From positions 1 to 64,000 of the forward strand of contig CAIUOG010000097.1 in the NCBI GenBank assembly GCA_903900705.1: DNA of 64,000 bases. The letters are read 5' to 3'. Origin of the DNA: an uncultured Acidobacteriia bacterium (lineage in GTDB: Bacteria > Acidobacteriota > Terriglobia > Bryobacterales > Bryobacteraceae). Shown piece by piece: positions 1-64,000 of the stretch; position 1 is the first letter of the stretch; each line of letters starts with the position of its first letter. The notes under the pieces were generated by a model that saw nothing but the letters and a program-made list of their open reading frames with translations, was not told where the DNA came from and searched no databases. The position numbers were made by a program, and so were the translations under genes.

Positions 1-197
1 CTGTCCGCATTGGCGAACTGCTTGTACTCCACCACAATCGGCGGCACGGGAGTGCGCGGCCGGACCTCGCGATGCACACGGGCGAAAATCTCTTTGGGCG
101 ATTCGAAGAAGAGCGAACTCGCTACGTTGACCGGAGTCAGGAAACCCGATGTCTCCTCCGGTGGCGTTACCGTCGGAAGCTGGAACGTATCCGCCAT
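1..197 (-). CDS. SprT-like domain protein, N-terminal fragment (partial)
   Basis: Reading leftwards from an ATG whose first base is at 197, the frame stays open to the window edge, giving 65 residues that begin MADTFQLPTVTPPEE. The segment around residues 40-60 (ARVHREVRPRTPVPPIVVEY) resembles the N-terminal part of acidobacterial SprT-like (zincin-fold) proteins, but the HExxH metal site would lie outside the window, so the family call is a memory-based inference. The start lies 10 bases after the stop of the leftward gene that begins at 1626, so the two are probably co-transcribed. No signal peptide is seen, which suggests a cytoplasmic protein. The open frame and tight spacing support a real gene; the function is uncertain. 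Confidence 0.5.
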   Translation of the reverse strand, partial: MADTFQLPTVTPPEETSGFLTPVNVASSLFFESPKEIFARVHREVRPRTPVPPIVVEYKQFANAD

Positions 198-207
198 AAC
201 CTCCAGC

Positions 208-1626
208 TTAACGTCCGGCAGAACCCTGCGCCCTCGCTCCCAGGCGCACGCCCGCGCCGGTCGGCAGACCAGGCAGGAAGATGATTCCTCCCGGGTCGGC
301 CAGTTCTTCCACCATTTCCTCGCCGTCCACTTCCACGTGATACGCCGTCCTCGGCTCCAGCCCGACGATAAATACATCGTCCACAGCCTCTTCGGTACGG
401 CGCTGCGGCACACGGAACCGCTTGGCATCCCGACCGAAAAAGACCGTGGCCTCTTCAATATCCATAGGCTCATGCGCCAGCTTCGGGTCGAGCCGGCTTA
501 CCGCGCCTTCCGAAAACAGCTGCAGTTGCCCGTCGAAGAAGCCGATCCAGGCGGCGTCATCCTCCCACGTGGAACGCACAAACATCTGCCCCCCGATGGC
601 ATCATGCTGCGCCAGCGGCACGTGATAGTAACTCAGGCCCGGCTGGTACGGGTTCGCCCAGAGCAATTCATGCGCGATTCCGGCCGTGCCCCGCATCACA
701 AACCGGTCATTCATCAGGAAGCCCTGCAGCAACTGCGTCTCCGCGGAGTTCGTGTCGTAAGCCACCATCGCCAGTTCGGCGGCGCGCGAGAGCACGGCCT
801 TGTTCAGATCCGGCCCCCGCTTGTCGATCTCGATATCCGCCGGGATTCGGTACTCGTTCTCGGCGGCCGGGAAGGGTGGCGGATAGTGCGCCATCAGGTG
901 GATCAGCGGGTATTCTTTGAACCACAGCGGAAACGTGTCGCGCAGATCGAACCCGACATTGTCGCGGAAGGCGTGCAGCAATTCCATCAGCGCCAGGGCG
1001 TCGGCATTCGGCACGCGAGCCTTCGCGCCCCGCAGCGAAGCGATGAAGGTACCCATCCAGAAGCCATCGAACACTTCCGTCAGGGCTTTTTCCGCAAGCT
1101 CCGGTTGTTTTTCCGACAGCACCACGGCGGCGAAGACCCGGTTGCGCGCCTCGGCCAGCGTTTTGGGCGCCGGGCCGGCCAGGGCTTTCTGCAGCTTGGC
1201 GAAGATCCGGCTCTGGTCTGATCCGGAGAACATCGGCGCGCACCAGTCCGCCACAATCGCGATCTGGCGGATATCCGTTCCCGGCCCCGCCGCCCAGTTG
1301 ACCGCGGCCTTGCCGGCTGTGGCGTTCTGATCGATCTGGTAGTACAGCGCGGCGCTCCAGCCCGGTTCGTCAAACGGGGCATTGCCCGCCTGCAGCCCGG
1401 AAAACTGCTCCCAGCGCAGCGACTGGCGCTCTTTCTCACGGCGCAGGAGTTTCAGGCGCGCCGGACGCAGCAGAAGCCGTGGCGCTTCGGAATAGATGGT
1501 GAAACTTTCCGGGCGCTTCGGTGAGGCGGTCTGCGGATCCGGTGGATCCTGCGCGGCCCGGCTGACGGCGGGCAGACCAAGCGCCGGAAAACCAAGTAAC
1601 GAAAGACAGGCGCGCCGCCGCGTCAT
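208..1626 (-). CDS. Secreted protein with Tat-like signal, possible heparinase-II/III-like fold
   Basis: This 472-residue protein is not firmly recognised. I chose the internal ATG at 1626 because it opens directly onto a signal sequence, MTRRRACLSLLGF, whose TRRRACL core resembles a twin-arginine motif and which ends in AVSRAAQ. The frame also extends 24 codons upstream, but that part does not look like a signal sequence. Near residue 50 comes a phrase (RLLLRPARLKLLRRE) like the opening of alginate-lyase or heparinase-like enzymes, and later MFVRSTWEDDAAWIGFFDGQ resembles the RSxWxDDA strand of heparinase II/III beta-sandwich domains. A secreted polysaccharide lyase or relative is therefore possible but unproven. 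The next gene starts 10 bases downstream. Confidence 0.55.
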   Translation of the reverse strand: MTRRRACLSLLGFPALGLPAVSRAAQDPPDPQTASPKRPESFTIYSEAPRLLLRPARLKLLRREKERQSLRWEQFSGLQAGNAPFDEPGWSAALYYQIDQNATAGKAAVNWAAGPGTDIRQIAIVADWCAPMFSGSDQSRIFAKLQKALAGPAPKTLAEARNRVFAAVVLSEKQPELAEKALTEVFDGFWMGTFIASLRGAKARVPNADALALMELLHAFRDNVGFDLRDTFPLWFKEYPLIHLMAHYPPPFPAAENEYRIPADIEIDKRGPDLNKAVLSRAAELAMVAYDTNSAETQLLQGFLMNDRFVMRGTAGIAHELLWANPYQPGLSYYHVPLAQHDAIGGQMFVRSTWEDDAAWIGFFDGQLQLFSEGAVSRLDPKLAHEPMDIEEATVFFGRDAKRFRVPQRRTEEAVDDVFIVGLEPRTAYHVEVDGEEMVEELADPGGIIFLPGLPTGAGVRLGARAQGSAGR

Positions 1627-1855
1627 GCTGAAGTCCCGGAATGGCAAACCCGATTCTACCCCGAATCTGGTGCAATCTTGGGTGTGGATCAGCGGCACGC
1701 CTGTGAACGCCCGGGTTCACGAAAGAATGCCTACGCCAGCCACCACGGCGCTCCCCGGCAACGGCAACCGGCTTGCTCATTGGTATCATTACTGATTAGT
1801 CTGCAAGTGCCGCAACGCATGCAGGCCCGCAGCCGTCTCACGGAAACCGATCTAA

Positions 1856-3649
1856 ATGAACAGCATTCAGCCGCACTGCGGCCCTCAGGCTCAACGTACC
1901 CGCCTTTCCAGGCCTTTTCAGGCCGTTTTGGCGATGCTGATGGCGACCGGGTTCGCCTCCGCGCAGCAGTACACCATCTCCACCATCGCCGGAAATCCCC
2001 TCGTCCAGGGCTACTTCGGTGACGGGGCGATCGCGACGCAGGCGCAGTTGTACAAACCCCAGCGCGTCACGGTCGACAGCAAGGGTAATTTCTACATCAC
2101 CGATTTCTATTCCGCCGGCGTCCGCATGGTGACGCTCTCCACCGGCAACATTTCCACCATCGCCGGCATTGGCGTGCCCGGCTATGCGGGCGATAACGAC
2201 GTCGCCACCATGGCGAAGATCGGCGCGGATATTCACGGCATCGCCGTCGATTCCTCCGGCAATGTGTTCTTTTCCGACACCAACAACAGCCGCATCCGGA
2301 AGGTCGATACCAAGGGCAACATCACCACCTTCGCCGGCAATGGCACCCAGGGCTACAAGGGTGACGGCGCCGCGGCGGGCAGCGCGCAAATCTGGTTCCC
2401 CGCGGGTCTTGCCTTCGACGGCTCCGGCAACCTCTATGTAGCCGATTACGGCAACTCCACCGTTCGCAAGATCACGTCCGCCGGAATGATCTCCACCGTG
2501 GCGGGCACCGGCGTCTGGGGCAACACAGGCGATGGCGGCCCGGCGAGCAAGGCCACCCTCGCGGCCCCCTCCGCCCTCGCCATTGACGCCGCGGGCAACA
2601 TCTACATCGGCGACGTCAGCGCCAATGTGATCCGCAAAATCACCACCGATGGCAACATCCGGACCGTCGTTTCCGGCATCACGCCGCAGAGCATCGCGGT
2701 CGACGCGGCGGGCAGCATTTATGTCGCTGACGGGCTCAGTCCCGTCGTCTGGAAGATCCTGGCCAATGGCACGAAACTCGTGATCGCCGGTACCGGCCAG
2801 GCGGGTTTCTCCGGTGACGGTGGCCAATCGACTCTCGCCCAGCTCGATCACGTGTCCGGTGTCGCGCTCGATGCCTCCGGCAAAATCTATGTTGCCGATT
2901 CCTTTAATCAGGTGATCCGGCTGCTGACCCCTGTTGCCTTCTCCGTGGGCGCCGTCACCAGCGCCGCCTCGGCCAGCGTCCAGAACGGCGTCGCGCCCGG
3001 CGAAATCATCACGCTCTTCGGCAGCGGCATCGGTCCGGCGACGCTCACCCAGTTCACGGCGAGCAACGGCGGCATCGGTTCCACCATCGCGGGCACGCAG
3101 GTCTTCATTGACGGCTTCCCGGCTCCGCTGATTTACGTTTCGTCAAACCTGATCGCCGCCATTGTGCCCTATGCGACCGGGAATTTCCCCATCGCCAACA
3201 TCACTGTCAGCTATCAGGGCAAAACGACCGTCACCACCACGGTTCCCGTCGTCCAGACCGCTCCGGCCATCTTTACGGCGGACTCCACCGGTTCCGGCCA
3301 GGCGGCCGCGGTCAATCAGGATGGGTCACTCAACAGCGCCTCGAAACCGGCGAAGGCGGGCAGCTTCGTGTCCCTCTATATTACGGGTGACGGCCAGAGC
3401 AATCCGGGTGGCGCGGACGGCAAAATTGCGAACGCCGCGCCCTACCCCACCACCGTTCTTCCCGTGGCCGTGACCATCGGCGGCCAGAAGGCTGTGGTGA
3501 GTTATGCCGGCGCAGCCCCGACCGCGGTGGCAGGCCTGACGCAGGTGAACGTGCAGATTCCAACCGGCGTGACCGGGACCGCGGTTCCTGTGGCCCTGAC
3601 TGTCGGCGGAGTCGCCGCACAGTCCGGCGTCACCATCGCCGTTCAGTAA
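1856..3649 (+). CDS. Secreted NHL-repeat beta-propeller with Solibacter-type C-terminal domain
   Basis: A 597-residue exported protein. A signal peptide ends at about residue 37 (GFASA, then QQYTI). Residues 40-360 hold about five propeller blades, each with a phrase such as ISTIAGIGVPGYAGD or ITTFAGNGTQGYKGDG followed by VDSSGNVFFSD-type strands, typical of NHL repeats. From about residue 364 (VTSAASASVQNGVAPGEIIT) the protein matches the domain I know as TIGR03437, which is greatly expanded in Solibacter usitatus and relatives. NHL propellers usually bind proteins or ligands; no enzyme site is visible. The gene stands alone, is divergent from the Tat-signal gene and ends at a strong hairpin shared with the convergent gene. 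It is the best lineage marker in the window. Confidence 0.85.
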   Translation: MNSIQPHCGPQAQRTRLSRPFQAVLAMLMATGFASAQQYTISTIAGNPLVQGYFGDGAIATQAQLYKPQRVTVDSKGNFYITDFYSAGVRMVTLSTGNISTIAGIGVPGYAGDNDVATMAKIGADIHGIAVDSSGNVFFSDTNNSRIRKVDTKGNITTFAGNGTQGYKGDGAAAGSAQIWFPAGLAFDGSGNLYVADYGNSTVRKITSAGMISTVAGTGVWGNTGDGGPASKATLAAPSALAIDAAGNIYIGDVSANVIRKITTDGNIRTVVSGITPQSIAVDAAGSIYVADGLSPVVWKILANGTKLVIAGTGQAGFSGDGGQSTLAQLDHVSGVALDASGKIYVADSFNQVIRLLTPVAFSVGAVTSAASASVQNGVAPGEIITLFGSGIGPATLTQFTASNGGIGSTIAGTQVFIDGFPAPLIYVSSNLIAAIVPYATGNFPIANITVSYQGKTTVTTTVPVVQTAPAIFTADSTGSGQAAAVNQDGSLNSASKPAKAGSFVSLYITGDGQSNPGGADGKIANAAPYPTTVLPVAVTIGGQKAVVSYAGAAPTAVAGLTQVNVQIPTGVTGTAVPVALTVGGVAAQSGVTIAVQ

Positions 3650-3667
3650 ATCGTTCCATCAGAACAA

Positions 3668-3697
3668 AAGAGGGGGGACCTCCCGGTCCCCCCTCTT
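3668..3697. terminator. Bidirectional hairpin terminator
   Basis: A perfect 13-bp stem (3668-3680 with 3685-3697) closes a TCCC tetraloop. It sits between the stop of the NHL gene at 3649 and the stop of the convergent acidic-protein gene at 3707. A pyrimidine-rich TTCTATTTCTTCT tract follows on the plus strand, and an A-rich run on the other side would give a U-containing tail for the minus strand. It probably serves both genes. Confidence 0.85.
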
Positions 3698-3706
3698 CTA
3701 TTTCTT

Positions 3707-4231
3707 CTAGCTCTGTTTCGGACCCGCGATCCGGACCGAAGCCTTAATTCCTTCAATATCCACGGAAACTTCGATCAGGTCGATGCCATGCGGGAAGAAG
3801 AAGCCCGCCCTCACCGCCGCGGCGCTTTCAATGGTATCGAGAACGCGCTCGGCAATCTGCCCGACCGCTTCCGATAAATCAATCGACCCGCCTTCGTCTT
3901 CCCCTTCGCCTTCAAAACCCTCGCCCTCGAAGCTTTCGAACTCTTCCTCGTCGCCCTCGCTGTCCACAATCACCATGGAATTGAGCAGCAGATCGCTGAA
4001 TTCAGCGGAGAATTCGTACGCGCCCTCAATGTCTCCAATCTCATGGACCTCGCCCGATCCACCCGCCGGAATATCCTCGACTTCAATGCCAATCGGCGAT
4101 TTCCCGTCATGAAAGATGATCCGGCAGCCCTCGTCACCGGAATGAAACTGAATCGTATCGCCGATGTCAACAATGGTATTTTCCGGCTCAATCGACTTCT
4201 CTGCGTAACTGATATGAATGTCGTGATGCAT
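3707..4231 (-). CDS. Small acidic protein of unknown function
   Basis: A 174-residue protein with no recognised family and no signal peptide. The start at 4231 (MHHDIHISYAEK) is preferred because an AGAGGA ribosome-binding site lies about 10 bases upstream; the longer frame to 4279 lacks one. Residues 15-80 look like an all-beta domain, with phrases such as IGDTIQFHSGDEGCRIIFHDG that recall cupredoxin-like folds, though no type-1 copper ligand set is visible. A very acidic linker at about residues 95-115 (EGEGFEGEGEDEGG) leads to a C-terminal alpha/beta segment. The gene is convergent with the NHL gene and divergent from the Oar-like receptor, so it is transcribed alone. Confidence 0.7.
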   Translation of the reverse strand: MHHDIHISYAEKSIEPENTIVDIGDTIQFHSGDEGCRIIFHDGKSPIGIEVEDIPAGGSGEVHEIGDIEGAYEFSAEFSDLLLNSMVIVDSEGDEEEFESFEGEGFEGEGEDEGGSIDLSEAVGQIAERVLDTIESAAAVRAGFFFPHGIDLIEVSVDIEGIKASVRIAGPKQS

Positions 4232-4327
4232 GTGATGTTTTTCCTCTCGTAAGACGGCTTCCGAGTTATAGCCCACCACGCTCGCTTTGTCCAGTTGCGA
4301 TAGACTATTCCCATTGTCTGAGGGGAC

Positions 4328-7300
4328 ATGCCAATAAAATCACTCGTCTTTTCACTGCTGTTTTGCGGGCTGCTTCATGCCCAGGATTTCCGGGCAACGC
4401 TCAATGGGCGCATCACCGACCCGCACGGCGCAGCCGTCGCCGGTGCGCAGGTATTCCTGCGCGATGTGGACAAGAACGAAACCCAGCGCCAGTCCGCCGG
4501 CAGTGATGGAAATTATGTCTTCCCGCTGGTGCAGCCGGGGAATTATGAACTCCGGGTGACGCATACCGGCTTCAAGGCCTTCACGCGCTCCGGCTTCAGC
4601 CTGGCCGTGAACCAGACCGGCACCGTGGATGTCGCGCTCGAACTCGGCTCCGTCTCGGAAACAGTCACCATTCAGGCGGACGTGGACGTCCTCGACCTCG
4701 CCAGCGGCGATCGCGGCGGCGTGGTCGATGCAAAGACCATCAGCGAAATGCCCCTCAATGGCCGGAACCCGTTCATGCTCGCGTCGCTCGTGGCCGGGGT
4801 GGATTACAACGGCTCCCTCGCCTACCAGCGGCCTTTCGACAACGGCGCCATCGCACAGTGGGGCGTGGGCGGCACTTCCCAATCGGCCGAGTTCCTGATC
4901 GACGGCGTGCCGAACAACGCGCAGGCCGGAACCAACAACATCGCCTACGTCCCCCCGGTGGACGCCGTGCAGGAATTCAAGATCCAGACCAACGCCTACG
5001 ACGCGCAGTATGGCAAGACCGCGGGCGGCGTGATGAACGCAGTCCTCAAGAGCGGTTCCAATACCCTGCACGGCTCTCTCTACGAGTTCCTGCGGCGCAA
5101 CTGGCTGGATGCGAACTCCTTCCAGAACAACGCTCACGGCGCTCCGAAAGATGGCCATTCGCTGGATCAGTACGGCTTCCTGGTGGACGGTCCCGTGTGG
5201 CTTCCCAAAATCTACAACGGCCACAACCGCACGTTCTACATGGTGAACTATGAGCGCTACACGGAAAATTCACCCCAGCCTCTGATCCTCTCCGTACCCG
5301 CCCTCGATATGCGCAACGGCGACTTCTCCAACCTCAAAGACAAAGACGGTCGGCTCTATGTGATCTACGATCCCGCCACCGGCTACACCAACAGTTCCAA
5401 CGTCTTTGACCGTCTGCCCTTCCCCGGCAATAAAATCCCGGCCAGCCGCGTCAACCCCATCGCGCAGAAGATCCTCAGCTACTTCCCCAACCCGAATACC
5501 ACCACCGTGGGCGCCGACTATTCCCAGTCGAATCTCTTCCTCGGCGGCGGCGACAACCCCGCGCTCGACAGCTTTTACAACCTTGCCGTCAAGGTGGATC
5601 ACAATCTGACCGACCGCCACCGCTTCTTTGTCCGCTACACCCGCAACGACCGCACGGAAATCCGGCCCACTAACGGCGTCGCTGCGGACAAACCCGGCGT
5701 GGACGGGCAGGATCCGCTGAAGCGTACCAACGATTCCGCCTCCATCGACTGGATCAGCACCCTCTCGCCATCCCTGATTCTCAACGTCCGCACTTCGTTC
5801 GCGCGCTACGTGGAAGCTTCGTGGGGAACGCCGGACGACAATTTCAACATCACGCAACTCGGTTTTCCGCAGTCGCTGGCAAACCAACTGCCTTATGGCA
5901 CGCACTTCGGACGCTATGATTTCAGCGGCTACCAGTCCCTCGGCCGTTATCCGAGTTCGAACATCTCGAACACCGGCACGCTGCACCCGAATCTGACGTG
6001 GGTCCACGGCTCCATGACGCTCAAAGGCGGGCTCGATATGCGCTGGCTGCAGTATTCCACGCAGAACCCGGGGAATGTGTTCAATCTCGGCGCGTCAGCC
6101 ACTTTCACGCAGGAGCTTTACAACTCCGCCCAGGCGCTCAAGGGCAACTCCATCGCGTCCTGGCTTCTGGGGACCCCCAATTCAGGTTCCGTCACCTACA
6201 ACGCGTATCCCATCTACCTGTTTCCCTATTACGCCCCCTGGACGCAGTTCGATTGGCGCATCTCCCGCAAGCTCACGGTCAACGCGGGCTTCCGCGAAGA
6301 CCTGAATCTCCCGCCCACCGAAAGATTCAACCGCATCGACCGAGGCTTCGATCCCACCGCCGCCTCCACCCTCGACTCCCTGGTGGACCGGAAGAAATAC
6401 CCGCTCGGGACCCTCACAGGCTCGCTCGCATTCGCCGGCGTCAACGGTCAGCCCACCCGCCCCACTGACCCTTATTACAAAACCTGGCAGCCCCGATTCG
6501 GGTTCGCTTTTTCGCTTACCCCAAAAACGGTCCTGCGCGGCGGCTGGGGCCGCTTCTACATGAATGCGAATAACGACTATCTGCAGACCACCGGCTTCAG
6601 CAACACCACGCCCCTCGTCTTCTCCGCCAATGAAAGCATGCTGCCGCTGAACAACAAGATCAACAATCCGTTTCCCGATGGCGTGCTCGTCCCCACCGGC
6701 GCCGGAGCCGGCTCGCAGACTTACGCCGGCAGATCCTTCAACGTGGTTAACACGAAGTTCCGCCTGCCACACGTGAACACGTTTTCGGTCTCCATCCAGC
6801 GCGCCCTGCCCAAACGCAGCGTGCTCGACGTTTCGTATTCGGCCACCCGCGGCGTGGATCTGCAGGACTCCCGCACCATGAACGACCTCCCGGCCGCCAT
6901 CCGTGACAGCTGCAATTGGGCCGCCGGCGGCAATCCGGCCCCCTGCAACAAGACCTATTCGAATCCGTTCGCCAACATTCCGGCCTTCACCGGCACCAAT
7001 TCCTTTTCCGCCAGCACCCTGTCTTACGCCACGCTCTCCGTGCCTTATCCGCAATTTGGCCAGATCACCGAACTGATGCGGAACGACGGCCGCAGCTGGT
7101 ATGACTCTCTGCAAACCTCCTACTCGATCCGCAATAAATGGACCACCTTCCGCGCCAACTACACCTTCTCAAAAACGCTGGAGCGCACGGGCTTTCTCGA
7201 TCCCCAGAAGCTCGTCATGGAGAAAGGTCTGGCCGCCTTCGACGTGCCGCACCACTTCTCGCTCAGCGCGGTCACGCAGTTGCCGGGCGGCAAGACCGGC

Positions 7301-7837
7301 CCGAAGCTGCTGCGCAAACTACTGGGCGGCTGGCAGGAATCCACCATCCTGCAGCAGCAGACCGGACGGCCCTGGACCCTGCCCACCAACATCATTTACG
7401 TGAAGGATGCCTCGCAGAACATCGACTGGAATGTGCCCGTTGTGCGGGGCGTAAAGGCCTGCGTCGCGCAATGGAATACCAACGGCACCACCACCATGCT
7501 GCAGTACAGCCTCGATGCCGGCTGCACCAGCCCGAACTGGATCATTTCCCCCACCTACTCGCCGCGCTATGCGCCCAACCGCGAGGACAACATCCGCTAC
7601 CAGGGCTTCTTCCTGGTGGATCTGTCGCTCGACAAAACGACTTCCATCGGTGAGAAGTACAAGATCCAGTTCCGCGCGGAAATGTTCAATTCTCTGAACT
7701 CGTTCTTCCTCACGAATCAGGGCTTTGACGCCACGGCCTCGAATACCACCTTCGGGTCGATCATCAAAGCGGCCGTGAGCGCGCCGAATTCGAACTACCC
7801 GCGCCAGGCGCAGCTGGGGTTCAAGTTCCTCTGGTAA
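4328..7837 (+). CDS. Oar-like TonB-dependent outer-membrane receptor
   Basis: A 1169-residue outer-membrane protein. A short signal peptide (MPIKSLVFSLLFCGLLHAQ) is followed by a carboxypeptidase-regulatory-like beta-sandwich at about residues 20-105 (NGRITDPHGAAVAGAQVFL), a plug domain at about 110-240 (the TISEMPLNGRNPF and VDAVQEFKIQTNAYDAQYG phrases are typical of this acidobacterial family), and a long beta-barrel ending in an aromatic residue (LGFKFLW). Oar-type receptors take up large or complex ligands, often glycans or peptides, using TonB energy; the ligand cannot be read from the sequence. A candidate TonB partner lies at 18993-20018. The gene is monocistronic and ends in a strong terminator. 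Confidence 0.92.
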   Translation: MPIKSLVFSLLFCGLLHAQDFRATLNGRITDPHGAAVAGAQVFLRDVDKNETQRQSAGSDGNYVFPLVQPGNYELRVTHTGFKAFTRSGFSLAVNQTGTVDVALELGSVSETVTIQADVDVLDLASGDRGGVVDAKTISEMPLNGRNPFMLASLVAGVDYNGSLAYQRPFDNGAIAQWGVGGTSQSAEFLIDGVPNNAQAGTNNIAYVPPVDAVQEFKIQTNAYDAQYGKTAGGVMNAVLKSGSNTLHGSLYEFLRRNWLDANSFQNNAHGAPKDGHSLDQYGFLVDGPVWLPKIYNGHNRTFYMVNYERYTENSPQPLILSVPALDMRNGDFSNLKDKDGRLYVIYDPATGYTNSSNVFDRLPFPGNKIPASRVNPIAQKILSYFPNPNTTTVGADYSQSNLFLGGGDNPALDSFYNLAVKVDHNLTDRHRFFVRYTRNDRTEIRPTNGVAADKPGVDGQDPLKRTNDSASIDWISTLSPSLILNVRTSFARYVEASWGTPDDNFNITQLGFPQSLANQLPYGTHFGRYDFSGYQSLGRYPSSNISNTGTLHPNLTWVHGSMTLKGGLDMRWLQYSTQNPGNVFNLGASATFTQELYNSAQALKGNSIASWLLGTPNSGSVTYNAYPIYLFPYYAPWTQFDWRISRKLTVNAGFREDLNLPPTERFNRIDRGFDPTAASTLDSLVDRKKYPLGTLTGSLAFAGVNGQPTRPTDPYYKTWQPRFGFAFSLTPKTVLRGGWGRFYMNANNDYLQTTGFSNTTPLVFSANESMLPLNNKINNPFPDGVLVPTGAGAGSQTYAGRSFNVVNTKFRLPHVNTFSVSIQRALPKRSVLDVSYSATRGVDLQDSRTMNDLPAAIRDSCNWAAGGNPAPCNKTYSNPFANIPAFTGTNSFSASTLSYATLSVPYPQFGQITELMRNDGRSWYDSLQTSYSIRNKWTTFRANYTFSKTLERTGFLDPQKLVMEKGLAAFDVPHHFSLSAVTQLPGGKTGPKLLRKLLGGWQESTILQQQTGRPWTLPTNIIYVKDASQNIDWNVPVVRGVKACVAQWNTNGTTTMLQYSLDAGCTSPNWIISPTYSPRYAPNREDNIRYQGFFLVDLSLDKTTSIGEKYKIQFRAEMFNSLNSFFLTNQGFDATASNTTFGSIIKAAVSAPNSNYPRQAQLGFKFLW

Positions 7838-7842
7838 TCAGC

Positions 7843-7876
7843 GACCGCCTGCTTAAAAAGTCAGGCGGTCTTTTTT
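7843..7876 (+). terminator. Rho-independent terminator of the Oar-like gene
   Basis: GACCGCCTG (7843-7851) pairs perfectly with CAGGCGGTC (7862-7870) across a 10-base loop and is followed by six Ts (7871-7876). It lies 5 bases after the receptor stop. The loop, the right arm and the T tract overlap the last codons (KKDRLTF) and stop of the convergent cytochrome gene, so the terminator is partly coding. Confidence 0.93.
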
Positions 7877-8299
7877 CGCGTCGAGTTTCGCGGCGTCCAG
7901 ACCGGGGACTTTCTTCAGGTCTTCAATCGACTTGAAGTCCCCGTTCTTCGTCCGGTACTCCACAATGGCCGCCGCCTGGGAGCGCTTCAGGCTCAGCGCG
8001 CTTTCGAGTTCAATCGCCATCGCCTTATTGACGTTCAGCTTCGGCACCGCGTCCGCCGGAAAGTTCTTCGCCAGGTAATCAACCACCGCGCGAATCTCGC
8101 TGTCCTTGCCGGACATGCCCAGCGACACCATCTTGTTCACGCTTTCCTGCCAGCCGGCGGCGTCCATCCGCTGACTGGTCACGCGTTCCACTTCATGGCA
8201 CTGGCTGCAAAGCTTCAGCGTCTCGTCCTTGCCCGGCCCATCCGGAAACTGGGCAAAGACGGGAAGCGCGGCCGCGGCCAGGAAAAGAATCAGCCGCAT
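7853..8299 (-). CDS. Periplasmic c-type cytochrome with ComEA-like helix-hairpin-helix tail
   Basis: A 148-residue exported protein. I chose the ATG at 8299: it opens a clean signal peptide (MRLILFLAAAALPVFAQ) and lies one base after the stop of the upstream propeller gene. A single haem c site is at residues 31-35 (CSQCH), and M62 or M66 (in the MVSLGMSG phrase) could give the distal ligand. From about residue 85 to the end there is a ComEA-type helix-hairpin-helix region (LNVNKAMAIELE, IVEYRTKNGDF, EDLKKVPGL). Tight coupling with the PQQ-type propeller suggests the cytochrome accepts electrons from that protein or a relative; this is inference. HhH repeats bind DNA in ComEA, but in many such cytochromes they may be only structural. 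Confidence 0.82.
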   Translation of the reverse strand: MRLILFLAAAALPVFAQFPDGPGKDETLKLCSQCHEVERVTSQRMDAAGWQESVNKMVSLGMSGKDSEIRAVVDYLAKNFPADAVPKLNVNKAMAIELESALSLKRSQAAAIVEYRTKNGDFKSIEDLKKVPGLDAAKLDAKKDRLTF

Positions 8300-8300
8300 C

Positions 8301-9764
8301 TTAGTGCTCAATCGGGAAACCAAACGCGTAGAGAGTGCCATCCTGAGTACCAAGGTACACGGCGCTGCCGCCCGCTGCCAGCCCGCTCACCTTCGAGATC
8401 GGCGACGTGATGGTCGCGCCGCTCGTGAAGACCTGCTTGCCAGTGGCGGCATCCACCGCCGAAAGCGTATTGCCGGCCGCCAGGAACACCACGCCGTTCA
8501 CCACAGCCACGGCTGTCGGCGACGCGCTGCCCGCCTTCCAGCCCGATTCGAGCGAAGCGCCATTCAGCTTCCAGGCATTCGCGCCACTCAGAATCCAGTT
8601 GGTTCCCGCCGCATCCGTCCATGCCGCCATCGCGCCCGCGCCCATCGCAGGCGCCGACGATGCCACTTTCGCCAGCGATGCCGCATCCAGCACATGCACC
8701 GAACCATCTTTCGCCGTCACCGCGACCCGCAACCCGGCCTTCGTATCGAACACCACCGGCGACGAAACCAGCGGCTGACCAGCCGGGAAGGAAGCCTTCT
8801 TCGCCAGCGTCTTCGCTTCGAGCGCAACCACGTCACCCGTCGAGGTGGAAACGTACACCACGCCGTCCGGACCGAACGCGGTCCCGATCGCCGCGCCGCT
8901 CCAGCTCGCCACCGTCTTCGTGGCAAGATCCAGAGCCCACACGCCATCGGCCACTCCGGAGCACTTGCCGGAAGTCACCACATAGGCCACGTTATCCACC
9001 ACAATCAGGTCGGAAGCGTTCGCCTTGCCCGGCAGAAACTTCACGGGCGGCTGCGGTTCTTCGCCGTTCGAAATATACATGTTGTGGAAGGCGCCGTCGC
9101 CGGAGAGCACCCGCAGGAAAGTGGGCATGCGACCCGGACGCGGAGGCGTCGCCGGATTGATGGTGCCCCGTCCACCCGCCGCCGCGCCGCGGCCCGCGTT
9201 CGGATTCATTGGGGGCTGCTGATTCGCCGCAGCCGCCGCGAGGGTCACCGCGCCTTCACCCGGCGCGCCCACACCAGACTTTGCCGGACCGCCGCGGCCA
9301 CCGCCGCCGCCACGCCCGCCACCACCGGTCATCGGGAGCGCCGAAGAAACATCGCGCGCCACGCTCGCCGTCATCCCGCCGCCGCACACGCCCGCGCCCG
9401 CCGTCACCGGGAAATGCTTCTTCCATTCCACCCGCGAAAGATCGGAATCGAAAACATACACATTGTTCGCCGCGCCACCCACAAACGCGTAGCTGCGGAA
9501 GCCGCGATAGCCGATATACCGGTCCATCAGCGTCGGCGCGGAAAGCGCATCACTGCCCGGTTTCGACTTCCACATGAACTGGAAGCCAGGCTTCTGCATG
9601 CTCGCCGCGGAGATCTTCGGGTCCGTGCGGACCCATGCGGATCGCTGCGCGTCGTTGCCAATGGTTGACCAGTCCGATCCACCGCGGCCCTGCGAAAACG
9701 CGGGGACGGCAAAGGCGACGAGGCCGAAAAAAATGGTGGCGCGGGTGAGGTGCGGGCGTTTCAT
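8301..9764 (-). CDS. Secreted PQQ-like beta-propeller protein
   Basis: A 487-residue exported protein with a signal peptide ([24 protein letters not shown]). It begins with [16 protein letters not shown], a phrase shared with the divergent gene at 9819, and carries WD/PQQ-type blades such as [31 protein letters not shown] and [15 protein letters not shown] Gly-rich low-complexity loop lies near residue 140. These repeats are typical of PQQ enzymes and BamB-like propellers; the full set of PQQ and calcium ligands cannot be confirmed by eye, so enzyme activity is uncertain. The cytochrome c gene follows after one base, consistent with a redox pair. A 54-bp intergenic region separates it from the divergent propeller gene. 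Confidence 0.78.
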
Positions 9765-9818
9765 TACGGGTGTATACTACCAAAGAACCTGAATCGTTTC
9801 AAGCAAGGATTTGGCACC

Positions 9819-11378
9819 ATGTTCACTGCCCCCCGAAAAGCAATTGCCGTTCTCACGCTCGGCCTCGCCTGCCTGAGCGCGCCCGCAGCCGACTGGCTGA
9901 CCGATGGCGGAAATTCCAAGCGCACCAACTGGCAGCAGGATGAAAAAATCCTCAACCCCGCCAACGCGAAGAATATGACCCTGCTCTGGCAGATGAAGCT
10001 GCCCAGCCCCGCCAAACAGATGCACAATCTGTTCCCGCCACTGGTGATCAACAGTCTTTCCACCGCTCAGGGCATGCGTCAGGTCGCCATTGTGGCCGGC
10101 GTGGACGATAACCTTTTCGCCATCGACGTCGAGAAGGGCGAAGTCATCTGGAAGAAGCATTTCGAAAGCAACTGGGCGCCCACGCCCGGCGGCCGCGGCG
10201 CAGGCATTCTCTGCCCCGGCGGACAGACCGCCACCCCGGTGATCGCGCCCACCAGTACCCCCGGCAAATACACCATTTACGCCGCTTCCTGGGATGGCCG
10301 CCTGCGCCAGATCAATGCGTCCGACGGGGAAGACGTCGCGCCGCCCATGAAGTGGATGCCCCCGAACGGCAAGCCCTACGGCCTGAACCTCTATAAGAAC
10401 GTCCTCTACACCCACACCGCACAGGGCTGCGGCGGTAATCCGAACGTGGTTTACGCCTATGACCTCGCCACCAATAAGGTCGGCACCTGGGGTCCGGCGG
10501 GCGGCGGCATGTGGGGTCGCCAGGGTCCGGCCATCAGCGACGACGGCGTCATGTATACCGGCACCGGCGACGGCAAGTGGGATCCCGAAAACGGTGTCTA
10601 TGGCAATGGCATCATCGGCGTAAAGCAGAATCCGCAGACCAAGTCGCTCGACCTCGTCGATTACTACGGCCCCTCCAATGCCGAATGGCTCGTCAAACGC
10701 GATCTCGACATGCAGGTCACGCCCGTGATCTTCAACTTCAAGGGCAAGGAACTGATGATCGACGCCAGCAAGGAATGCCGCCTGTACATGATGGATACCA
10801 AGTCCATCGGCGGCGACGATCACCGCACCCCCGAATACCGCACCCCCCTGTTCTGCAATGAGGACGTGAACTTCGCCTCCGCCGGCGTCTGGGGCTCGCT
10901 CGCCAGTTGGGAAGACTCCAAAGGCACCCGCTGGGTGCTCTCGCCCTTCTGGGGACCGAAGCATGCGAAGTTCAAAGCGCCCATCGAAAATGGCGATACC
11001 AAATACGGCGCCATCATCGCCTTCAAAGTGGAAGACAAAGCCGGCAAAGCCGTGCTGACTCCCGCCTGGATTTCGCGCGACATGAACCACGCCGAACCGC
11101 CCATCATCGCCAATGGCGTGGTTTACGCTTACGGCAACGGTGAGGATACCGACCAGGCTTATCCGGACGTGGGTCTGGATGACGTGGCGGACCGCCGCAT
11201 CCCCGGCTCCACCCACGCCGTGCTCTATGCGCTCGATGCGCAGACCGGCAAGGAGCTTTGGTCGAGCGGCGACCAGATCAAGTCCTGGAACCACTTCAGC
11301 GGCATCACGGTGGCGAACGGCCGCGTCTATATCGGAACCTACGATGGCATCCTGTATTGCTTCGGTCTTAAGAAATAG
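9819..11378 (+). CDS. Secreted PQQ-dehydrogenase-like beta-propeller
   Basis: A 519-residue exported protein. The start at 9819 has an AAGGA site 9 bases upstream and opens a signal peptide ([24 protein letters not shown]). Blade motifs follow in order: [66 protein letters not shown] and [16 protein letters not shown]. Such AxDxxTGxxxW repeats are the hallmark of quinoprotein dehydrogenases of the PQQ type. No cytochrome domain is fused, but a cytochrome gene lies in the divergent unit. It shares its N-terminal layout with the 8301-9764 protein, so the pair probably arose by duplication. Its 3' end overlaps an SGNH-fold gene. Substrate unknown. Confidence 0.8.
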
Positions 11379-12102
11379 CGTTGTTTTCCTGGCTGTTGTC
11401 GCCGGGGCCGGTCAAACGACGGCATCGGCCCAGATCAGCCGGGAAGAACTCGAAAAGGTGGTCACGGCCCAGCGGCATTTACTTGCCGACTGGGCCGGTC
11501 TGCTGAAATACGGCAGCGACAACTCCGAACTGAAACCGCCCGCCCCGGGCGAAAACCGCGTCATCTTCTTCGGCGACGACACGTTCGCCAAATGGCCCGC
11601 CGACCAGTTCTTCCCCGGCAAGCCTTATCTGAACCGCGGCGTCGCGCGCCAGTCCACGCCGCAGTTGCTCGTCCGTTTCCGGCAGGACGTCATCGCGCTG
11701 AAGCCCAAAGTGGTTATCATCCAGGGCGGCATGAACGACATCGCCGGCTTTGTCGGCGCGGGCTCCGAAGGCACCATCAGCGAGAACTTCCTGTCGATGG
11801 TGGAACTCGCCAAAGTCAACGGCATCCGCGTCGTGCTGGCCTCCATCGATCCCGTGAGCGACGCCTATAAGGAGCAAACGCATCTGCGACCGCAGGGCAA
11901 GATCATCGGGATGAATGGCTGGCTACGGGATTACGCGGCAAAGTCCGGTTCCGTCTACCTGAACCTTTACGCCACGCTGGCGGACGGTCGCGACTTCAAA
12001 AAGGAATTCACGTCAGACGGTCTGCTGCCGAACGAGGCGGGCTACCGCGCGATGACGCCGGTGGTGGAAAAAGCCATTGCCGAGGCGCTGGCTAAACCGT
12101 AG
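11344..12102 (+). CDS. SGNH/GDSL-fold protein lacking catalytic Ser and His
   Basis: A 252-residue exported protein. The ATG at 11344 lies 35 bases inside the propeller gene and gives a good signal peptide ([23 protein letters not shown], cut near ASA-Q), with GGA 7 bases upstream. The fold matches the GDSL lipase/acylhydrolase family: block I at about residues 73-81 (VIFFGDDTF), block II near R98-G99, block III at 128-132 (GGMND) and block V at 225-234 ([10 protein letters not shown]). The family nucleophile in block I (GDS) is Asp79 here, and the block V histidine (DGxH) is Leu228, so the normal hydrolytic triad is absent. Gly99 and Asn131 of the oxyanion hole remain. It is probably a pseudoenzyme that binds an ester- or glycan-like ligand, translationally coupled to the propeller. 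Confidence 0.82.
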
Positions 12103-12649
12103 GCTTGCGGTTTAAAGCCCACTGCGGGCCGAGTGCAATGATCTGCCGGTGCACCGGGCAATCCTCATCATGCGCACCCGTGATGTAGCCGGTGGAAAGC
12201 AGGAACTCCCGCACAATCTCACCGCCCGTGAACACAAAGGTCTTCCGGAAAACCCTGGCCCATTCCTCGGTCGTGAGCGGATGCAGCGAATCCAGCCATG
12301 CCGCCAGCGAACCGTGTTCCGCAATCAGCCGCAGGCACCGGTTCGCGTTTTCGATGGCAGCATTCACCTTCAGCCGGTTCCGGATAATGGACGCGTCACC
12401 CAGCAATCGCGCGCGATCCGCTTCATCAAACGCCGCCACCGCCGCAATGTCGAATCCGGCATAAGCCTGCCGGAACCCGGCGCGCTTCTTCAGAATTGTG
12501 GTCCAGGAAAGCCCGGCCTGGTTGATTTCCAGAATCAGCCGCTCAAACAGCGCCTCATCGGAACGCGTGGGGAAGCCGTACTCCGTATCGTGATATTCCA
12601 CATTGCAGGGCTCCGTGGAACCCTGCCGGACCGCCGCGCAATAACTCAT
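12092..12649 (-). CDS. tag: DNA-3-methyladenine glycosylase I
   Basis: A 185-residue cytoplasmic base-excision enzyme that removes 3-methyladenine from alkylated DNA. I start at the ATG at 12649 (MSYCAAVRQG); the longer open frame upstream is the MFS gene read in another frame. Family motifs are clear: YHDTEYGFP at about residue 19, LFERLILEINQAGLSW, KRAGFRQAYAGFD, IIRNRLKVNAAIENA. Cys4, His20 and the C-terminal DCPVH are positioned to form the zinc snap known in E. coli Tag. It follows the MFS gene by 23 bases and is probably co-transcribed with it. Its 3' end overlaps the SGNH gene by 11 bases in convergent orientation. Confidence 0.93.
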   Translation of the reverse strand: MSYCAAVRQGSTEPCNVEYHDTEYGFPTRSDEALFERLILEINQAGLSWTTILKKRAGFRQAYAGFDIAAVAAFDEADRARLLGDASIIRNRLKVNAAIENANRCLRLIAEHGSLAAWLDSLHPLTTEEWARVFRKTFVFTGGEIVREFLLSTGYITGAHDEDCPVHRQIIALGPQWALNRKPTV

Positions 12650-12672
12650 CGTGCCCCGGCCCCCCGGACGGA

Positions 12673-13911
12673 CTACTGTTTCGCCGCCGGATTGTCCTTC
12701 GGCAGCAGCATAATCGAAATCGCGCCCACAATCGCCACGCCCAGCACGAAATTCATCGGCATCGCATAGCTGCCAAACGATTCGCGCAGCAGGGACACGC
12801 CCTGCGGCACCCACGTCTGGCCGATGGTGTTCACCGGCAGAATAATCGCCATGGCGCGCGCCAGCGAGTTGACCCCGAACTGTTTGGCCGCCATCAGCGG
12901 GATCAGCATGTAATCCGCGCCCATCGCAAAGCCGAAGATGATGGCGAAGGCGTGCGGGCTGCCGGCGGGATTCACCGAAAGCAGCATCGGGATGCTGGCC
13001 GCCACCACAACATAGGTCACGGTCATCACGTACTTCATCGGGAACACGTCGGCCAGACGGCCGATCAGCAGACGCCCGGCGATGCTCGACCACAGAATCC
13101 AGCGGGTAGCCTCACCCCACGCGGCGTTCAGCTGCGCCTGGTCGGTAAAGCCCTGGTCCTTAAACACCAGCTTCATATGCTGATTGATGGCGCCGATGGA
13201 CCCGATGGAGCACAGGCTGCCCAGCAGCAGCAGCCAGAAAGGCCACTGGCCCAGCAGGAAGCGGAAACTCTTCGATTCGATCTTCTGGTCGGGACTCGCT
13301 TCCAGGTCGCCATCCGGGAACTGCCCGATAACGGCGGGCTTGTCTTTCAGCACGAAGAACGCAAACGGCCACGCAAGGAACATCACACAACCCACCGCCA
13401 GCAGCGCGCCCCGGAACGTATAGGCTTCCGTCATCGGCTTGATCAGCCACGGCCCCGCCGCGCCCACCAGCCCCACGCCGACATACACGATTCCCATCGC
13501 CATACCGCGATTCCGCCGGTACCACTGCGAAATGATGATCTGGTGCGGAATCGGTCCGGACAGAATGTAGCCGAATGTATAGAGGAACCAGAAGAAGTAG
13601 TAGTGCAGAATGTTCCCCGTCATGTGGCTCAGGCCGAAGAAGGCGAGGAATGTGAGTCCGGTACCGGCGATGATCAGAATCCGGGGGCTGAAACGGGGGA
13701 CCAGAACCGGGCCCACCCACAACGTCAGCAGCGCCGCCAGCGGAAAGCCCAGCGTGATGTCATGCAACTGCCAGTGGAACGCGTTCTTGTAGTAGTCGTA
13801 GAAGAACGGCATGTTGTAGTAGGGCAAGCCTACTGAGATGCCGAACGTGATCAGCGCCGCCGCAATAATCCACTTGCCGTAGAAGCTTCCTGCCCGATTG
13901 GACCCAGTCAT
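12673..13911 (-). CDS. MFS transporter, OxlT/monocarboxylate-like
   Basis: A 412-residue inner-membrane carrier with about 12 hydrophobic segments, starting MTGSNRAGSFYGKWIIAAALITFG. The N-half has the MFS loop region and the phrase IISQWYRRNRGMAMGIVYVGVGLVG, typical of OxlT/monocarboxylate MFS members (QWYxxRRGLAxGI). The central loop (LKDKPAVIGQFPDGDLEASPD) is also typical; the second half begins near LLGQWPFWLLLLGSLCSIGSI. The substrate is probably a small carboxylate, but nothing in the sequence fixes it. It is the first gene of a two-gene unit with tag. The protein is complete. Confidence 0.85.
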   Translation of the reverse strand: MTGSNRAGSFYGKWIIAAALITFGISVGLPYYNMPFFYDYYKNAFHWQLHDITLGFPLAALLTLWVGPVLVPRFSPRILIIAGTGLTFLAFFGLSHMTGNILHYYFFWFLYTFGYILSGPIPHQIIISQWYRRNRGMAMGIVYVGVGLVGAAGPWLIKPMTEAYTFRGALLAVGCVMFLAWPFAFFVLKDKPAVIGQFPDGDLEASPDQKIESKSFRFLLGQWPFWLLLLGSLCSIGSIGAINQHMKLVFKDQGFTDQAQLNAAWGEATRWILWSSIAGRLLIGRLADVFPMKYVMTVTYVVVAASIPMLLSVNPAGSPHAFAIIFGFAMGADYMLIPLMAAKQFGVNSLARAMAIILPVNTIGQTWVPQGVSLLRESFGSYAMPMNFVLGVAIVGAISIMLLPKDNPAAKQ

Positions 13912-13960
13912 GTGGAACCAATCGTATCATTTCAGCCTCCGAAAAGCCGTGGAAAGCCGG

Positions 13961-14218
13961 TCAGGCCCGCATCGTTAAGGGCGCCGCGCCAGACCCGCCG
14001 AAATGCTCCGTCTGCTTGTGGCGCTTCAGCTCCAAACGCAGTTCCGTGCGCCTCCGCGTGGCGGCGTCCAGTTCCGTGGCGATTCGGTCAATCGCGGACT
14101 TATAGCGACCGTGTTCCGCAATCCGAAGGTGGCCCTCCAGACGGAACCAGCTCATGGTTTCCGACTCATATGCATCCGTAATGCGCTTGCACTCGGCGCA
14201 ACCGCGTATGATGTCCAA
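13961..14218 (-). CDS. Small conserved-looking protein with N-terminal CxxC, unknown function
   Basis: About 85 residues. I prefer the TTG start at 14218 because a GGAGG site lies 8 bases upstream; a GTG at 14233 would add five residues but has no such site. The N-terminus carries a CAEC pair, then a largely helical, charged region (SAIDRIATELDAATRRRTELRLELKRH) that looks like a short coiled coil. No membrane segment or signal peptide. It lies 49 bases before the MFS start on the same strand and could be the first gene of that transcript. Length, codon use and the strong ribosome-binding site support a real gene; function unknown. Confidence 0.6.
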   Translation of the reverse strand: MDIIRGCAECKRITDAYESETMSWFRLEGHLRIAEHGRYKSAIDRIATELDAATRRRTELRLELKRHKQTEHFGGSGAAPLTMRA

Positions 14219-14528
14219 TTCTGAAACCTCCACCGTGTTTGGACGCCATCGGCGTCTCCGTTGCTCTAGTATTTTATCGGTATCCTCGCCAATAACCGGA
14301 GTCGGGAGCGCGCTGGTTTGTGTCCTTCCTTACCTCCGCCCCGCGGGCCTGGTTACAGTACCAGCCTGGCGAAAGGTTAACAGATCGCGCGGCCCGGGAA
14401 CTTCCGCGTACCCGGCGGCCTTTGGCGTGCGTATACAATTTGACAGGGGCCCTGTGTCTGAAACGGCAACTTTTCAGACCACCCTTCGGACTTTCCCGCA
14501 ATCTGTTTCCCTTTGGGTGAGGAGTAAT
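14219..14528. other. 310-bp divergent intergenic region
   Basis: Between the small CxxC protein and the outer-membrane-like gene there is no convincing gene. A TTGACA hexamer at 14439-14444 overlaps a TATACAAT at 14432-14439, but neither is paired with a partner box at normal spacing. The region presumably holds the two divergent promoters. Confidence 0.4.
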
Positions 14529-15404
14529 TTGATTCTTCGTTCTCTTAACAATCGTGTACCGGCTCTCTGCCTGAGCCTGATGCTGGTTCCCTGCGTTGGC
14601 GCGGCGCAGACTGCGGCCGCCCCTGCGCCGCAGGCTACGGCAAATGCCCAGCAGCCTGCCAAGGCCGCCCCGGAGCCCGACTATCCGGATCCCCGCTCCC
14701 TTCAGATCGGACTCTTTTACTGGCAGACCGTACCCGGCGTTGGCCCCGATATCCGCGGTGGTGTGGCGGCAACCGGCTATTCCTCCATCTACGGGCTCGG
14801 CAAAGACAAACCGGCGGAAGGCGCGGTCATCACCTACCCGGTAACCCGCACCGGCACGCTGGGCATTGAAGCCTTCGTCGATAAAGGTACCGGCAACCAG
14901 TTCGCCCCGAAGGACACCACCATCTTCGGCAACAGCTTCGTTAAGAACGACTCGCTCTCTACCCAGTACCAGATCACTACCGCCAAGCTTTATCTGGACG
15001 ATCTGCTCTATCCCCACAAGTTCCCGGTTTCGAAGCTGCGCTTCAAGTCCCTCTGGGCCGTGCGCTACCTGAAGGCTCAGGCCACCGTGGATGCGCCTCT
15101 CAGCAACTCCACCACCGGCACCACGGGCACAGGCAACCGCCAACTGGTTCTGCCGGAGTTCGGCGCTGCCATGGAATATGCGCTGGCCAAACACGTTCTG
15201 TTCCGCGTTGAGGCCTCCGGCTTCGGCATCCCGAAGAAATCTTACATCTGGGATGGCGCGGCAACGGTTTCCTATCGGCGCGGTCAGGTGACGGTGGAAG
15301 GCGGCTTCAAGGGCCTGGGCTTCAAGACGTCACCCGCCAAAGACGAATACATTCCGTTCCAGATTTACGGCGGTTTTGTCGGCGTTCGCTACAACTGGAA
15401 ATAA
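14529..15404 (+). CDS. Exported protein, probable small outer-membrane beta-barrel
   Basis: About 291 residues. The TTG at 14529 sits 4 bases after GAGGAG; a GTG at 14517 is the alternative. Either start gives a signal peptide (RSLNNRVPALCLSLMLVPCVGAAQ). A Pro/Ala-rich stretch follows, then alternating aromatic and hydrophobic strands (SLQIGLFYWQTVPG, ATVSYRRGQVTVEGGFKGLGF) ending in IYGGFVGVRYNWK. The repeated short beta-strands and a final aromatic-rich strand suggest an outer-membrane barrel, but no family is recognised. The gene is monocistronic and convergent with the RDD gene 7 bases downstream. Confidence 0.72.
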   Translation: MILRSLNNRVPALCLSLMLVPCVGAAQTAAAPAPQATANAQQPAKAAPEPDYPDPRSLQIGLFYWQTVPGVGPDIRGGVAATGYSSIYGLGKDKPAEGAVITYPVTRTGTLGIEAFVDKGTGNQFAPKDTTIFGNSFVKNDSLSTQYQITTAKLYLDDLLYPHKFPVSKLRFKSLWAVRYLKAQATVDAPLSNSTTGTTGTGNRQLVLPEFGAAMEYALAKHVLFRVEASGFGIPKKSYIWDGAATVSYRRGQVTVEGGFKGLGFKTSPAKDEYIPFQIYGGFVGVRYNWK

Positions 15405-15411
15405 GGCCGCC

Positions 15412-16083
15412 TCAGAAAGACCGGGGCACACGAATCACACGGGTTTCGGCGAGGCGGTCATGCAGAGACCGCTTCTCGTCATCCCAGGCAACCATCAGGA
15501 AGCCGATGCAGAGAATAATGCCGCTCAGAATCTGCCCGAAATAGCGGCCCACCGCCTGTCCGATGCTGATCGGATTCCCCTCCGGCGTCACCACCTTCAG
15601 TTTGCACACCATCTTGCCCGGCGTGGCGCCATACTGCGTCCAGAAGAAAACGAAGTAGGCCGCCGTAATCACGAAACTGGAGAACCCCGCCTCCCCGACG
15701 TGGGTGATGAACCACGCGGGCGACCGGAACGGGTGGTCCTCAATCATGCTCAGCCCCAGCGGCAGCAGCACGATGCTCCGAATGGCGCCGATCACAATCC
15801 CGTCAATCACATAGGCCCAGAAGCGAATCCAGAAACCGGCGTAGACGAAGCCCGACGCTGCCGGATAAGCGACCGGCGGAACATAGGGCGGCGCGTACGA
15901 CGCTGCAGGCGGCGGGGGCACCGGCGGCATACCGATCACCGCGCTGTACGGCTTCCAGTCCGCCATGCCCGCATGCCAGACCAGCGTGGCCGTCGTAATC
16001 ACGCCATTGCGCAGCAACTGCGTCAGTTCCACCTCGGAAACAGGACCCTCCTGTTTGCCGTTCAGAGCGTAAAACCATTCCAT
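15412..16083 (-). CDS. GYF-like and RDD-family membrane protein
   Basis: A 223-residue inner-membrane protein. The ATG at 16083 (MEWFYALNGKQEGP) has GGAGGAA 7 bases upstream and is preferred over the longer frame to 16110. Residues 1-50 form a GYF_2-type domain (WFYALNGKQEGPVSEVELTQLL, then VWHAGMADWKPYS). A Pro-rich linker at about 55-80 leads to an RDD domain with three or four membrane segments: it opens GFWIRFWAYVIDGIVIGA and has the conserved GATPGKMVCKLKVV loop and RYFGQILSGI. RDD proteins are small membrane proteins, some linked to ion exchange; the role here is not known. Confidence 0.87.
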   Translation of the reverse strand: MEWFYALNGKQEGPVSEVELTQLLRNGVITTATLVWHAGMADWKPYSAVIGMPPVPPPPAASYAPPYVPPVAYPAASGFVYAGFWIRFWAYVIDGIVIGAIRSIVLLPLGLSMIEDHPFRSPAWFITHVGEAGFSSFVITAAYFVFFWTQYGATPGKMVCKLKVVTPEGNPISIGQAVGRYFGQILSGIILCIGFLMVAWDDEKRSLHDRLAETRVIRVPRSF

Positions 16084-16173
16084 TCGTCGGTTCCTCCGGT
16101 GTTTCACCATACGTTATCAGACCCGTCGATTGTTCCGTAAATCGCTCACCCTTCCGCTTGCTAACCTTGAAAC

Positions 16174-16758
16174 TTGACGTCCGCCAAAAGAATCCTCGAC
16201 GTAGGCTGCGGTATCCGGAAGTTCCCCGGATCGGTCGGAATCGACTTCAACTCCGCCAGCGCCGCCGATGTGCTCTGCGATCTGGACCGCTTCCCCTACC
16301 CCTTCGCCGACCGCACCTTCGACGGACTTCGCGCCATCCATGTGATCGAGCACGTGACCGACGTCGTTCGCACCATGGAAGAATTCCACCGCCTGGTCCG
16401 CCCCGGCGGCGTTATCCGCATTGAGACCCCGCACTACACCGATTACAGCTCCTTCTGCGACCCCACCCACAAACACCACCTCAACAGTTTTTCCTTCCGC
16501 TACTTCGGCGCAAACGACGGTGGCTTCGGCTATTACACGGAAGCAAAATTTCGTGAGATTTCTGTCCGCGTGAAGCTACTATCTTTCTGGAGATGGCTCG
16601 GCTTCGAATTTCTGGTCAACCGGTTTACCCGCTTCCGCAAGTTCTGGGAGTTCTATTTGTGCTACGTGGTGCGCGGCAAAGCCATGGAGTTCGAGTTTGA
16701 ACCTCTTGGCCCCCCTGTACAGAATCGCCGACCGGGCGCGGTTTCGCCGGCACGGTAA
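16174..16758 (+). CDS. Class I SAM-dependent methyltransferase (type 11)
   Basis: A 194-residue cytoplasmic enzyme. The SAM-binding motif I is at residues 6-13 (RILDVGCG), followed by VGIDFNSASAADVLCDLD and the acidic-strand region. FADRTFDGLRAIHVIEHVTD and EEFHRLVRPGGVIRIETPH are the typical post-motifs of Methyltransf_11. The C-terminal third resembles methyltransferases found near surface-glycan genes (DYSSFCDPTHKHHLNSFSF). The start is a TTG at 16174 with no strong ribosome-binding site, so the true start could be slightly different. Its end overlaps yraN by 62 bases, so the two are coupled. Substrate unknown. Confidence 0.85.
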   Translation: MTSAKRILDVGCGIRKFPGSVGIDFNSASAADVLCDLDRFPYPFADRTFDGLRAIHVIEHVTDVVRTMEEFHRLVRPGGVIRIETPHYTDYSSFCDPTHKHHLNSFSFRYFGANDGGFGYYTEAKFREISVRVKLLSFWRWLGFEFLVNRFTRFRKFWEFYLCYVVRGKAMEFEFEPLGPPVQNRRPGAVSPAR

Positions 16759-17137
16759 CCAGGGCAAACGCGGCGAAGATCAGGCGCACCGCTATCTGCG
16801 CGCGCGCGGCTTCGTGGTCGCGGCTCGCAACTGGCGTCCACCCCAGGGCGGGGGCGAACTCGATCTGGTCGCCTGGGAAGACGGCGTGCTCGTCTTCGTG
16901 GAAGTGAAACTGCGCGTTTCCGGCGATCGCAATGCCGCCATCCGCGACATCGACAATGAGAAGCTGATCGCCCTCCGCCGCGCCGCCAGAGACTACATCC
17001 GCCGCGCTGGCGCGGAAACCGCCGAAGCCCGCTTCGACGTCATCGCCATCGAAGGCGATCACCTGGAACACTTTCGCGACGCGTTCCCCCTGCTTCCCGG
17101 CCGCCCATCGCCACCCAGGTCAGACCACCCGCTATAG
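16697..17137 (+). CDS. yraN: YraN/UPF0102 family endonuclease-fold protein
   Basis: A 146-residue cytoplasmic protein of the UPF0102 family, which has a Holliday-junction-resolvase-like nuclease fold. Signature phrases: KRGEDQAHRYLRARGFVVAARNWRP, GGGELDLVAWEDGVLVFVEVKLR with the E-x-D...E-x-K active-site arrangement of this fold, and DNEKLIALRRAARDYIRR. The TTG start at 16697 has GGAG 7 bases upstream. It overlaps the methyltransferase gene and lies 15 bases before galT, so the three probably share a transcript. Its cellular role is unproven in the family. Confidence 0.9.
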   Translation: MNLLAPLYRIADRARFRRHGNQGKRGEDQAHRYLRARGFVVAARNWRPPQGGGELDLVAWEDGVLVFVEVKLRVSGDRNAAIRDIDNEKLIALRRAARDYIRRAGAETAEARFDVIAIEGDHLEHFRDAFPLLPGRPSPPRSDHPL

Positions 17138-17152
17138 TGGAGAGTTCACGGA

Positions 17153-18157
17153 ATGCCTGAACTGCGTAAAGATCCCGTTTCCGACCGTTGGGTGATTATC
17201 GCCACCGATCGTGCCCGGCGGCCCACTGATTTTATCCGGGAGACGGTTCCTGCCACGCCCTCCAGCCGCTTCTGCCCGTTCTGCCCCGGCCACGAAAGCA
17301 AAACACCACCGGAGGTGCTCGCCTTCCGCAACGGTTCCGCGCCCAATCAGCCGGGCTGGAGCCTCCGCGTGGTGCCCAACAAGTTCCCCGTGCTGGGAAT
17401 CGAGGGCGATCTGGATCGTGAGGGCGAAGGCCTCTTCGACCGGATGCAGGGCATCGGCGCGCACGAAGTGATCATCGAAGCCCCCGAACACGCGCTCAGC
17501 ATGACGGAGCTCTCCGAGCGCTCCATCGAGCAGGTGCTGTTTGCCTTCCGCGACCGCATGAATGACCTGAAGAACGACCGCCGCCTGAAGTACGTGCTGC
17601 TGTTCAAGAATCAGGGTGAAGGCGCCGGGAGCACGCTCGAACATACGCATTCCCAGCTGATCGCGCTGCCGGTGGTTCCCAAGCGTGTGCAGGAAGAACT
17701 GGAAGTCGCGGAGCGCTATTACGAATTTAAGGAACGCTGCGTCTTCTGCGACCTGCTCCGCCAGGAAGTCAAGGCGGCCACCCGCGTCATCACGGAGACC
17801 GATCAGTTCGTGGTGGTTGCGCCCTACGCGGCGCGGTTCCCGTTTGAAACCTGGATTCTGCCCCGCCGCCACGGCTCGCACTTTGAAAATGCCGACGGCC
17901 GTCAGCTCAGCAATCTCGCCTGGACCCTCAAATCCACTCTGCGGAAGCTGGAAAAGGTGCTGGAGCGTCCGCCCTACAACATCGTGTTTCACACCGCGCC
18001 ATTACAGGAGAGCGCCTCCGCCTCCTACCACTGGCACATCGAGATCATCCCGAAACTCACGCGTGTGGCGGGCTTCGAATGGGGCACCGGGTTCTATATC
18101 AACCCGACGCCGCCCGAAGAATCGGCGCAGTTCCTGCGTGACGCCGGGCTGGGCTGA
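17153..18157 (+). CDS. galT: Galactose-1-phosphate uridylyltransferase
   Basis: A 334-residue cytoplasmic enzyme of the Leloir pathway, exchanging UDP between glucose-1-P and galactose-1-P. The start MPELRKDPVSDRWVIIA is characteristic. Zinc ligands are expected at Cys41 and Cys44 (FCPFC). The active-site motif lies at residues 163-168 (EHTHSQ), with His166 as nucleophile, preceded by FKNQGEGAGSTL. The second histidine motif YHWHIEIIP is at about 292-300. Length is normal for the family. It follows yraN closely. Galactosyl groups made through this route could feed the surface-glycan genes elsewhere in the window, but this is speculation. Confidence 0.94.
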   Translation: MPELRKDPVSDRWVIIATDRARRPTDFIRETVPATPSSRFCPFCPGHESKTPPEVLAFRNGSAPNQPGWSLRVVPNKFPVLGIEGDLDREGEGLFDRMQGIGAHEVIIEAPEHALSMTELSERSIEQVLFAFRDRMNDLKNDRRLKYVLLFKNQGEGAGSTLEHTHSQLIALPVVPKRVQEELEVAERYYEFKERCVFCDLLRQEVKAATRVITETDQFVVVAPYAARFPFETWILPRRHGSHFENADGRQLSNLAWTLKSTLRKLEKVLERPPYNIVFHTAPLQESASASYHWHIEIIPKLTRVAGFEWGTGFYINPTPPEESAQFLRDAGLG

Positions 18158-18180
18158 GACGGGCGCCCCAGGCAGCCCGC

Positions 18181-18735
18181 TTACAAGCCGATCGCGGCCG
18201 CGTTCGCCTGCATCGCCTGCACGCAGAACTCAATATGCGCGTCGAGGTCAAGTCCCATCGCCGCCGCACCGTTCACAATGTCATCCCGGCTCACCGAACG
18301 CGCAAACGCCTTGTCCTTCATCTTCTTCCGCACCGATTTGGGATCCACTTCGGCCACCCGGCGTGTCGGTTTGACCAGCGCGCAGGCGGAAATGAAGCCG
18401 GACAGTTCGTCGCACGCAAACAGCGTCTTCTCCAGCAGCGAATCCCGGGAAACGCCGCTGTAATTGGCATGCGAAAGAATGGCGCGACGGATGTCCGCCG
18501 GCACGCCCAGGCTCTCCAGAATCGGCTCGCCCTTCATCGGGTGATCCGGCGCTTCCGGGTGCATTTCATAGTCGAAGTCGTGCAGCAGAGCGGTCACCCG
18601 CCACGCTTCCTCGTCTTCCCCAAACCGAACCGCATAGGCGGCCACACAGGTTTCCACCTGCAGCGCGTGGCGGCGCAGGCTTTCGGATTTCGTGTATTCA
18701 TGCAGAATCTGAAGCGCGGTCTCTCGCGTAAACAT
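18181..18735 (-). CDS. HD-domain phosphohydrolase-like protein
   Basis: A 184-residue cytoplasmic protein. The ATG at 18735 (MFTRETALQILHEY) is used; the open frame runs further but that part reads as intergenic. HD motif residues: RRHALQVETCVAAYA (first His), VTALLHDFDYEMHPEAPDHP (the HD pair) and ILSHANYSG. This layout is typical of the short HDIG-type hydrolases found widely in bacteria, which act on phosphorylated small molecules; the substrate is unknown. No clear ribosome-binding site is seen. It is convergent with galT and divergent from the tonB-like gene. Confidence 0.85.
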   Translation of the reverse strand: MFTRETALQILHEYTKSESLRRHALQVETCVAAYAVRFGEDEEAWRVTALLHDFDYEMHPEAPDHPMKGEPILESLGVPADIRRAILSHANYSGVSRDSLLEKTLFACDELSGFISACALVKPTRRVAEVDPKSVRKKMKDKAFARSVSRDDIVNGAAAMGLDLDAHIEFCVQAMQANAAAIGL

Positions 18736-18992
18736 ATGAGGAATTGTAAATGGTGTTCCGAAGCGCGGCGGGGGGGAGGTCGATACCATTTTACGTAACG
18801 CCCTGCCCCTTCGCTTCGTCAAACGGTAGACGGGGGCGGATCGGTTACCAAAGGGTGAATCATGTGCTAAACTCCTTGCGAGAATGGGGAGATTGGCGGG
18901 ATTCCATCTTTGGAAACTCAAGTGCCTTGTTTTCCGTAGTTACTGTTAGCGAGCGCGGCGGCAATGCCGTTTTATAGGATTGGTTGACCTGG

Positions 18993-20018
18993 ATGCCTGA
19001 AGTTCTTCATACCGATGTCGAGACTGCGGTTCATGACGCGAATGGCGCTGTAAAACTGCATACCGACCCTGACGACCATCTGGCGCGCCTGCTGGCCCCG
19101 CAGGGCACGGAAGCTCCCTGGTATATCTCGCTGTTCGAGTCGGTCCGCGATCTCATTAAGCCCCCCGTCCTGCCGCCCCTTGAAGTCACCTCGCGTCCCG
19201 TGGCCGTGAAAGACATCTGGGGACTGTACGACAAAGACCCCAAATCCCGCTACATCTCCGTCGGCGCACATGTGGCGATTTTTGCACTCCTGTGGTTCGG
19301 CTTCTCCAGTCCCATCGTCCAAAAAGCGATCAAGCAGCAGTTCAACCTGATCGATCCGAACATCAAACCCTTCGTCCCCGAAGCCCCCAAAAAGCAGAAC
19401 ACCATGCAGGGCGGCGGCGGTGGCGGCGCGCGGGAACCCCTGCCCGTCTCCAAGGGCAAGCTGCCCAAGCCCTCCATGAAGCAGTTCGTGCCGCCCATGA
19501 TTGTGGACCACACGCCCAAACTGGCGATGGACCCCTCCATTCTCGCGCCCCCGGACACGCCTCTTCCCCAGAGCAACCTGAACAACTGGGGTGACCCGCT
19601 GGCCAAGCTCATCAACGGTTCGAACGGCAATGGTTCGGGCGGCGGTATGGGTAACGGTTCCGGCGGCGGCGTCGGCTCCGGCAGCGGCGGCGGTTTCGGT
19701 CCCGGCAGCGGCGGCGGCGTCGGTGGCGGCGTGTTCAAGGTCGGCGGCGGCGTGAGCGCCCCGGCGGTCCTCTACAAGGTCGATCCCGAATACTCCGAAG
19801 AAGCCCGCAAGGCAAAGTACAGCGGCACCGTGCTGCTCTCCGTCATTGTCGATACCGAGGGCAAGGCGCGCGACATTCGCGTCATCAAGAGCCTCGGCAT
19901 GGGTCTCGACGAAAAGGCCATTGAAGCGGTTCAGAAGTGGAAGTTCAAGCCCGGCATGAACAAAGGTACGGCCGTGAACGTCCGCGCGCAGATCGAAGTC
20001 AATTTCCGCCTCCTGTAA
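18993..20018 (+). CDS. TonB-family energy transducer
   Basis: A 341-residue inner-membrane protein spanning the periplasm. I use the ATG at 18993 (MPEVLHTDVE); a TTG at 18984 is possible. An unusually long cytoplasmic part (about 85 residues, with QGTEAPWYISLFESVRDLIK) precedes the single membrane segment at about residues 88-107 (YISVGAHVAIFALLWFGFSS). A Pro/Lys-rich region and a strongly Gly-rich linker follow (encoded at 19617-19750). The TonB C-terminal domain is at about 255-341 (DPEYSEEARKAKYSGTVLLS and EAVQKWKFKPG). It would energise receptors such as the Oar-like protein at 4328. No exbB or exbD is in the window. Confidence 0.88.
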   Translation: MPEVLHTDVETAVHDANGAVKLHTDPDDHLARLLAPQGTEAPWYISLFESVRDLIKPPVLPPLEVTSRPVAVKDIWGLYDKDPKSRYISVGAHVAIFALLWFGFSSPIVQKAIKQQFNLIDPNIKPFVPEAPKKQNTMQGGGGGGAREPLPVSKGKLPKPSMKQFVPPMIVDHTPKLAMDPSILAPPDTPLPQSNLNNWGDPLAKLINGSNGNGSGGGMGNGSGGGVGSGSGGGFGPGSGGGVGGGVFKVGGGVSAPAVLYKVDPEYSEEARKAKYSGTVLLSVIVDTEGKARDIRVIKSLGMGLDEKAIEAVQKWKFKPGMNKGTAVNVRAQIEVNFRLL

Positions 20019-20023
20019 CTGGA

Positions 20024-20064
20024 TGGCGGGCATGTGCTCTGCTGGAAAGAGAACATGCCCGCCA
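20024..20064. promoter_or_regulatory. 12-bp perfect inverted repeat enclosing the DUF255 translation start
   Basis: TGGCGGGCATGT (20024-20035) is perfectly repeated in reverse complement at 20053-20064. The 17-base loop contains the purine-rich ribosome-binding site (GGAAAGAGA, 20044-20052), and the right arm contains the ATG at 20055. It starts 5 bases after the tonB-like stop. There is no T tract, so it is unlikely to be a simple terminator; a translation-controlling hairpin or a protein-binding palindrome is more likely. Confidence 0.65.
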
Positions 20065-22124
20065 ATCGCCTGGTCCACGAGAAAAGCCCCTACCTTCTGC
20101 AACACGCCCACAACCCTGTGGATTGGTATCCCTGGGGCGACGAGGCTTTTGAAAAAGCCCGTACCGAAAACAAACCCATCTTCCTTTCCATCGGCTATTC
20201 CACCTGCCACTGGTGCCATGTGATGGAGCGCGAGTCCTTTGAAAACGAAGGAATCGCGGCCTACATGAACCAGGAGTTCGTCAACATCAAGATCGACCGG
20301 GAAGAGCGCCCCGATATCGACCGCATTTACATGAGCTACGTGCAGTCCACCACCGGCAGCGGCGGCTGGCCGATGTCCGTATGGCTCACGCCCGATCTGA
20401 TGCCGTTCGTCGGCGGCACTTATTTCCCGCCGGACAACCGCTACGGGCGCGCCGGTTTCCCCCTGATTCTGCAGCGCGTGGCGGAAGCCTGGCAGAAGGA
20501 CCGGGATCGCATCCTCGAATCCGCTGGCAACGTGATGGAGCAGATGCGGAGCCAGGCGGAACGGTCTTCCGGCGAGACCACCGATGTCGGCGAAGCCGTC
20601 ATGGACAGCGCCTTCCAGTACTACCGCCGCATCTTCGATTCCCGGCGCGGCGGTTTTGGCGGCGCGCCCAAGTTCCCCCGACCCTCCGTCCACAACTTCC
20701 TGCTGCGCTACTGGAAACGCAGCGGCAACGAAGACGCGCTCGACATGGTGGGTTCCACGCTCATCGCCATGGCCAAAGGCGGCATGAACGACCAGCTGGG
20801 CGGCGGCTTCCACCGCTACTCCGTCGACGACTACTGGTTCGTCCCCCACTTCGAGAAAATGCTCTACGACCAGGCGCAACTGGTCACCTCCTACCTCGAA
20901 GCCTTCCAGATCACGAAGAATGACGCGCTCGAAATGGCCGCGCGCCGTACGCTCGACTACGTGATGCGCGATATGACCGCTCCCGAGGGCGCGTTCTGGT
21001 CCGCCGAAGACGCGGACAGCGTCCTCGACCCCGCCCATCCCCACGAAAAGGGCGAAGGTGCCTTCTATATCTGGACCTGGCAGGAAGTCATGGACCTCCT
21101 CGGCCCCGACCACGGCGCATGGTTCGCCTGGCGAACCGGCATGGAGCGCGAAGGCAACGTAAAGAATGATCCGCACCAGGAATTTAACGGCCGCAACATC
21201 CTGTTCGAGGCCCACACCCTCGCCGAAACCGCCGAACAGTTCAGCCGCCCCGTGGAAGAGGTCGCGAGAGCGCTGGCCACCGCTGAGGCCACACTCTTTG
21301 CCGCGCGCACCAAACGCATCCGCCCGCATCTGGACGACAAAATCCTGACCGCCTGGAACGGGCTCATGATTTCCGCCTTCGCCAAAGCGGGCCGGATTCT
21401 GAGCACCCCGGCCTACCTCGACGCCGCCATCCGCGCCGCCGACTTCATCCTCTCCCGCATGGTGCGGCCCGACGGAGCCCTGCTCCGCCGCTACCGCGCC
21501 GGCGATGCCGCCATCGACGGCATGCTCGACGATTACACTTTCTTCGTCCAGGCCCTGCTCGATCTGCTGGAAGCCACCGGCAGCCCCCACTGGCTGGACC
21601 ACGCCATCCGGCTGACCGAAAAGCAGCGGGCTCTGTTCGAAGACACCGCCGAAGGCGCTTTCTTCGCCTCCGCCCAGGAGGACGCCTCCAAACTGATGCG
21701 GCTCAAAGACGATTACGATGGCGCGGAACCTTCCGGCAACTCCGCCGCCCTGATGAACCTTCTGCGCCTCCACCAAATTACCGGCCGCGCCGATTACGAC
21801 GACACCGCCCGGCGTCTCATCGCCGTCTTCTCCGAACGCCTCGCGCAAACTCCCTGGGCGATGCCGCAAATGCTGGCGGCCTGCGAATTCCACCTCGCGC
21901 CGCATCGCGAGATCGTGCTCTCCGGCGAGGTCGGCGACGACATACTCCGCCTCCTCTGGCAGGATTTCGACCCCAACCGTACCCTGCTCGAAGCCGGCCC
22001 CGCCCTCGCCGCCTTCCGCCCCGAAACCGCCCAAATGACCGGTCCGGCCGTCTACGTGTGCCAAAACTTTACCTGCCAGACACCCGTCAACACGGTGGAA
22101 GATCTCGCCAAATTGCTAAAATGA
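20055..22124 (+). CDS. DUF255 thioredoxin-fold protein (YyaL/SSP411 family)
   Basis: A 689-residue cytoplasmic protein. It begins [20 protein letters not shown], the standard opening of the family. A thioredoxin-like domain at about 1-165 has a CHWCH motif (Cys51, Cys54) in [16 protein letters not shown], followed by [12 protein letters not shown] and GTYFPP. The rest is an (alpha/alpha)6 barrel related to N-acylglucosamine 2-epimerase ([41 protein letters not shown]). The ATG at 20055 matches the conserved N-terminus. Family members are widespread, and their biochemical role is not established. Upstream is the tonB-like gene, downstream tpx 31 bases away. The start codon lies within a strong inverted repeat. 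Confidence 0.92.
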
Positions 22125-22155
22125 CGGATGAGCGATTCACGAAAGGGATATCACC

Positions 22156-22671
22156 ATGCCACAAGCGGAAGAACGACCGGGGGGAACACGGTTCGCCGGA
22201 CAGCCGCTGACGCTGATCGGTCCCGAGTTGAAACCGGGAGACAGCGCGCCGGATTTTGCCGCGCTGGACAGCTCCCTCAAGCTGATCCACCTCGCCGATA
22301 CCGGTCGTAAAACCCGGCTTTTCAACGTAGTACCGTCGCTCGACACGCCCGTCTGCGACGCCCAGACCCGGACCCTGAACCAGGCCGCGGAGCAGCTGAA
22401 CGACGTCGATATCTACACCGTCAGCATGGATTTGCCATTTGCCCAGAAGCGCTTCTGTAATTCTTTCGCCCTCGATAACGTCAGGATGATATCGGATCAT
22501 CGCGAGGGGTCGTTTGGCGAGGCGTATGGAACTCTCATCAAGGAGTTGCGCATGCTGAGCCGGGCAATCTTTGTCGTCGGCCCCGATAACAAGGTAAAGT
22601 ACGTGGAGTACGTTCCCGATATGGGAGACTTTCCGAACATCAGCGCGGCTCTTGAGGCGGCGAAGGGTTAG
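22156..22671 (+). CDS. tpx: Thiol peroxidase (peroxiredoxin)
   Basis: A 171-residue peroxiredoxin that reduces hydrogen and organic peroxides with thioredoxin. The peroxidatic cysteine is Cys67 in SLDTPVCDAQTR and the resolving cysteine is Cys101 in KRFCNSF, the normal Tpx pair. Other family phrases: GDSAPDFAALDSSL, VSMDLPFAQ and RAIFVVGPDNKVKYVEYVP. The start has AAGGGA 7 bases upstream. It is close behind the DUF255 thioredoxin-fold gene, a plausible redox link. Length is normal. Confidence 0.95.
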   Translation: MPQAEERPGGTRFAGQPLTLIGPELKPGDSAPDFAALDSSLKLIHLADTGRKTRLFNVVPSLDTPVCDAQTRTLNQAAEQLNDVDIYTVSMDLPFAQKRFCNSFALDNVRMISDHREGSFGEAYGTLIKELRMLSRAIFVVGPDNKVKYVEYVPDMGDFPNISAALEAAKG

Positions 22672-22705
22672 GGACTTCCCTCAGGGCCGCGGCGACACCT
22701 GGAAG

Positions 22706-24094
22706 TTGAGTTCGTTTCTGTCATCGTCATTTTCCAGCACGGCATTGAATCCGCTCTCCGCGACGATAGCGAAGCTCCGCCAGAGCAATCTGGTGCGTGG
22801 CGGGCTGGTGGTTGTCGCCGGCATCCTCGCCGGCAATGTGACGGGCTTCTTCCGCGTGATTGTGACCGCCTGGTTTCTGGGCACACACGCCCGGGCGGAC
22901 GCCCTCGCCGTCGCCATCGGCCCCATCGACACCCTGACCGCCGCCATCATCAACACCATGCTGGTCTCGTTCGTGCCGATGCTGATGGCGCACCGGGACT
23001 CCAGCCGCGCCGCCGTCTTCGAACGCGCGCGCGGCGTTTTTGTCTGGATTCTGCTGGCCGTCAGCGGCTCGATTATTCTCTTCGCCCCCCAGATCATTTC
23101 CGTGCTGGGGCCCGGCCTCGCCGCCGAGCAGCACGACGAAGCCGTGGTTCTGCTCCGCCTGATCGCTCCGGCCACCTTCTTCGGCGGCATCTCCGCCCTT
23201 TGTTCCGCGCTGCTCTACACCGAACGCCGGTTCCTGATGCCGGCGCTGAACCAGGTCTGCATCAACGGCAGTATGATCATCGGCGCACTCGCGCTCTGGC
23301 CCGTCCTCGGCGTAAAGGGCTTCGCCATCGGCTACACCGCCGGTTCCGCCCTGCAGATGTCTCTCACCTGGTTTGCCGGCGCCGACCTGCGCCGTCTGGG
23401 CCGTCTCGACCGGGAAGCGCCCGTCGCTCTGGCCGATCTCTTGCGCACCCCCGGCATGTTCCTGCTCTACGCCAGCCTGATTTCCGCAAACGTGCTGGTG
23501 ACGCGCGCCTTCGCCACCCACGCGGGCCCCGGCATGGCCGCCGCCTTCGATTACTGCATGCGCTGCGCCGGCGTCGTGATCGCCTATCTGGTCTATCCGG
23601 TGGCCAACAGCCTGCTGCCTGAAATCGCCCGCCTGCGCACCTCCGGCGATAGCCCCCAGGCCTGGCGTCTCATGAACAGGAGCGTGGCGATGATGGCGAT
23701 CGCCTCCGTGGTGGCCTGCCTCATCGGCATCGTGGTCCGCACCCCCGTGATCGCCTTCCTGTTTCAGCGCGGCAGCTTCACCGCGCAATCCACCGTCATC
23801 GTTTCGGCGGTATTCCTCGGGATGGCCCCGGGCATCATCGGCTGGACCCTGCTTGACCTGGTTTCCCGCTGCTTCTTCGCTCTGGAACGCCCGAAGCTGC
23901 CCGTGATCGCCGCCTTCATCCCAGTCACCGTCAACCTGATCATCATGTCGATCCTCGGCAAAGGCGCCAGCCCGGCGCTGCTGGGCGTGGGCATGTCGGC
24001 GGGGCTGGCGGTTGGTTTCGTCGGCCTGTTCGGAGCCACGCGCCTGCGCAGCGGCATCGCGAAGCCGGTGCCGGAAACCGTCGAAGTGGGTTAG
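22706..24094 (+). CDS. MurJ/MviN-family lipid flippase
   Basis: About 462 residues with around 12-14 membrane segments. The phrases GNVTGFFRVIVTAWFLGTHARADALAVA, VINTMLVS-like and AFDYCMRCAGVVIAYLVYPVANSLLPEIARL are characteristic of MurJ, which flips lipid II across the inner membrane for peptidoglycan synthesis. The protein is slightly shorter than typical MurJ and quite divergent, so a role in flipping another polyprenyl-linked glycan is possible. The start is uncertain: TTG at 22706 is used, a TTG at 22652 inside tpx is the alternative, and neither has a well-spaced ribosome-binding site. It follows tpx by 34 bases and is convergent with the permease 3 bases downstream. Confidence 0.8.
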   Translation: MSSFLSSSFSSTALNPLSATIAKLRQSNLVRGGLVVVAGILAGNVTGFFRVIVTAWFLGTHARADALAVAIGPIDTLTAAIINTMLVSFVPMLMAHRDSSRAAVFERARGVFVWILLAVSGSIILFAPQIISVLGPGLAAEQHDEAVVLLRLIAPATFFGGISALCSALLYTERRFLMPALNQVCINGSMIIGALALWPVLGVKGFAIGYTAGSALQMSLTWFAGADLRRLGRLDREAPVALADLLRTPGMFLLYASLISANVLVTRAFATHAGPGMAAAFDYCMRCAGVVIAYLVYPVANSLLPEIARLRTSGDSPQAWRLMNRSVAMMAIASVVACLIGIVVRTPVIAFLFQRGSFTAQSTVIVSAVFLGMAPGIIGWTLLDLVSRCFFALERPKLPVIAAFIPVTVNLIIMSILGKGASPALLGVGMSAGLAVGFVGLFGATRLRSGIAKPVPETVEVG

Positions 24095-24097
24095 TCC

Positions 24098-25405
24098 TTA
24101 AGCCCCGCCCAGATACCAGAAGCGCGCCATGAACAGCGCGGTGAGCAGATAAACCATCCAGCCCACTTCGCGGAACCGGCCCCGCGCCACCCGCATCAGC
24201 GTCCACGCGCAGAACCCAAAAGCCAGCCCGTTGGCAATGCTGAAGGTCAGCGGGATGGTCACCATCGTCAGGAACGCCGGAATCGCCACATCGGGCTCCG
24301 TCCAGGCGATCTCCGTCACCGTGGTCATCATCATGCTCCCCACCAGGATCAGCGCCGGCGCAGTCGCGGAAGACGGGATCACGCCCGCCAGCGGCGCGAC
24401 AAACAGCGCCACCAGAAACAGCAGCCCGGTCACTATCGCCGTCACACCCGAACGCCCGCCCGCGGCCACACCCGCGGAGCTTTCGATGTAGCTCACCACC
24501 GTCGACGTGCCGGCCGTCGCCCCGGCCATGGTGGCCACGGCGTCGCAATAGAGAATGCGGTTCAGACGCGGCACATCCCCCGCGTTCGTAAAGAGCCCTG
24601 CCTTCTTGCCCACCGCGAGCAGCGTGCCCACGTTGTCAAACAGATCGACAAACAGAAACACGAAAACAATCTCGAAGAAACCGAGGCTCAGCGCGCCGCG
24701 AATATTGAGCTGTCCGGCGGTCGCGAGGATGTCCCCCACGCTATACGGCAGCGGTTGCCAGTGGATGGAGCCCGTAACGGCCGCCAGCGCCCAGGTCGCT
24801 AGCACACCCGTCAGAATCGCCGCGTGAACCCGCGCCGCGAGAAGCGCCGAGGTGAGCAGCAAACCGAACAGCGCCAGCAGCGTGGCGGGCTGGTGCAGAT
24901 TCCCCAGACCGACCATCGTCGCCGGATTCGCCACAATAATCCCCGCGTTCTTCAGCCCGATAAACGCAATAAACAGCCCCACGCCCGCCGCCACCGCGGA
25001 GTAGAGTTCGTGTGGAATCGCGTTCACAATCATCTGCCGGACGCCCACCGCCGTCAGCAGTACAAACGCCACGCCGGAAAGGAACACCGCGCCCAGCGCG
25101 ACGCGCCAGTCCACGCCCATGCCCTTGACCACCGAATATGTGAAGTACGCGTTCAGCCCCATCCCGGGCGCGAGCGCAATCGGATACCGCGCGAAAATGC
25201 CCATCAGCAGGCTGCCCAGGGCGGCGGCGAGGCAGGTGGCCGCGGTCACAGCCGCGACCGGCATGCCGGCCTCATGCAGAATCGACGGGTTCACGAAGAT
25301 GATGTACGCCATCGTCATGAACGTGGTGACGCCCGCCAGACACTCGGTTCGCCAGGTGGTTTTCAGTTCGGCGAATTCGAAGTAGCGTTCCAGCTGTCCG
25401 ATCAT
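24098..25405 (-). CDS. NCS2-family purine permease (AzgA-like)
   Basis: A 435-residue inner-membrane transporter. The ATG at 25405 (MIGQLERYFEFAELKT) has GGGAGG 7 bases upstream; the open frame upstream is spurious. Family motifs: TECLAGVTTFMTMAYIIFVN near the N-terminus, GMGLNAYFTYSVV, and the binding-site region GATAGTSTVVSYIESSAGVA at about residue 260. AzgA-type proteins import hypoxanthine, guanine or adenine with protons. It is the last gene of the pgi-rph-rdgB transcript, starting 14 bases after rdgB. Coupling to RdgB, which cleans up hypoxanthine and xanthine nucleotides, fits a purine theme. Confidence 0.92.
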   Translation of the reverse strand: MIGQLERYFEFAELKTTWRTECLAGVTTFMTMAYIIFVNPSILHEAGMPVAAVTAATCLAAALGSLLMGIFARYPIALAPGMGLNAYFTYSVVKGMGVDWRVALGAVFLSGVAFVLLTAVGVRQMIVNAIPHELYSAVAAGVGLFIAFIGLKNAGIIVANPATMVGLGNLHQPATLLALFGLLLTSALLAARVHAAILTGVLATWALAAVTGSIHWQPLPYSVGDILATAGQLNIRGALSLGFFEIVFVFLFVDLFDNVGTLLAVGKKAGLFTNAGDVPRLNRILYCDAVATMAGATAGTSTVVSYIESSAGVAAGGRSGVTAIVTGLLFLVALFVAPLAGVIPSSATAPALILVGSMMMTTVTEIAWTEPDVAIPAFLTMVTIPLTFSIANGLAFGFCAWTLMRVARGRFREVGWMVYLLTALFMARFWYLGGA

Positions 25406-25419
25406 GGCGGACCTCCCGT

Positions 25420-26001
25420 TTATTTTGAGCTCAGGTAATTCAGCAGCAGCCGCAGGGCCGCGCCGCGATGGCTGACCTGAAACTTGCGCTCCCCTTCCAC
25501 TTCGCCGAAGGAACACCCAAACGGGGGGTAATAGAAAAGCGGATCGTAACCGAAGCCACCCGGGCCCCGGGTTTCATGCAGTATCTCACCCTCCACCGTG
25601 CCGCGGAACAGCTGGCGGGTTTCGCCCGCTTCCGCCAGCGCGATCACGCAAACAAAGCGCCCTGTGCGGTTGGGCTGGTCTTTCAGCCGTTCCAGCAGCA
25701 GCGCGTTGTTCTGGTCATCGGTGGCGTTTTCCCCGGCATAGCGGGCCGAGTAGACGCCGGGTTCGCCGTGGAGCGCGTCCACTTCCAGGCCGGAATCGTC
25801 CGCGAAAAGCGGGCCGTCCGCAAAGCGGCTGTAGTAAGCCGCTTTCAGGCTCGCATTCTCTTCAAACGTCGCGCCCGTCTCTTCCGGAGCGGGAATGTTT
25901 TTCAGATTCGGGAGCGGCTCCACATCAATGTCCAGCAGCTCTCCGGCGAGCCGGAATTCCCGCAGCTTGCCGGGATTGCCCGTGGCGCAGTAGACCTTCA
26001 T
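25420..26001 (-). CDS. rdgB: XTP/dITP pyrophosphatase (HAM1 family)
   Basis: A 193-residue cytoplasmic house-cleaning enzyme that hydrolyses dITP, XTP and ITP to monophosphates and pyrophosphate, preventing damaged purines entering nucleic acids. The start MKVYCATGNPGKLREF contains the TxNxxK-like substrate motif. LFADDSGLEVDALHGEPGVYSARYAG is the family core, and GGFGYDPLFYYPP with the SHRGAAL helix close the active site. The sequence is complete and of normal length. It lies 9 bases after rph, a very common bacterial pairing. Confidence 0.96.
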   Translation of the reverse strand: MKVYCATGNPGKLREFRLAGELLDIDVEPLPNLKNIPAPEETGATFEENASLKAAYYSRFADGPLFADDSGLEVDALHGEPGVYSARYAGENATDDQNNALLLERLKDQPNRTGRFVCVIALAEAGETRQLFRGTVEGEILHETRGPGGFGYDPLFYYPPFGCSFGEVEGERKFQVSHRGAALRLLLNYLSSK

Positions 26002-26010
26002 CCCGGCTCC

Positions 26011-26730
26011 CTAGGCGGCGTCGATGACGGCCTTCTGCAGAGCAATCAGATCGGCCACGCCATGCCGGGCGAGGTCGCGCATCTGGTTCATCTGGTGGTC
26101 GTCAAAGCTCATATGCTCGGCGGTTGCCTGGAATTCCACAAAGCGACCGGTGTCGGTCATGACGATGTTGGCGTCCACCTCGGCCCGGGAATCCTCTTCG
26201 TAGCAGAGGTCGAGCAGCGGCTCGCCCTTGTGAATGCCCACGCTGATGGCCGCCACGGCGCCAACCAGAGGCGAACGGTGCACCATCTTGTACGTGACCA
26301 TCTGCTTCACGGCCAGCGCGAGCGCCACGTAAGCACCCGTGATGGAGGCGACGCGCGTGCCGCCATCGGCCTGGAGCACATCGCAATCGAGAATGATGGA
26401 GCGTTCGCCCAGCGCTTCCAGATCAATCACGGAACGCAGCGAGCGGCCGATCAGCCGCTGGATTTCATGCGTCCGTCCACTGGCCCGGCCCTTGGTGACT
26501 TCGCGCGGCGTGCGCGTGGAAGTCGCCCGCGGCAGCATGGAATATTCCGCCGTTACCCAGCCCTTGCCGGTGTTGCGCAGAAACGGCGGCACGGAGCTTT
26601 CCACGCTGGCCGCGCACAGCACGTGCGTGTTGCCCATCGTGATCAGGACCGACCCTTCCGCCGTCTTCAGATAGCCCGGTGTAATCTCCACCGGACGCAG
26701 TTCGTTGTAAGCTCTTCCGTCAGGACGCAC
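26011..26730 (-). CDS. rph: Ribonuclease PH
   Basis: A 239-residue phosphorolytic 3'-5' exoribonuclease that trims tRNA 3' ends. The start is a GTG at 26730 ([14 protein letters not shown]), which overlaps the end of the 45-residue membrane-protein gene by 11 bases. Signature phrases: [66 protein letters not shown] and [19 protein letters not shown], covering the phosphate-binding arginines and the catalytic acidic residues. Length is typical. Confidence 0.97.
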
Positions 26731-26857
26731 GCATCACCAATATCATCACGACAATCACCAGAATCATTCCGCCGATGAGAATGATCAGACACGGCACGCC
26801 CGGTCGGACCTGCGGGGGCGCGTCGGACTTCTTCTTTACGGCTTTGTATTTGCTCAT
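26720..26857 (-). CDS. 45-residue single-span membrane protein overlapping rph
   Basis: An ATG at 26857 opens a 45-codon frame that ends in TGA at 26720, overlapping the rph GTG start by 11 bases. The protein starts with a basic head ([16 protein letters not shown]), then one hydrophobic segment from about residue 23 to 42 ([18 protein letters not shown]), then RAS. The positive-inside rule predicts a cytoplasmic N-terminus and a single inner-membrane helix. It begins 14 bases after the pgi-like stop. No clear ribosome-binding site is seen, so translation may be coupled to pgi. The tight packing on both sides is the main reason to call it a gene. Function unknown. Confidence 0.65.
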
Positions 26858-26871
26858 TTTTGCGAAGCGAC

Positions 26872-28731
26872 CTATTGGAGCTCGAGCATCGCCGCCGTCT
26901 CGGAGAAGAACAGTTCGAGGGCTTTGATGGACTCGGGCGTCAGGTCCTTCACCAGAATCGCACGGACCACGCGGCCCTTCTGTTCCAGCGCCTGTTTCGT
27001 GGCAAGGAACTGCGCCATGTGATACGTGGGCTCATAGCCCGCCGTGGAGAAGCGCGTCTGCTTCTCAGACAGCAGCACGATGGAGAAACAGCCGCCATGG
27101 CCGATGATCATCTCGTGATACGAATGGTTCATCGCGGGGCCTTCGTACACGTCCGCCACCATCTTGAGCTTCACGCGGAAAATCCGCTGCGCCGCGCTTT
27201 CAAGCGCCTTCCGCATCAGCTTGCCACCCTCGGAATAACGGGTATCGCCAAAGAAAGTCAGGTCGCCGTAATGGATCTTCCCGCTCTCCGCGCTGTAACG
27301 AATCGCATTGGCGAGCGTCTCCGGCGTTTCCAGACTCACCACGCCCTGCCAGCGCTTCGCCTGCTTCATCGCGCCACCCAGAGACTTCCAGGCTTTGGTT
27401 TCGCGAATGTCGCCCGCGCTCTCCGCTTCCTTGTAGATCTCTGACGTGATGGCCTTGTACAACTCCACAGACGGCTGCATCACGAAGTTCATCTTCCGCA
27501 GATAGCCCAGCGCAAACACCACATGGTGGATGAACTGCATGTAGCGGGATACGTTGCCTTTCGAGGGGAACGTGACCACCGCCAGGGGATACTTCGCCGC
27601 GCGCAGCAGCGTGATGCCGTCGCCATCGGGATGCGCTTCGCCGCGCCGCTGAATCACCAGAAACACGCGGTCCTGTTTGGGGTCGGAAGCCTTGCGATAA
27701 TTCTTGCCGTTGAACTTCTCGCCGATCACAATCTTGATGCCGATGTTCTCGCTCTTGCCCAGGCTCTCTTCCACGTCCTGCTTGGTCCAGAGCGAAATCG
27801 GCGCCCAGGACTTCGGCATCAGCAGCGTGACCTTGTCCCGGCCCGCTTCGCCCTGCGTATGCAGGAAGGAGGCAAGCTTAAACGCGTCCGCCACTTCCGC
27901 CTCGGTCAGAAACGCCCCGGCAATCCAATCTTTCAGAACCTTCACCGCGTCTTTGGCGGCAAATGCCAGCGGATAAAGCGTACCGCGCGTGAGCGGAGCA
28001 CTGTGGCGTCCGGCCGTGGTGTTGTCTTCGTCCAGCTGCAGCGGCACGCGCTTGTAGCCGCGAGGCCCGGCGAACTGATCCAGAATCGAACCCGGCAGCG
28101 TGAGGTAAATGAAGTTCGGCGTGCTGTCGATTTTGAACTTGTCGTACAGACCCGCCAGCTTTTCCAGATTCACCACCGGCTCATACGACGTCATGCCCAT
28201 CGCCATGCCCACCACCAGCGTGGCGGGCAGCAGCCGATTGATCGGCTCGCCGGACCGCTTCTGCATGTCGTCAATAATCGACTTCAGCTTTTCCGGATCT
28301 GTGGAATCGAGCGAGTAAAACTGCGGACCACCCTTCAGCAGCCCCATCGACGCATATGCCGACTTGTCTTCCATGGAGCCGCCCATGCCCGCCCAGATAA
28401 TGAACCGCAGCTTCTGCCCGTGAACTTCCAGAATCCGCGCGCGAATCTGCTCCACTTCAGCCGCCACCAGCGCCGGCCATTCGGGGTGTTCCCCGGCCTG
28501 CCACGCCAGATCCAGCACGCCATAGGAATTCTTCGTGACCTTCCCTTCGGCGTTGATTTCCATGCCGATGGGAATCAGCAGGTCGCTCTTTGGCGCAAGC
28601 GACGCCAGGCCTTCCGCCCGGGCCTTCGCGTCAATGGCGCGGAGCCGGTCAAGCACCTTCTCCCCGGCAAAGCGTGCGAAGTTCAGTTCCGTGGTCTCGC
28701 GGACGGAATCGTTCAGAATCGAAAGCGGCAA
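26872..28731 (-). CDS. Glucose-6-phosphate isomerase-family (double SIS domain) protein
   Basis: A 619-residue cytoplasmic protein. The TTG start at 28731 has a GAGGGG site 5 bases upstream. The N-terminal SIS domain shows RFIIWAGMGGSMEDKSAYAS (about residue 110), which corresponds to the glycine-rich sugar-phosphate loop of Pgi. The second SIS domain includes VTLLMPKSWAPISLWTKQDVEESLGK, with the conserved catalytic Glu region, and a C-terminal segment NHSYHEMIIGHG. It is divergent and longer than E. coli Pgi (549 residues), closer to the Pgi half of actinobacterial-type transaldolase/Pgi fusions. The likely reaction is glucose-6-P to fructose-6-P. It is first in the operon with the small membrane protein, rph, rdgB and the purine permease. 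Confidence 0.75.
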   Translation of the reverse strand: MPLSILNDSVRETTELNFARFAGEKVLDRLRAIDAKARAEGLASLAPKSDLLIPIGMEINAEGKVTKNSYGVLDLAWQAGEHPEWPALVAAEVEQIRARILEVHGQKLRFIIWAGMGGSMEDKSAYASMGLLKGGPQFYSLDSTDPEKLKSIIDDMQKRSGEPINRLLPATLVVGMAMGMTSYEPVVNLEKLAGLYDKFKIDSTPNFIYLTLPGSILDQFAGPRGYKRVPLQLDEDNTTAGRHSAPLTRGTLYPLAFAAKDAVKVLKDWIAGAFLTEAEVADAFKLASFLHTQGEAGRDKVTLLMPKSWAPISLWTKQDVEESLGKSENIGIKIVIGEKFNGKNYRKASDPKQDRVFLVIQRRGEAHPDGDGITLLRAAKYPLAVVTFPSKGNVSRYMQFIHHVVFALGYLRKMNFVMQPSVELYKAITSEIYKEAESAGDIRETKAWKSLGGAMKQAKRWQGVVSLETPETLANAIRYSAESGKIHYGDLTFFGDTRYSEGGKLMRKALESAAQRIFRVKLKMVADVYEGPAMNHSYHEMIIGHGGCFSIVLLSEKQTRFSTAGYEPTYHMAQFLATKQALEQKGRVVRAILVKDLTPESIKALELFFSETAAMLELQ

Positions 28732-28785
28732 TGTTTCCCCTCGGGTGTTCTTCAGTCTGGCGCGCCTGGCTGGTACGCTGTGGAC

Positions 28786-29229
28786 GTGACTCGAACGAAT
28801 CGAATTGTCCCGCGGAAGCGTGCTCTGCGAACCCTTAGTTTACTACTTGTTACAGGAGCACTCGCGTTGACCGGCTGTGGCGGAGAGAAATCGCCCGACA
28901 AACCGGACCTGCCGGAATCCGTCACACCCGGCTGGGCCCGTAAATCTCTGGAACCGGCGGCGGCCCCCGCCGGGCTGCCCGAGGGCGCCAAGCCGGAATG
29001 CTGGAAGGCCGTCTATACCGGCTCCAACAACGCCGCAGCGGACGTCTGGGCCTGCGGTTTCACAAGCGATGGCGGCGCTTTCGATGCCGTGCAGCGCACC
29101 CGCGCCGCAGCCGACACAGTGAAGTTTCAGGAAGGCAAATATCTGGTGCTGGTGAAGTGGGCCGGCGGCTCGAAGGAAGAAATCACCGCGCTCGTTCGCG
29201 CCGTGCAGCGCGTCCTCAAAGTGAAGTAA
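28786..29229 (+). CDS. Small lipoprotein of unknown function
   Basis: A 147-residue exported lipoprotein. A GTG at 28786 (or 28780) starts a basic N-terminus and a hydrophobic segment ending in a lipobox ALTGC, with the lipidated cysteine at Cys31. The mature part is a Pro-rich spacer followed by about 80 residues (ECWKAVYTGSNNAAADVWACGF, then FQEGKYLVLVKWAGGSKEE) with two further cysteines that could form a disulfide. No known domain is recognised. The gene is divergent from the pgi-like gene across a 54-bp intergenic region, and its stop abuts the broken Uma2 gene. Confidence 0.75.
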   Translation: MTRTNRIVPRKRALRTLSLLLVTGALALTGCGGEKSPDKPDLPESVTPGWARKSLEPAAAPAGLPEGAKPECWKAVYTGSNNAAADVWACGFTSDGGAFDAVQRTRAAADTVKFQEGKYLVLVKWAGGSKEEITALVRAVQRVLKVK

Positions 29230-29763
29230 TTACTCTTCGTAAATAGCCGCAAGACGCGGGCTGGCGTCAATCGAAGGGATAGAAACGGCGTCGGTCAGTT
29301 CGCGGTAATCCCGCAGGACCCACGACTGATCCGGCTGCCGCCTGTAGTGCTCCACCAGGACTTTGTCCTGATGCACCAGCAGGTAATCCGAAAATGGTCG
29401 AACTTCGGCACGCGATCATAAGTCGCTGTGCCAGGCGAAAGCACCTCCATAATGCACCCGGGGCTGGTGATTATGTCCTGGCGACCATCCGCGTAAACAC
29501 CTCGCCGCATACCACCATCACGGATAAGTGCACAGGCCGGTCGCCGGAAGCAGCAGCCGGACATCCGTTTTCGCATAAGTACACCGGCCTTTCAGCTGCC
29601 CGCGCAACGCGGCGCCGATGTTGTTGACAATGATGTTGTGACGAAGCGTTCCGCCCGCCTTCGCAAACATCTCGCCATTCCAATACTCGCTCCGATACTC
29701 GGCCTCGCGCTCCATTTCGAGATATTGTTCCTGCGTAATGTAAGAAACGGGATTCGTTGCCAT
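29230..29763 (-). pseudogene. Uma2-family (DUF820) restriction-fold gene, multiply frameshifted
   Basis: Reading leftwards from an ATG at 29763, the frame begins as a normal Uma2 protein (ITQEQYLEMEREAEYRSEYW, then FAKAGGTLRHNIIVNNIGAA) to about 29520. The family continues in a second frame (VMVVCGEV near 29500), in a third frame (YADGRQDIITSP and MEVLSPGTATYDR, about 29495-29400) and again in the first frame (DYLLVHQDKVLVEHYRRQPD to AAIYEE and TAA at 29230). Three compensating frame changes in 534 bp mean the gene is dead. Intact Uma2 proteins have a PD-(D/E)XK-like nuclease fold and are often multi-copy in Solibacter-like and cyanobacterial genomes. Confidence 0.85.
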
Positions 29764-29778
29764 GCGATCCTCAGTTCT

Positions 29779-30915
29779 CTAACTTCCCCACGGCATCTTC
29801 CCCACAACCAGCACTGGATCTCCCAGAACTTCCATCCTTGGCGAAATTCCCAGCCCCGGCGCTGTAGACGCCGCCAGCCGGCCCTGCGCGCGTTGCGGCG
29901 CACCCTCGGCAATGCTGACGGTCACATAGCTGTTAAAGTCCGTCGCCGAGAACAAAAACTCCTTCGGCGTACTGTGCGCCAGATGCGCAATCGCCGCCGT
30001 AATAATATCCCCGCCCCAGGTGTCTTCAATCGTCATGGCGATTCCGAGTGACACGCACAAATCCCGAATCTGCCGCGCCTTCGTGAGTCCGCCCACCTTG
30101 GAGATTTTGAGATTAATCACATCCATGGCCTGATCGGAAACGCCGCGCAGCACCATGCCCAGATCGTCGATCACCTCGTCCAGAATGAAGGGCCGGTCCG
30201 TGTGGCGTCGCACCGCGAGGCATTCCTCATAAGACAGGCACGGCTGCTCGATATAGACATCCACATCCCGCACCGCATGAGCCACCCGCACCGCCTCGTG
30301 CTGCCGCCAGCCGGTGTTGGCATCGGCAATCAGAACATCGCCCCGCTGCAACTGCGCGGCAACCGCGTGGATCCGCTCAATATCCGTATCCGGATCGCCG
30401 CCCACCTTCAGCTGAAACTTCGTATAACCCTCCGCGCGATAGCCAGCCACCTTCGCCGCCATCTCCGCGGGGCTCTGCTGCGAAATCGCCCGGTAAAGCG
30501 CGAAATCCTCGCCGCAACGCCCGCCCAGCAGCGTCGCCACAGACTGACCCGTCGCCTTGCCCAGCAGATCCCAGCAGGCCATGTCGATCGCCGATTTCAC
30601 ATATGGATGCCCGCGCATCAGCTGGTCCATGCGGCGGTTCAGATTGCCGCACTCCGTCGGATCGAGCCCCAGCAACCCCGGCGCGAGTTCCGCAATGCCC
30701 ACCCGCGCGCCCGCCGCATAAGCCGGCAGATACGCGGGCCCCAGCGGACACACCTCGCCATACCCCGTCAGCCCCGCGTCCGTATGCACCGCGACAACGG
30801 TGGAATCAAACACCTCCACCGCATTGCCGCCCGACCATTTATAGCTTCCTTCAAACAGCGGAAGCTCCACCCGCCACGCGCTTATACCAGTAATTCGCAT
30901 TTTGCCTGCAACCAT
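29779..30915 (-). CDS. Enolase-superfamily dehydratase, probable cis-3-hydroxy-L-proline dehydratase type
   Basis: A 378-residue cytoplasmic TIM-barrel enzyme of the mandelate racemase/muconate-lactonising group. The N-terminal capping domain starts [15 protein letters not shown]. Metal ligands are visible in [18 protein letters not shown] and FILDEVID. The base-bearing strand near residue 160 reads KFQLKVG, where one lysine of the usual KxK pair appears to be Gln, while [12 protein letters not shown] on the sixth strand carries the opposite lysine. The overall phrase pattern ([18 protein letters not shown]) is what I associate with cis-3-hydroxy-L-proline dehydratases. Its ATG overlaps the stop of the TIM-barrel gene by one base (TAATG), so the two are translationally coupled. 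Substrate assignment is an inference. Confidence 0.75.
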
Positions 30916-31805
30916 TACAGCGCAAACGCCTGCCGGATCTTCGCCAGAAACGCGGCCACCTTCACCCCCGGATCGCCCGCCCCCAGCGCCTCAAACGGCA
31001 CATAGCCCCGGTAACCCGATTGATCGATGATCGCCTTGATCTTCCCCAGATCCGTCGGCTCTTCCTTCCCGTTCCGCCAGACGCTTTCCTTGATCTGCCA
31101 GGAGACCGCATACGGCACCAGCTTCTGAATCTCCGCATAGGGGTCGCCCTGGCGCAGACTGCCGATATCGAGAATGCTCCCGAACCAATCGGAATCCACC
31201 GCTTCAATCAGCCGGATCGTCTCGTCCGCGGTCTTCAGAAAATCGTTGTGCTGCTGCAGCGCCAGCACCACGCCATGCTCCCTGCCAAACGCCGCGCACT
31301 CTTTGAAATCCGCCACCATCCAGCGCAGCGCCTCGTCAAACGTGTGCCCTTCCGGCCGAGCCTTCCCGGAAAACACGCGAATCACCGGCGCGCCCAGCTT
31401 GCCCGCCACCACAATCCAGTCCTTCACCATTTGCACGTCCGCCCGGCGCGCCGCGCTGTCGGCCACCGCAAAGTCGTTGCGGACGCCAGTCCCGCTGATT
31501 CCCACGCCGTTCACGAATGCCAGCCGCTTCAGATCATAGATGGCCTGGTCCGCCGGGACCTTCGGGTAGCCGGGAAAGTAATAGCCCGTCGGATCGAGCG
31601 CGTCCACATTGTGCTGCGCGCAGAACCGAACCGCGTCCGCCAGCGTCATAGTCCCCGCCATCAGCGGTTTATCGAAGGAGTACGCGTTGAGCCCCAGCTT
31701 GAGCTTCACGCCCGCCTCCCGATGAACTTTCGCCACCGCCGGCAGGCTTCCGGCTGCGGCGGCAACGGCGGTACTGGTCAGAAAACTGCGGCGGGATGTC
31801 GACAT
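30915..31805 (-). CDS. Exported sugar-phosphate isomerase/epimerase-like TIM-barrel protein (Tat signal)
   Basis: A 296-residue protein with a twin-arginine signal ([19 protein letters not shown]). The body is an AP-endonuclease-2-like TIM barrel: [77 protein letters not shown] and a WQIKESVW strand give the usual metal-site positions (E/H, D, H, E), although a full ligand set cannot be proven by eye. Family members isomerise or epimerise sugars. It is the upstream partner of the enolase-superfamily gene with a one-base overlap, so both may act in one catabolic route, although one is exported. Confidence 0.85.
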
Positions 31806-31858
31806 TCGCTAGAGCATATCTTAATCCTGAGTCGCCCCGCGCGGCATCACAAACAACA

Positions 31859-32356
31859 GTGAACTACAGACTGGAATGCAGCATGACCGCGCCGGTGCCG
31901 CTCGACACCGTTTTCCGCTTCTTTGAGGACGCCCGGAATCTCGAAAAGATCACGCCCCCGTGGCTCAACTTCCGTATCCTCAGGCCCGAAGCCATCCGCA
32001 TGCGCGCCGGCGAAGAAATCAACTACATCATTCGCTGGATGGGAATCCCCATGAAATGGAAGACCCGCATCGCCGAATACACGCCGCCACGCAAGTTTGT
32101 CGATGAGCAGGAAAAAGGCCCCTACACGCTCTGGCATCACGAGCATTTCTTCGAACAGACCGAGGCCGGCGTCGTCATCCGGGACTGCGTGGATTACATC
32201 CTGCCGCTCGGCCCGCTCGGCCGCCTGGCGCATTTCTTCATGGTCAAAGCACAGTTGCTCGAAATCTTCCGCTATCGCCAGAAAACCATCGCGGCCATCC
32301 TCGCCGTGCCGGGCATCACTTACGATTCCCCCGTGGTCCGCGTCATCGAACGCTGA
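31859..32356 (+). CDS. SRPBCC-family (START-like) ligand-binding protein
   Basis: A 165-residue cytoplasmic protein. The GTG at 31859 (VNYRLECSMTAPVPLDTVF) is chosen because the helix-grip fold begins here; the open frame to 31796 would place extra residues upstream in the divergent promoter region. Phrases typical of the cell-division-inhibitor/CoxG-like SRPBCC group: FFEDARNLEKITPPWLNFRIL, IRWMGIPMKWKTRI, FVDEQEKGPYTLWHHEHFFE and VDYILPLGPLGRLAHFF. These proteins bind hydrophobic ligands; the ligand is not known. It is divergent from the TIM-barrel gene and convergent with aguA, with a 3-base gap. Confidence 0.83.
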   Translation: MNYRLECSMTAPVPLDTVFRFFEDARNLEKITPPWLNFRILRPEAIRMRAGEEINYIIRWMGIPMKWKTRIAEYTPPRKFVDEQEKGPYTLWHHEHFFEQTEAGVVIRDCVDYILPLGPLGRLAHFFMVKAQLLEIFRYRQKTIAAILAVPGITYDSPVVRVIER

Positions 32357-32359
32357 GCG

Positions 32360-33388
32360 TCAAACTGAAGCCGGCTGCTGCTGCGTCATGCAGTGCAGGG
32401 TCCCCAGACCCCACACCAGTTCCGTGCAATTGATGCCCGTCACCGTGCGGTCCGGGAAGCAGGCCGCCAGCGTATTCAACGCCACCCGGTCGTTCGGATC
32501 ATTGAAAGTAGGCACCAGCACCGTTCGGTTCGCGATATAGAAATTGGCGTAGCTCGCGGGCAGGCGCACCCCATCGAACACCAGCGGAGCGGGCATCGGC
32601 AGCGTAACCACCCGCACAGGGAAATGCCGGATCAGTTCCCGGTTCTCGCGCAGTGGTTCGTAGTTCGCGTCCGAAGGATCGTCCTCAGAAACCAGCACCA
32701 CCGTCTCCGCATCGGTAAAGCGCGCAAGGTCGTCCACATGCCCGTGCGTGTCGTCCCCGGCAATGCCGTTCCGCAGCCACAGCACCCGGCTGACCCCCAG
32801 ATACTCGCCCAGCCGCGCCTCAATCTGCTCGCGCGTCATATCCGGATTCCGCGCCTGCACGGGGCTCAGCAGGCATTCCTCCGTGGTCAGCAGCAGCCCC
32901 TGGCCGTTCACATCGAGACTCCCGCCCTCCAGCACCATCTCCGGACGCCATTCCGCGCAGCCGGTCAGCCCCGCCATCTCCTGGCCCGCCGCCTCGTCCA
33001 GGAGATGATTCTCATACTTCGCCCAGCCGTTGAAGCGCCACTTGGTCGCCGCCACCTGACCGGCGGCATTCTTTACAAACAGCGGACCGAAGTCACGCGC
33101 CCACACGCGGTCCGTCACCTGCCGGTGGAAATCGACCGCGGCCAGATTCGCCCCGCACATCCGCAGCACTTCCCTCGCGGACTGCTCCAGTTCCTCACTG
33201 CCCACCAGAATCCGCACGCGCTCCACCTGCGAAAGCTTGCGCACAATCTCGCCATATACCCACGGAATCGGCTCAAACCGCCCGGGCCAGTCTTCTTCGT
33301 TGTGCGGCCACGCAATCCAGGTGGCTTCGTGGTCTTCCCACTCGGCAGGCATCCGGTAGCCGAGCGTGCGCGGTGTCGGGGCTGCCAT
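32360..33388 (-). CDS. aguA: Agmatine deiminase
   Basis: A 342-residue cytoplasmic enzyme of the peptidyl-arginine-deiminase superfamily that converts agmatine to N-carbamoylputrescine and ammonia. Conserved blocks: MPAEWEDHEATWIAWPHNEEDWPG, VWARDFGPLFV, VLEGGSLDVNGQG, GDDTHGHVDDLARF (catalytic His/Asp) and the C-terminal GLGTLHCMTQQQP with the nucleophilic cysteine. Its ATG overlaps the stop of the preceding amidase by one base (TAATG), so the two are translationally coupled and complete the agmatine-to-putrescine step pair. Confidence 0.93.
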   Translation of the reverse strand: MAAPTPRTLGYRMPAEWEDHEATWIAWPHNEEDWPGRFEPIPWVYGEIVRKLSQVERVRILVGSEELEQSAREVLRMCGANLAAVDFHRQVTDRVWARDFGPLFVKNAAGQVAATKWRFNGWAKYENHLLDEAAGQEMAGLTGCAEWRPEMVLEGGSLDVNGQGLLLTTEECLLSPVQARNPDMTREQIEARLGEYLGVSRVLWLRNGIAGDDTHGHVDDLARFTDAETVVLVSEDDPSDANYEPLRENRELIRHFPVRVVTLPMPAPLVFDGVRLPASYANFYIANRTVLVPTFNDPNDRVALNTLAACFPDRTVTGINCTELVWGLGTLHCMTQQQPASV

Positions 33389-34278
33389 TAAACCAGAAAC
33401 CTGTTCGTGATGGGACCGTACGCGTCAATCCGGCGGTCGCGCAGGAACGGCCAGCCGCGCCGCACCTCTTCCATCTGCTTCACATCGCACTCCACCACCA
33501 GAATCTCTTCCTGGTCGTGGGATGCCTCCGCCAGCAGCCGGCCAAAAGGATCCGCCACAAACGACGCGCCCCAGAACTCCAGTCCGCTCTCCGGCGTGCC
33601 TTCAAACCCGATCCGGTTCACTGACGCCACATAGATGCCGTTCGCGATGGCATGCGCGCGCTGCGCCGTCCGCCAGGCATCATGCTGCGCCACGCCCAGT
33701 TCCGCTTTCTCCGCCGGATGCCAGCCGATCGCCGTGGGGTAGAAGATGATGTTCGCCCCCGTCATGGCCGCCAGCCGGGCCGCTTCCGGATACCACTGAT
33801 CCCAGCACACCAGCACCGCAATCCGCCCGAACTTCGTGTCGAAGGCGCGGAAACCCAGATCGCCCGGCGTGAAGTAGAACTTCTCGAAAAACAGCGGGTC
33901 GTCGGGAATGTGCATCTTCCGGTAAATGCCCAGCTGCGTGCCGTCCGCATCCAGAATCACCGCGGTGTTGTGATACAAACCCGTGGCCCGCTTCTCGAAC
34001 AGGGACGCCACCAGCACCACGCCCAGTTCCTTCGCCAGCGGAGCCAGCAGTTCGGTGGAAGGGCCGGGAATCGTTTCGGCCAGATCGAACAGCCGGGCGT
34101 CTTCCTCACGGCAGAAATACTGCGACCGGAAAAGTTCCTGCAGACAGATAATCTGCGCGCCCTTCGCGGCTGCTTCGCGGATTTTTTCGGCGGCGTAACG
34201 GAGGTTGGCATCGGCATCCAGGCCGCACGCCATCTGCACCAGACCAACTTTGAATTTATCGGGGCTCACTTTTTCCAT
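33388..34278 (-). CDS. aguB: N-carbamoylputrescine amidase (carbon-nitrogen hydrolase)
   Basis: A 296-residue nitrilase-superfamily enzyme that hydrolyses N-carbamoylputrescine to putrescine. I start at the ATG at 34278 (MEKVSPDKFKVGLVQMAC); the longer open frame is antisense to the HAD gene. The Glu-Lys-Cys triad is visible in ICLQELFRSQYFC, IYRKMHIPDDP and VLVCWDQWYPEAARL. The phrases DDPLFFEKFYFTPGD and YPTAIGWHPAEK are typical of AguB. It is followed by aguA with a one-base overlap. No strong ribosome-binding site is evident. It is divergent from the HAD/spermidine-synthase-like unit with 43 bases between starts. Confidence 0.93.
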   Translation of the reverse strand: MEKVSPDKFKVGLVQMACGLDADANLRYAAEKIREAAAKGAQIICLQELFRSQYFCREEDARLFDLAETIPGPSTELLAPLAKELGVVLVASLFEKRATGLYHNTAVILDADGTQLGIYRKMHIPDDPLFFEKFYFTPGDLGFRAFDTKFGRIAVLVCWDQWYPEAARLAAMTGANIIFYPTAIGWHPAEKAELGVAQHDAWRTAQRAHAIANGIYVASVNRIGFEGTPESGLEFWGASFVADPFGRLLAEASHDQEEILVVECDVKQMEEVRRGWPFLRDRRIDAYGPITNRFLV

Positions 34279-34321
34279 TGTAGGATTCGGCGAAAGAAGT
34301 TTGGTTACAATCGGGATTCCC

Positions 34322-35011
34322 ATGCCGGACCGCCCCAGCCAGCACCTGCTCCTCTTCGACATCGATGGCACGCTCGTGCGCAAAACCGGCACCTGGCACC
34401 GCATGGCGCTCATCGAAGCCGTGCGGCAGATCACCGGCCTCCAAACCACGACCGACGGCATTCCCGTGCACGGCATGCTCGATCCCGACATCCTCACGCT
34501 CATGCTGCGCGCCGAGGGCTTCACCGACGCCCGCATCGCCGCCGCCCTGCCCGCCATCCTGCCGGCCGCCGAGGAAGCCTACCTCGCCACCGTGCCAGAC
34601 CTCACCGGCAAACATTGCCCCGGCGTGCCCGAACTGCTCACCGAACTCGAAGCCCGCCGCATCCCTCTCGCCCTCGTCACCGGCAACCTCACCCGCATCG
34701 GCTGGCGCAAACTCGAACGCACCGGCGGGCTCCACCGTTTCTTCCGCTTCGGCGCCTTCGGCGAAATGGCCCCCACCCGCGGCGGACTCGCCCGACTCGC
34801 CATCGAACGCGCCCGCCATGAAGGCCTCATCGCCCCCGGCGCACGCATCACCCTCATCGGCGACGCCCCGCAGGACGTCCGCGCCGCCCAGGAAAACGGC
34901 ATCGCCTGCGTCGCCGTCCGCACCGGCATTACCCCCGCCGGCGACCTTGAAGCCTGCTCACCGGACCATATTCTTGACGATCTGACCCGCCTGGATCTGG
35001 CAATCATCTAA
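34322..35011 (+). CDS. HAD-family phosphatase (phosphoglycolate phosphatase-like)
   Basis: A 229-residue cytoplasmic hydrolase. The ATG at 34322 (MPDRPSQHLLLFDIDGTLV) opens directly on HAD motif I (DIDGTL). Motif II is at VTGNLTRIG, motif III is the basic helix after RRIPLALVTGNL, and motif IV is LIGDAPQDVRAAQENG. A helical C1 cap lies between motifs I and II. It belongs to the phosphoglycolate-phosphatase/beta-phosphoglucomutase branch; the substrate is unknown. It lies 9 bases before the spermidine-synthase-like gene and is divergent from aguB. Confidence 0.88.
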   Translation: MPDRPSQHLLLFDIDGTLVRKTGTWHRMALIEAVRQITGLQTTTDGIPVHGMLDPDILTLMLRAEGFTDARIAAALPAILPAAEEAYLATVPDLTGKHCPGVPELLTELEARRIPLALVTGNLTRIGWRKLERTGGLHRFFRFGAFGEMAPTRGGLARLAIERARHEGLIAPGARITLIGDAPQDVRAAQENGIACVAVRTGITPAGDLEACSPDHILDDLTRLDLAII

Positions 35012-35020
35012 AATAGGCAC

Positions 35021-37378
35021 TTGCCCAACAGCCCTGTTACGCGATCGGCCAACTGGCCCCTGCTCTACCTTGCGGTGTCTCTCACCACGGCGGCCACCCT
35101 GCTGCTGGAACTCACCCTCACCCGCATCTTTTCGGTGGTCTTTTACTACCATTTCGCCTTCCTCGCCATCTCCACGGCGCTGTTCGGACTGGGCGTGGGC
35201 GGCGTACTTTCCTACGTGGTTTCCGGCTGGAAGGGGCAGCTGTTCCGCAAACTCGGCTGGCTGAGTCTGGTCAATTCCGTGCTGGCTGTCATCAGTCTGC
35301 TGGTGGTTCTCTCGCGCGGCGCGGACGTGGGCACGTTCGACCTCGCGCTCATCTACTTCACCAATTCCCTCCCCTTTATCGGCGCGGGCGTCATCGTTTC
35401 GCTGGTGATTTCCGAAACCATCGAGCGCGTCGATAAGGTATATTTCTTCGACCTCCTGGGCGCCGCCGTCGGCTGCCTCGGCCTGGTGCTGCTGCTCAAC
35501 TACATCGGCGGCGAGAACACCGTGATCGCCGTTTCCGTGCTCTTCGCCGCCGCCGGAGCCATCTGGTTCAGTCTGGACGGGCTCAAGTTCGGTCGCATCG
35601 TCAGCGTCGGCGTCGGCATCGCCTTCACCCTGCTCGTGATTGCGAACCTCAAGTACCACGTCATTGAAGTGCAGTACGCCAAGGGCGTGAAACTCCGCGA
35701 AGAGCAGTTCGTCAAGTGGAATCCCATCTCCCGCATCGGCCTCGCCAAAGATAAGGACGCCGGCGAGATGATCTTCATCGATGCCGACGCCTCCACCGCC
35801 ATCGCCAATTTCGACTTCAAAAACCTGACGCCCTCCCAGCGCGAAGACCTTCTGCACCAGGGCCCCGGCATTCCCTACATGCTGCGCCCCGGCGCCAAGA
35901 CTCTCGTCATCGGACCTGGCGGCGGCTGGGATATCTCCCGCGCGCTCGCCACCGGCAGCAAAGACGTCACCGGCGCCGAGATTAACCCCATCATCGGCAC
36001 CACCATCATGCGCGAGAAGTATCCGCAGCTCAGCCAGAACCTCTACCTGCGCCCGGACGTCCGCATCAACATCGAAGATGGCCGCAGCTTCGTGCGCCGC
36101 AGCCCGGAAAAGTATCAGGTGATTCAGGCCACCTTAGTCGACACCTGGGCCTCCACCGCCGCCGGCGCTTTCGCGCTGTCGGAAAACAATCTCTACACCA
36201 CAGACGCCTTTCGCGACTACTTCTCACACCTCACCGACGACGGCGTGCTGACCTTCACCCGCTGGGGTTTCGATCCCCCCCGCGAATCCCTCCGCCTGCT
36301 CTCGCTCGCCATGACCGCGCTCAAAGATCTGGGTGAAACCAACCCCGCGCGCCACGTCATCGTGGGCCGTCTGGGCGGCAAGTCCGATCTTGCGGGCTGG
36401 GGCGCAACCGATACCGTCATCTTCTCCCGCAAGCCCTTTACCGACGCCGATGTGACCCGCGCCCGCCAGGCCTTCGACGAAGCGCACATGAGCTCCGTCT
36501 ACCTGCCCGGCGACGGCCCCGTCAACCCCTTCGGCCAGCTGCTGCTCGCCAAAGACCCCGCCGCCTACCAGCGCGATTACCAGTTCGACATCACCCCGGT
36601 CGACGACAACCGGCCCTTCTTCTTCTACACCGTGCAACCGCGCGACGTGGCCGCCTTCATCCTCTCCACCGGCGGCAAATCGGCCGACCGCAAAGTGAAC
36701 GTCGCGGTGCCCAAACTCTTTGACGCCATGTTCGTCAGCGTGATCGCGGTGCTGGTGATTCTGCTGCTGCCGCCGCTGGTGCTCGGCGCCCGTCTCCCCT
36801 CGGACAAATCGGTTCGCGGCTTCCTCTGGTACTTCATCGCCATCGGCGCGGGCTACATTCTTATCGAAGTCGCCCTCATCCAGAAGTTCGTTCTCTTCCT
36901 GGGGCATCCCACCTACGCGCTGACGGTGGTCATCTTCTCCATGCTCGTTTCGAGCGGCGCGGGCAGCTTCCTCAGCCGGAAAATCATCAACGACCAGCCT
37001 GCCAGACTGCGCACGGCGCTGATCGTGACAGCCGCGCTGGTCGGCCTGATGGCGCTCATCCTGCAACCCCTGCTGAGCGGCGGCGTCGGCCTGCCGTGGC
37101 TGGTGAAAGTGCTCGCGACCGTCCTGATGATCGCGCCCCTCGGCTTCGTCATGGGCCTCCCCTTCCCCACCGGCCTGCGCATTCTGGAACGCGGACACGC
37201 GACTTCCGTGCGCTGGGCCTGGTCACTGAACGCGGCGGCCAGCGTCCTCGGTTCCGTGGGCGCGCTGGTCCTGGCGCTCTACTTCGGCCTCGTGACCACG
37301 CTGCTGATCGGCGGCGGCCTCTACCTGTTTGCCATGCTGCTCGCCACCGTCAGCCCGGTGGTCCGGAAGCTCGCGTAA
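35021..37378 (+). CDS. Multi-span membrane protein with spermidine-synthase-like domain
   Basis: A 785-residue protein starting at TTG 35021. About six membrane segments in the N-terminal 200 residues (LTTAATLLLELTLTRIFSVV) are followed by a cytoplasmic class I methyltransferase/aminopropyltransferase fold at about 275-540: KTLVIGPGGGWDISRAL is the nucleotide-binding loop, VTGAEINPII the acidic strand, VRINIEDGRSFV the next and QATLVDTWAST the catalytic-region strand. The last third has about six more membrane segments. Such proteins are annotated as spermine/spermidine-synthase-like, but their activity is not established and the soluble-enzyme DSSDP motif is not seen. Its position divergent from the putrescine genes aguA and aguB makes a polyamine link attractive. 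Confidence 0.8.
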   Translation: MPNSPVTRSANWPLLYLAVSLTTAATLLLELTLTRIFSVVFYYHFAFLAISTALFGLGVGGVLSYVVSGWKGQLFRKLGWLSLVNSVLAVISLLVVLSRGADVGTFDLALIYFTNSLPFIGAGVIVSLVISETIERVDKVYFFDLLGAAVGCLGLVLLLNYIGGENTVIAVSVLFAAAGAIWFSLDGLKFGRIVSVGVGIAFTLLVIANLKYHVIEVQYAKGVKLREEQFVKWNPISRIGLAKDKDAGEMIFIDADASTAIANFDFKNLTPSQREDLLHQGPGIPYMLRPGAKTLVIGPGGGWDISRALATGSKDVTGAEINPIIGTTIMREKYPQLSQNLYLRPDVRINIEDGRSFVRRSPEKYQVIQATLVDTWASTAAGAFALSENNLYTTDAFRDYFSHLTDDGVLTFTRWGFDPPRESLRLLSLAMTALKDLGETNPARHVIVGRLGGKSDLAGWGATDTVIFSRKPFTDADVTRARQAFDEAHMSSVYLPGDGPVNPFGQLLLAKDPAAYQRDYQFDITPVDDNRPFFFYTVQPRDVAAFILSTGGKSADRKVNVAVPKLFDAMFVSVIAVLVILLLPPLVLGARLPSDKSVRGFLWYFIAIGAGYILIEVALIQKFVLFLGHPTYALTVVIFSMLVSSGAGSFLSRKIINDQPARLRTALIVTAALVGLMALILQPLLSGGVGLPWLVKVLATVLMIAPLGFVMGLPFPTGLRILERGHATSVRWAWSLNAAASVLGSVGALVLALYFGLVTTLLIGGGLYLFAMLLATVSPVVRKLA

Positions 37379-37427
37379 CGGCGCAATTTAAATCAGTCGC
37401 CAACAGCGATCCGGTCCGCCGGGAGCC

Positions 37428-40418
37428 CTATTTGCCGGCATCCAGATCGTCCCAGTTCAGAATCGCGTTGAACGCCAGGAAGTAAGTCCCCTGCGTCTGC
37501 CAGCGCCAGAACGGGCGCAGCGCGAACATCACGATATGCCCCTTGCCCAGCGGCGCATCCACCGCCAGTGCGCGGCCCGCCAGAGCCTCTCCGCCGGACA
37601 GCGTGCCGGAGAGCAGCATATCCGCCGCGTTCGCCGGGAACTGCATCACCACGCGCGGCCGCGCCGCCTGCGCATCGGCATTCGCGCCGCCACGCCCGCC
37701 GCCGCGGCCTCCGCCGGCGCCTCCAGCACCGCCCCGGCCCCCGCCGCGCCCGCCAGCCGCGCCACCTTCCGGAGTTACCGGACCCGCGCCGCCCAGCACC
37801 GGCGACGGCGGCACCGCCGGCAGTGATTCCATATTCGCCAGACGGACCGGCGTGGAATTGGGCGTCGTCTCCTGGCTCAGGCCCGGCACCACCGCCGCCC
37901 CGCCGCGTCCACCGCCGCCAAAACCACCCGCCGCCACCGCCAGCACCGGGTCCTGGTTAAAGTAAACCGGCAGATCCTTCTCCGTGAACCCGTACGCAAT
38001 CGGGCTCTTCACGTCGCTGAACACGCCCCGCAGAATCGTCCCCCGCGCAAACAGGCTCGCCGGATGTTCCACCGTCACCCCAGCCGACATTCCCGCTTCC
38101 GACATCACCGAAGCCGTCGACCCTTCCGTAATCAGAGTGCCACCCGCCTTCACAAACTTCTCCAGTTCCGCCAACCCATCCAGCCCCACACCGCCCCGGA
38201 TATCGTCGCTCTGATCCAGCGCGCCCAGGTTCGGCGTCAGCGTCGTCTTTTTGTAGGGAATCGGATCGGTGCCGGCCAGCGGCACACCAGTCAGCGTGGT
38301 CTGCAGGTTACCGCCGGTGTGCGGATAAATAATCACGTCGTACTTCGCGCGCAGGTTGCCGTCGCGCAACCGCTGATCCGCAAAATAGGTGTACGGAACG
38401 TTGTAGTAATCAAGCGCCGCCCGCACCCAGCCCTCATCCTGCGTCCGCGACCACGAATGCACATACCCGATGCGCGGCACATTCAGATCATGCGTCTTCA
38501 CGGCCGGCGCCGAGGCCACCGCCGTCGCCGAGAGGCCAAACGACTGGAGTGACGCCTCCAGCACCGCGCGGTCCGCATTCGGAATAATGAACGTCCCTGC
38601 CGCAAACTTCTTCCCGCTCACCTCGAACTCCGCCTCCGCCGCCAGCATCTTCACGGCGGCGTTGCGGAAACGGAAACCCATCAGCGCGTTATCGGTGGTG
38701 TGATCGATCACCAGCGTGGTCGCCGCGCCCTCAATGCCGCCCTGCGGTTTCGCGTCCGCCGTCAGCAGCGTCATCTTCTGCGAGAGCACTTCCTTCGCCA
38801 CCACGGGCAGCACCTTCACGTTCCGCATGTACTGCATGGTCCAGCCGGTATCGTCATAGGGCCGCGGATTCGCCACCGGATAGTTCTGCACGCTGGTATA
38901 CATATCCACCAAAGTGCGATACGGCTGATCCCCGCGGATCACATAGTCGCCCGCCTTCACGTCGAGCGCGCCCACCTTGAAGTCCGCATCCGCGCGATGC
39001 ACTTCCACGCCCTGCGTGCGCAGCGCATTCACCAGATCGGTCGCATCCACCTTGCGGCGCTGGCCCGCCGGCACCAGCCACGCATATGTCGGGCCTTCCT
39101 TGCCCTTCTCAATCGCCCGCCGGTTCTTCGCATAGTAGTTTTCGAGATACAGATCGCGCTCCTGCGCCACCTTGTGCAGCGCGAACAGCAGCGCCGATTC
39201 CTGAATGTTGGTGTTATTGCGCGGCCCCCACTTGATGCTCGGCAGCGGCGGATTCGGGCGATACCACTCGCGGCTGGTGACGGTGGGCTGCAATTGCAGA
39301 TTCGCGTTCACATCCGGCCCGTAGCTCTGCACTTCATAAAAACGGCCGAACGAATTGTGGGTCAGCGCCATCCAGAAAACGTAGTTCGGAACCCAGCCAT
39401 CGTAGAAGCCATAGGTCCAGACGCCGGGAACATTCCGCTTCGCCATTTCCATAATCTCGGTCTCGGCCAGCAGCCACCACTCATCCACCGCCACCGGGTC
39501 GAGCGAGTTGTTATAGGGACCGGTACCGGTGGAAACGTACAGGTAAGACTGCGCTTCATGCAGATCATGCAGGATGGTCGGGTGCCATTCAAGCAGGATC
39601 TTCGTCAGATTCTGCGTGAGCTTCAGGTACTGGCCCATGCCGTCGCGATTGTTGTCATGCTGCACATACTTGCCCCAGTACATCAGCGGCGGCCGGGTCT
39701 TGCCCGTCTCCTTGCCGTAATACCAGGTGTCCACCTGCTTCTCGCGGCCATCCACCTCAATCACCGGCGTAATCATCGTGATCACGTTATTCCGGATCGA
39801 CTGGATAAATGGCGTCTCCTCCACAATCAGCCGGTACGCCAGTTCGATCAGCATTTCCGGACCACCGGTCTCCGGCGAATGGATCCCGCTGTTTGCCCAG
39901 TAAATCGGCTTGGCGGTTTTGATGATCTCCTTCGACTGCGCCTCGCTCGTCCTGCGGGAGTCGCCCAGACGCGCCAGCTTGTCTTTATACTGATCCAGAT
40001 TCTGAATCGTTGCCTCGTCCGCAATCGCGAGGACCACCATGTCGCGACCCTCTTCCGTGGTACCGATCTTCCAGAACTTCGCGCGCGGAGACGCCTTCGC
40101 CAGCGCTTCGTAGTAGCGGTGAATGTCTTTGGCGTACGTCAGTTCCCCCGGCTTGCCCGGGATGCGGCCCAGAAACTTCAGCGGCGAAGGCACCGTGTCG
40201 GACGCCGGCATGTGGTCCACCAGTTCGGTGGTGATGCGGGGGTCCTGGACGTACTCTTTGATGAGTTTCGTGTACTCCTCGTCCAGCTTCTGGGGGGCGG
40301 TCGCCGCCGGCGTCGCGGCGACAGGCGTCGCTTTACCTCCCTGCCCTTTCTTATTCTGCGCGGTGGCGCCAAGGGCGATAAGGGTGAGGAACGCGAGGGT
40401 TGCAACCCGGGTTTTCAT
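37428..40418 (-). CDS. Secreted M14-family zinc carboxypeptidase
   Basis: A 996-residue exported peptidase with a signal peptide (MKTRVATLAFLTLIALGATAQ) and an AGGAG site 9 bases upstream. The M14 domain occupies about residues 85-430: zinc ligands His180 and Glu183 in NSGIHSPETGGPEM, the third histidine at His287 in ILHDLHEAQSY, and NNRDG in the substrate-binding loop. The remaining half is a long C-terminal extension with a glutamine-amidotransferase-like region (VIYPHTGGNL, KAGGTLITEGSTAS) and a striking Gly/Arg-rich segment (encoded at about 37670-37770). Such large M14 proteins are frequent in acidobacteria; peptide substrates are unknown. Transcribed alone, it is divergent from the diguanylate cyclase. 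Confidence 0.88.
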   Translation of the reverse strand: MKTRVATLAFLTLIALGATAQNKKGQGGKATPVAATPAATAPQKLDEEYTKLIKEYVQDPRITTELVDHMPASDTVPSPLKFLGRIPGKPGELTYAKDIHRYYEALAKASPRAKFWKIGTTEEGRDMVVLAIADEATIQNLDQYKDKLARLGDSRRTSEAQSKEIIKTAKPIYWANSGIHSPETGGPEMLIELAYRLIVEETPFIQSIRNNVITMITPVIEVDGREKQVDTWYYGKETGKTRPPLMYWGKYVQHDNNRDGMGQYLKLTQNLTKILLEWHPTILHDLHEAQSYLYVSTGTGPYNNSLDPVAVDEWWLLAETEIMEMAKRNVPGVWTYGFYDGWVPNYVFWMALTHNSFGRFYEVQSYGPDVNANLQLQPTVTSREWYRPNPPLPSIKWGPRNNTNIQESALLFALHKVAQERDLYLENYYAKNRRAIEKGKEGPTYAWLVPAGQRRKVDATDLVNALRTQGVEVHRADADFKVGALDVKAGDYVIRGDQPYRTLVDMYTSVQNYPVANPRPYDDTGWTMQYMRNVKVLPVVAKEVLSQKMTLLTADAKPQGGIEGAATTLVIDHTTDNALMGFRFRNAAVKMLAAEAEFEVSGKKFAAGTFIIPNADRAVLEASLQSFGLSATAVASAPAVKTHDLNVPRIGYVHSWSRTQDEGWVRAALDYYNVPYTYFADQRLRDGNLRAKYDVIIYPHTGGNLQTTLTGVPLAGTDPIPYKKTTLTPNLGALDQSDDIRGGVGLDGLAELEKFVKAGGTLITEGSTASVMSEAGMSAGVTVEHPASLFARGTILRGVFSDVKSPIAYGFTEKDLPVYFNQDPVLAVAAGGFGGGGRGGAAVVPGLSQETTPNSTPVRLANMESLPAVPPSPVLGGAGPVTPEGGAAGGRGGGRGGAGGAGGGRGGGRGGANADAQAARPRVVMQFPANAADMLLSGTLSGGEALAGRALAVDAPLGKGHIVMFALRPFWRWQTQGTYFLAFNAILNWDDLDAGK

Positions 40419-40553
40419 AACGGCAGGCTCCTGAAGAGTGAATGCGTATTGACGGGGACGCGGTGAATTCCGCAGTATACACGGGCAGGGAAACCTTTGA
40501 AAAAAAATTGAGAATATCGGTAGTTTTCCGAACTATCTCAACAGACAGATCAA

Positions 40554-41597
40554 ATGCTTTCGCTGAAAAAAACCATTGACGGGCTGGAACGGGAACAGCA
40601 GCGTTTTGAAACTGCCCGCGAGTGCTACCTGGCAGCCCTGACCAGCCTGGAGCAGAACGCCGTGGAAGTCAGTGAGGAGGTCGTCCGGGATTTCCGCGAT
40701 CAACTGAAGGCCCTGCACCGGGAACTGGGCGAGGATTCGAGCGTCGGCTCGCTGGAACGCAGCCGGGGCGTCCTCAGTGAAGCCCTGCAAAACTACCGCA
40801 AGCGCTCCACCCAGAGTCTCCTCCGCAAGGAAGATGATCTGCGGGGCATTCTGGATGTCCTGGGCGCCGCGGCGGAAACTCTGGGCGGCCATAACGATAC
40901 CCATTCCGCACGCCTCAAAGAGTTCACCACACAGTTGCAGGTAGTCGCCCGCGGCACGGATCTGGCGAAAATGCGCATCGAACTGACCAAACGCGTGGAA
41001 GAACTGCGCGCCACCACCGATGCCATGTGGCGCGATAACCACTCTTCCGTCGCGGGAATGCAGGCCCAGCTCGCCGAGTTCCAGAAACGGCTCGAACGGG
41101 CCGAAAGCCGCGCCATGACCGATTCCCTCACCGGTCTCATGAACCGGGGCGAGGGCGAAGACCGCCTGCAGCGGAGCCTCGAAGACGGGCGCGTCATCAC
41201 CGTCATCCTGATCGATCTGAACGGCTTCAAGCAGGTGAACGACCGCTGGGGCCACTCGGCCGGTGACCAGGTCCTGAAAACCTTTGCCCACATGCTGCGG
41301 GATAACGTCCGCCCCAGTGACATGGTCTGCCGCTGGGGCGGCGATGAGTTCCTCATCCTGCTTACCTGTAATGAGGAGATCGCCCGCCAGCGGGCCGAAC
41401 AACTCCGGATCAAACTGAAGATCACCGCCAAACTGGTGGTTCTGGGGAAGGTGATCGCGGTGGACGTGAGCGCCTCCCTCGGAGTCGCCCAGGCCCGGGC
41501 CGGTGAACCGATGGAAGACCTGCTCACCCGCGCCGATCTGGAACTCTACGGGCGCAAGAGAAACGGGAAACCCGGAGCCCCCGCGCCCGCCGCCTGA
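40554..41597 (+). CDS. Diguanylate cyclase with helical N-terminal region
   Basis: A 347-residue cytoplasmic GGDEF protein making cyclic di-GMP. The N-terminal 180 residues are almost entirely helical and charged (LEREQQRFETARECYLAALT, LTKRVEELRATTDAMWRDN), probably a coiled-coil sensor or dimer module, with no membrane span or recognised input domain. The cyclase domain is at about 185-335: MTDSLTGLMNRGE, VILIDLNGFKQVNDRWGH, and the intact RWGGDEF with GGDEF at 262-266. An RxxD inhibitory site is at 253-256, five residues before the motif, so product inhibition is expected. The gene is monocistronic. The start codon follows a weak AGACAG site. Confidence 0.92.
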   Translation: MLSLKKTIDGLEREQQRFETARECYLAALTSLEQNAVEVSEEVVRDFRDQLKALHRELGEDSSVGSLERSRGVLSEALQNYRKRSTQSLLRKEDDLRGILDVLGAAAETLGGHNDTHSARLKEFTTQLQVVARGTDLAKMRIELTKRVEELRATTDAMWRDNHSSVAGMQAQLAEFQKRLERAESRAMTDSLTGLMNRGEGEDRLQRSLEDGRVITVILIDLNGFKQVNDRWGHSAGDQVLKTFAHMLRDNVRPSDMVCRWGGDEFLILLTCNEEIARQRAEQLRIKLKITAKLVVLGKVIAVDVSASLGVAQARAGEPMEDLLTRADLELYGRKRNGKPGAPAPAA

Positions 41598-41598
41598 G

Positions 41599-43518
41599 CT
41601 ACTGCTTCTTTTCTTCCTTGCGCTCTTCTCTCCGCGCCGCCTTTTTCGCCTCACGGGCAGCCGGGTTTTCACGAACCGGAGCCGCCGGCCGAACTTCCGG
41701 CTGCGGATGCACACCCTCCGGCAGTGGCCGAACCGTCGGCGCGGGCCGGTACTCCGGCTGCGGACGAACCGGCGTCGGCGTCACCGGTCGGGCTTCCGGA
41801 ATCGGCCGGACTTCCGGAATCGACCGGACTTCCGGCACAGGACGCGATTCCGGCAGCGGCCGGGCTTGCGGAACCGGGCGCGATTCCGGCACCGGTCGGG
41901 CTTCCGGCAACGGCCGTGCATTCGGCGGACGCGAATCCATCCGGTTCGGCTGCTGCCCAAACTGCCGTCCCGCCGGAGCCGGCCCCGCGTTCTGCGGCAT
42001 CGGAGCCGGGGCGCTGTAACTGCGCACCGGAGCCCGGTTCACCACCGCCGCCGGCTGCTGCTGCCGAAGCTGCGACATCTGTTCCGGCGCCAGCGGACGC
42101 CCGCCATTCTGCTGCAACATCTGCTGACGGGCCTGGAAAGACACCGGTGGCGGCGGCGGAGTCGACTTCGCCACCACCTGCCGCGCCATCACAGACTGCG
42201 GCGGCGTTGCCACCGCGCGCCCACCCGCGGCGCCCAGCATGCTTTCCCGCCGCGGAGCCACGCCCGCGCTCATCCCCACCTGCGCCTGCGCCAGTTCGCC
42301 CGGCCGCACCACCTGCCCCATGCCGCTCACCGGCCGCGCACTGGCAAAACCCTGCTGCGGCACAGCCATCACCGCGCCCGGCACCTGCTGGTTCGCATAA
42401 CGGACGTTCGTCACGTTCACGTTATTAATCACCGTCACGTTCGTCACATGCGTGATATTCACCTGCTGCACGTAGGTGTTTGAGACGTGATACGAGGGGT
42501 AATACGCCTCACGCGGACCCAGCGGGAACCAGCCCACCGCGCCGCCACCACCAAAGCCACCGCCGAAACTGATCGACGCCCCAAAGCGCGGTCCGCCCAC
42601 GAACACCACCAGCGCCGGCGCATAAACGGGCCGCGCCACTACCGCGCCCGGCACCCACAGCCACTCACCCCGGTAATTCGCCCAGCGGCCATAGTGGAAC
42701 GGCGCGAAGCCCCACGGCGCTTCGTCAACCCAGGTCCAGCCCCACGGTTCCACCCACGCCCAGCGACCATGGTGATACGGCGCCCAGCCGGCCACCACGC
42801 GCGGTGTCCAGGCCCAGCCGTAATCCGGCGTTTGCCGCCAGCTTCCGTACGCGTCCAGATCCTCGTAACCGATCATCCCCTGCGAAACGTGCACCGGCGG
42901 GGGAATCCGGTCATCCCGCAGGTTCCGGTCCGCCGTGAAGCGGTCAAATTCATCCGGCGGATTCGCCTCCCGAATGTCCGGCTCCTGGCCCTCCGCGAAA
43001 TACGCCGTCTGCCGCGGATGCACCACATACGTCCGGCCATTCACCGAAACCTCCACTTCACCGGACATCACGGTCACCATCGTCGCGTTCCGCCCCGGGT
43101 CCGTATCAAAGCGGTAATCGCCCGTCCGCAGCAGCGAAGCCGCGCCCTGCGGCATGTCCACTTCATACAGATCCTGGTCGTCCAGACGGCGCAGCCGGAT
43201 CTCCAGCGAGCCCTCCGTAAACCGCGCCTGCACCGTGCGGTCATCCAGATTCAGGAAGCCGACATTCGTCTCCCCGTTCAGCCGGATCGCATTCGCCCCC
43301 ACCCGCATCTCCGCCCGCGAGCCAACGTCCGTGTAAATGTGGTCGCCCGTCGTCAGCGGATAGTTCAGGCTCGCGTCCGTCCAGTTCTCCACCCCCGCCG
43401 GCTGAAACGACACATTGCCGCTCAGCCAGGCCAGGCGCGCCACCCTCGACGGCGGATCCTGCGCGAAAGCCGCTACAGTTGTGAGAACTCCAAGCGCGAT
43501 GATTCCCCGGATCTTCAT
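41599..43518 (-). CDS. Secreted FecR/DUF6600-type protein with Pro-rich repeat tail
   Basis: A 639-residue exported protein. The ATG at 43518 (MKIRGIIALGVLTTVAAFAQ) has AGGAG 10 bases upstream, which favours it over ATG 43527. Residues 25-185 are a FecR-like beta domain (VARLAWLSGNVSFQPAG, GDHIYTDVGSRAEMRVG). Residues about 215-320 are Trp/Tyr/His/Gly-rich (GSWRQTPDYGWAWTP, HHGRWAWVEPWGWTWVDEAP), the signature of DUF6600. The C-terminal third is low complexity, with seven RPxPEx hexapeptides and a Lys/Glu/Arg-rich end. It is probably an envelope or matrix protein; the function is unproven. It follows the HpnJ-like gene by 107 bases. Confidence 0.85.
   Translation of the reverse strand: MKIRGIIALGVLTTVAAFAQDPPSRVARLAWLSGNVSFQPAGVENWTDASLNYPLTTGDHIYTDVGSRAEMRVGANAIRLNGETNVGFLNLDDRTVQARFTEGSLEIRLRRLDDQDLYEVDMPQGAASLLRTGDYRFDTDPGRNATMVTVMSGEVEVSVNGRTYVVHPRQTAYFAEGQEPDIREANPPDEFDRFTADRNLRDDRIPPPVHVSQGMIGYEDLDAYGSWRQTPDYGWAWTPRVVAGWAPYHHGRWAWVEPWGWTWVDEAPWGFAPFHYGRWANYRGEWLWVPGAVVARPVYAPALVVFVGGPRFGASISFGGGFGGGGAVGWFPLGPREAYYPSYHVSNTYVQQVNITHVTNVTVINNVNVTNVRYANQQVPGAVMAVPQQGFASARPVSGMGQVVRPGELAQAQVGMSAGVAPRRESMLGAAGGRAVATPPQSVMARQVVAKSTPPPPPVSFQARQQMLQQNGGRPLAPEQMSQLRQQQPAAVVNRAPVRSYSAPAPMPQNAGPAPAGRQFGQQPNRMDSRPPNARPLPEARPVPESRPVPQARPLPESRPVPEVRSIPEVRPIPEARPVTPTPVRPQPEYRPAPTVRPLPEGVHPQPEVRPAAPVRENPAAREAKKAARREERKEEKKQ
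41791..41916 (-). repeat. Seven 18-bp tandem repeats encoding RPxPEx
   Basis: Seven consecutive 18-base units (for example 41791-41808, 41809-41826 and so on to 41916) encode RPLPEA, RPVPES, RPVPQA, RPLPES, RPVPEV, RSIPEV and RPIPEA. Units differ at 2 to 6 positions. The array lies inside the DUF6600 gene and keeps the reading frame. Confidence 0.9.
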
Positions 43519-43625
43519 GGATTCCATTCTCCTGCTTACTGAACACGGATGACAGCAAAAAAGCGATACATTCCTGAGCAAAATTAATCTTTGCCCCGGC
43601 CCTGTACCGCTTTTGAGTGAATCCG

Positions 43626-45077
43626 TTATGCCTGCTGAAGCTGCTGCCGCGTCCGGACGATTTGCTTCCGTTCCTTCAGATAATCGAAAAACTCGCCACC
43701 CTCGCGCAGCCGCCGCACCAGCATCTGCCGGTCCGTGGCCATCTCCCGCAGAAAGCGCAGAATCGGCCTGTGACGGAAGTAGAACCTCCGGTACATGCGC
43801 TCCACCGCGTCTTCAATTTCATCCGGCGACAAATGGTCGTACCGCAGCGTGGAAATCTGCAGCCCGCTGCCCGCCACCAGGGCGCTCGAATCGATCCAGT
43901 TATTCTCCGTCGCCTGCCGGTACAGTTCGGTGCCCGGGTACGGCGCGGCAATCGAAACCTGAATCGAAAACGGATCAATTTCCTGCGCGAACCGGATCGT
44001 CTCCTCGATGGTCTCCTGCGTCTCAATCGGCAGACCGATCATGAACGTGCCATGCACCCGGATTCCCAGCTTCCGGCAATTCCGCATAAACTCGCGGGCC
44101 GTATCCAGCACCAGACCCTTCTTGATCCGGTTCAGAATCTGCTGATTGCCGGATTCGAAACCCACCAGCAGCAGCCGCAGCCCGTTGTCCCGCAACTGCT
44201 TCAGCGTTTCATAGTCCAGATGCGCCCGTGCGTTGCAGCTCCACGTGAGCTTCAGCTTCTTCATGCCCTTCGCGATTTCCACCGCGCGCTGCTTGTCGAT
44301 CGTGAACGTGTCGTCGTCAAACATCCACTCCCGCACCTGCTTGCCAAACAGTTCCTTGCCCAGCTCCATCTCCCGGATCACCGCCGCCGGAGACTTCGTC
44401 CGGTACGCATGCCCGCCAATCGTCTGCGGCCACAGGCAGAAACTGCACTTCGCCGGGCAGCCGCGCCCCGTATAAAAAGACACGTACGGATGCTGCAGGT
44501 ACCCGATAAAGTAGTTCTCGATCTTCAGATCCCGGTGATAAACCGGCAGCACGCTGGGCATGGCATCCCAGTCATGGATCAGGTCGCGCTCCGGGTTGTG
44601 ATGAATCCGGCCCTCGGCATCCCGCCAGCTGATGCCTTGGATCTCCGCGAGCGGAATGCCCTTCGCCACATCCAGACAGGTGTAGTCGAACTCGTTACGG
44701 CAGACAAAGTCGATAATCGGCGCCTGTTTCAGCGTCTGCCCGGGCAGCACCGCCACATGCGCGCCAATCAGTCCGACCATCGCGTGCGGGTTCTTCGCCT
44801 TAATCGCCTCCGCGCAGGCCACGTCGTTATTCAGCGACGGCGTGCTCGTGTGCAGCACGAACAACTCATAGTCATTGGCAATCGCCAGCACGTCCGCCAT
44901 GGTCTGATGGTGCGGCGGCGCGTCCATCAGCTTGCTGCCCGGCACCAGGGCGGCGGGCTGCGCCAGCCACGTCGGAAACCAGTAAGAAGTGATCTCGCGC
45001 TTCGCCTGATACCGGGCGCCCGCGCCACCGTCAAAGCCATCGAATGATGGCGGACTGAGAAAGAGAGTCTTTTTCAC
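43626..45077 (-). CDS. hpnJ: HpnJ-type B12-binding radical SAM protein (hopanoid side-chain)
   Basis: A 483-residue cytoplasmic radical SAM enzyme. The GTG start at 45077 gives MKKTLFLSPPSFDGFDGGAG and RYQAKREITSYWFPTWLAQP, the distinctive opening of HpnJ proteins. A cobalamin-binding-like domain at about 30-150 (GAHVAVLPGQTL) precedes the 4Fe-4S radical SAM motif GRGCPAKCSFC (CxxxCxxC) at about 195. The region MFDDDTFTIDKQRAVEIAKG is the standard next strand. HpnJ is linked to the C5-cyclitol step of bacteriohopanetetrol cyclitol ether side chains. No other hopanoid gene is in the window, so this is an isolated member. Function is by family only. Confidence 0.85.
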   Translation of the reverse strand: MKKTLFLSPPSFDGFDGGAGARYQAKREITSYWFPTWLAQPAALVPGSKLMDAPPHHQTMADVLAIANDYELFVLHTSTPSLNNDVACAEAIKAKNPHAMVGLIGAHVAVLPGQTLKQAPIIDFVCRNEFDYTCLDVAKGIPLAEIQGISWRDAEGRIHHNPERDLIHDWDAMPSVLPVYHRDLKIENYFIGYLQHPYVSFYTGRGCPAKCSFCLWPQTIGGHAYRTKSPAAVIREMELGKELFGKQVREWMFDDDTFTIDKQRAVEIAKGMKKLKLTWSCNARAHLDYETLKQLRDNGLRLLLVGFESGNQQILNRIKKGLVLDTAREFMRNCRKLGIRVHGTFMIGLPIETQETIEETIRFAQEIDPFSIQVSIAAPYPGTELYRQATENNWIDSSALVAGSGLQISTLRYDHLSPDEIEDAVERMYRRFYFRHRPILRFLREMATDRQMLVRRLREGGEFFDYLKERKQIVRTRQQLQQA

Positions 45078-45211
45078 GCGCCTTGCAATTCCCCGCGGCG
45101 AACCCGCCAGGGAGGTTCCTCCTGAATTCTTTATTTTGACACCCCGGGCGTCCGTTTGGTAACGGCGGGGGTACGGATTCCCACCCGCCGCCACTGCCAC
45201 CTGGAGGGAGA

Positions 45212-46432
45212 ATGTTACCCTTCAGTTGCAACGTGGGCACAGAACTGAAGATCGAAAAACTGATTTACGGCGGCGATGGACTCAGCCGCGTGGAGGGCGA
45301 AGTCATCTTCGTTCCCTATGTTTTACCGGGCGAAACCGTCACGGCCGAACGGACGGGAGCGAGGAAGCATGTGCAGCGCGCACAACTCACCGGCATCGTG
45401 GAAGCCTCGCCGGACCGCGTCCCCGCGCCCTGCCCCACCTTCGGCAAGTGCGGCGGCTGCCAGTACCAGCACGCCACTTACGAAAGCCAGCTGCGCAATA
45501 AGCGCGAGATTCTGGTCGAGACCATGCGCCGCACCGCCAGAATCGAAATCGACCCGGCGCAGATCACCACCGTGCCCTCCGAACCGTTCGGCTACCGCAA
45601 CCGCGCCCAGTTCCATTTCGAAAACGGACGCGTCGGCTTCCGCGAAATGGCCTCGAAGAAGCTCGTGCCGGCCGAACAGTGCCCCATCAGTTCCCCGAAA
45701 CTCAACCAGGTGCTCACCGGCCTGAACCGCATGGTTCGGGACCGCCGCTGGCCCCGCTTCCTCGAATCCCTGGAAGCGTTTACCGACGAACGCTCCGTGC
45801 AGTGGAACGTGATGGAGAGCGAGCGCCCCGTCGCCAAACACTTCTTCGAATGGCTGGCCGAAGAGATTCCCGGCACCGTGCTCGGGCCGCTCGACTACCT
45901 GGTCAATAACGATGAGTTCCGCGTCAGCGGCCAGTCCTTCTTCCAGGTCAACCGCCACCTGGTTTCCAGCATGGACGAATGGGCCATCGGCGCCGCGCGC
46001 GGCCAATCCGCCTGGGACCTTTACGCCGGAGTCGGCCTCTTTTCCATCCCGCTCGCGCGCCGCTTTGCCGATGTCACCGCCGTGGAAGGCGGCCGTTCCG
46101 CCGCCGCTGATCTCGAACGCAACGCGCGCCGCGCCGGTCTCGAAATCCTGACTCTCCAGGAACAGACCGCCGAATTCCTCGCCGCACAGGATCAGGCCCC
46201 GGACTTCGTCCTTGCCGACCCGCCCCGTTCCGGTCTCGAAAAAGCGGTCACTGGCCACCTGCTGCGCCTGAAGCCCAAAGAAATCGCCATCGTGGCCTGC
46301 GACCCCGCCACGCTCGCGCGCGACCTCGCCGTGCTTACCGCCGAATACAATCTGGAAAGCCTGACGATTCTCGATCTCTTCCCGCAGACCTTCCACATCG
46401 AGACTGTGGCGCGGCTCACCCTGCGAACCTGA
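45212..46432 (+). CDS. TrmA/RumA-family RNA 5-methyluridine methyltransferase
   Basis: A 406-residue cytoplasmic enzyme that methylates uridine C5 in RNA, probably 23S rRNA. A TRAM domain at about 10-60 (ELKIEKLIYGGDGLSRVEGEV) is followed by an Fe-S binding motif with Cys74, Cys80 and Cys83 (CPTFGKCGGC) and a fourth Cys near 153 (AEQCPIS). SFFQVN, the SAM loop WDLYAGVGLFSIP, and the catalytic Cys363 in VACDPATLARD complete the set. The ATG has a strong GGAGGG site just upstream. It is divergent from hpnJ; the target nucleotide cannot be told from sequence. Confidence 0.93.
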   Translation: MLPFSCNVGTELKIEKLIYGGDGLSRVEGEVIFVPYVLPGETVTAERTGARKHVQRAQLTGIVEASPDRVPAPCPTFGKCGGCQYQHATYESQLRNKREILVETMRRTARIEIDPAQITTVPSEPFGYRNRAQFHFENGRVGFREMASKKLVPAEQCPISSPKLNQVLTGLNRMVRDRRWPRFLESLEAFTDERSVQWNVMESERPVAKHFFEWLAEEIPGTVLGPLDYLVNNDEFRVSGQSFFQVNRHLVSSMDEWAIGAARGQSAWDLYAGVGLFSIPLARRFADVTAVEGGRSAAADLERNARRAGLEILTLQEQTAEFLAAQDQAPDFVLADPPRSGLEKAVTGHLLRLKPKEIAIVACDPATLARDLAVLTAEYNLESLTILDLFPQTFHIETVARLTLRT

Positions 46433-46878
46433 ACGTGAAAAGCGTCGCGATCTAAGTCTCGGAAAATGTGGTGTTTTCCTGGCACCTGTGCCACGAGCTG
46501 GGACTTCCGTGGGCCAGCGCTCTCGCCTTTTTTCGCATCGGACGCCTCTGGAACATAGCAAGATTGTATTGCCGGGATGGCGTCGGTCAGCGCGGCGATG
46601 ACCAGCCGATAAGCACAGTCTACATTCTGTGTATCACCACAATGACGCGCTGCGGATTTCGCTCAACATCATGCTGGACATTGCGTTATTTCCAGACGGG
46701 CAGTTCATACCGCCACAGGTCGGCCGGGCAGAACAGCCAAACGGCCCCGCGCGAGATATTTCACACATTTCCGCGACAATTTACTCTAAGTTTAACCTTG
46801 CTACCACAAAATACACCAAATAAATCCCGCTGCGCAGGACACGGAAGGTATTAAGATTGGCCAAGAGAGGCAATAAAA
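46433..46878 (+). other. 446-bp stretch of lower GC with no convincing gene
   Basis: Between the RNA methyltransferase and the first island gene there is no gene I can support. A 64-codon frame from a GTG at 46629 (VYHHNDALRISLNIMLDIAL) has acceptable composition but no recognised family or ribosome-binding site; it may be a relic. The AT-rich phrase CTACCACAAAATACACCAAA at about 46800 marks the junction with the island. Confidence 0.4.
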
Positions 46879-47613
46879 ATGACAACCAGAATTTTGATTT
46901 TGGCCTCATTGGCCGCGCTTTTCGCCAATCTGGTGATCTCCCAAAATTCAGGTACCGCGGCAAATCCGTCTGCACCGCACGAGCCCGGCCCTTTTGAGAA
47001 CGCCTGGATGGCGGAACCTCACTCGCCCCACCTCAGTTCCATCGCTCCGGAAATCCGAACTCAGCGCAACAGTTATTTTGATTCGCTGATCGGTGAGCCA
47101 AAGCCACTCACGCCTCAGAGTGCTGTAAGGGTCGGAATGATCCAGGGTTCTTCATTAGAGAGTTCCCCTGAGATCCCTGCCGTGCAGAATCCAAAAGTAG
47201 TCCTTGCTCGATTTGAAAGCAGCATTCCCATATTGACTGCATCGCAACGCGCTATTTATACAGAAGTCACACTGACCGTGGCTGATATTCTCGACAGCAA
47301 TAGTTCCATCACAATTCGCCCGGGTGACATAGTCACACTAGCCGTACCAGGTGGATCGGTTATAAAAGATGATGGCAGCGTGTTGTCATTCCTGACGCAA
47401 CCAAGGAAACTGTACATTGGCCCGGGACGGACATTCCTGCTCGCTCTTAGCTACCACCCGGATGGAAACTTCTACATAATGACGAAAGCCTGGGACGTTT
47501 CCTCAGGAATCGCGAAACCAAACTATGGAAGTCATCCGCGCACTGAATCAATCACCGGCCTCACGGTGGCGCAACTGTCCAGCAAGCTAAGAGCAGACCT
47601 CAAAGCCAGGTAG
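46879..47613 (+). CDS. Exported protein of unknown function in low-GC island
   Basis: A 244-residue protein with a signal peptide (MTTRILILASLAALFANLVIS) and an AGAGG site 8 bases before the ATG. Base composition is near 50% GC, well below the rest of the window. Residues 90-200 form a beta-rich domain (VVLARFESSIPILTASQRAI, LTVADILDSNSSITIRPGDI, TLAVPGGSVIKDDGS) that I cannot assign. The C-terminus (SITGLTVAQLSSKLRADLKAR) looks helical. The metzincin gene follows 16 bases later, so the two are likely a unit and may interact, for example as protease and modulator; that is inference. Confidence 0.72.
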   Translation: MTTRILILASLAALFANLVISQNSGTAANPSAPHEPGPFENAWMAEPHSPHLSSIAPEIRTQRNSYFDSLIGEPKPLTPQSAVRVGMIQGSSLESSPEIPAVQNPKVVLARFESSIPILTASQRAIYTEVTLTVADILDSNSSITIRPGDIVTLAVPGGSVIKDDGSVLSFLTQPRKLYIGPGRTFLLALSYHPDGNFYIMTKAWDVSSGIAKPNYGSHPRTESITGLTVAQLSSKLRADLKAR

Positions 47614-47629
47614 ATAAAGGAAAGCCTGT

Positions 47630-48249
47630 ATGCAATTTAAGAAACTCACTCTGAGCCTCGTGTGTTCCATTTCACTGCTGTGGGCCGGCAGGTTATGTAC
47701 GACGTACAATGCCGATGCAGGGCAGTCCTCTCTCCATTACGGGGACGCGTTCAGCCTCTATATGGTCGCCCCGACTGGAAGTGGCCTGGATGGCCATACG
47801 ACCCCCATTCATAATGCCTTTTCGATCTGGAATACCACCCTTAGCTCGGGTATATCAATTTCTGACTCTATAGTTTCTTCGCCGCCTGGCAGCCCTACAA
47901 CGAATTACGTTAAGTTTCTATCGGCGATGCGGCAACTCTGCGTGGGAGCGATGCGTGTACCATGAATCACTATGATGCCTCCGGCTACGTTCTTTACTCG
48001 ACTATTACGATTGGCAGTTCAGCGCCGGCGAGCTCAGCGTTTCCACAGCTGATGGTTCATGAGTTTGGCCATACCTACAATGAGAACGATTGTACTCAAT
48101 CGGCTTGTAGCAACAGCGTCTCAGCGATGGTCAACCCAGTCTCAACCAGCTACCCTACTGCGCCGCTGTGCTGCGACAAGGACATTATTTGGTGGCAGAC
48201 TCAGAACAATCCGCACCCATACGGAGTGTCCGGCAACTGCGGCCTTTGA
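47630..48249 (+). pseudogene. Exported metzincin-type metalloprotease, split by a frameshift
   Basis: An ATG at 47630, with AAAGGAAAG just upstream, opens a signal peptide (MQFKKLTLSLVCSISLLWA) and runs to a stop at 47965. The family-like sequence continues from about 47915 in the -1 frame (GDAATLRGSDACTMNHYDASG) to TGA at 48249. The second half has HEFGHTYNENDC, an HExxHxxxxxD zinc site in which Asp is the third ligand, as in snapalysin-type metzincins, with Asn in place of the usual Gly. A Met-turn phrase SAMVNP follows 20 residues later. A one-base deletion near 47912-47935 would explain the break. It is either a decayed gene or a sequence error. GC is low. Confidence 0.72.
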
Positions 48250-48533
48250 TCCCGGCAAATATAGCGCCGCGGTCGGGGGCTGACGGTGAAGCGTCGATTA
48301 CCCTGACCGCCGGACGACTCAGTAAAAGCGCGTGATTGCGGCAGCGATCAATAGAAAGTGCCGGGTAAAATCTATCGATTCTATGGCGGGCCCACAACTG
48401 CCACCTGGAGGGAGCTGCTCTCAGGGCCATCGCAACACATTCAAGGCGTCCCAATCAACGAAACCAGGCACGCGCCAGCCCCGCGTTCAACGATGAAGGG
48501 CCAGGACTTCGGACTCAAGCTCTTCGTGTACGC
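48250..48533. other. 284-bp intergenic tail of the low-GC island
   Basis: No supported gene. A frame of 67 codons from 48358 has no recognised sequence. The segment contains an 18-base exact copy (48397-48414) of the sequence just before the RNA methyltransferase start (45193-45210). The downstream gene is convergent, with its stop at 48534. Confidence 0.4.
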
Positions 48534-51023
48534 CTACCCTAAAACCGGCAGTTCCAGATAGTCGCTTTTCACAAACAAACTTCCCTGCGTCGTCCCGCCC
48601 GGAGCAATTGCCTTCAGCTCCCGGCCCAACTGCGCCACGCTGATCTCCCCATTCAGCGCCCGCCCGAAAGCCTCCGTCACTTCCGAAACCTGTTCCGCCG
48701 TCTCATGCACGAATTCCAGCCGGAAGTGCCGGATCCCCGCATCCAGCCAGGCCTGTAAGTGCGTACTCGCCTCCTGCGCCTCCGCCCCGAACACCGTATT
48801 CCGGCAGCCCACATCCGCCATCACCGGGTGCGAACGCCCGGCATGATCCCGCAACTCTACCTGATGCTTCTCGCACGGCCGTCCGCAATCCTTGTAGCTC
48901 GTGCCCGTCGAAAGGAACCGGCAGAACACGCAATGCTCCGTATGGAAAACCGGCAGATGCTGATAAGCCACCACTTCCAGCCGGTCGCCCCCCACCAGCT
49001 TCGCCAGATCGGCAACCTGCGCCGCGTTCAGATCATGCGTGGGCGTGATCCGGCTCACCCCGCGCTCCAGATACTCCTGCGCGGTCGCCGAATTCGCCGC
49101 ATTCAGACTGAAATCCCCCACGCGGTCCCCCCGCAGCGCATCCAGCATCCCCGCCGCCCGCACCACCACCGTGCAACCCAGGCTGTCGAGGAAGTTCACA
49201 ATCCGCGCCTCCCCCGGCTTCAGCACCCGGGGACTCGCCACACGCGCCGTAATCCCCGCCGCCTTCACGCGTTCGAGCGACGGCCGCAAACCATACAGAT
49301 CCAGATAATCGAGCGTGATGCTCGCCGGCCGCAGTTCCAAAGCCGCGTCCAGTTGCTCCGCCGTCCGGACCATCAGGTGCAACTGCGACGCGCCACCCGA
49401 AGCCGCAACCACCGCCGGCGTCCGCACCGGCGTCACCGTCCGCACCTCGCGCACCGGCAGCGCCGATTGCAACGCCACCAGCTTTTCCACCGCCTCCCGC
49501 CGCATCGCGTTCAGCAGCGAAGCCGGGGCAAACGGCATCCCGCCCGTTTCCAGCTTCAATTCCGCCAGCTCGTAAGCCGTATTCCCCAGCCGCCCCAGTT
49601 GCTCCCGCAGCATCTCTTCCGATAAAGCCCGATCCCTCGCCGCCCCCAGCGGGTTCGGCGAACTCACCGTCACCGCAACCTCCGGTTTCGCCGTGAGCCA
49701 CCACTCCGCCACCATCGGCGCGCCTTCCTTCGCCGTCACCTGCACGGAAACCGGCTGCCGCCGCACCGGAGCCGCCGCCTCGATAAACGGCTTCGCCACC
49801 GCCGCCAGCGTGGCGTCCTGCGTGCGCCACACCAAATCGCCCACGCGGATCCGCTGAAACCGGACCGCGCCATTGCCGAACCGCAATTCCAAACCAGTCC
49901 GGCCCGCCGACATCTCATAGACCCGGCCGCCCTCTTCCGGTTCTCCAGGGCTGCGCCAGTCCGCCGCGTCGAAAACCACCCCATCCCCCGGCTTCAGCGG
50001 CAGCACCGCATGCGCCTCCCCGGGAGCAATCGTCACCGACTCCGGCCCCACCGCCACCACCCGCCCCATCAACACGCCCCTGTGCCGCGGCGCGCGCCCG
50101 CTCACCACCGCCTGATGGTTCGTTCCCGTCGCGAAATGCGCCCCCAGCCCGCGCGAATACACCTGCTCCAGCCGCAGTTCGTCTTCCTTCGCGATCGTAA
50201 CCGCGCGCCCGGCCCAGGCCTCATCCACAGCTTTGCGGTACGCGTTCGTCGTCAGCGCGACGTAATCGGAATCCTTATAACGACCCTCGATCTTGAGCGC
50301 CCCCACACCGGCCTCAATAATCTGCGGCACCTGCCGCAGCGTATACAAATCGCCGGGCGACAGCAGATACCGCGCGTCCGCCAGCGGCTTTTGCCGGCCA
50401 TCCACCATCAGGTCATATTCCAGCCGGCACGCCTGCGCGCACTGCCCCCGATTCGCGCTGCGCCCGCCCCACGCTTCCGACGAGAAGCACTGCCCCGAAT
50501 ACGCCACGCACAGCGCTCCATGGACGAAAATCTCCAGCTCGCAGCCCGTCTCGTCGTAAATCCGGCGCACCTCTTCGAGCGACAACTCCCGCGCCAGCGT
50601 TACCCGCGCCGCGCCCAGACTCTGCGCAAACCGCACGCCCCCGGCGTCGGTAATGCTCATCTGCGTGCTCGCGTGCAGTTCCATCTCCGGCGCAATCTGC
50701 CGCGCCAGCCGCAGAATGCCCACGTCCTGCACAATCAGCGCGTCCACCCCCGCCCGCACCACCGCCTCCAGCGTCCTCGCCGCCTCCGCGAATTCGTGCT
50801 CAAACACCAGCGTGTTGAACGTCAGGTACCCGCGAACGCCCCGCGCATGCAGCGTGCGCATCACTTCCGGCAGTTCTTCGATATCGAAACCCACCTTCGC
50901 GCGCGCCGTGAAGTGGTGCAGCCCGAAGTAAACCGAGTCCGCGCCGGCCTCAATTGCCGTTCGCAGCTGCGGCCAGTAACCGGCCGGGCTCATGACTTCA
51001 GGTTTACGGGGATTGCGGCTCAA
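48534..51023 (-). CDS. U32-family peptidase-like protein with DUF3656 (RlhA-like)
   Basis: An 829-residue cytoplasmic protein. The N-terminal U32 TIM-barrel (MSPAGYWPQLRTAIEAGADS, FVHGALCVAYSGQCFSS, GGRSANRGQCAQACR, LKIEGRYKDSDYV) contains the cysteines that bind an Fe-S cluster in the family. The middle matches the DUF3656 insert, and a second Cys group (HTEHCVFCRFLSTGTSYKDC) occurs at about residue 690. This long form resembles E. coli RlhA (YdcP), which hydroxylates 23S rRNA C2501, rather than true collagenases. Assignment within the U32 family is an inference. It starts 4 bases after the nitrilase stop, and the two are co-transcribed. Confidence 0.85.
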   Translation of the reverse strand: MSRNPRKPEVMSPAGYWPQLRTAIEAGADSVYFGLHHFTARAKVGFDIEELPEVMRTLHARGVRGYLTFNTLVFEHEFAEAARTLEAVVRAGVDALIVQDVGILRLARQIAPEMELHASTQMSITDAGGVRFAQSLGAARVTLARELSLEEVRRIYDETGCELEIFVHGALCVAYSGQCFSSEAWGGRSANRGQCAQACRLEYDLMVDGRQKPLADARYLLSPGDLYTLRQVPQIIEAGVGALKIEGRYKDSDYVALTTNAYRKAVDEAWAGRAVTIAKEDELRLEQVYSRGLGAHFATGTNHQAVVSGRAPRHRGVLMGRVVAVGPESVTIAPGEAHAVLPLKPGDGVVFDAADWRSPGEPEEGGRVYEMSAGRTGLELRFGNGAVRFQRIRVGDLVWRTQDATLAAVAKPFIEAAAPVRRQPVSVQVTAKEGAPMVAEWWLTAKPEVAVTVSSPNPLGAARDRALSEEMLREQLGRLGNTAYELAELKLETGGMPFAPASLLNAMRREAVEKLVALQSALPVREVRTVTPVRTPAVVAASGGASQLHLMVRTAEQLDAALELRPASITLDYLDLYGLRPSLERVKAAGITARVASPRVLKPGEARIVNFLDSLGCTVVVRAAGMLDALRGDRVGDFSLNAANSATAQEYLERGVSRITPTHDLNAAQVADLAKLVGGDRLEVVAYQHLPVFHTEHCVFCRFLSTGTSYKDCGRPCEKHQVELRDHAGRSHPVMADVGCRNTVFGAEAQEASTHLQAWLDAGIRHFRLEFVHETAEQVSEVTEAFGRALNGEISVAQLGRELKAIAPGGTTQGSLFVKSDYLELPVLG

Positions 51024-51027
51024 GCCT

Positions 51028-51894
51028 TCAGGTTAGCGCGAACGAAAAAACATCAGGACGCCGGTAGTGCCCCGCCACGTCGAGATCGAACTTCCCGCGC
51101 GTGATTTCATCCAGGTCCACCTCCGCGAACAGCACGCCCTCGCCTTCGAGCGGCCCCGCCAGCACCTCGCCCATCGGCGACACGATCACGCTCCGGCCTT
51201 CGATCGTCCCACCCTGTTCCCGCAGATCCTCCGGCCAGTCCGCCTTCGTCAGATGCTGGCAGGCGCTCAGCACGAAGCACCGGCCTTCATACGCGATATG
51301 CCGCATGCTCGCCTGCCAGATCTCCCGCGAATCCACCGTGGGCGCGCACCACAACTGCACGCCCCGCTCGTAAAGATGTTGCCGGTAGAGCGGCATATAG
51401 TTCTCCCAGCAGATCGCCACCCCCACGCGGCCCAGCGCCGTCTCAGCCACTTGCGCCGTCGAACCGTCGCCCTGCCCCCAAATCACCCGTTCGAGCGCCG
51501 TCGGCATCAGCTTCCGGTGCTTCGCCACCAAACCCGCTTCCGGAGAAAACACCAGCCCCGTGCAATAGAGCGTCCCGCCCTCTCGCTCCACCACGCCCGT
51601 CACAATGTGCAACTCCAGTTCCTTCGCCCACCCCGCGAGCAGTTCCGTCTCCGGCCCGGGGCACACAATGGCGGACTTCGCATAGCGGACAAACAAATCC
51701 CGCCCCGCTTCCGAACGGCTGCCCAGCGTGATGCCGAACGTGAGCCCCTTCGGATACCCGCCCAGCAGCGCCTCCGGGAACACCGCCAGCCGCGCGCCGC
51801 CCGCCGCGGCCTCCCGGCAAAAACGCTCCATGCGCCGGAGCGTGGCGGCATTGTCGAACAGTACGGCTCCGGTTTGAACCACGGCGACTTTCAT
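51028..51894 (-). CDS. Nitrilase-family carbon-nitrogen hydrolase
   Basis: A 288-residue cytoplasmic enzyme. The Glu-Lys-Cys triad is in AVFPEALLGGYPKG, VAKHRKLMPTALE and VGVAICWENYMPLYRQHLYE; the CWENYMPL phrase is typical of true aliphatic/aromatic nitrilases that convert nitriles to acids. The ATG at 51894 is used (a GTG at 51897 adds one residue). It is the first gene of a unit with the U32 gene and is divergent from the TldD-like gene across about 138 bases. Substrate not known. Confidence 0.9.
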   Translation of the reverse strand: MKVAVVQTGAVLFDNAATLRRMERFCREAAAGGARLAVFPEALLGGYPKGLTFGITLGSRSEAGRDLFVRYAKSAIVCPGPETELLAGWAKELELHIVTGVVEREGGTLYCTGLVFSPEAGLVAKHRKLMPTALERVIWGQGDGSTAQVAETALGRVGVAICWENYMPLYRQHLYERGVQLWCAPTVDSREIWQASMRHIAYEGRCFVLSACQHLTKADWPEDLREQGGTIEGRSVIVSPMGEVLAGPLEGEGVLFAEVDLDEITRGKFDLDVAGHYRRPDVFSFALT

Positions 51895-52032
51895 CACCCG
51901 TCAGGTTAACCCGGAAACCCCGTTCCCGCCCCGCGCATCCATATGGTGCGTAAGCTGTGCGCACCCGGCCGCACCCTCGCGTCCCTACAACATTGCAAAG
52001 GCCCGCCCACCAGCGTGATATCGTCAAATCTT

Positions 52033-53712
52033 GTGAAAATACTGCGAATCCCGGCACTACTCGCCTGCTCGGCGGCCGCCTTCGGAGCGGGAGAAACCAC
52101 CCTCCTCGACACCATGAATCAGGAGCTCGTCCGCAACTTCCAGGCCCTGAAATCCAAGGCGGACACCACTCCGTATTTCCTCGCCTATGAGATCTCCGAT
52201 ATCGAATCTCACGAAGTGGGCGCGACTCTCGGCGTACTCAATTCGCAGGGCAACTCCCACAGCCGCTACCTCGACGTCACCGTTCGCGTGGGCGATCAGA
52301 AGCTCGACAACTACCGCCGCGTGCGTGGTGATCGTATCCAGTTCACCTCCGGCACCCCGGTCTCCATCGAAGACGTCCCCGCCGCCATCAAGCCCCGGCT
52401 CTGGCTCGAAACCGACCGCGTCTACCGCGCCGCCGCGGACCGCCTCATTCGCATCAAAACCAACCAGCAGGTCAAGGCCGCCGACCGCGACCAGTCCGCC
52501 GATTTCTCCAGCGAAGAATCCTACGCCCACACCGAACCGGTCTACAAAACCACCTTCGATGAAGCGAAATGGTCCGGCATGGCCCGCGAATGGTCCCGCG
52601 ATTTCCGCGCCTTCCCGGACCTGCTTTCCTCCTCCGTCTCCGTCTCCACCTCCGCCGACAACCGCTACTTCGTCAACACCGAAGGCACCAAAGTCGCCCA
52701 CGGCAGAGGCTTCGCCCGCATCGTGATCTCCGCCTCCGCCAAGGCCAAAGACGGCATGGACGTTTCCGACTTTGAAACGTTCGAAGCCTTCGAGCCCTCC
52801 GGCCTGCCCAGCGCCGAGGCCATCCACGCCGCCGTCAAAAAGGTCGGCCAGAACGTCGAAAATCTGCTCGTCGCGAAGTCCGCCGAGCCCTTTGTCGGCC
52901 CCGCCATCTTCTCCGGCCGCGCCTCCGGCGTCTTCTTCCATGAAATCTTCGGCCATCGCATCGAGGGCCACCGCCAGAAGGATGAGGCCGAAGGCCAGAC
53001 CTTCACCGCCAAAGTGGGCGAAAAGATCCTGCCGGACTTCCTCTCCGTCACCTTCGACCCCACACAGAAACAGGCCGCCGGCACAGACCTCAACGGCTGG
53101 TATGAGTACGATGACGAAGGCGTGCTCGGCAAGCCCGTCAAAGCCGTCGAAAACGGCGTCCTGAAGAGCTTCCTGATGTCGCGCTCGCCGATCGAAGGCT
53201 TTGACCATTCGAACGGTCACGGCCGCCGCCAACCCGGCCTCGAAGTCGTCTCCCGCCAGTCGAACCTGATCGTCAGCAGCACCAAAGCCGTGCCGTTTGA
53301 CCAGCTGCGGAAAATGCTCCTCGACGAAATCAAGCGCCAGAACAAGCCCTACGGTCTCTACTTCGACAACATCACCGGCGGCTTCACCACCACCCAGCGC
53401 GGCGGCTCCCAGAGCTTCAAAGTCATCCCGCTCATCGTCTACAAAATCTACGCCGATGGCCGCCCCGATGAACTCATTCGCGGCGCGGACCTCGTCGGCA
53501 CCCCGCTCGCCAGCTTCGCCAAGATCCTGGCCACCTCGGACAAACAGGAAGTCTTCAACGGCTACTGCGGCGCGGAATCCGGCAGCGTGCCGGTCTCCGC
53601 CGTCTCCCCCGCCATCCTCATCTCCGAAATGGAAATCGAGAAGAAGGATTCCGGGCAGGACCTGCTGCCCCTGCTTCCCTCCCCCCTGGCCGCCAAAGGA
53701 GATTCCAATTGA
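52033..53712 (+). CDS. Exported TldD-like metalloprotease
   Basis: A 559-residue protein. A GTG at 52033 opens a signal peptide (MKILRIPALLACSAAAFGAG); the ordinary TldD is cytoplasmic, so an exported form is unusual. The N-terminal half is a TldD/PmbA N-domain (LLDTMNQELVRNFQALK). The zinc site HEIFGHRIEG is at residues 303-312 (His303, Glu304, His308) and the third ligand is Cys512 in NGYCGAESGSVPV, so the protease looks active. C-terminal beta-strands (TLIVSS-like, LISEMEIEKKDSG) match the family. The next gene, a paralogue without zinc ligands, starts with a 4-base overlap. This mirrors TldD/TldE heterodimers, which cleave unfolded peptides and modified peptides such as microcins. Confidence 0.85.
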   Translation: MKILRIPALLACSAAAFGAGETTLLDTMNQELVRNFQALKSKADTTPYFLAYEISDIESHEVGATLGVLNSQGNSHSRYLDVTVRVGDQKLDNYRRVRGDRIQFTSGTPVSIEDVPAAIKPRLWLETDRVYRAAADRLIRIKTNQQVKAADRDQSADFSSEESYAHTEPVYKTTFDEAKWSGMAREWSRDFRAFPDLLSSSVSVSTSADNRYFVNTEGTKVAHGRGFARIVISASAKAKDGMDVSDFETFEAFEPSGLPSAEAIHAAVKKVGQNVENLLVAKSAEPFVGPAIFSGRASGVFFHEIFGHRIEGHRQKDEAEGQTFTAKVGEKILPDFLSVTFDPTQKQAAGTDLNGWYEYDDEGVLGKPVKAVENGVLKSFLMSRSPIEGFDHSNGHGRRQPGLEVVSRQSNLIVSSTKAVPFDQLRKMLLDEIKRQNKPYGLYFDNITGGFTTTQRGGSQSFKVIPLIVYKIYADGRPDELIRGADLVGTPLASFAKILATSDKQEVFNGYCGAESGSVPVSAVSPAILISEMEIEKKDSGQDLLPLLPSPLAAKGDSN

Positions 53713-55418
53713 ACCGCTTCTGCACTGCTTTTTTCTCGCTCGCGGTCCTGCTCTCCGCCGCCGACAATGACAAGGTCTTTGAGGCCATGAAAGCCGAGCT
53801 GAAACGCTCCTCCACCCTCAAACTCAACCAGCTCGAAACGCCCTACTTCGTCAGCTATTCCGTCGACGACGGCATCACCTACACCGCCACCGCCACCAAC
53901 GGCGGCATCATTTCCGCCAACACCGGCAAATTCCGCATTCCCGAAGTCCACATCCGCGTGGGCGATTACAAGTTCGACAACACCAACTACGCCGGCGGCG
54001 GCTTCGGCGGCGCGCGTTATGACCTGCGCAGCTTCCCGCTCGACGACGATCCGCTCGTCATCCGCCAGTACCTCTGGCTCGCCACCGATTCCGCCTATAA
54101 AGGCTCCCTCCAGCAGATCGCCCGCAAACGCGCCGCCCTCCGCAGCGTCACCGTCAACGAGCAACTGCCCGACTTCGCTCCCGCCCCGAAATTCACCCTC
54201 CTCCAGGACTTCAAACCCCTGACCTTTAACGCCGAAGCCTGGAAAGACCGCGTCCGCAAGTTATCAGCTGTTTTCAACGACTTCCCCGCCCTGCGCGCCT
54301 CGCTCGTCGAGTATTCCGCCATCGACGGCTACCACCGCTACGTCAGCACCGAGGGCACCGAAATCCGCAAGGGCGAAACCATCGGTTCCGTCCAGATCCG
54401 CGCCTCCGCGCAGGCGCCCGATGGCATGATCGTCCGCGATTCCGCCCTCTTCTACACCGGCGACGCCTCCAAAATGTTCCCCGAAGCCGAACTCATGAAG
54501 GCTGCCCGCACCGTCGGTGAACAGGCGCTCAAAATCGCCGCCGCACCCATGGGCGAGAACTATTCCGGGCCCATTCTCTTCGAAGGCGTGGCCGGCGCGC
54601 AGCTGATGGCGGAGATCCTGGGCCGCAACCTGCACATCGCCCGCAAGCCCGTCGCCCCCGCCGGTATGCCCAGCCAGGCCGCCTCCACCGAACTCGAAGG
54701 CCGCCGCGGCGTCCGCATCATGCCGGAATTCTTCGACGTAATCGACGACCCCACCAGGCCCCTCTTCGGCCAGGAAGTGGTGGACGACGAAGGCGTGCCC
54801 GACAAGACCGTCTCTCTGGTGGAAAAAGGCGTCCTCAAAGACTTTCTCCGCACCCGTGAACCGGTTCGCGGCTACACCGAATCCAATGGTCATGCGCGCC
54901 TCGCGGGAAGCCAGCCGGCGCCCACCAATCTCATCGTGACCGCAAAGGAAACCAGTTCGCTGGCCGATATCCGGAAGAAAATGATCGACCTCTGCCAGCA
55001 GCGCGGCCTCACCTACGCCATCGTGGTGAAGAAAATGGACTTCCCCTCCACCGCCGCCCTGGACGAAGCCCGCAAAATGATCGCGGGCGCGGGCGCGGGC
55101 CGCAGCGCCGTCAGCCAGCCACTGTACGTCTACAAACTCTTCCTCGATGGCCATGAGGAACTCATCCGCGGCGTCCGCCTGCGTGGCCTCAACGCCCGCT
55201 CGCTCAAGGACATTCTCGTCGCCGGCAATGACAGCGCGACCTTGAACTACATCGAAAACAACGCGCCCTTCGCGCTGCTGGGCTTTGGCGCGAGTTCCGC
55301 CGCCGTCTCCGTGGTCGCTCCGTCCGTGCTGATTGACGATCTGGAGCTGACAAAGATCGACGACGAACTGCCGAAGTTGCCCATCGTGCAGTCCCCGGCG
55401 CTCTCCGCTTCGAAATGA
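53709..55418 (+). CDS. Exported TldE/PmbA-like partner lacking zinc ligands
   Basis: A 569-residue paralogue of the preceding protein. The TTG at 53709 has a strong AAAGGAG site 7 bases upstream and a 4-base overlap with the TldD-like gene. Signal peptide: MNRFCTAFFSLAVLLSAADN. Where TldD has the HEIFGH site, this protein reads AEILGR (residues 301-306), so both zinc histidines are replaced by Ala and Arg. The region that carries Cys512 in the partner reads FALLGFGASSAAVSVVAPS, with no cysteine. It therefore looks like a non-catalytic TldE-type subunit for an exported heterodimer. Its stop overlaps the LptF-LptG ATG by 4 bases. Confidence 0.84.
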   Translation: MNRFCTAFFSLAVLLSAADNDKVFEAMKAELKRSSTLKLNQLETPYFVSYSVDDGITYTATATNGGIISANTGKFRIPEVHIRVGDYKFDNTNYAGGGFGGARYDLRSFPLDDDPLVIRQYLWLATDSAYKGSLQQIARKRAALRSVTVNEQLPDFAPAPKFTLLQDFKPLTFNAEAWKDRVRKLSAVFNDFPALRASLVEYSAIDGYHRYVSTEGTEIRKGETIGSVQIRASAQAPDGMIVRDSALFYTGDASKMFPEAELMKAARTVGEQALKIAAAPMGENYSGPILFEGVAGAQLMAEILGRNLHIARKPVAPAGMPSQAASTELEGRRGVRIMPEFFDVIDDPTRPLFGQEVVDDEGVPDKTVSLVEKGVLKDFLRTREPVRGYTESNGHARLAGSQPAPTNLIVTAKETSSLADIRKKMIDLCQQRGLTYAIVVKKMDFPSTAALDEARKMIAGAGAGRSAVSQPLYVYKLFLDGHEELIRGVRLRGLNARSLKDILVAGNDSATLNYIENNAPFALLGFGASSAAVSVVAPSVLIDDLELTKIDDELPKLPIVQSPALSASK

Positions 55419-57739
55419 AGATTCTCCACCGGTATGTGTTTCGCGAGATCCTCGTCAGTTCGTTCCTCGCGACGGCGCTTGCCACCTTCGTCATCTTCCT
55501 GCGCTTCGTCTCGCCCCTGATCGAACTCCTCGTCCGGTCAGGGGACGTGCCCATCTTCCTCGAACTCTGCGTGCTCGCCCTGCCGCCCGTGCTGCTGCTC
55601 AGCATCCCGTTCGGCGTTCTGGTCGGAATCCTCGTCGGCCTGGGCCGCATGTCCGGCGACAACGAACTGATCGCCATGCGCTCCGGCGGCGTCTCGTCCC
55701 GCGTCGTGGTTCCCCCGGTGGTCTTCTTCGCCACCCTCGCCATGCTCGTTTCCGGCCTGTGCGGCGTCTGGCTCAACCCGCTCGCCCTGCGCGCCCAGTA
55801 CAAACTCCGCAACAAGGTGGCCGCCGCGCAGGTCACCGCCGACGTGGTGCCGCAGGTCTTCCAGGAACAGTTCACCAACGACAATACGGTGCTCTACGTG
55901 AACGACGTGCTCTCCGGCGTGGGCCCCACCGTCTGGCGCGGCGTCTTTATCGCCGACCTCACCCCGCCCGCCGAGCGCAAAAACGGGCTCAAAAATCAGC
56001 CCATCGGGCCCAAAGTCACCCTCGCCCGCGAGGCCATCGCCGTCCCGGACCCCGTCAATCACCGCATCCAGCTCACCATGCTGGATCAAAGCGTCCACGA
56101 AGCCCCGTATCACACCCGCGCCCCGCGCGCCGCCACCGCTCTCACCCAGAATGAGCAGCAGCAGCAAAAGGCCAAGCCCTATAAGGAAATGTTCACCCGG
56201 GAACTGGTGAAATACCTGAAATCGGTGCCGAAGGGATCGCAGGAAAACATCGACGCGCGCGTGGAACTGCACGGCCGCTTCGCGCTGCCGGTCGCCTGCC
56301 TCATGCTCGCGCTGGTGGGCATCCCGCTGGGTTCGTCTTCCCGCCGCGGCGGCCGTTCCGCCGGCTACGTCTGGGCGATTCTGATCGCCTTCTTCTGCTA
56401 CTACCTCGCCTACGCCAGCCTCACCAACACCGCGTCCCGCTCCCACTCCATCTCCCCCGAACTCGCCTGCTGGCTGCCGGATCTCGTCTTCGGCCTCGCC
56501 GGCCTCGCCCTCGTCACCCGCATGGAAATGCCGGGCGACCGCGACCTCATTGGCGAAGTCCGCCTGGCCTTCACCGCCTTCTTCACCCGCCTCGCCGGCC
56601 AGGTCACCCGCAAAAGCAACGCCGCCGCGCAGCGCGGCATGGGTATCGTCATGTTCCAGCTGATGGACAGCTACGTCCTCTGGAACTTCCTCTTCTACTT
56701 CTTCCTCTGGCTGGCCGCCTTCGTCGCCATGACGGAGATCTACAACTTCTTCAACCTGCTGGGTGACATCGTCAAGAACCACGTGCCGCTGTCGAGGGTC
56801 ATCACCTACCACCTGTTCCTCACCCCGCTGCTGATCTACGACACCATGCCCATCGCGGTTCTGCTCGCCGTGCTCGTCACCTTCGGCGTCATGACCAAGA
56901 ACAACGAAGTCACCGCCTTCAAGGCCTGCGGCGTCAGCGTCCGCCGCCTGGGCATGCCCGTGCTTCTGATGAGCGCCGTGCTGAGCGGCGCGCTCTTCCT
57001 TGCCGATTACTCCTGGATCCCCCAGGCCAATCAGGTACAGGACGCCATCTATAACGAGATCAAGGGCCGCCCCGTCCAGACCTACCTGCATCCCAACCAG
57101 AAGTGGGTCATCCACAACTCCCGCATCTTCTACTACCGCGGCTACGACCCCTCGGAGAAGATGATGATCGAGCCCTTCGTCTTCGAGATCGATCCGAAGA
57201 CCTTCGCGCTCTCCCGCGAAATCATCGCCAACCGCGCCCGCTGGCAGACCAACATCCGGCAATGGGTCTGGGAACAGGGCAGCACCCGCGACATCGAAGG
57301 CGTCAACGAAAAGAACCTGGTCAACTTCACCGTCACCTCCTTCCCGGAGATCACCGAAGTGCCCGACGACTTCCTCATCGCCGTCAAGCAGAACCAGCAG
57401 ATGAACTACGACGAACTCGCCCAGTACGTCCGCTATCTCCAGGAGCGCGGCTTCGACACCGTCAAACTCCAGGTGCAGTACCACAAGAAGTTCGCCGTGC
57501 CGGTCTTCGCCCTCATCATGGCGCTGATTTCCGTGCCCTTCGGCTTCATGGTGGGCAACCGCGGCGCCATGGCCGGCATTGGCGTCAGCATCGCCATCGC
57601 CATGGCTTACATGGGCGTGGACCGCCTCTTCGAACAGATGGGCAACGTGAACTACCTGCCCGCCTCCGTCGCCGCGTGGACGCCCGACGCTCTATTCGCT
57701 CTCGCCGGAACCTACCTGCTGCTGCGCATGCGAAGCTGA
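55415..57739 (+). CDS. LptF-LptG fused permease of the LPS transporter
   Basis: A 774-residue inner-membrane protein that contains two YjgP/YjgQ (LptF/LptG) domains in one chain. The first, about residues 1-385, begins MKILHRYVFREILVSSFLATA and has the usual periplasmic beta-jellyroll (LREAIAVPDPVN-like) between membrane segments. The second starts at about 410 (MFQLMDSYVLWNFLFYFFLW) and has its own periplasmic domain (WVIHNSRIFYYRGYDPSEKM) and final TM bundle (PVFALIMALISVPFGFMVGN). Normally LptF and LptG are separate proteins of about 360 residues that extract LPS with the LptB ATPase. A joined pair fixes their 1:1 stoichiometry. LptB and the bridge proteins are not in the window. It is translationally coupled to the TldE-like gene. 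Confidence 0.87.
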   Translation: MKILHRYVFREILVSSFLATALATFVIFLRFVSPLIELLVRSGDVPIFLELCVLALPPVLLLSIPFGVLVGILVGLGRMSGDNELIAMRSGGVSSRVVVPPVVFFATLAMLVSGLCGVWLNPLALRAQYKLRNKVAAAQVTADVVPQVFQEQFTNDNTVLYVNDVLSGVGPTVWRGVFIADLTPPAERKNGLKNQPIGPKVTLAREAIAVPDPVNHRIQLTMLDQSVHEAPYHTRAPRAATALTQNEQQQQKAKPYKEMFTRELVKYLKSVPKGSQENIDARVELHGRFALPVACLMLALVGIPLGSSSRRGGRSAGYVWAILIAFFCYYLAYASLTNTASRSHSISPELACWLPDLVFGLAGLALVTRMEMPGDRDLIGEVRLAFTAFFTRLAGQVTRKSNAAAQRGMGIVMFQLMDSYVLWNFLFYFFLWLAAFVAMTEIYNFFNLLGDIVKNHVPLSRVITYHLFLTPLLIYDTMPIAVLLAVLVTFGVMTKNNEVTAFKACGVSVRRLGMPVLLMSAVLSGALFLADYSWIPQANQVQDAIYNEIKGRPVQTYLHPNQKWVIHNSRIFYYRGYDPSEKMMIEPFVFEIDPKTFALSREIIANRARWQTNIRQWVWEQGSTRDIEGVNEKNLVNFTVTSFPEITEVPDDFLIAVKQNQQMNYDELAQYVRYLQERGFDTVKLQVQYHKKFAVPVFALIMALISVPFGFMVGNRGAMAGIGVSIAIAMAYMGVDRLFEQMGNVNYLPASVAAWTPDALFALAGTYLLLRMRS

Positions 57740-58999
57740 GCGCGACCGCCACGTCAGCACCGCGTGGCAGCCCAGCATCACCAGCACCGGATCGAGCGCC
57801 CGCAGGTGATACGGCTCGGGATGCGTGAAGAAATAAGGCATCGGCAGCAGCAACAACACGCCGGCATAGCGGATCGCCTCCCTCGGACTGCGCCGGAGCA
57901 CCAGCAGCAGTCCGCCCAGCGCGCCCAGCGTGATCAGCGTCGCAAACGGGATGTTCTCCGGATCCGTCGGCTCCTGCGCCAGATAATGGGGATCGAAACT
58001 CCAGTACCCCGTCCACAGATAGACCGCCCGCCGCAGACACATCCACGCGTACCAACCCCGATGTTGCCCGATATAGGCGACAGCCTGCTCCTCCTTCCGG
58101 TCCATGTAGGCCACCTCACCCATCTGGTTGTAAGCCGCCAGTTCCAGACCGTCATGCAGAGGATGCAGATCGTCGCTCGTCCAGCGCAGGTTGTTGCCGT
58201 TGTTGCCCATCCAGAGTTCCAGCCCCATGCTGTCCCGCATCGGCACAAAGCGGTGAAAGACCCGTTCATTCCGCACCAGCCACGGCATCAGCACAATTGC
58301 CAGCACCCCTGCCGCCACCACCATCGGCAAAACCCGCCGCAGTTCCCACATCGCCAACAGCAGCAATACCGGCGCCGCCAGCAGCACCGATGGCTCCGCC
58401 AGCCCCGTGATCCCGGCCAGCAGCCCAAACCCGGCCCACAGTCCGAACCGCCCCGAACGTCCCATCCGCTGCGCCAGACAGATCAGCCAGCAAAGCCCCA
58501 GCATCAGCAGATGCGTCGACCATGCCCACGCCGCCGCGAAATAGATCCCATAGGGGAAGAAAACCCACGCCCACGCCGCCCACCGCGCCGTGCGCACGCA
58601 GAAACTCCGCCGCGCCATCAGGAACAGAGGAATGCAGACCAGCGCGTTGATCAGACAGTCGAATACGTGGATCGCGAAAATCGACGACGCCGTGTGGACG
58701 CCAAACACCCGGAAGAAGGCCGCCACAATCACCGGATAAACGGGCGGCATGATCGCCGAAAGCTGATTCGAAACAAACGGGCTGCCAAATCCCCGCCCCG
58801 CCACCAGCGCCCGCGCCACGTTCCCCGGTTCCCAGGAATGGAGGTGATCCGCATCCATCAGGTCTTCGAACAGACGGCTGTTGAACGGCACCAGCGCCAC
58901 CCGCAGGGCGAACGCGATCAGCACCATCCGGAACAGCGGCCAGAACAGGGGCGGAAGGGCGCTCCGGCAGTAGCGATACAGCTGGCTTGCTCTTTGCAA
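57692..58999 (-). CDS. GT-C family (PMT/GT39-like) integral-membrane glycosyltransferase
   Basis: A 435-residue protein with about 10 membrane segments. The N-terminal loop (FEDLMDADHLHSWEPGNVARALVAGRGF) carries acidic residues in the position of the catalytic Asp of GT-C enzymes, then SNQLSAIMPPVYPVIVAAFF. The family transfers sugars from polyprenyl phosphate donors. The TTG start at 58999 has no strong ribosome-binding site; an ATG at 58927 is the next candidate. The gene is the last of a leftward three-gene unit and its 3' end overlaps the convergent LptF-LptG gene by 48 bases. The acceptor is unknown. Confidence 0.78.
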   Translation of the reverse strand: MQRASQLYRYCRSALPPLFWPLFRMVLIAFALRVALVPFNSRLFEDLMDADHLHSWEPGNVARALVAGRGFGSPFVSNQLSAIMPPVYPVIVAAFFRVFGVHTASSIFAIHVFDCLINALVCIPLFLMARRSFCVRTARWAAWAWVFFPYGIYFAAAWAWSTHLLMLGLCWLICLAQRMGRSGRFGLWAGFGLLAGITGLAEPSVLLAAPVLLLLAMWELRRVLPMVVAAGVLAIVLMPWLVRNERVFHRFVPMRDSMGLELWMGNNGNNLRWTSDDLHPLHDGLELAAYNQMGEVAYMDRKEEQAVAYIGQHRGWYAWMCLRRAVYLWTGYWSFDPHYLAQEPTDPENIPFATLITLGALGGLLLVLRRSPREAIRYAGVLLLLPMPYFFTHPEPYHLRALDPVLVMLGCHAVLTWRSRSASHAQQQVGSGESE

Positions 59000-59015
59000 G
59001 CAGCAAGTTACGCGG

Positions 59016-60164
59016 TCAGACCGCCGGGGGTTTCTCCAAAACCGGCGCGCCGGAATACAAACGTGCGGCAGCGGACTTTTTTCGCCGCCATGTAAATATT
59101 CCGCTTATGGCGTAATTCCACACCGACCCCGCCACCAGCCCGAAGAACCCGGCCGGCAGCCACGAAACCCCGCCCTCCACCGCAAACAGCGCAATCCGCA
59201 GATTGATCACCGCGCCCACCGAACAGGCCAGATAAAACGACGCCAGCCCGAAAATCAGCCCGCGCCCCTTCAGCCGCTGGTCTCGATACGTGATCGCGTT
59301 GTTCAGAAAGAAGTTCAGCGTCATCACCACAAACGCCGCCACCACCTGCGAAAACGCAAACGTGCGGTGCTCCACCTGCCGCAGCAAAAACAGAATCGAG
59401 AGGTGAATCGCCACGCCCACAGCCCCCACCAGGCCAAAGATCACAAACCGCGGCGACACCACGTCCCCCACCAGCTTGTCGAGCAGAAGTTGCAGGTATT
59501 CGAGCGCCACCAGGATGTCGAGCTTGCTCGCGCCGTGCAGCCGGTTCCGAAACCGGTAAGGCACCTCGCCAAACCGCACAGGCCGCTTCGAAGACGCCAC
59601 CAGATCCAGCAGAATCTTGAAGCCCACCCCCGAAAGCGAGTGTGAAACTTCATCCAGAAACCGGCGGTCCAGAACAAAAAACCCGCTCATCGGATCGCTC
59701 AGGTCACAGTGGCTGATCAGCGCCCCCAGGCGCTTCCCGAAATCGCTCAGCCGCACGCGCGCGCTCGAAAACTCACCCATGCTGCCGCCCGCCGTGTTGC
59801 GCGTCGCCACCACCAGATCCAGATTCTCCTCGCGCAGCTTCCGCAGCATCACCGGCAGAATCGTTTCGTCATGCTGCAGATCCGCGTCCATCACCGCGAT
59901 GTACGGCGCCGCCGTCGAGAGCATCCCCTCAATGCACGCGGACGCCAGCCCGCGCCGGTGAATCCGCTGAATCACCCGCACACGGCGATCATGCAGCCCC
60001 GCCAGCCGCACCAGCGCCGCCGTGCCATCCGGCGAGTCATCATCCACAAAAATGACCTCGTACTCGATGCCCCGCAGCGCCGCCGCCAGGCATTCCAGCA
60101 GCGGCTGCACATTCAGCCGCTCATTGAAAGCGGGGACAACGACAGCTAGTTCCAGTCCGGGCAT
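59016..60164 (-). CDS. Polyprenyl-phosphate glycosyltransferase (DPM1/GT2) fused to GtrA domain
   Basis: A 382-residue inner-membrane enzyme. The N-terminal GT2 domain at about 1-235 starts LELAVVVPAFNERLNVQPLL, with IFVDDDSPDGTAALV, AVMDADLQHDE (the DXD metal site) and DPMSGFFVLDRRFLDEV, all typical of dolichyl-phosphate mannose synthases. The C-terminal GtrA-like region (about 240-360) has four membrane segments (FVIFGLVGAVGVAIHLSILF, VVAAFVVMTLNFFLNNAITY). Such enzymes load a sugar on undecaprenyl phosphate and flip or present it at the outer face. It lies between two GT-C genes with gaps of about 15 bases on each side, so it probably makes their donor. Confidence 0.9.
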   Translation of the reverse strand: MPGLELAVVVPAFNERLNVQPLLECLAAALRGIEYEVIFVDDDSPDGTAALVRLAGLHDRRVRVIQRIHRRGLASACIEGMLSTAAPYIAVMDADLQHDETILPVMLRKLREENLDLVVATRNTAGGSMGEFSSARVRLSDFGKRLGALISHCDLSDPMSGFFVLDRRFLDEVSHSLSGVGFKILLDLVASSKRPVRFGEVPYRFRNRLHGASKLDILVALEYLQLLLDKLVGDVVSPRFVIFGLVGAVGVAIHLSILFLLRQVEHRTFAFSQVVAAFVVMTLNFFLNNAITYRDQRLKGRGLIFGLASFYLACSVGAVINLRIALFAVEGGVSWLPAGFFGLVAGSVWNYAISGIFTWRRKKSAAARLYSGAPVLEKPPAV

Positions 60165-60179
60165 GTGTAGAGGTTGATG

Positions 60180-62132
60180 TTATCGCAACGGCCTGTCGGT
60201 CCAGAGATTCTTATCCGCCAGCGCTTCCACCAGAAAGAGCCGCCCCCGCAGAATCTTCTCCGCTTTGTCGCGGTTCTCGTCCTGCGCAAACAGCCACTTC
60301 CGCTCGCCCGAGCCCCATCGCGCGGCCAGTTGCGCGTCGCTCAGAAAGATATCCGGCGCGTCCGGATAGCAGGAGCCCCACAACAGCGTGGAACCCTCCC
60401 CGTTCTGCCCGCAGCGCGGATATGCCAGCAGCGCCGGCTTCCGCAGAAAACTGTGCGTGTAAAAGATCACCGACGACGCGTCCGACTGCTCCCCGATGAT
60501 GATGAACGAATCCGCCGGCGAACCCCGCCGCAGAATCGTCTCCGCCAGCTTCTTCGAACTCAGCATCGGCTCAAACCGCGCAAACGCGATGTGCGCCGCA
60601 ATCAGGAACACCGCGCTCGTCAGCGCCACCGTAATCGACGCCGCCAGGTGACTCCCCCGCCGCCGCAGCAGCCACGCCGCCATGGGTCCCGCCAGCAGCG
60701 TCACCGCCGCCATCACACTCGGCAGCCGCAGCGCCGCAAACGATGGCCCTGTCAGATCGAACAGATGCGACATCGCCAGCGTGTACCCCGCCACCGCCCG
60801 ATGCGCCAGCAGCGTGCCGATGTCCGCCACAAACGGCAGCTTGCGGGATTCCCAAAGCCCCCACGCCAGCACCAACGCCACCACCGCGCCGATCACGGCG
60901 AACACCGCCTGCGCCCCCGTCAGCCACCCCACCGTCACGGAAGCCGGCTTCCGCTCACCTTGCTCTATTCCCGCCAGCACAGACGCAATCAGCATCAGCA
61001 CCGGCGGCCACGCCAGAAACGTGTAGTATTCGAGGTTCGTGGAAATACAGAAGAACGTGAGCGTGAAGCCCGCAAACAGCGTCAGCAGCAGCGCCGTCCG
61101 TTCCCGGAACCCCGCCGCCCCGAACCCGTCGGGCCGCACCCGCCGCAGCCACTGCCCGCGCGTTTTCCAGACGCCCGCCAGCAGCGCCGGCAGATACAGG
61201 CTCCACGGAAACATCCACACAAACTGCAGCAGCCAGTAGGGGACGAACGGCAGCTTATTGTAATCGTGCGGGTAGCGTTTCCCGAAAAAGCGCAGCACGT
61301 GCTCGTTGATGAAGTAGAAATACCAGAAACCATGCACGTTGCCGATGGTCGGATGGTTCCCCACCGCCTTGCCCTGGTCCGGATTCGCCAGCCCCACCAG
61401 GATGTGCCAGGGCGCGGCAATCGCCAGAAACAGCAGCAGGCCCGTGACGGGCTTTAACGTCCGCCAGCGCCGCCACTGCCCCGTGAGCACCAGATACGGA
61501 ATCGCCGACCCCGCAAAGAACACCGGCGCGATCAGCCCCTTGATCAGCACCGCCAGCGCCACCAGAGCCCAGAACCCGTAAAACCGGTTCGGCCGGTCGT
61601 CTTCCAGCCCCGTAATCAGGCAATACAGCGCGCTCAGCAGGAAAAGGCTGAGAATCGCCTCGGGAATAATGAAACGCGTAAACAGAAACGGCCCGATCGC
61701 CGTCAGAATCCCCAGGCCCGCATACAGCCCTGCCCTCGCGCCCCACGCCCGACGGCCCCACGCCCACCCCAGCGCCGCCAGCCCCAGCATCGCCAGCGCA
61801 TTCGGCAAATGCGTCGCAAACGCATTCTGCCCGAAGATCTTATACATCACCGCCACAATCCACCACGGCAGCGGCGGCTTCTCGATATACCGGATGTCGT
61901 TGGTCTTCGCCGTCACCCAGTCGGAACTCTCCACGAAGTGCTGCGCCACCTGCGCGTGCGCGGCGTCCACGTCATCCAGCAAAGCGGGGGTGAAAAGGGA
62001 GGCGAACTGCACCGTCGCGAAAATCGCCAGAAAAAGCACCCAGACGGCGGTTGTGGAAAGGGAACCCGGCTGCTTTTCGGTTGCGTGCTCTGTCATTCGG
62101 AAGGCGGCTGTCTCAACGGAGGGCTCAGTCAA
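60180..62132 (-). CDS. ArnT-like integral-membrane glycosyltransferase (PMT_2)
   Basis: A 650-residue GT-C protein with about 12 membrane segments. The first loop holds ALLDDVDAAHAQVAQHFVESS, with the paired acidic residues of PMT/ArnT enzymes, followed by TNDIRYIEKPPLPWWIVAVM, the characteristic substrate-binding phrase (KPPLxxW). The C-terminal domain (about 500-650) is soluble and periplasmic. ArnT enzymes move a sugar such as aminoarabinose from a polyprenyl carrier to lipid A; the substrate here is not known. The TTG at 62132 has AGG about 6 bases upstream, and an ATG at 62096 is an alternative. It leads the three-gene unit and is divergent from the subtilisin. Confidence 0.83.
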   Translation of the reverse strand: MTEPSVETAAFRMTEHATEKQPGSLSTTAVWVLFLAIFATVQFASLFTPALLDDVDAAHAQVAQHFVESSDWVTAKTNDIRYIEKPPLPWWIVAVMYKIFGQNAFATHLPNALAMLGLAALGWAWGRRAWGARAGLYAGLGILTAIGPFLFTRFIIPEAILSLFLLSALYCLITGLEDDRPNRFYGFWALVALAVLIKGLIAPVFFAGSAIPYLVLTGQWRRWRTLKPVTGLLLFLAIAAPWHILVGLANPDQGKAVGNHPTIGNVHGFWYFYFINEHVLRFFGKRYPHDYNKLPFVPYWLLQFVWMFPWSLYLPALLAGVWKTRGQWLRRVRPDGFGAAGFRERTALLLTLFAGFTLTFFCISTNLEYYTFLAWPPVLMLIASVLAGIEQGERKPASVTVGWLTGAQAVFAVIGAVVALVLAWGLWESRKLPFVADIGTLLAHRAVAGYTLAMSHLFDLTGPSFAALRLPSVMAAVTLLAGPMAAWLLRRRGSHLAASITVALTSAVFLIAAHIAFARFEPMLSSKKLAETILRRGSPADSFIIIGEQSDASSVIFYTHSFLRKPALLAYPRCGQNGEGSTLLWGSCYPDAPDIFLSDAQLAARWGSGERKWLFAQDENRDKAEKILRGRLFLVEALADKNLWTDRPLR

Positions 62133-62208
62133 TAATAACCTGCCGGAATTCGTACCAACCCGTTATCCGGAACCCCGCCAACCCGCCGGGCGTCATAGCA
62201 TTGTGTCT

Positions 62209-64000
62209 ATGCGTCTATTCATCGCCGCCGTCCTGACGTGCCTGTCCCTCTTCGCCGCTCGCCCACAGGAACTCGCCGTGCTGCTCGAAGATCCGCCGGT
62301 CGCGGTGAAGTTCGCCGCTGCAACAACCGAGCGCAACAGCTTCGCGGCGCAGGCCTGGCGCACGCAGCTCCGCACCAAACAGGCCGTGCTGAAAAAACGC
62401 CTCGCCGAACTCAAAATCCCCGTCACCGGCTCCGCCGACACGTTCCTCAACGCCGTCTTCGTCAACGCCTCCATGGATCAGGTCGCGCAACTGCGCGGCC
62501 TTCCGGGCGTGAGCACCGTCGCCCTCGCCCCCCGTCTGCACAGAACGCTCGATAAAGCGCTCGATCTGCAAAAAGTGAAGCAGGCCTGGAACAGCGTCGG
62601 CGGCGTCACCCAGGCCGGCGCGGGCGTCAAAATCGCCATCATCGACAGCGGCATTGACCACACCCACCCCGGCCTCGTCGATTCCCTTCTGCAATACCCC
62701 ATGACCTTCCCCAAAGGCGACATCGGCTTCACCACCCCCAAGGTCATCGTCGCCCGCAGCTACGTCTCAGCGCTCTCCTACCCCGACGTCCGCTATTCCT
62801 CGCCGGACGACAATTCCCCGCGCGACCACGTCGGCCACGGCACCGCCGTGGCCATGATCGCCGCCGGCAACACCGTCAAAACGCCCGCCGCCGGCATCGC
62901 CGGGTCATCCATCACCGGCGTCGCACCGAAAGCCTTCCTCGGCAACTACAAGATCTTTGGCTCACCCGGCGTCAATGAATTCACCACCACCTCCGTGCTG
63001 GTCACCGCCCTCGAAGACGCTTATAACGACGGCATGGATATCGCCATCCTCAGCCTCGGCAGCCCCGCCTTCGGCGCGCCGCTCGATACCAGTACATCCT
63101 GCCAGCAGACCCCGCTCCGCCCCTGGGTCCCCGCCACCGCCTGCGACGTCAGCGCCGTCGCCGTGGAACATGCGGTCAGCGTCGGCATGGTCGTCGTGGT
63201 CGCGGCGGGCAATGACGGCTGCTCCGGCCTGAACTGCCCCACGCTCGGCACCATCAACACCCCCGGCACCGCGCCCTCGGCCATCACCGTCGGCTCCACC
63301 ACCAACTCCCACGTGATCTTCTCCCAGGTACGCGCCGGCAGCCAGACCTGGAACGGGATTTCCGGCAACGGCCCCCGCCTCAACGCCCCGCTCACGGCGC
63401 CCCTGGTGGACGTCACCAAACTGGGCAATGACGGCAACCTCTGTACCGCCGTCACCGCCGGCTCGCTCGCGGGTTCCCTCGCCCTTGTCACCCGCGGCGT
63501 CTGCAGCTACTTCGTCAAAGTGGATAACGCACAAGCCGCCGGCGCTCTCGGCGTCATCATGTATGACACCACTTCAGACAACATCTTTCAGCCCACCTTT
63601 GAGCTGAACGAAACCGCCCTCCCGCTCGAATATGTCGGCATCACCGCCGGCAGCGCCCTCAAATCCGCCTCCGCCGCGGCCGGCTTCCAGGCTACGCTCG
63701 ACCCCGCCCTTTCCTCGCTCGACAGCACCGCCTTTGACCAGATTGCCTTCGATTCCTCGCGCGGCCCGGTCATCGGCAACTCCGCTCTGAAGCCCGATAT
63801 CGCCGCCGTCGGCGTCAACGTCTACACCGCCGCCCAGAATCTCGATTCCAACGGCGATTCCTACGACCCCAGCCGTTTCACCAGCGTCAACGGCGCCAGC
63901 TTCGCCGCCGCCATGGTGGGAGGCGCCGCCGCGCTCGTCAAACAGGCTCACCCCGGCTACACCGCGCTCCAGATCAAAAGCGCGCTCGTCAACACCGCCA
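62209..64000 (+). CDS. Secreted subtilisin-family protease with PA insert (partial at window end)
   Basis: The frame starts at ATG 62209 (MRLFIAAVLTCLSLFAARPQ, a signal peptide) and is still open at 64000, giving 597 residues. A propeptide occupies about 20-115. The S8 catalytic Asp is Asp146 (IAIIDSGIDHTHPG), the His is His210 (DHVGHGTAVAM) and the Ser is Ser564 (NGASFAAAMVGG); the oxyanion Asn lies in AAGNDG. A protease-associated (PA) domain is inserted at about residues 400-500 (LVTRGVCSYFVKVDNAQAAG). The protein is therefore probably an active extracellular serine protease. It is divergent from the ArnT-like gene over 76 bases. The C-terminus lies outside the window. Confidence 0.93.
   Translation, partial: MRLFIAAVLTCLSLFAARPQELAVLLEDPPVAVKFAAATTERNSFAAQAWRTQLRTKQAVLKKRLAELKIPVTGSADTFLNAVFVNASMDQVAQLRGLPGVSTVALAPRLHRTLDKALDLQKVKQAWNSVGGVTQAGAGVKIAIIDSGIDHTHPGLVDSLLQYPMTFPKGDIGFTTPKVIVARSYVSALSYPDVRYSSPDDNSPRDHVGHGTAVAMIAAGNTVKTPAAGIAGSSITGVAPKAFLGNYKIFGSPGVNEFTTTSVLVTALEDAYNDGMDIAILSLGSPAFGAPLDTSTSCQQTPLRPWVPATACDVSAVAVEHAVSVGMVVVVAAGNDGCSGLNCPTLGTINTPGTAPSAITVGSTTNSHVIFSQVRAGSQTWNGISGNGPRLNAPLTAPLVDVTKLGNDGNLCTAVTAGSLAGSLALVTRGVCSYFVKVDNAQAAGALGVIMYDTTSDNIFQPTFELNETALPLEYVGITAGSALKSASAAAGFQATLDPALSSLDSTAFDQIAFDSSRGPVIGNSALKPDIAAVGVNVYTAAQNLDSNGDSYDPSRFTSVNGASFAAAMVGGAAALVKQAHPGYTALQIKSALVNTA

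Follow-up and report, generated by a model that had tools for sequence, protein, structure and literature searches.

Cytosolic TldD/TldE is a two-part protease that carries a metal in one part only. The window analyzed here (the whole stretch of 64,000 nucleotides, from an uncultured Acidobacteriia bacterium of the family Bryobacteraceae) contains two adjacent TldD-like genes, TLD1 and TLD2, whose products begin with signal-peptide-like sequences and which are followed directly by a gene for a fused LPS-export permease, LptFG. The locus raises the question of whether the pair is an exported form of TldD/TldE, and whether its position next to LptFG reflects a shared task. Gene order, motifs, fold, tree and distribution were computed, and two natural TLD1-TLD2 fusions were found. 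The reading that we consider reasonably likely is that TLD1 and TLD2 form a Sec-exported periplasmic zinc peptidase heterodimer that is co-expressed with LptFG in the Bryobacteraceae.

Organization of the locus

All three genes lie on the forward strand. TLD1 (positions 52033-53712) codes for a predicted exported TldD-like subunit, with an HExxxH motif (His303, Glu304 and His308) and Cys512. TLD2 (positions 53709-55418) codes for its predicted exported zinc-less partner, with Ala301, Glu302 and Arg306 and without a matching cysteine. LptFG (positions 55415-57739) is an LptF-LptG fusion of 774 residues in a single polypeptide, corresponding to the two permeases of the LPS exporter in the inner membrane. 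The stop codon of TLD1 overlaps the TTG start codon of TLD2 by 4 bases (TTGA, 53709-53712, forward strand), and the stop codon of TLD2 overlaps the ATG start codon of LptFG in the same manner (ATGA, 55415-55418, forward strand). A preliminary description of this DNA had reported three genes with 4-base overlaps, and its coordinates were all correct on re-check. The GTG start of TLD1 at 52033 was chosen in that description; an in-frame ATG is also present upstream, at 51943.

The start codon of TLD2 is placed within a 4-base overlap with TLD1 in 77 of 102 homologous gene pairs. LptFG starts 30 bases or less from the TLD2 stop codon in 64 of 73 loci, 10 of which show the 4-base overlap; some contigs are counted twice in these numbers, as loci L041-L053 partly duplicate contigs of L081-L160. 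A promoter scan gave 0 sites against 1.1 expected. The arrangement supports one operon-like unit of TLD1, TLD2 and LptFG that is kept among relatives and would be read as a single transcript.

Fold and family membership

Both proteins match the C-terminal domain profile PF19289 (93.1 bits for TLD1 and 64.9 bits for TLD2, with a cut-off of 22). A sequence profile search at E 0.001 gave no match to the N-terminal domain PF01523 in either protein; within the same genome this profile matches solely at contigs C134 and C33. TLD1 stays below the cut-offs of the TldD equivalogs NF040952 and NF008006, with 91.9 bits against 635 and 42.6 bits against 513, and TLD2 attains 51.6 bits against 635.

AlphaFold2 models were obtained with a pLDDT of 90.2 and a pTM of 0.89 for TLD1, and 88.6 and 0.87, respectively, for TLD2. 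Both models match the same 16 chains of the TldD/TldE family with E values below 1e-17; no other entry comes below 0.001. VIA-align matches the models to chains of Escherichia coli TldD, namely TLD1 to 5njf_C (Z 30.8, next unrelated entry 6.1) and TLD2 to 5nj5_C (Z 31.9, next unrelated entry 6.4). TldE-type entries score lower against the TLD2 model, with Z values from 24.2 to 27.2. By these scores both proteins resemble TldD more than the TldE-type chains. Because the fold match spans the N-terminal part as well, the failure to detect PF01523 looks like divergence and not domain loss. As judged from their predicted fold, TLD1 and TLD2 are members of the TldD/TldE (PmbA) metallopeptidase superfamily.

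The putative metal site

TLD1 His303, Glu304, His308 and Cys512 align with His262, Glu263, His267 and Cys454 of E. coli TldD, exactly the residues named in the preliminary description. Homologues were aligned with the two proteins of the window, using 58 of 77 rows for TLD1 and 59 of 74 rows for TLD2. The HExxxH motif and the cysteine are kept in all 59 aligned TLD1 rows, including the catalytic glutamate. In the ligand columns of TLD2 stand Ala301, Glu302 and Arg306, with no cysteine; the earlier account had the alanine, the arginine and the missing cysteine right and left Glu302 unmentioned. A glutamate occupies this place in 26 of 60 TLD2 rows. That account had also considered that a correct alignment might restore the TLD2 zinc ligands, which we reject, as HExxxH occurs anywhere in 0 of the 60 aligned TLD2 rows. 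An earlier set of homologues gave zinc ligands in 28 of 29 TLD1-like frames and in 0 of 31 TLD2-like frames. These counts support a metal site in one predicted subunit only, TLD1. A single cysteine follows the N-terminal region in 45 of 79 TLD1 homologues, and in TLD1 of the window this residue is Cys512, one of the ligands. This lends weak support to the model proposed below, but cytosolic E. coli TldD itself has only two cysteines.

The putative site is thus arranged as in E. coli TldD/TldE (MEROPS M103; PDB 5NJ5 and relatives), which shares the fold, the HExxxH motif and remote cysteine in one subunit only, and the two-subunit logic (PMC5810440). There are also differences. The signature is HExxxHRxEGHR with CGAES, instead of HExxxHGLEGD with CGKE in E. 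coli TldD. The clamp of the E. coli protein is tethered by a salt bridge of Lys456 with Glu270/Asp272 (PMC5810440), which is not kept in TLD1, where Ala514, Glu311 and His313 are found.

A lincosamide example of a TldD-family N-deacetylase is known. That proteins of this family can also be N-deacetylases is indicated by a title (Vobruba 2022) in the references of PMC10885120, and the peptidase activity of TLD1/TLD2 is therefore not certain. The pair might instead be an exported amidohydrolase or N-deacetylase that acts on small molecules or cell-wall fragments, with no peptidase activity, and the altered clamp tether would fit such an enzyme. We regard this as unlikely, given the invariant HExxxH motif, cysteine and catalytic glutamate of the TLD1 rows, and given that no biosynthetic cluster was seen among 30 annotated flanking genes. 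A zinc peptidase is the activity that we favor for the pair.

N-terminal sequences and export

The N terminus of TLD1, MKILRIPALLACSAAAFGAGE, is signal-peptide-like over residues 1 to about 20, and that of TLD2, MNRFCTAFFSLAVLLSAAD, over residues 1 to about 18. Homologues from several phyla were examined with an in-house test, which looks for a window of 12 residues, ahead of the conserved core, whose hydrophobicity reaches a threshold of 1.6. Such a window precedes the core in 76 of 77 TLD1 and 68 of 73 TLD2 homologues. When a Lys or Arg and a start codon no more than 22 residues away were demanded in addition, 69 of 77 and 61 of 73 passed, leaving 8 TLD1 and 12 TLD2 homologues that failed. 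The 14 canonical or third-type TldD/TldE rows all stay below the threshold (the highest value is 1.43), although one of them has a Tat-like start, to which the test is blind. Among the homologues the property is kept while the letters have diverged, and by eye the hydrophobic stretch is often followed by an Ala-rich end.

Alternatively, the hydrophobic N termini could be membrane anchors or the result of mis-called starts, the proteins being cytoplasmic or facing inward at the inner membrane. Translation from the ATG at 51943 would indeed place the hydrophobic stretch of TLD1 internally. The position of the stretch ahead of the core in nearly all homologues of several phyla, the frequent Ala-rich end and the lack of a hydrophobic stretch in canonical TldD/TldE rows argue against this explanation and make it very unlikely. 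The preliminary description had assigned signal peptides to both proteins; the hydrophobicity test is compatible with signal-like starts, and we regard TLD1 and TLD2 as probably exported.

Proposed pairing of TLD1 with TLD2

Two adjacent matches are present in 43 of the 46 genomes of the phylum sample that have any match. In two phyla, TLD1 and TLD2 occur as one polypeptide (G057:C5, locus L057, and G609:C144, locus L172). The start hydrophobicity of these natural fusions is 2.72 and 2.20, and that of the junction 0.32 and 0.66, so that each contains one hydrophobic stretch. That both fusions have just one signal-like start suggests that TLD1 and TLD2 work as a pair. The pair is not unbreakable, as there is a TLD1 without TLD2 (L139), a TLD1-like paralogue that lacks the zinc site (L069) and solo TLD2 paralogues (L070-L072). 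Adjacency and fusion speak indirectly for the proposed TLD1/TLD2 heterodimer. The two genes are adjacent and overlapping, in contrast to tldD and tldE of E. coli, which are about 1 Mb apart.

Origin of the zinc-less partner

The same genome also contains a canonical TldD/TldE (G000:C134), which belongs to the same superfamily and shares the two-gene arrangement. Its proteins share 52.6% and 39.6% identity with TldD and TldE of E. coli, have no hydrophobic N terminus, and are 17-19% identical to TLD1/TLD2 in a joint alignment. Because this pair is present besides, we reject the possibility that TLD1/TLD2 is a relocated or displaced housekeeping copy.

Trees were built from 56 and 60 hand-picked rows; the quick tree omitted L069 and the long-branched L165_thE. 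In the unrooted tree TLD1 and TLD2 are sisters, and the exported branch is split from canonical TldD plus TldE with a support of 100/100. The TLD2 side is firm (100/99), the TLD1 side less so (92/88). An AU test rejects the grouping of TLD1 with TldD versus TLD2 with TldE (p 6.4e-5), the group having been named after the tree was seen. Solo TldD-like proteins of Planctomycetota (L173 in G691 and L174 in G623) have HExxxH and CGAESG and are about 30% identical to TLD1; they show no signal-like N terminus and no partner frame within stretches of 7 kb, and they fall outside both TLD1 and TLD2 in the quick tree, which warns of long branches.

The tree, the AU test and the fold scores make both subunits TldD-type sisters. 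The pair with one metal subunit described earlier thus stands as an analogue of TldD/TldE, but not as a simple exported TldD plus TldE. The grouping of TLD1 with TLD2 and the AU rejection indicate that TLD2 is probably not a TldE (PmbA) orthologue and that the zinc-less partner probably arose separately from TldE. According to a review (PMC10885120), TldE is presumed to derive from a TldD that lost its catalytic residues, and the same route, starting from a TldD-type subunit, is proposed here for TLD2.

Relation to LptFG and other neighbors

Both halves of LptFG pass the NCBIfam equivalog cut-offs, as LptF and LptG do as two proteins, with 302 bits for TIGR04407 (LptF, cut-off 230) and 309.9 bits for TIGR04408 (LptG, cut-off 240). 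By hand count among the matches listed, the two are fused in at least 73 of 79 of the phylum sample, which is near phylum-wide, in contrast to the separate frames in 10 genomes of other phyla. In a 2022 paper (PMC8871954), Acidobacteria are reported as apparently without lptF and lptG, for which the fusion may be a simple reason. Among the open-licence PubMed Central matches listed (titles and abstract starts), none is a paper on an LptF-LptG fusion in Acidobacteria or on an exported TldD/TldE pair.

The junction of TLD2 with LptFG was counted by hand in 32 of 35 genomes of Bryobacteraceae that carry the pair or part of it. The 35 include genomes with TLD2 only on a short contig (G035), TLD1 on another contig (G003) or part of the pair on other contigs (G009 and G013); the three exceptions have the genes on different contigs (G005 and G024) or no LptF/LptG match (G021). 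Of the named Acidobacteriota loci with room, 64 in number, 60 also have the junction. One locus search of this analysis kept the best 80 loci and is skewed to close relatives. In other acidobacterial families, by a hand count from printed places in which assembly breaks may hide a few links, 0 of 58 TLD1-bearing genomes have it (the TLD1 of G051 is partial, G093 and G124 show one match each, and G350 lacks an LptF/LptG match). In other phyla it is found in 0 of 11 loci with room, from 10 genomes, as L150 and L160 come from one.

The preliminary description had tied the pair to LPS transport, perhaps for quality control or peptide removal at the envelope. On such a reading the exported protease would serve LPS export directly, for example by ridding the Lpt bridge of peptides or misfolded proteins or by setting the level of LptFG. 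The frequent junction and close spacing among relatives are in line with such a coupling, as is the presence of LptD in the genome. The three-gene order that the preliminary description had asked for across Acidobacteria is, however, confined to one family among the genomes and loci counted, so that a functional tie is unsupported as claimed and a link to LPS export as a general rule is rejected. Moreover, three loci carry the pair without LptFG beside it and LptFG elsewhere (L100, L117 and L124), and two Bryobacteraceae genomes have LptFG without the pair (G026 and G032). We consider direct coupling quite unlikely.

In a crude survey outside the Bryobacteraceae, no neighboring gene recurred enough to hint at a substrate. 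Clustering of neighbors yielded, for the most part, frames antisense to these same genes; it helped little except in pointing to a LuxR-type regulator that lies upstream in some members of the family (three annotated examples). A Peripla_BP_6 gene lies downstream in L155 and L158, and an M1 peptidase nearby in L054; a link to amino-acid uptake was considered and, with these three loci only, not counted as evidence.

Proposed role of the exported pair

In the model that we propose, TLD1 and TLD2 would be Sec-exported and work in the periplasm as a heterodimer of TldD/TldE fold. TLD1 alone would hold the metal. TLD2, copied from a TldD-type subunit but zinc-less and with an origin apart from TldE, would close the shell around the inner active site. 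If the analogy with E. coli TldD/E holds, short or unfolded peptides may be threaded through a pore and cut with little sequence preference, and the role may be the clearing or recycling of envelope peptides. In the Bryobacteraceae the pair would have come to lie at the upstream end of one transcription unit that also includes the fused permease LptFG, which would give co-expression and probably not a shared biochemical task.

A broader reading is possible, and we put it forward tentatively. TLD1/TLD2 may represent an unrecognized periplasmic branch of the TldD/TldE superfamily in which a catalytically dead partner arose once more, without descent from TldE. The heterodimer would be exported as two Sec substrates, which some lineages have fused into one chain, and in the Bryobacteraceae it would be wired to the fused LPS permease, with a part in clearing peptides from the envelope there. 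If the exported branch evolved the same division of labor on its own, the dead partner would be needed by the fold and would not be a historical accident. If true, the periplasm of a widespread soil phylum would also gain a shell-type peptidase.

Gene Organization and Distribution of the Pair

Three genes on the + strand of the window, which comes from a genome of 6.1 Mb, encode the TldD-like protein TLD1 (52033-53712), its zinc-less partner TLD2 (53709-55418), and LptFG (55415-57739), a fusion of LptF and LptG, the inner-membrane permeases of the LPS exporter. Four-base overlaps are present at both junctions, TLD1/TLD2 and TLD2/LptFG, and the overlapping three-gene run of the preliminary description is thus borne out at 52033-57739. 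On the opposite strand lie carbon-nitrogen hydrolase and U32 peptidase genes upstream of TLD1, and glycosyltransferase-like genes downstream of LptFG. In some other loci, a LuxR-type regulator-like gene directly precedes TLD1 on the same strand (L123:7924-8922, L117:7886-8752, and L100:8270-8917); the window differs from these, as the gene directly upstream of TLD1 is the carbon-nitrogen hydrolase on the other strand.

TLD1 was found at E 1e-60 in 46 of 297 genomes of an even sample of the Acidobacteriota, 43 of which contain two adjacent matches. TLD1 is present in 24 of the 30 genomes listed for one family of the same class. In the phylum of a Phycisphaerae locus, 16 of 199 genomes, seed included, have a match (nine have two or more, and seven have one lower-scoring match), and in the phylum of a Verrucomicrobia locus the match is confined to the seed genome (1/240). 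The start codon is positioned for a four-base TLD1/TLD2 overlap in 77 of the 102 gene pairs in the loci examined.

Natural TLD1-TLD2 fusions, each a single polypeptide, occur in two phyla: a frame of 1284 residues in G057:C5 (L057:5108-8959) and one of 1579 in G609:C144 (L172:1233-5969) from the Planctomycetota sample. In each, the TLD1 half opens with one hydrophobic stretch; the junction shows none. An exception to the pairing is a TLD1 whose 5' end is cut by the contig (L139:8-1495), with no TLD2 or LptFG in the 7.2 kb downstream. TLD2 paralogues that stand alone occur in genomes of the same genus (L070, L071, and L072); they share 58 to 60% identity with TLD2 of the window and have no TLD1 in the surrounding stretches.

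Fold and Metal Site of TLD1 and TLD2

Both proteins pass the PF19289 cut-off. The AlphaFold2 models are confident predictions, with a pLDDT of 90.2 for TLD1 (alignment of 59 sequences) and 88.6 for TLD2 (60 sequences), and for each the Foldseek matches below E 0.001 are 16 TldD/TldE-family chains and nothing else. With the E. coli chains distinguished by length, VIA-align superimposes the TLD1 model on TldD with Z 30.8 (rmsd 3.4, 444 residues) and on TldE with Z 25.7 (rmsd 3.5, 428 residues); the corresponding values for TLD2 are Z 31.9 (rmsd 3.6, 430 residues) and Z 26.2 (rmsd 3.3, 417 residues). Against all TldE/PmbA-type entries, Z ranges from 23.7 to 27.5 for TLD1 and from 24.2 to 27.2 for TLD2.

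His262, Glu263, His267, and Cys454 of E. coli TldD align with His303, Glu304, His308, and Cys512 of TLD1. As described from the sequence, the site is kept in the first protein, and its two His and the Cys are lacking in the second: the TLD1 site is present in 59 of 59 alignment rows, and HExxxH and CGAES in 0 of 60 TLD2 rows. According to the excerpted E. coli study, the metal is bound by TldD only, and both subunits are required for activity (PMC5810440). The clamp tether of TldD is different in TLD1 (Lys456 is replaced by Ala514, and Asp272 by His313), and therefore substrate handling may differ. Arg309, Arg314, and Glu515 of TLD1 are kept in 59/59 rows. A TLD1-like paralogue (L069:3436-5127), nested within the TLD1 group, has lost HExxxH and is another case in which the metal site disappeared.

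Origin of the Zinc-less Partner

The window genome also encodes a canonical TldD and TldE on contig C134, 52.6 and 39.6% identical to their E. coli counterparts. In an unrooted tree of 56 rows, exported and canonical proteins split at 100/100; TLD2 is a single group (100/99), and TLD1, with L069 included, is another (92/88). The grouping of TLD1 with TldD against TLD2 with TldE was rejected by the AU test (p 6.4e-5), its log-likelihood being 63 units worse. The evidence is strong but not final, because the constrained group was picked after the tree was seen, the tree is unrooted, and its branches are long. Joint-alignment identities agree with the tree grouping: TLD1 and TLD2 share 30.2%, and either shares 17 to 19% with the window genome's own canonical TldD or TldE. 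Gene conversion between neighbouring genes could mimic this sister grouping. Read plainly, a TldD-type gene would have been duplicated within the exported branch to yield a metal-less partner of its own, the route by which TldE is thought to have arisen from TldD in the excerpted text of PMC10885120.

Two of the seven single-match genomes, in the Planctomycetota sample, each carry a TldD-like gene that stands alone and encodes HExxxH and CGAESG (L173, G691:C57; L174, G623:C26). These two genes show no signal-like N terminus and no partner gene within 7 kb, and are a possible outgroup of the exported pair.

Probable N-terminal Export Signals

The TLD1 and TLD2 N termini look like Sec signals. 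Their letters vary among homologues; the hydrophobic run, mostly behind a charged start, persists. By a home-made test, this run is present in 76 of 77 TLD1 and 68 of 73 TLD2 homologues, and together with a suitable start codon and charge in 69/77 and 61/73. None of 14 rows of canonical or third-type proteins reaches the hydrophobicity threshold. Export of both proteins is likely on this evidence.

A third TldD-type gene of the window genome lies at G000:C33:118766-120868 (L076:6767-8344 and 8157-8867), apparently running on into C24 (L078:2-1006). Its N terminus, MLNRRHFIAATAATLGGNLFAAPA, is one that we label Tat-like, and an Asp stands at the position of the Cys ligand. No signal-like start was seen on its partner, a pattern that would point to hitch-hiker export. 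The partner gene seems to be split by a contig break, because the C33 end and the C24 start share residues.

Association with the LPS Exporter Fusion

LptF/LptG is present in 79 of 80 acidobacterial genomes of an even sample. In all 73 genomes with both halves listed, the two share a single frame of 737 to 987 residues, the remaining six, of one genus, being excluded from this count. A second, overlapping phylum sample has the fusion in 44/44 genomes with a match. LptF and LptG are thus one fused protein in nearly all Acidobacteriota sampled; the 10 genomes of other phyla searched have two frames. A survey, in its excerpted text, describes lptF/lptG as apparently lacking in Acidobacteria (PMC8871954); our guess is that the fusion escaped its ortholog pipeline. 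One genome, G076, has two complete fusion genes (contigs C163 and C134). LptD of the window genome, at G000:C22:43678-44781, scores only 60.8 bits to PF04453.

In family f1, taken to be the Bryobacteraceae, 32 of 35 genomes with the pair or part of it have an unbroken TLD2-LptFG junction (hand count), and this junction occurs in 60 of 64 named acidobacterial loci with enough room. In L100, L117, and L124 the pair lacks the junction, and LptFG is elsewhere in the genome; the fourth exception is L139, where TLD2 is absent. L100 is placed inside the f1 branch of the tree, a placement consistent with an earlier link having been lost. Two f1 genomes (G026 and G032) carry LptFG, and the 14 kb around it contains nothing that matches the pair.

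Outside f1, not one of the 58 acidobacterial genomes with TLD1 shows the junction as assembled, where contig breaks may hide a link (12 of family f3, G057, G058, G060, and 43 from the phylum sample; one lacks any LptF/LptG match), and it is seen in 0/11 loci of other phyla with room. The proposed link to LPS export therefore holds as a gene order conserved in one family, and not as a general tie. This order is real and supports co-expression of the pair with LptFG; a role for the protease in LPS transport does not follow from it. In other lineages, a crude survey turned up no partner gene that recurs. In E. coli K-12, tldD adjoins yhdP, whose annotation is that of a phospholipid transport factor (L161:4584-10259); this would be a curious parallel to the position of the Tld genes beside LptFG.

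Proposed Function

By analogy with E. coli TldD/E as described in excerpts of PMC5810440 and PMC10885120, both proteins would be exported and then fold; TLD1 and TLD2 would close as a shell of two parts, in which the inward-facing side of TLD1 carries the metal, and linear peptides would pass in through a narrow pore and be cut. Less probably, the pair may act as an N-deacetylase.

Among the open-licence papers that our searches listed, none was on an exported TldD/TldE pair. We take U62 to be an old name of the TldD/TldE family. The nearest published hint, a candidate relative of TLD1, is the "Peptidase U62" MXAN_2519 in a table of Myxococcus xanthus outer-membrane-vesicle proteins (PMC4158809, excerpt). 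We regard the probably exported pair as a variant of the TldD/TldE kind that is new relative to the literature searched.
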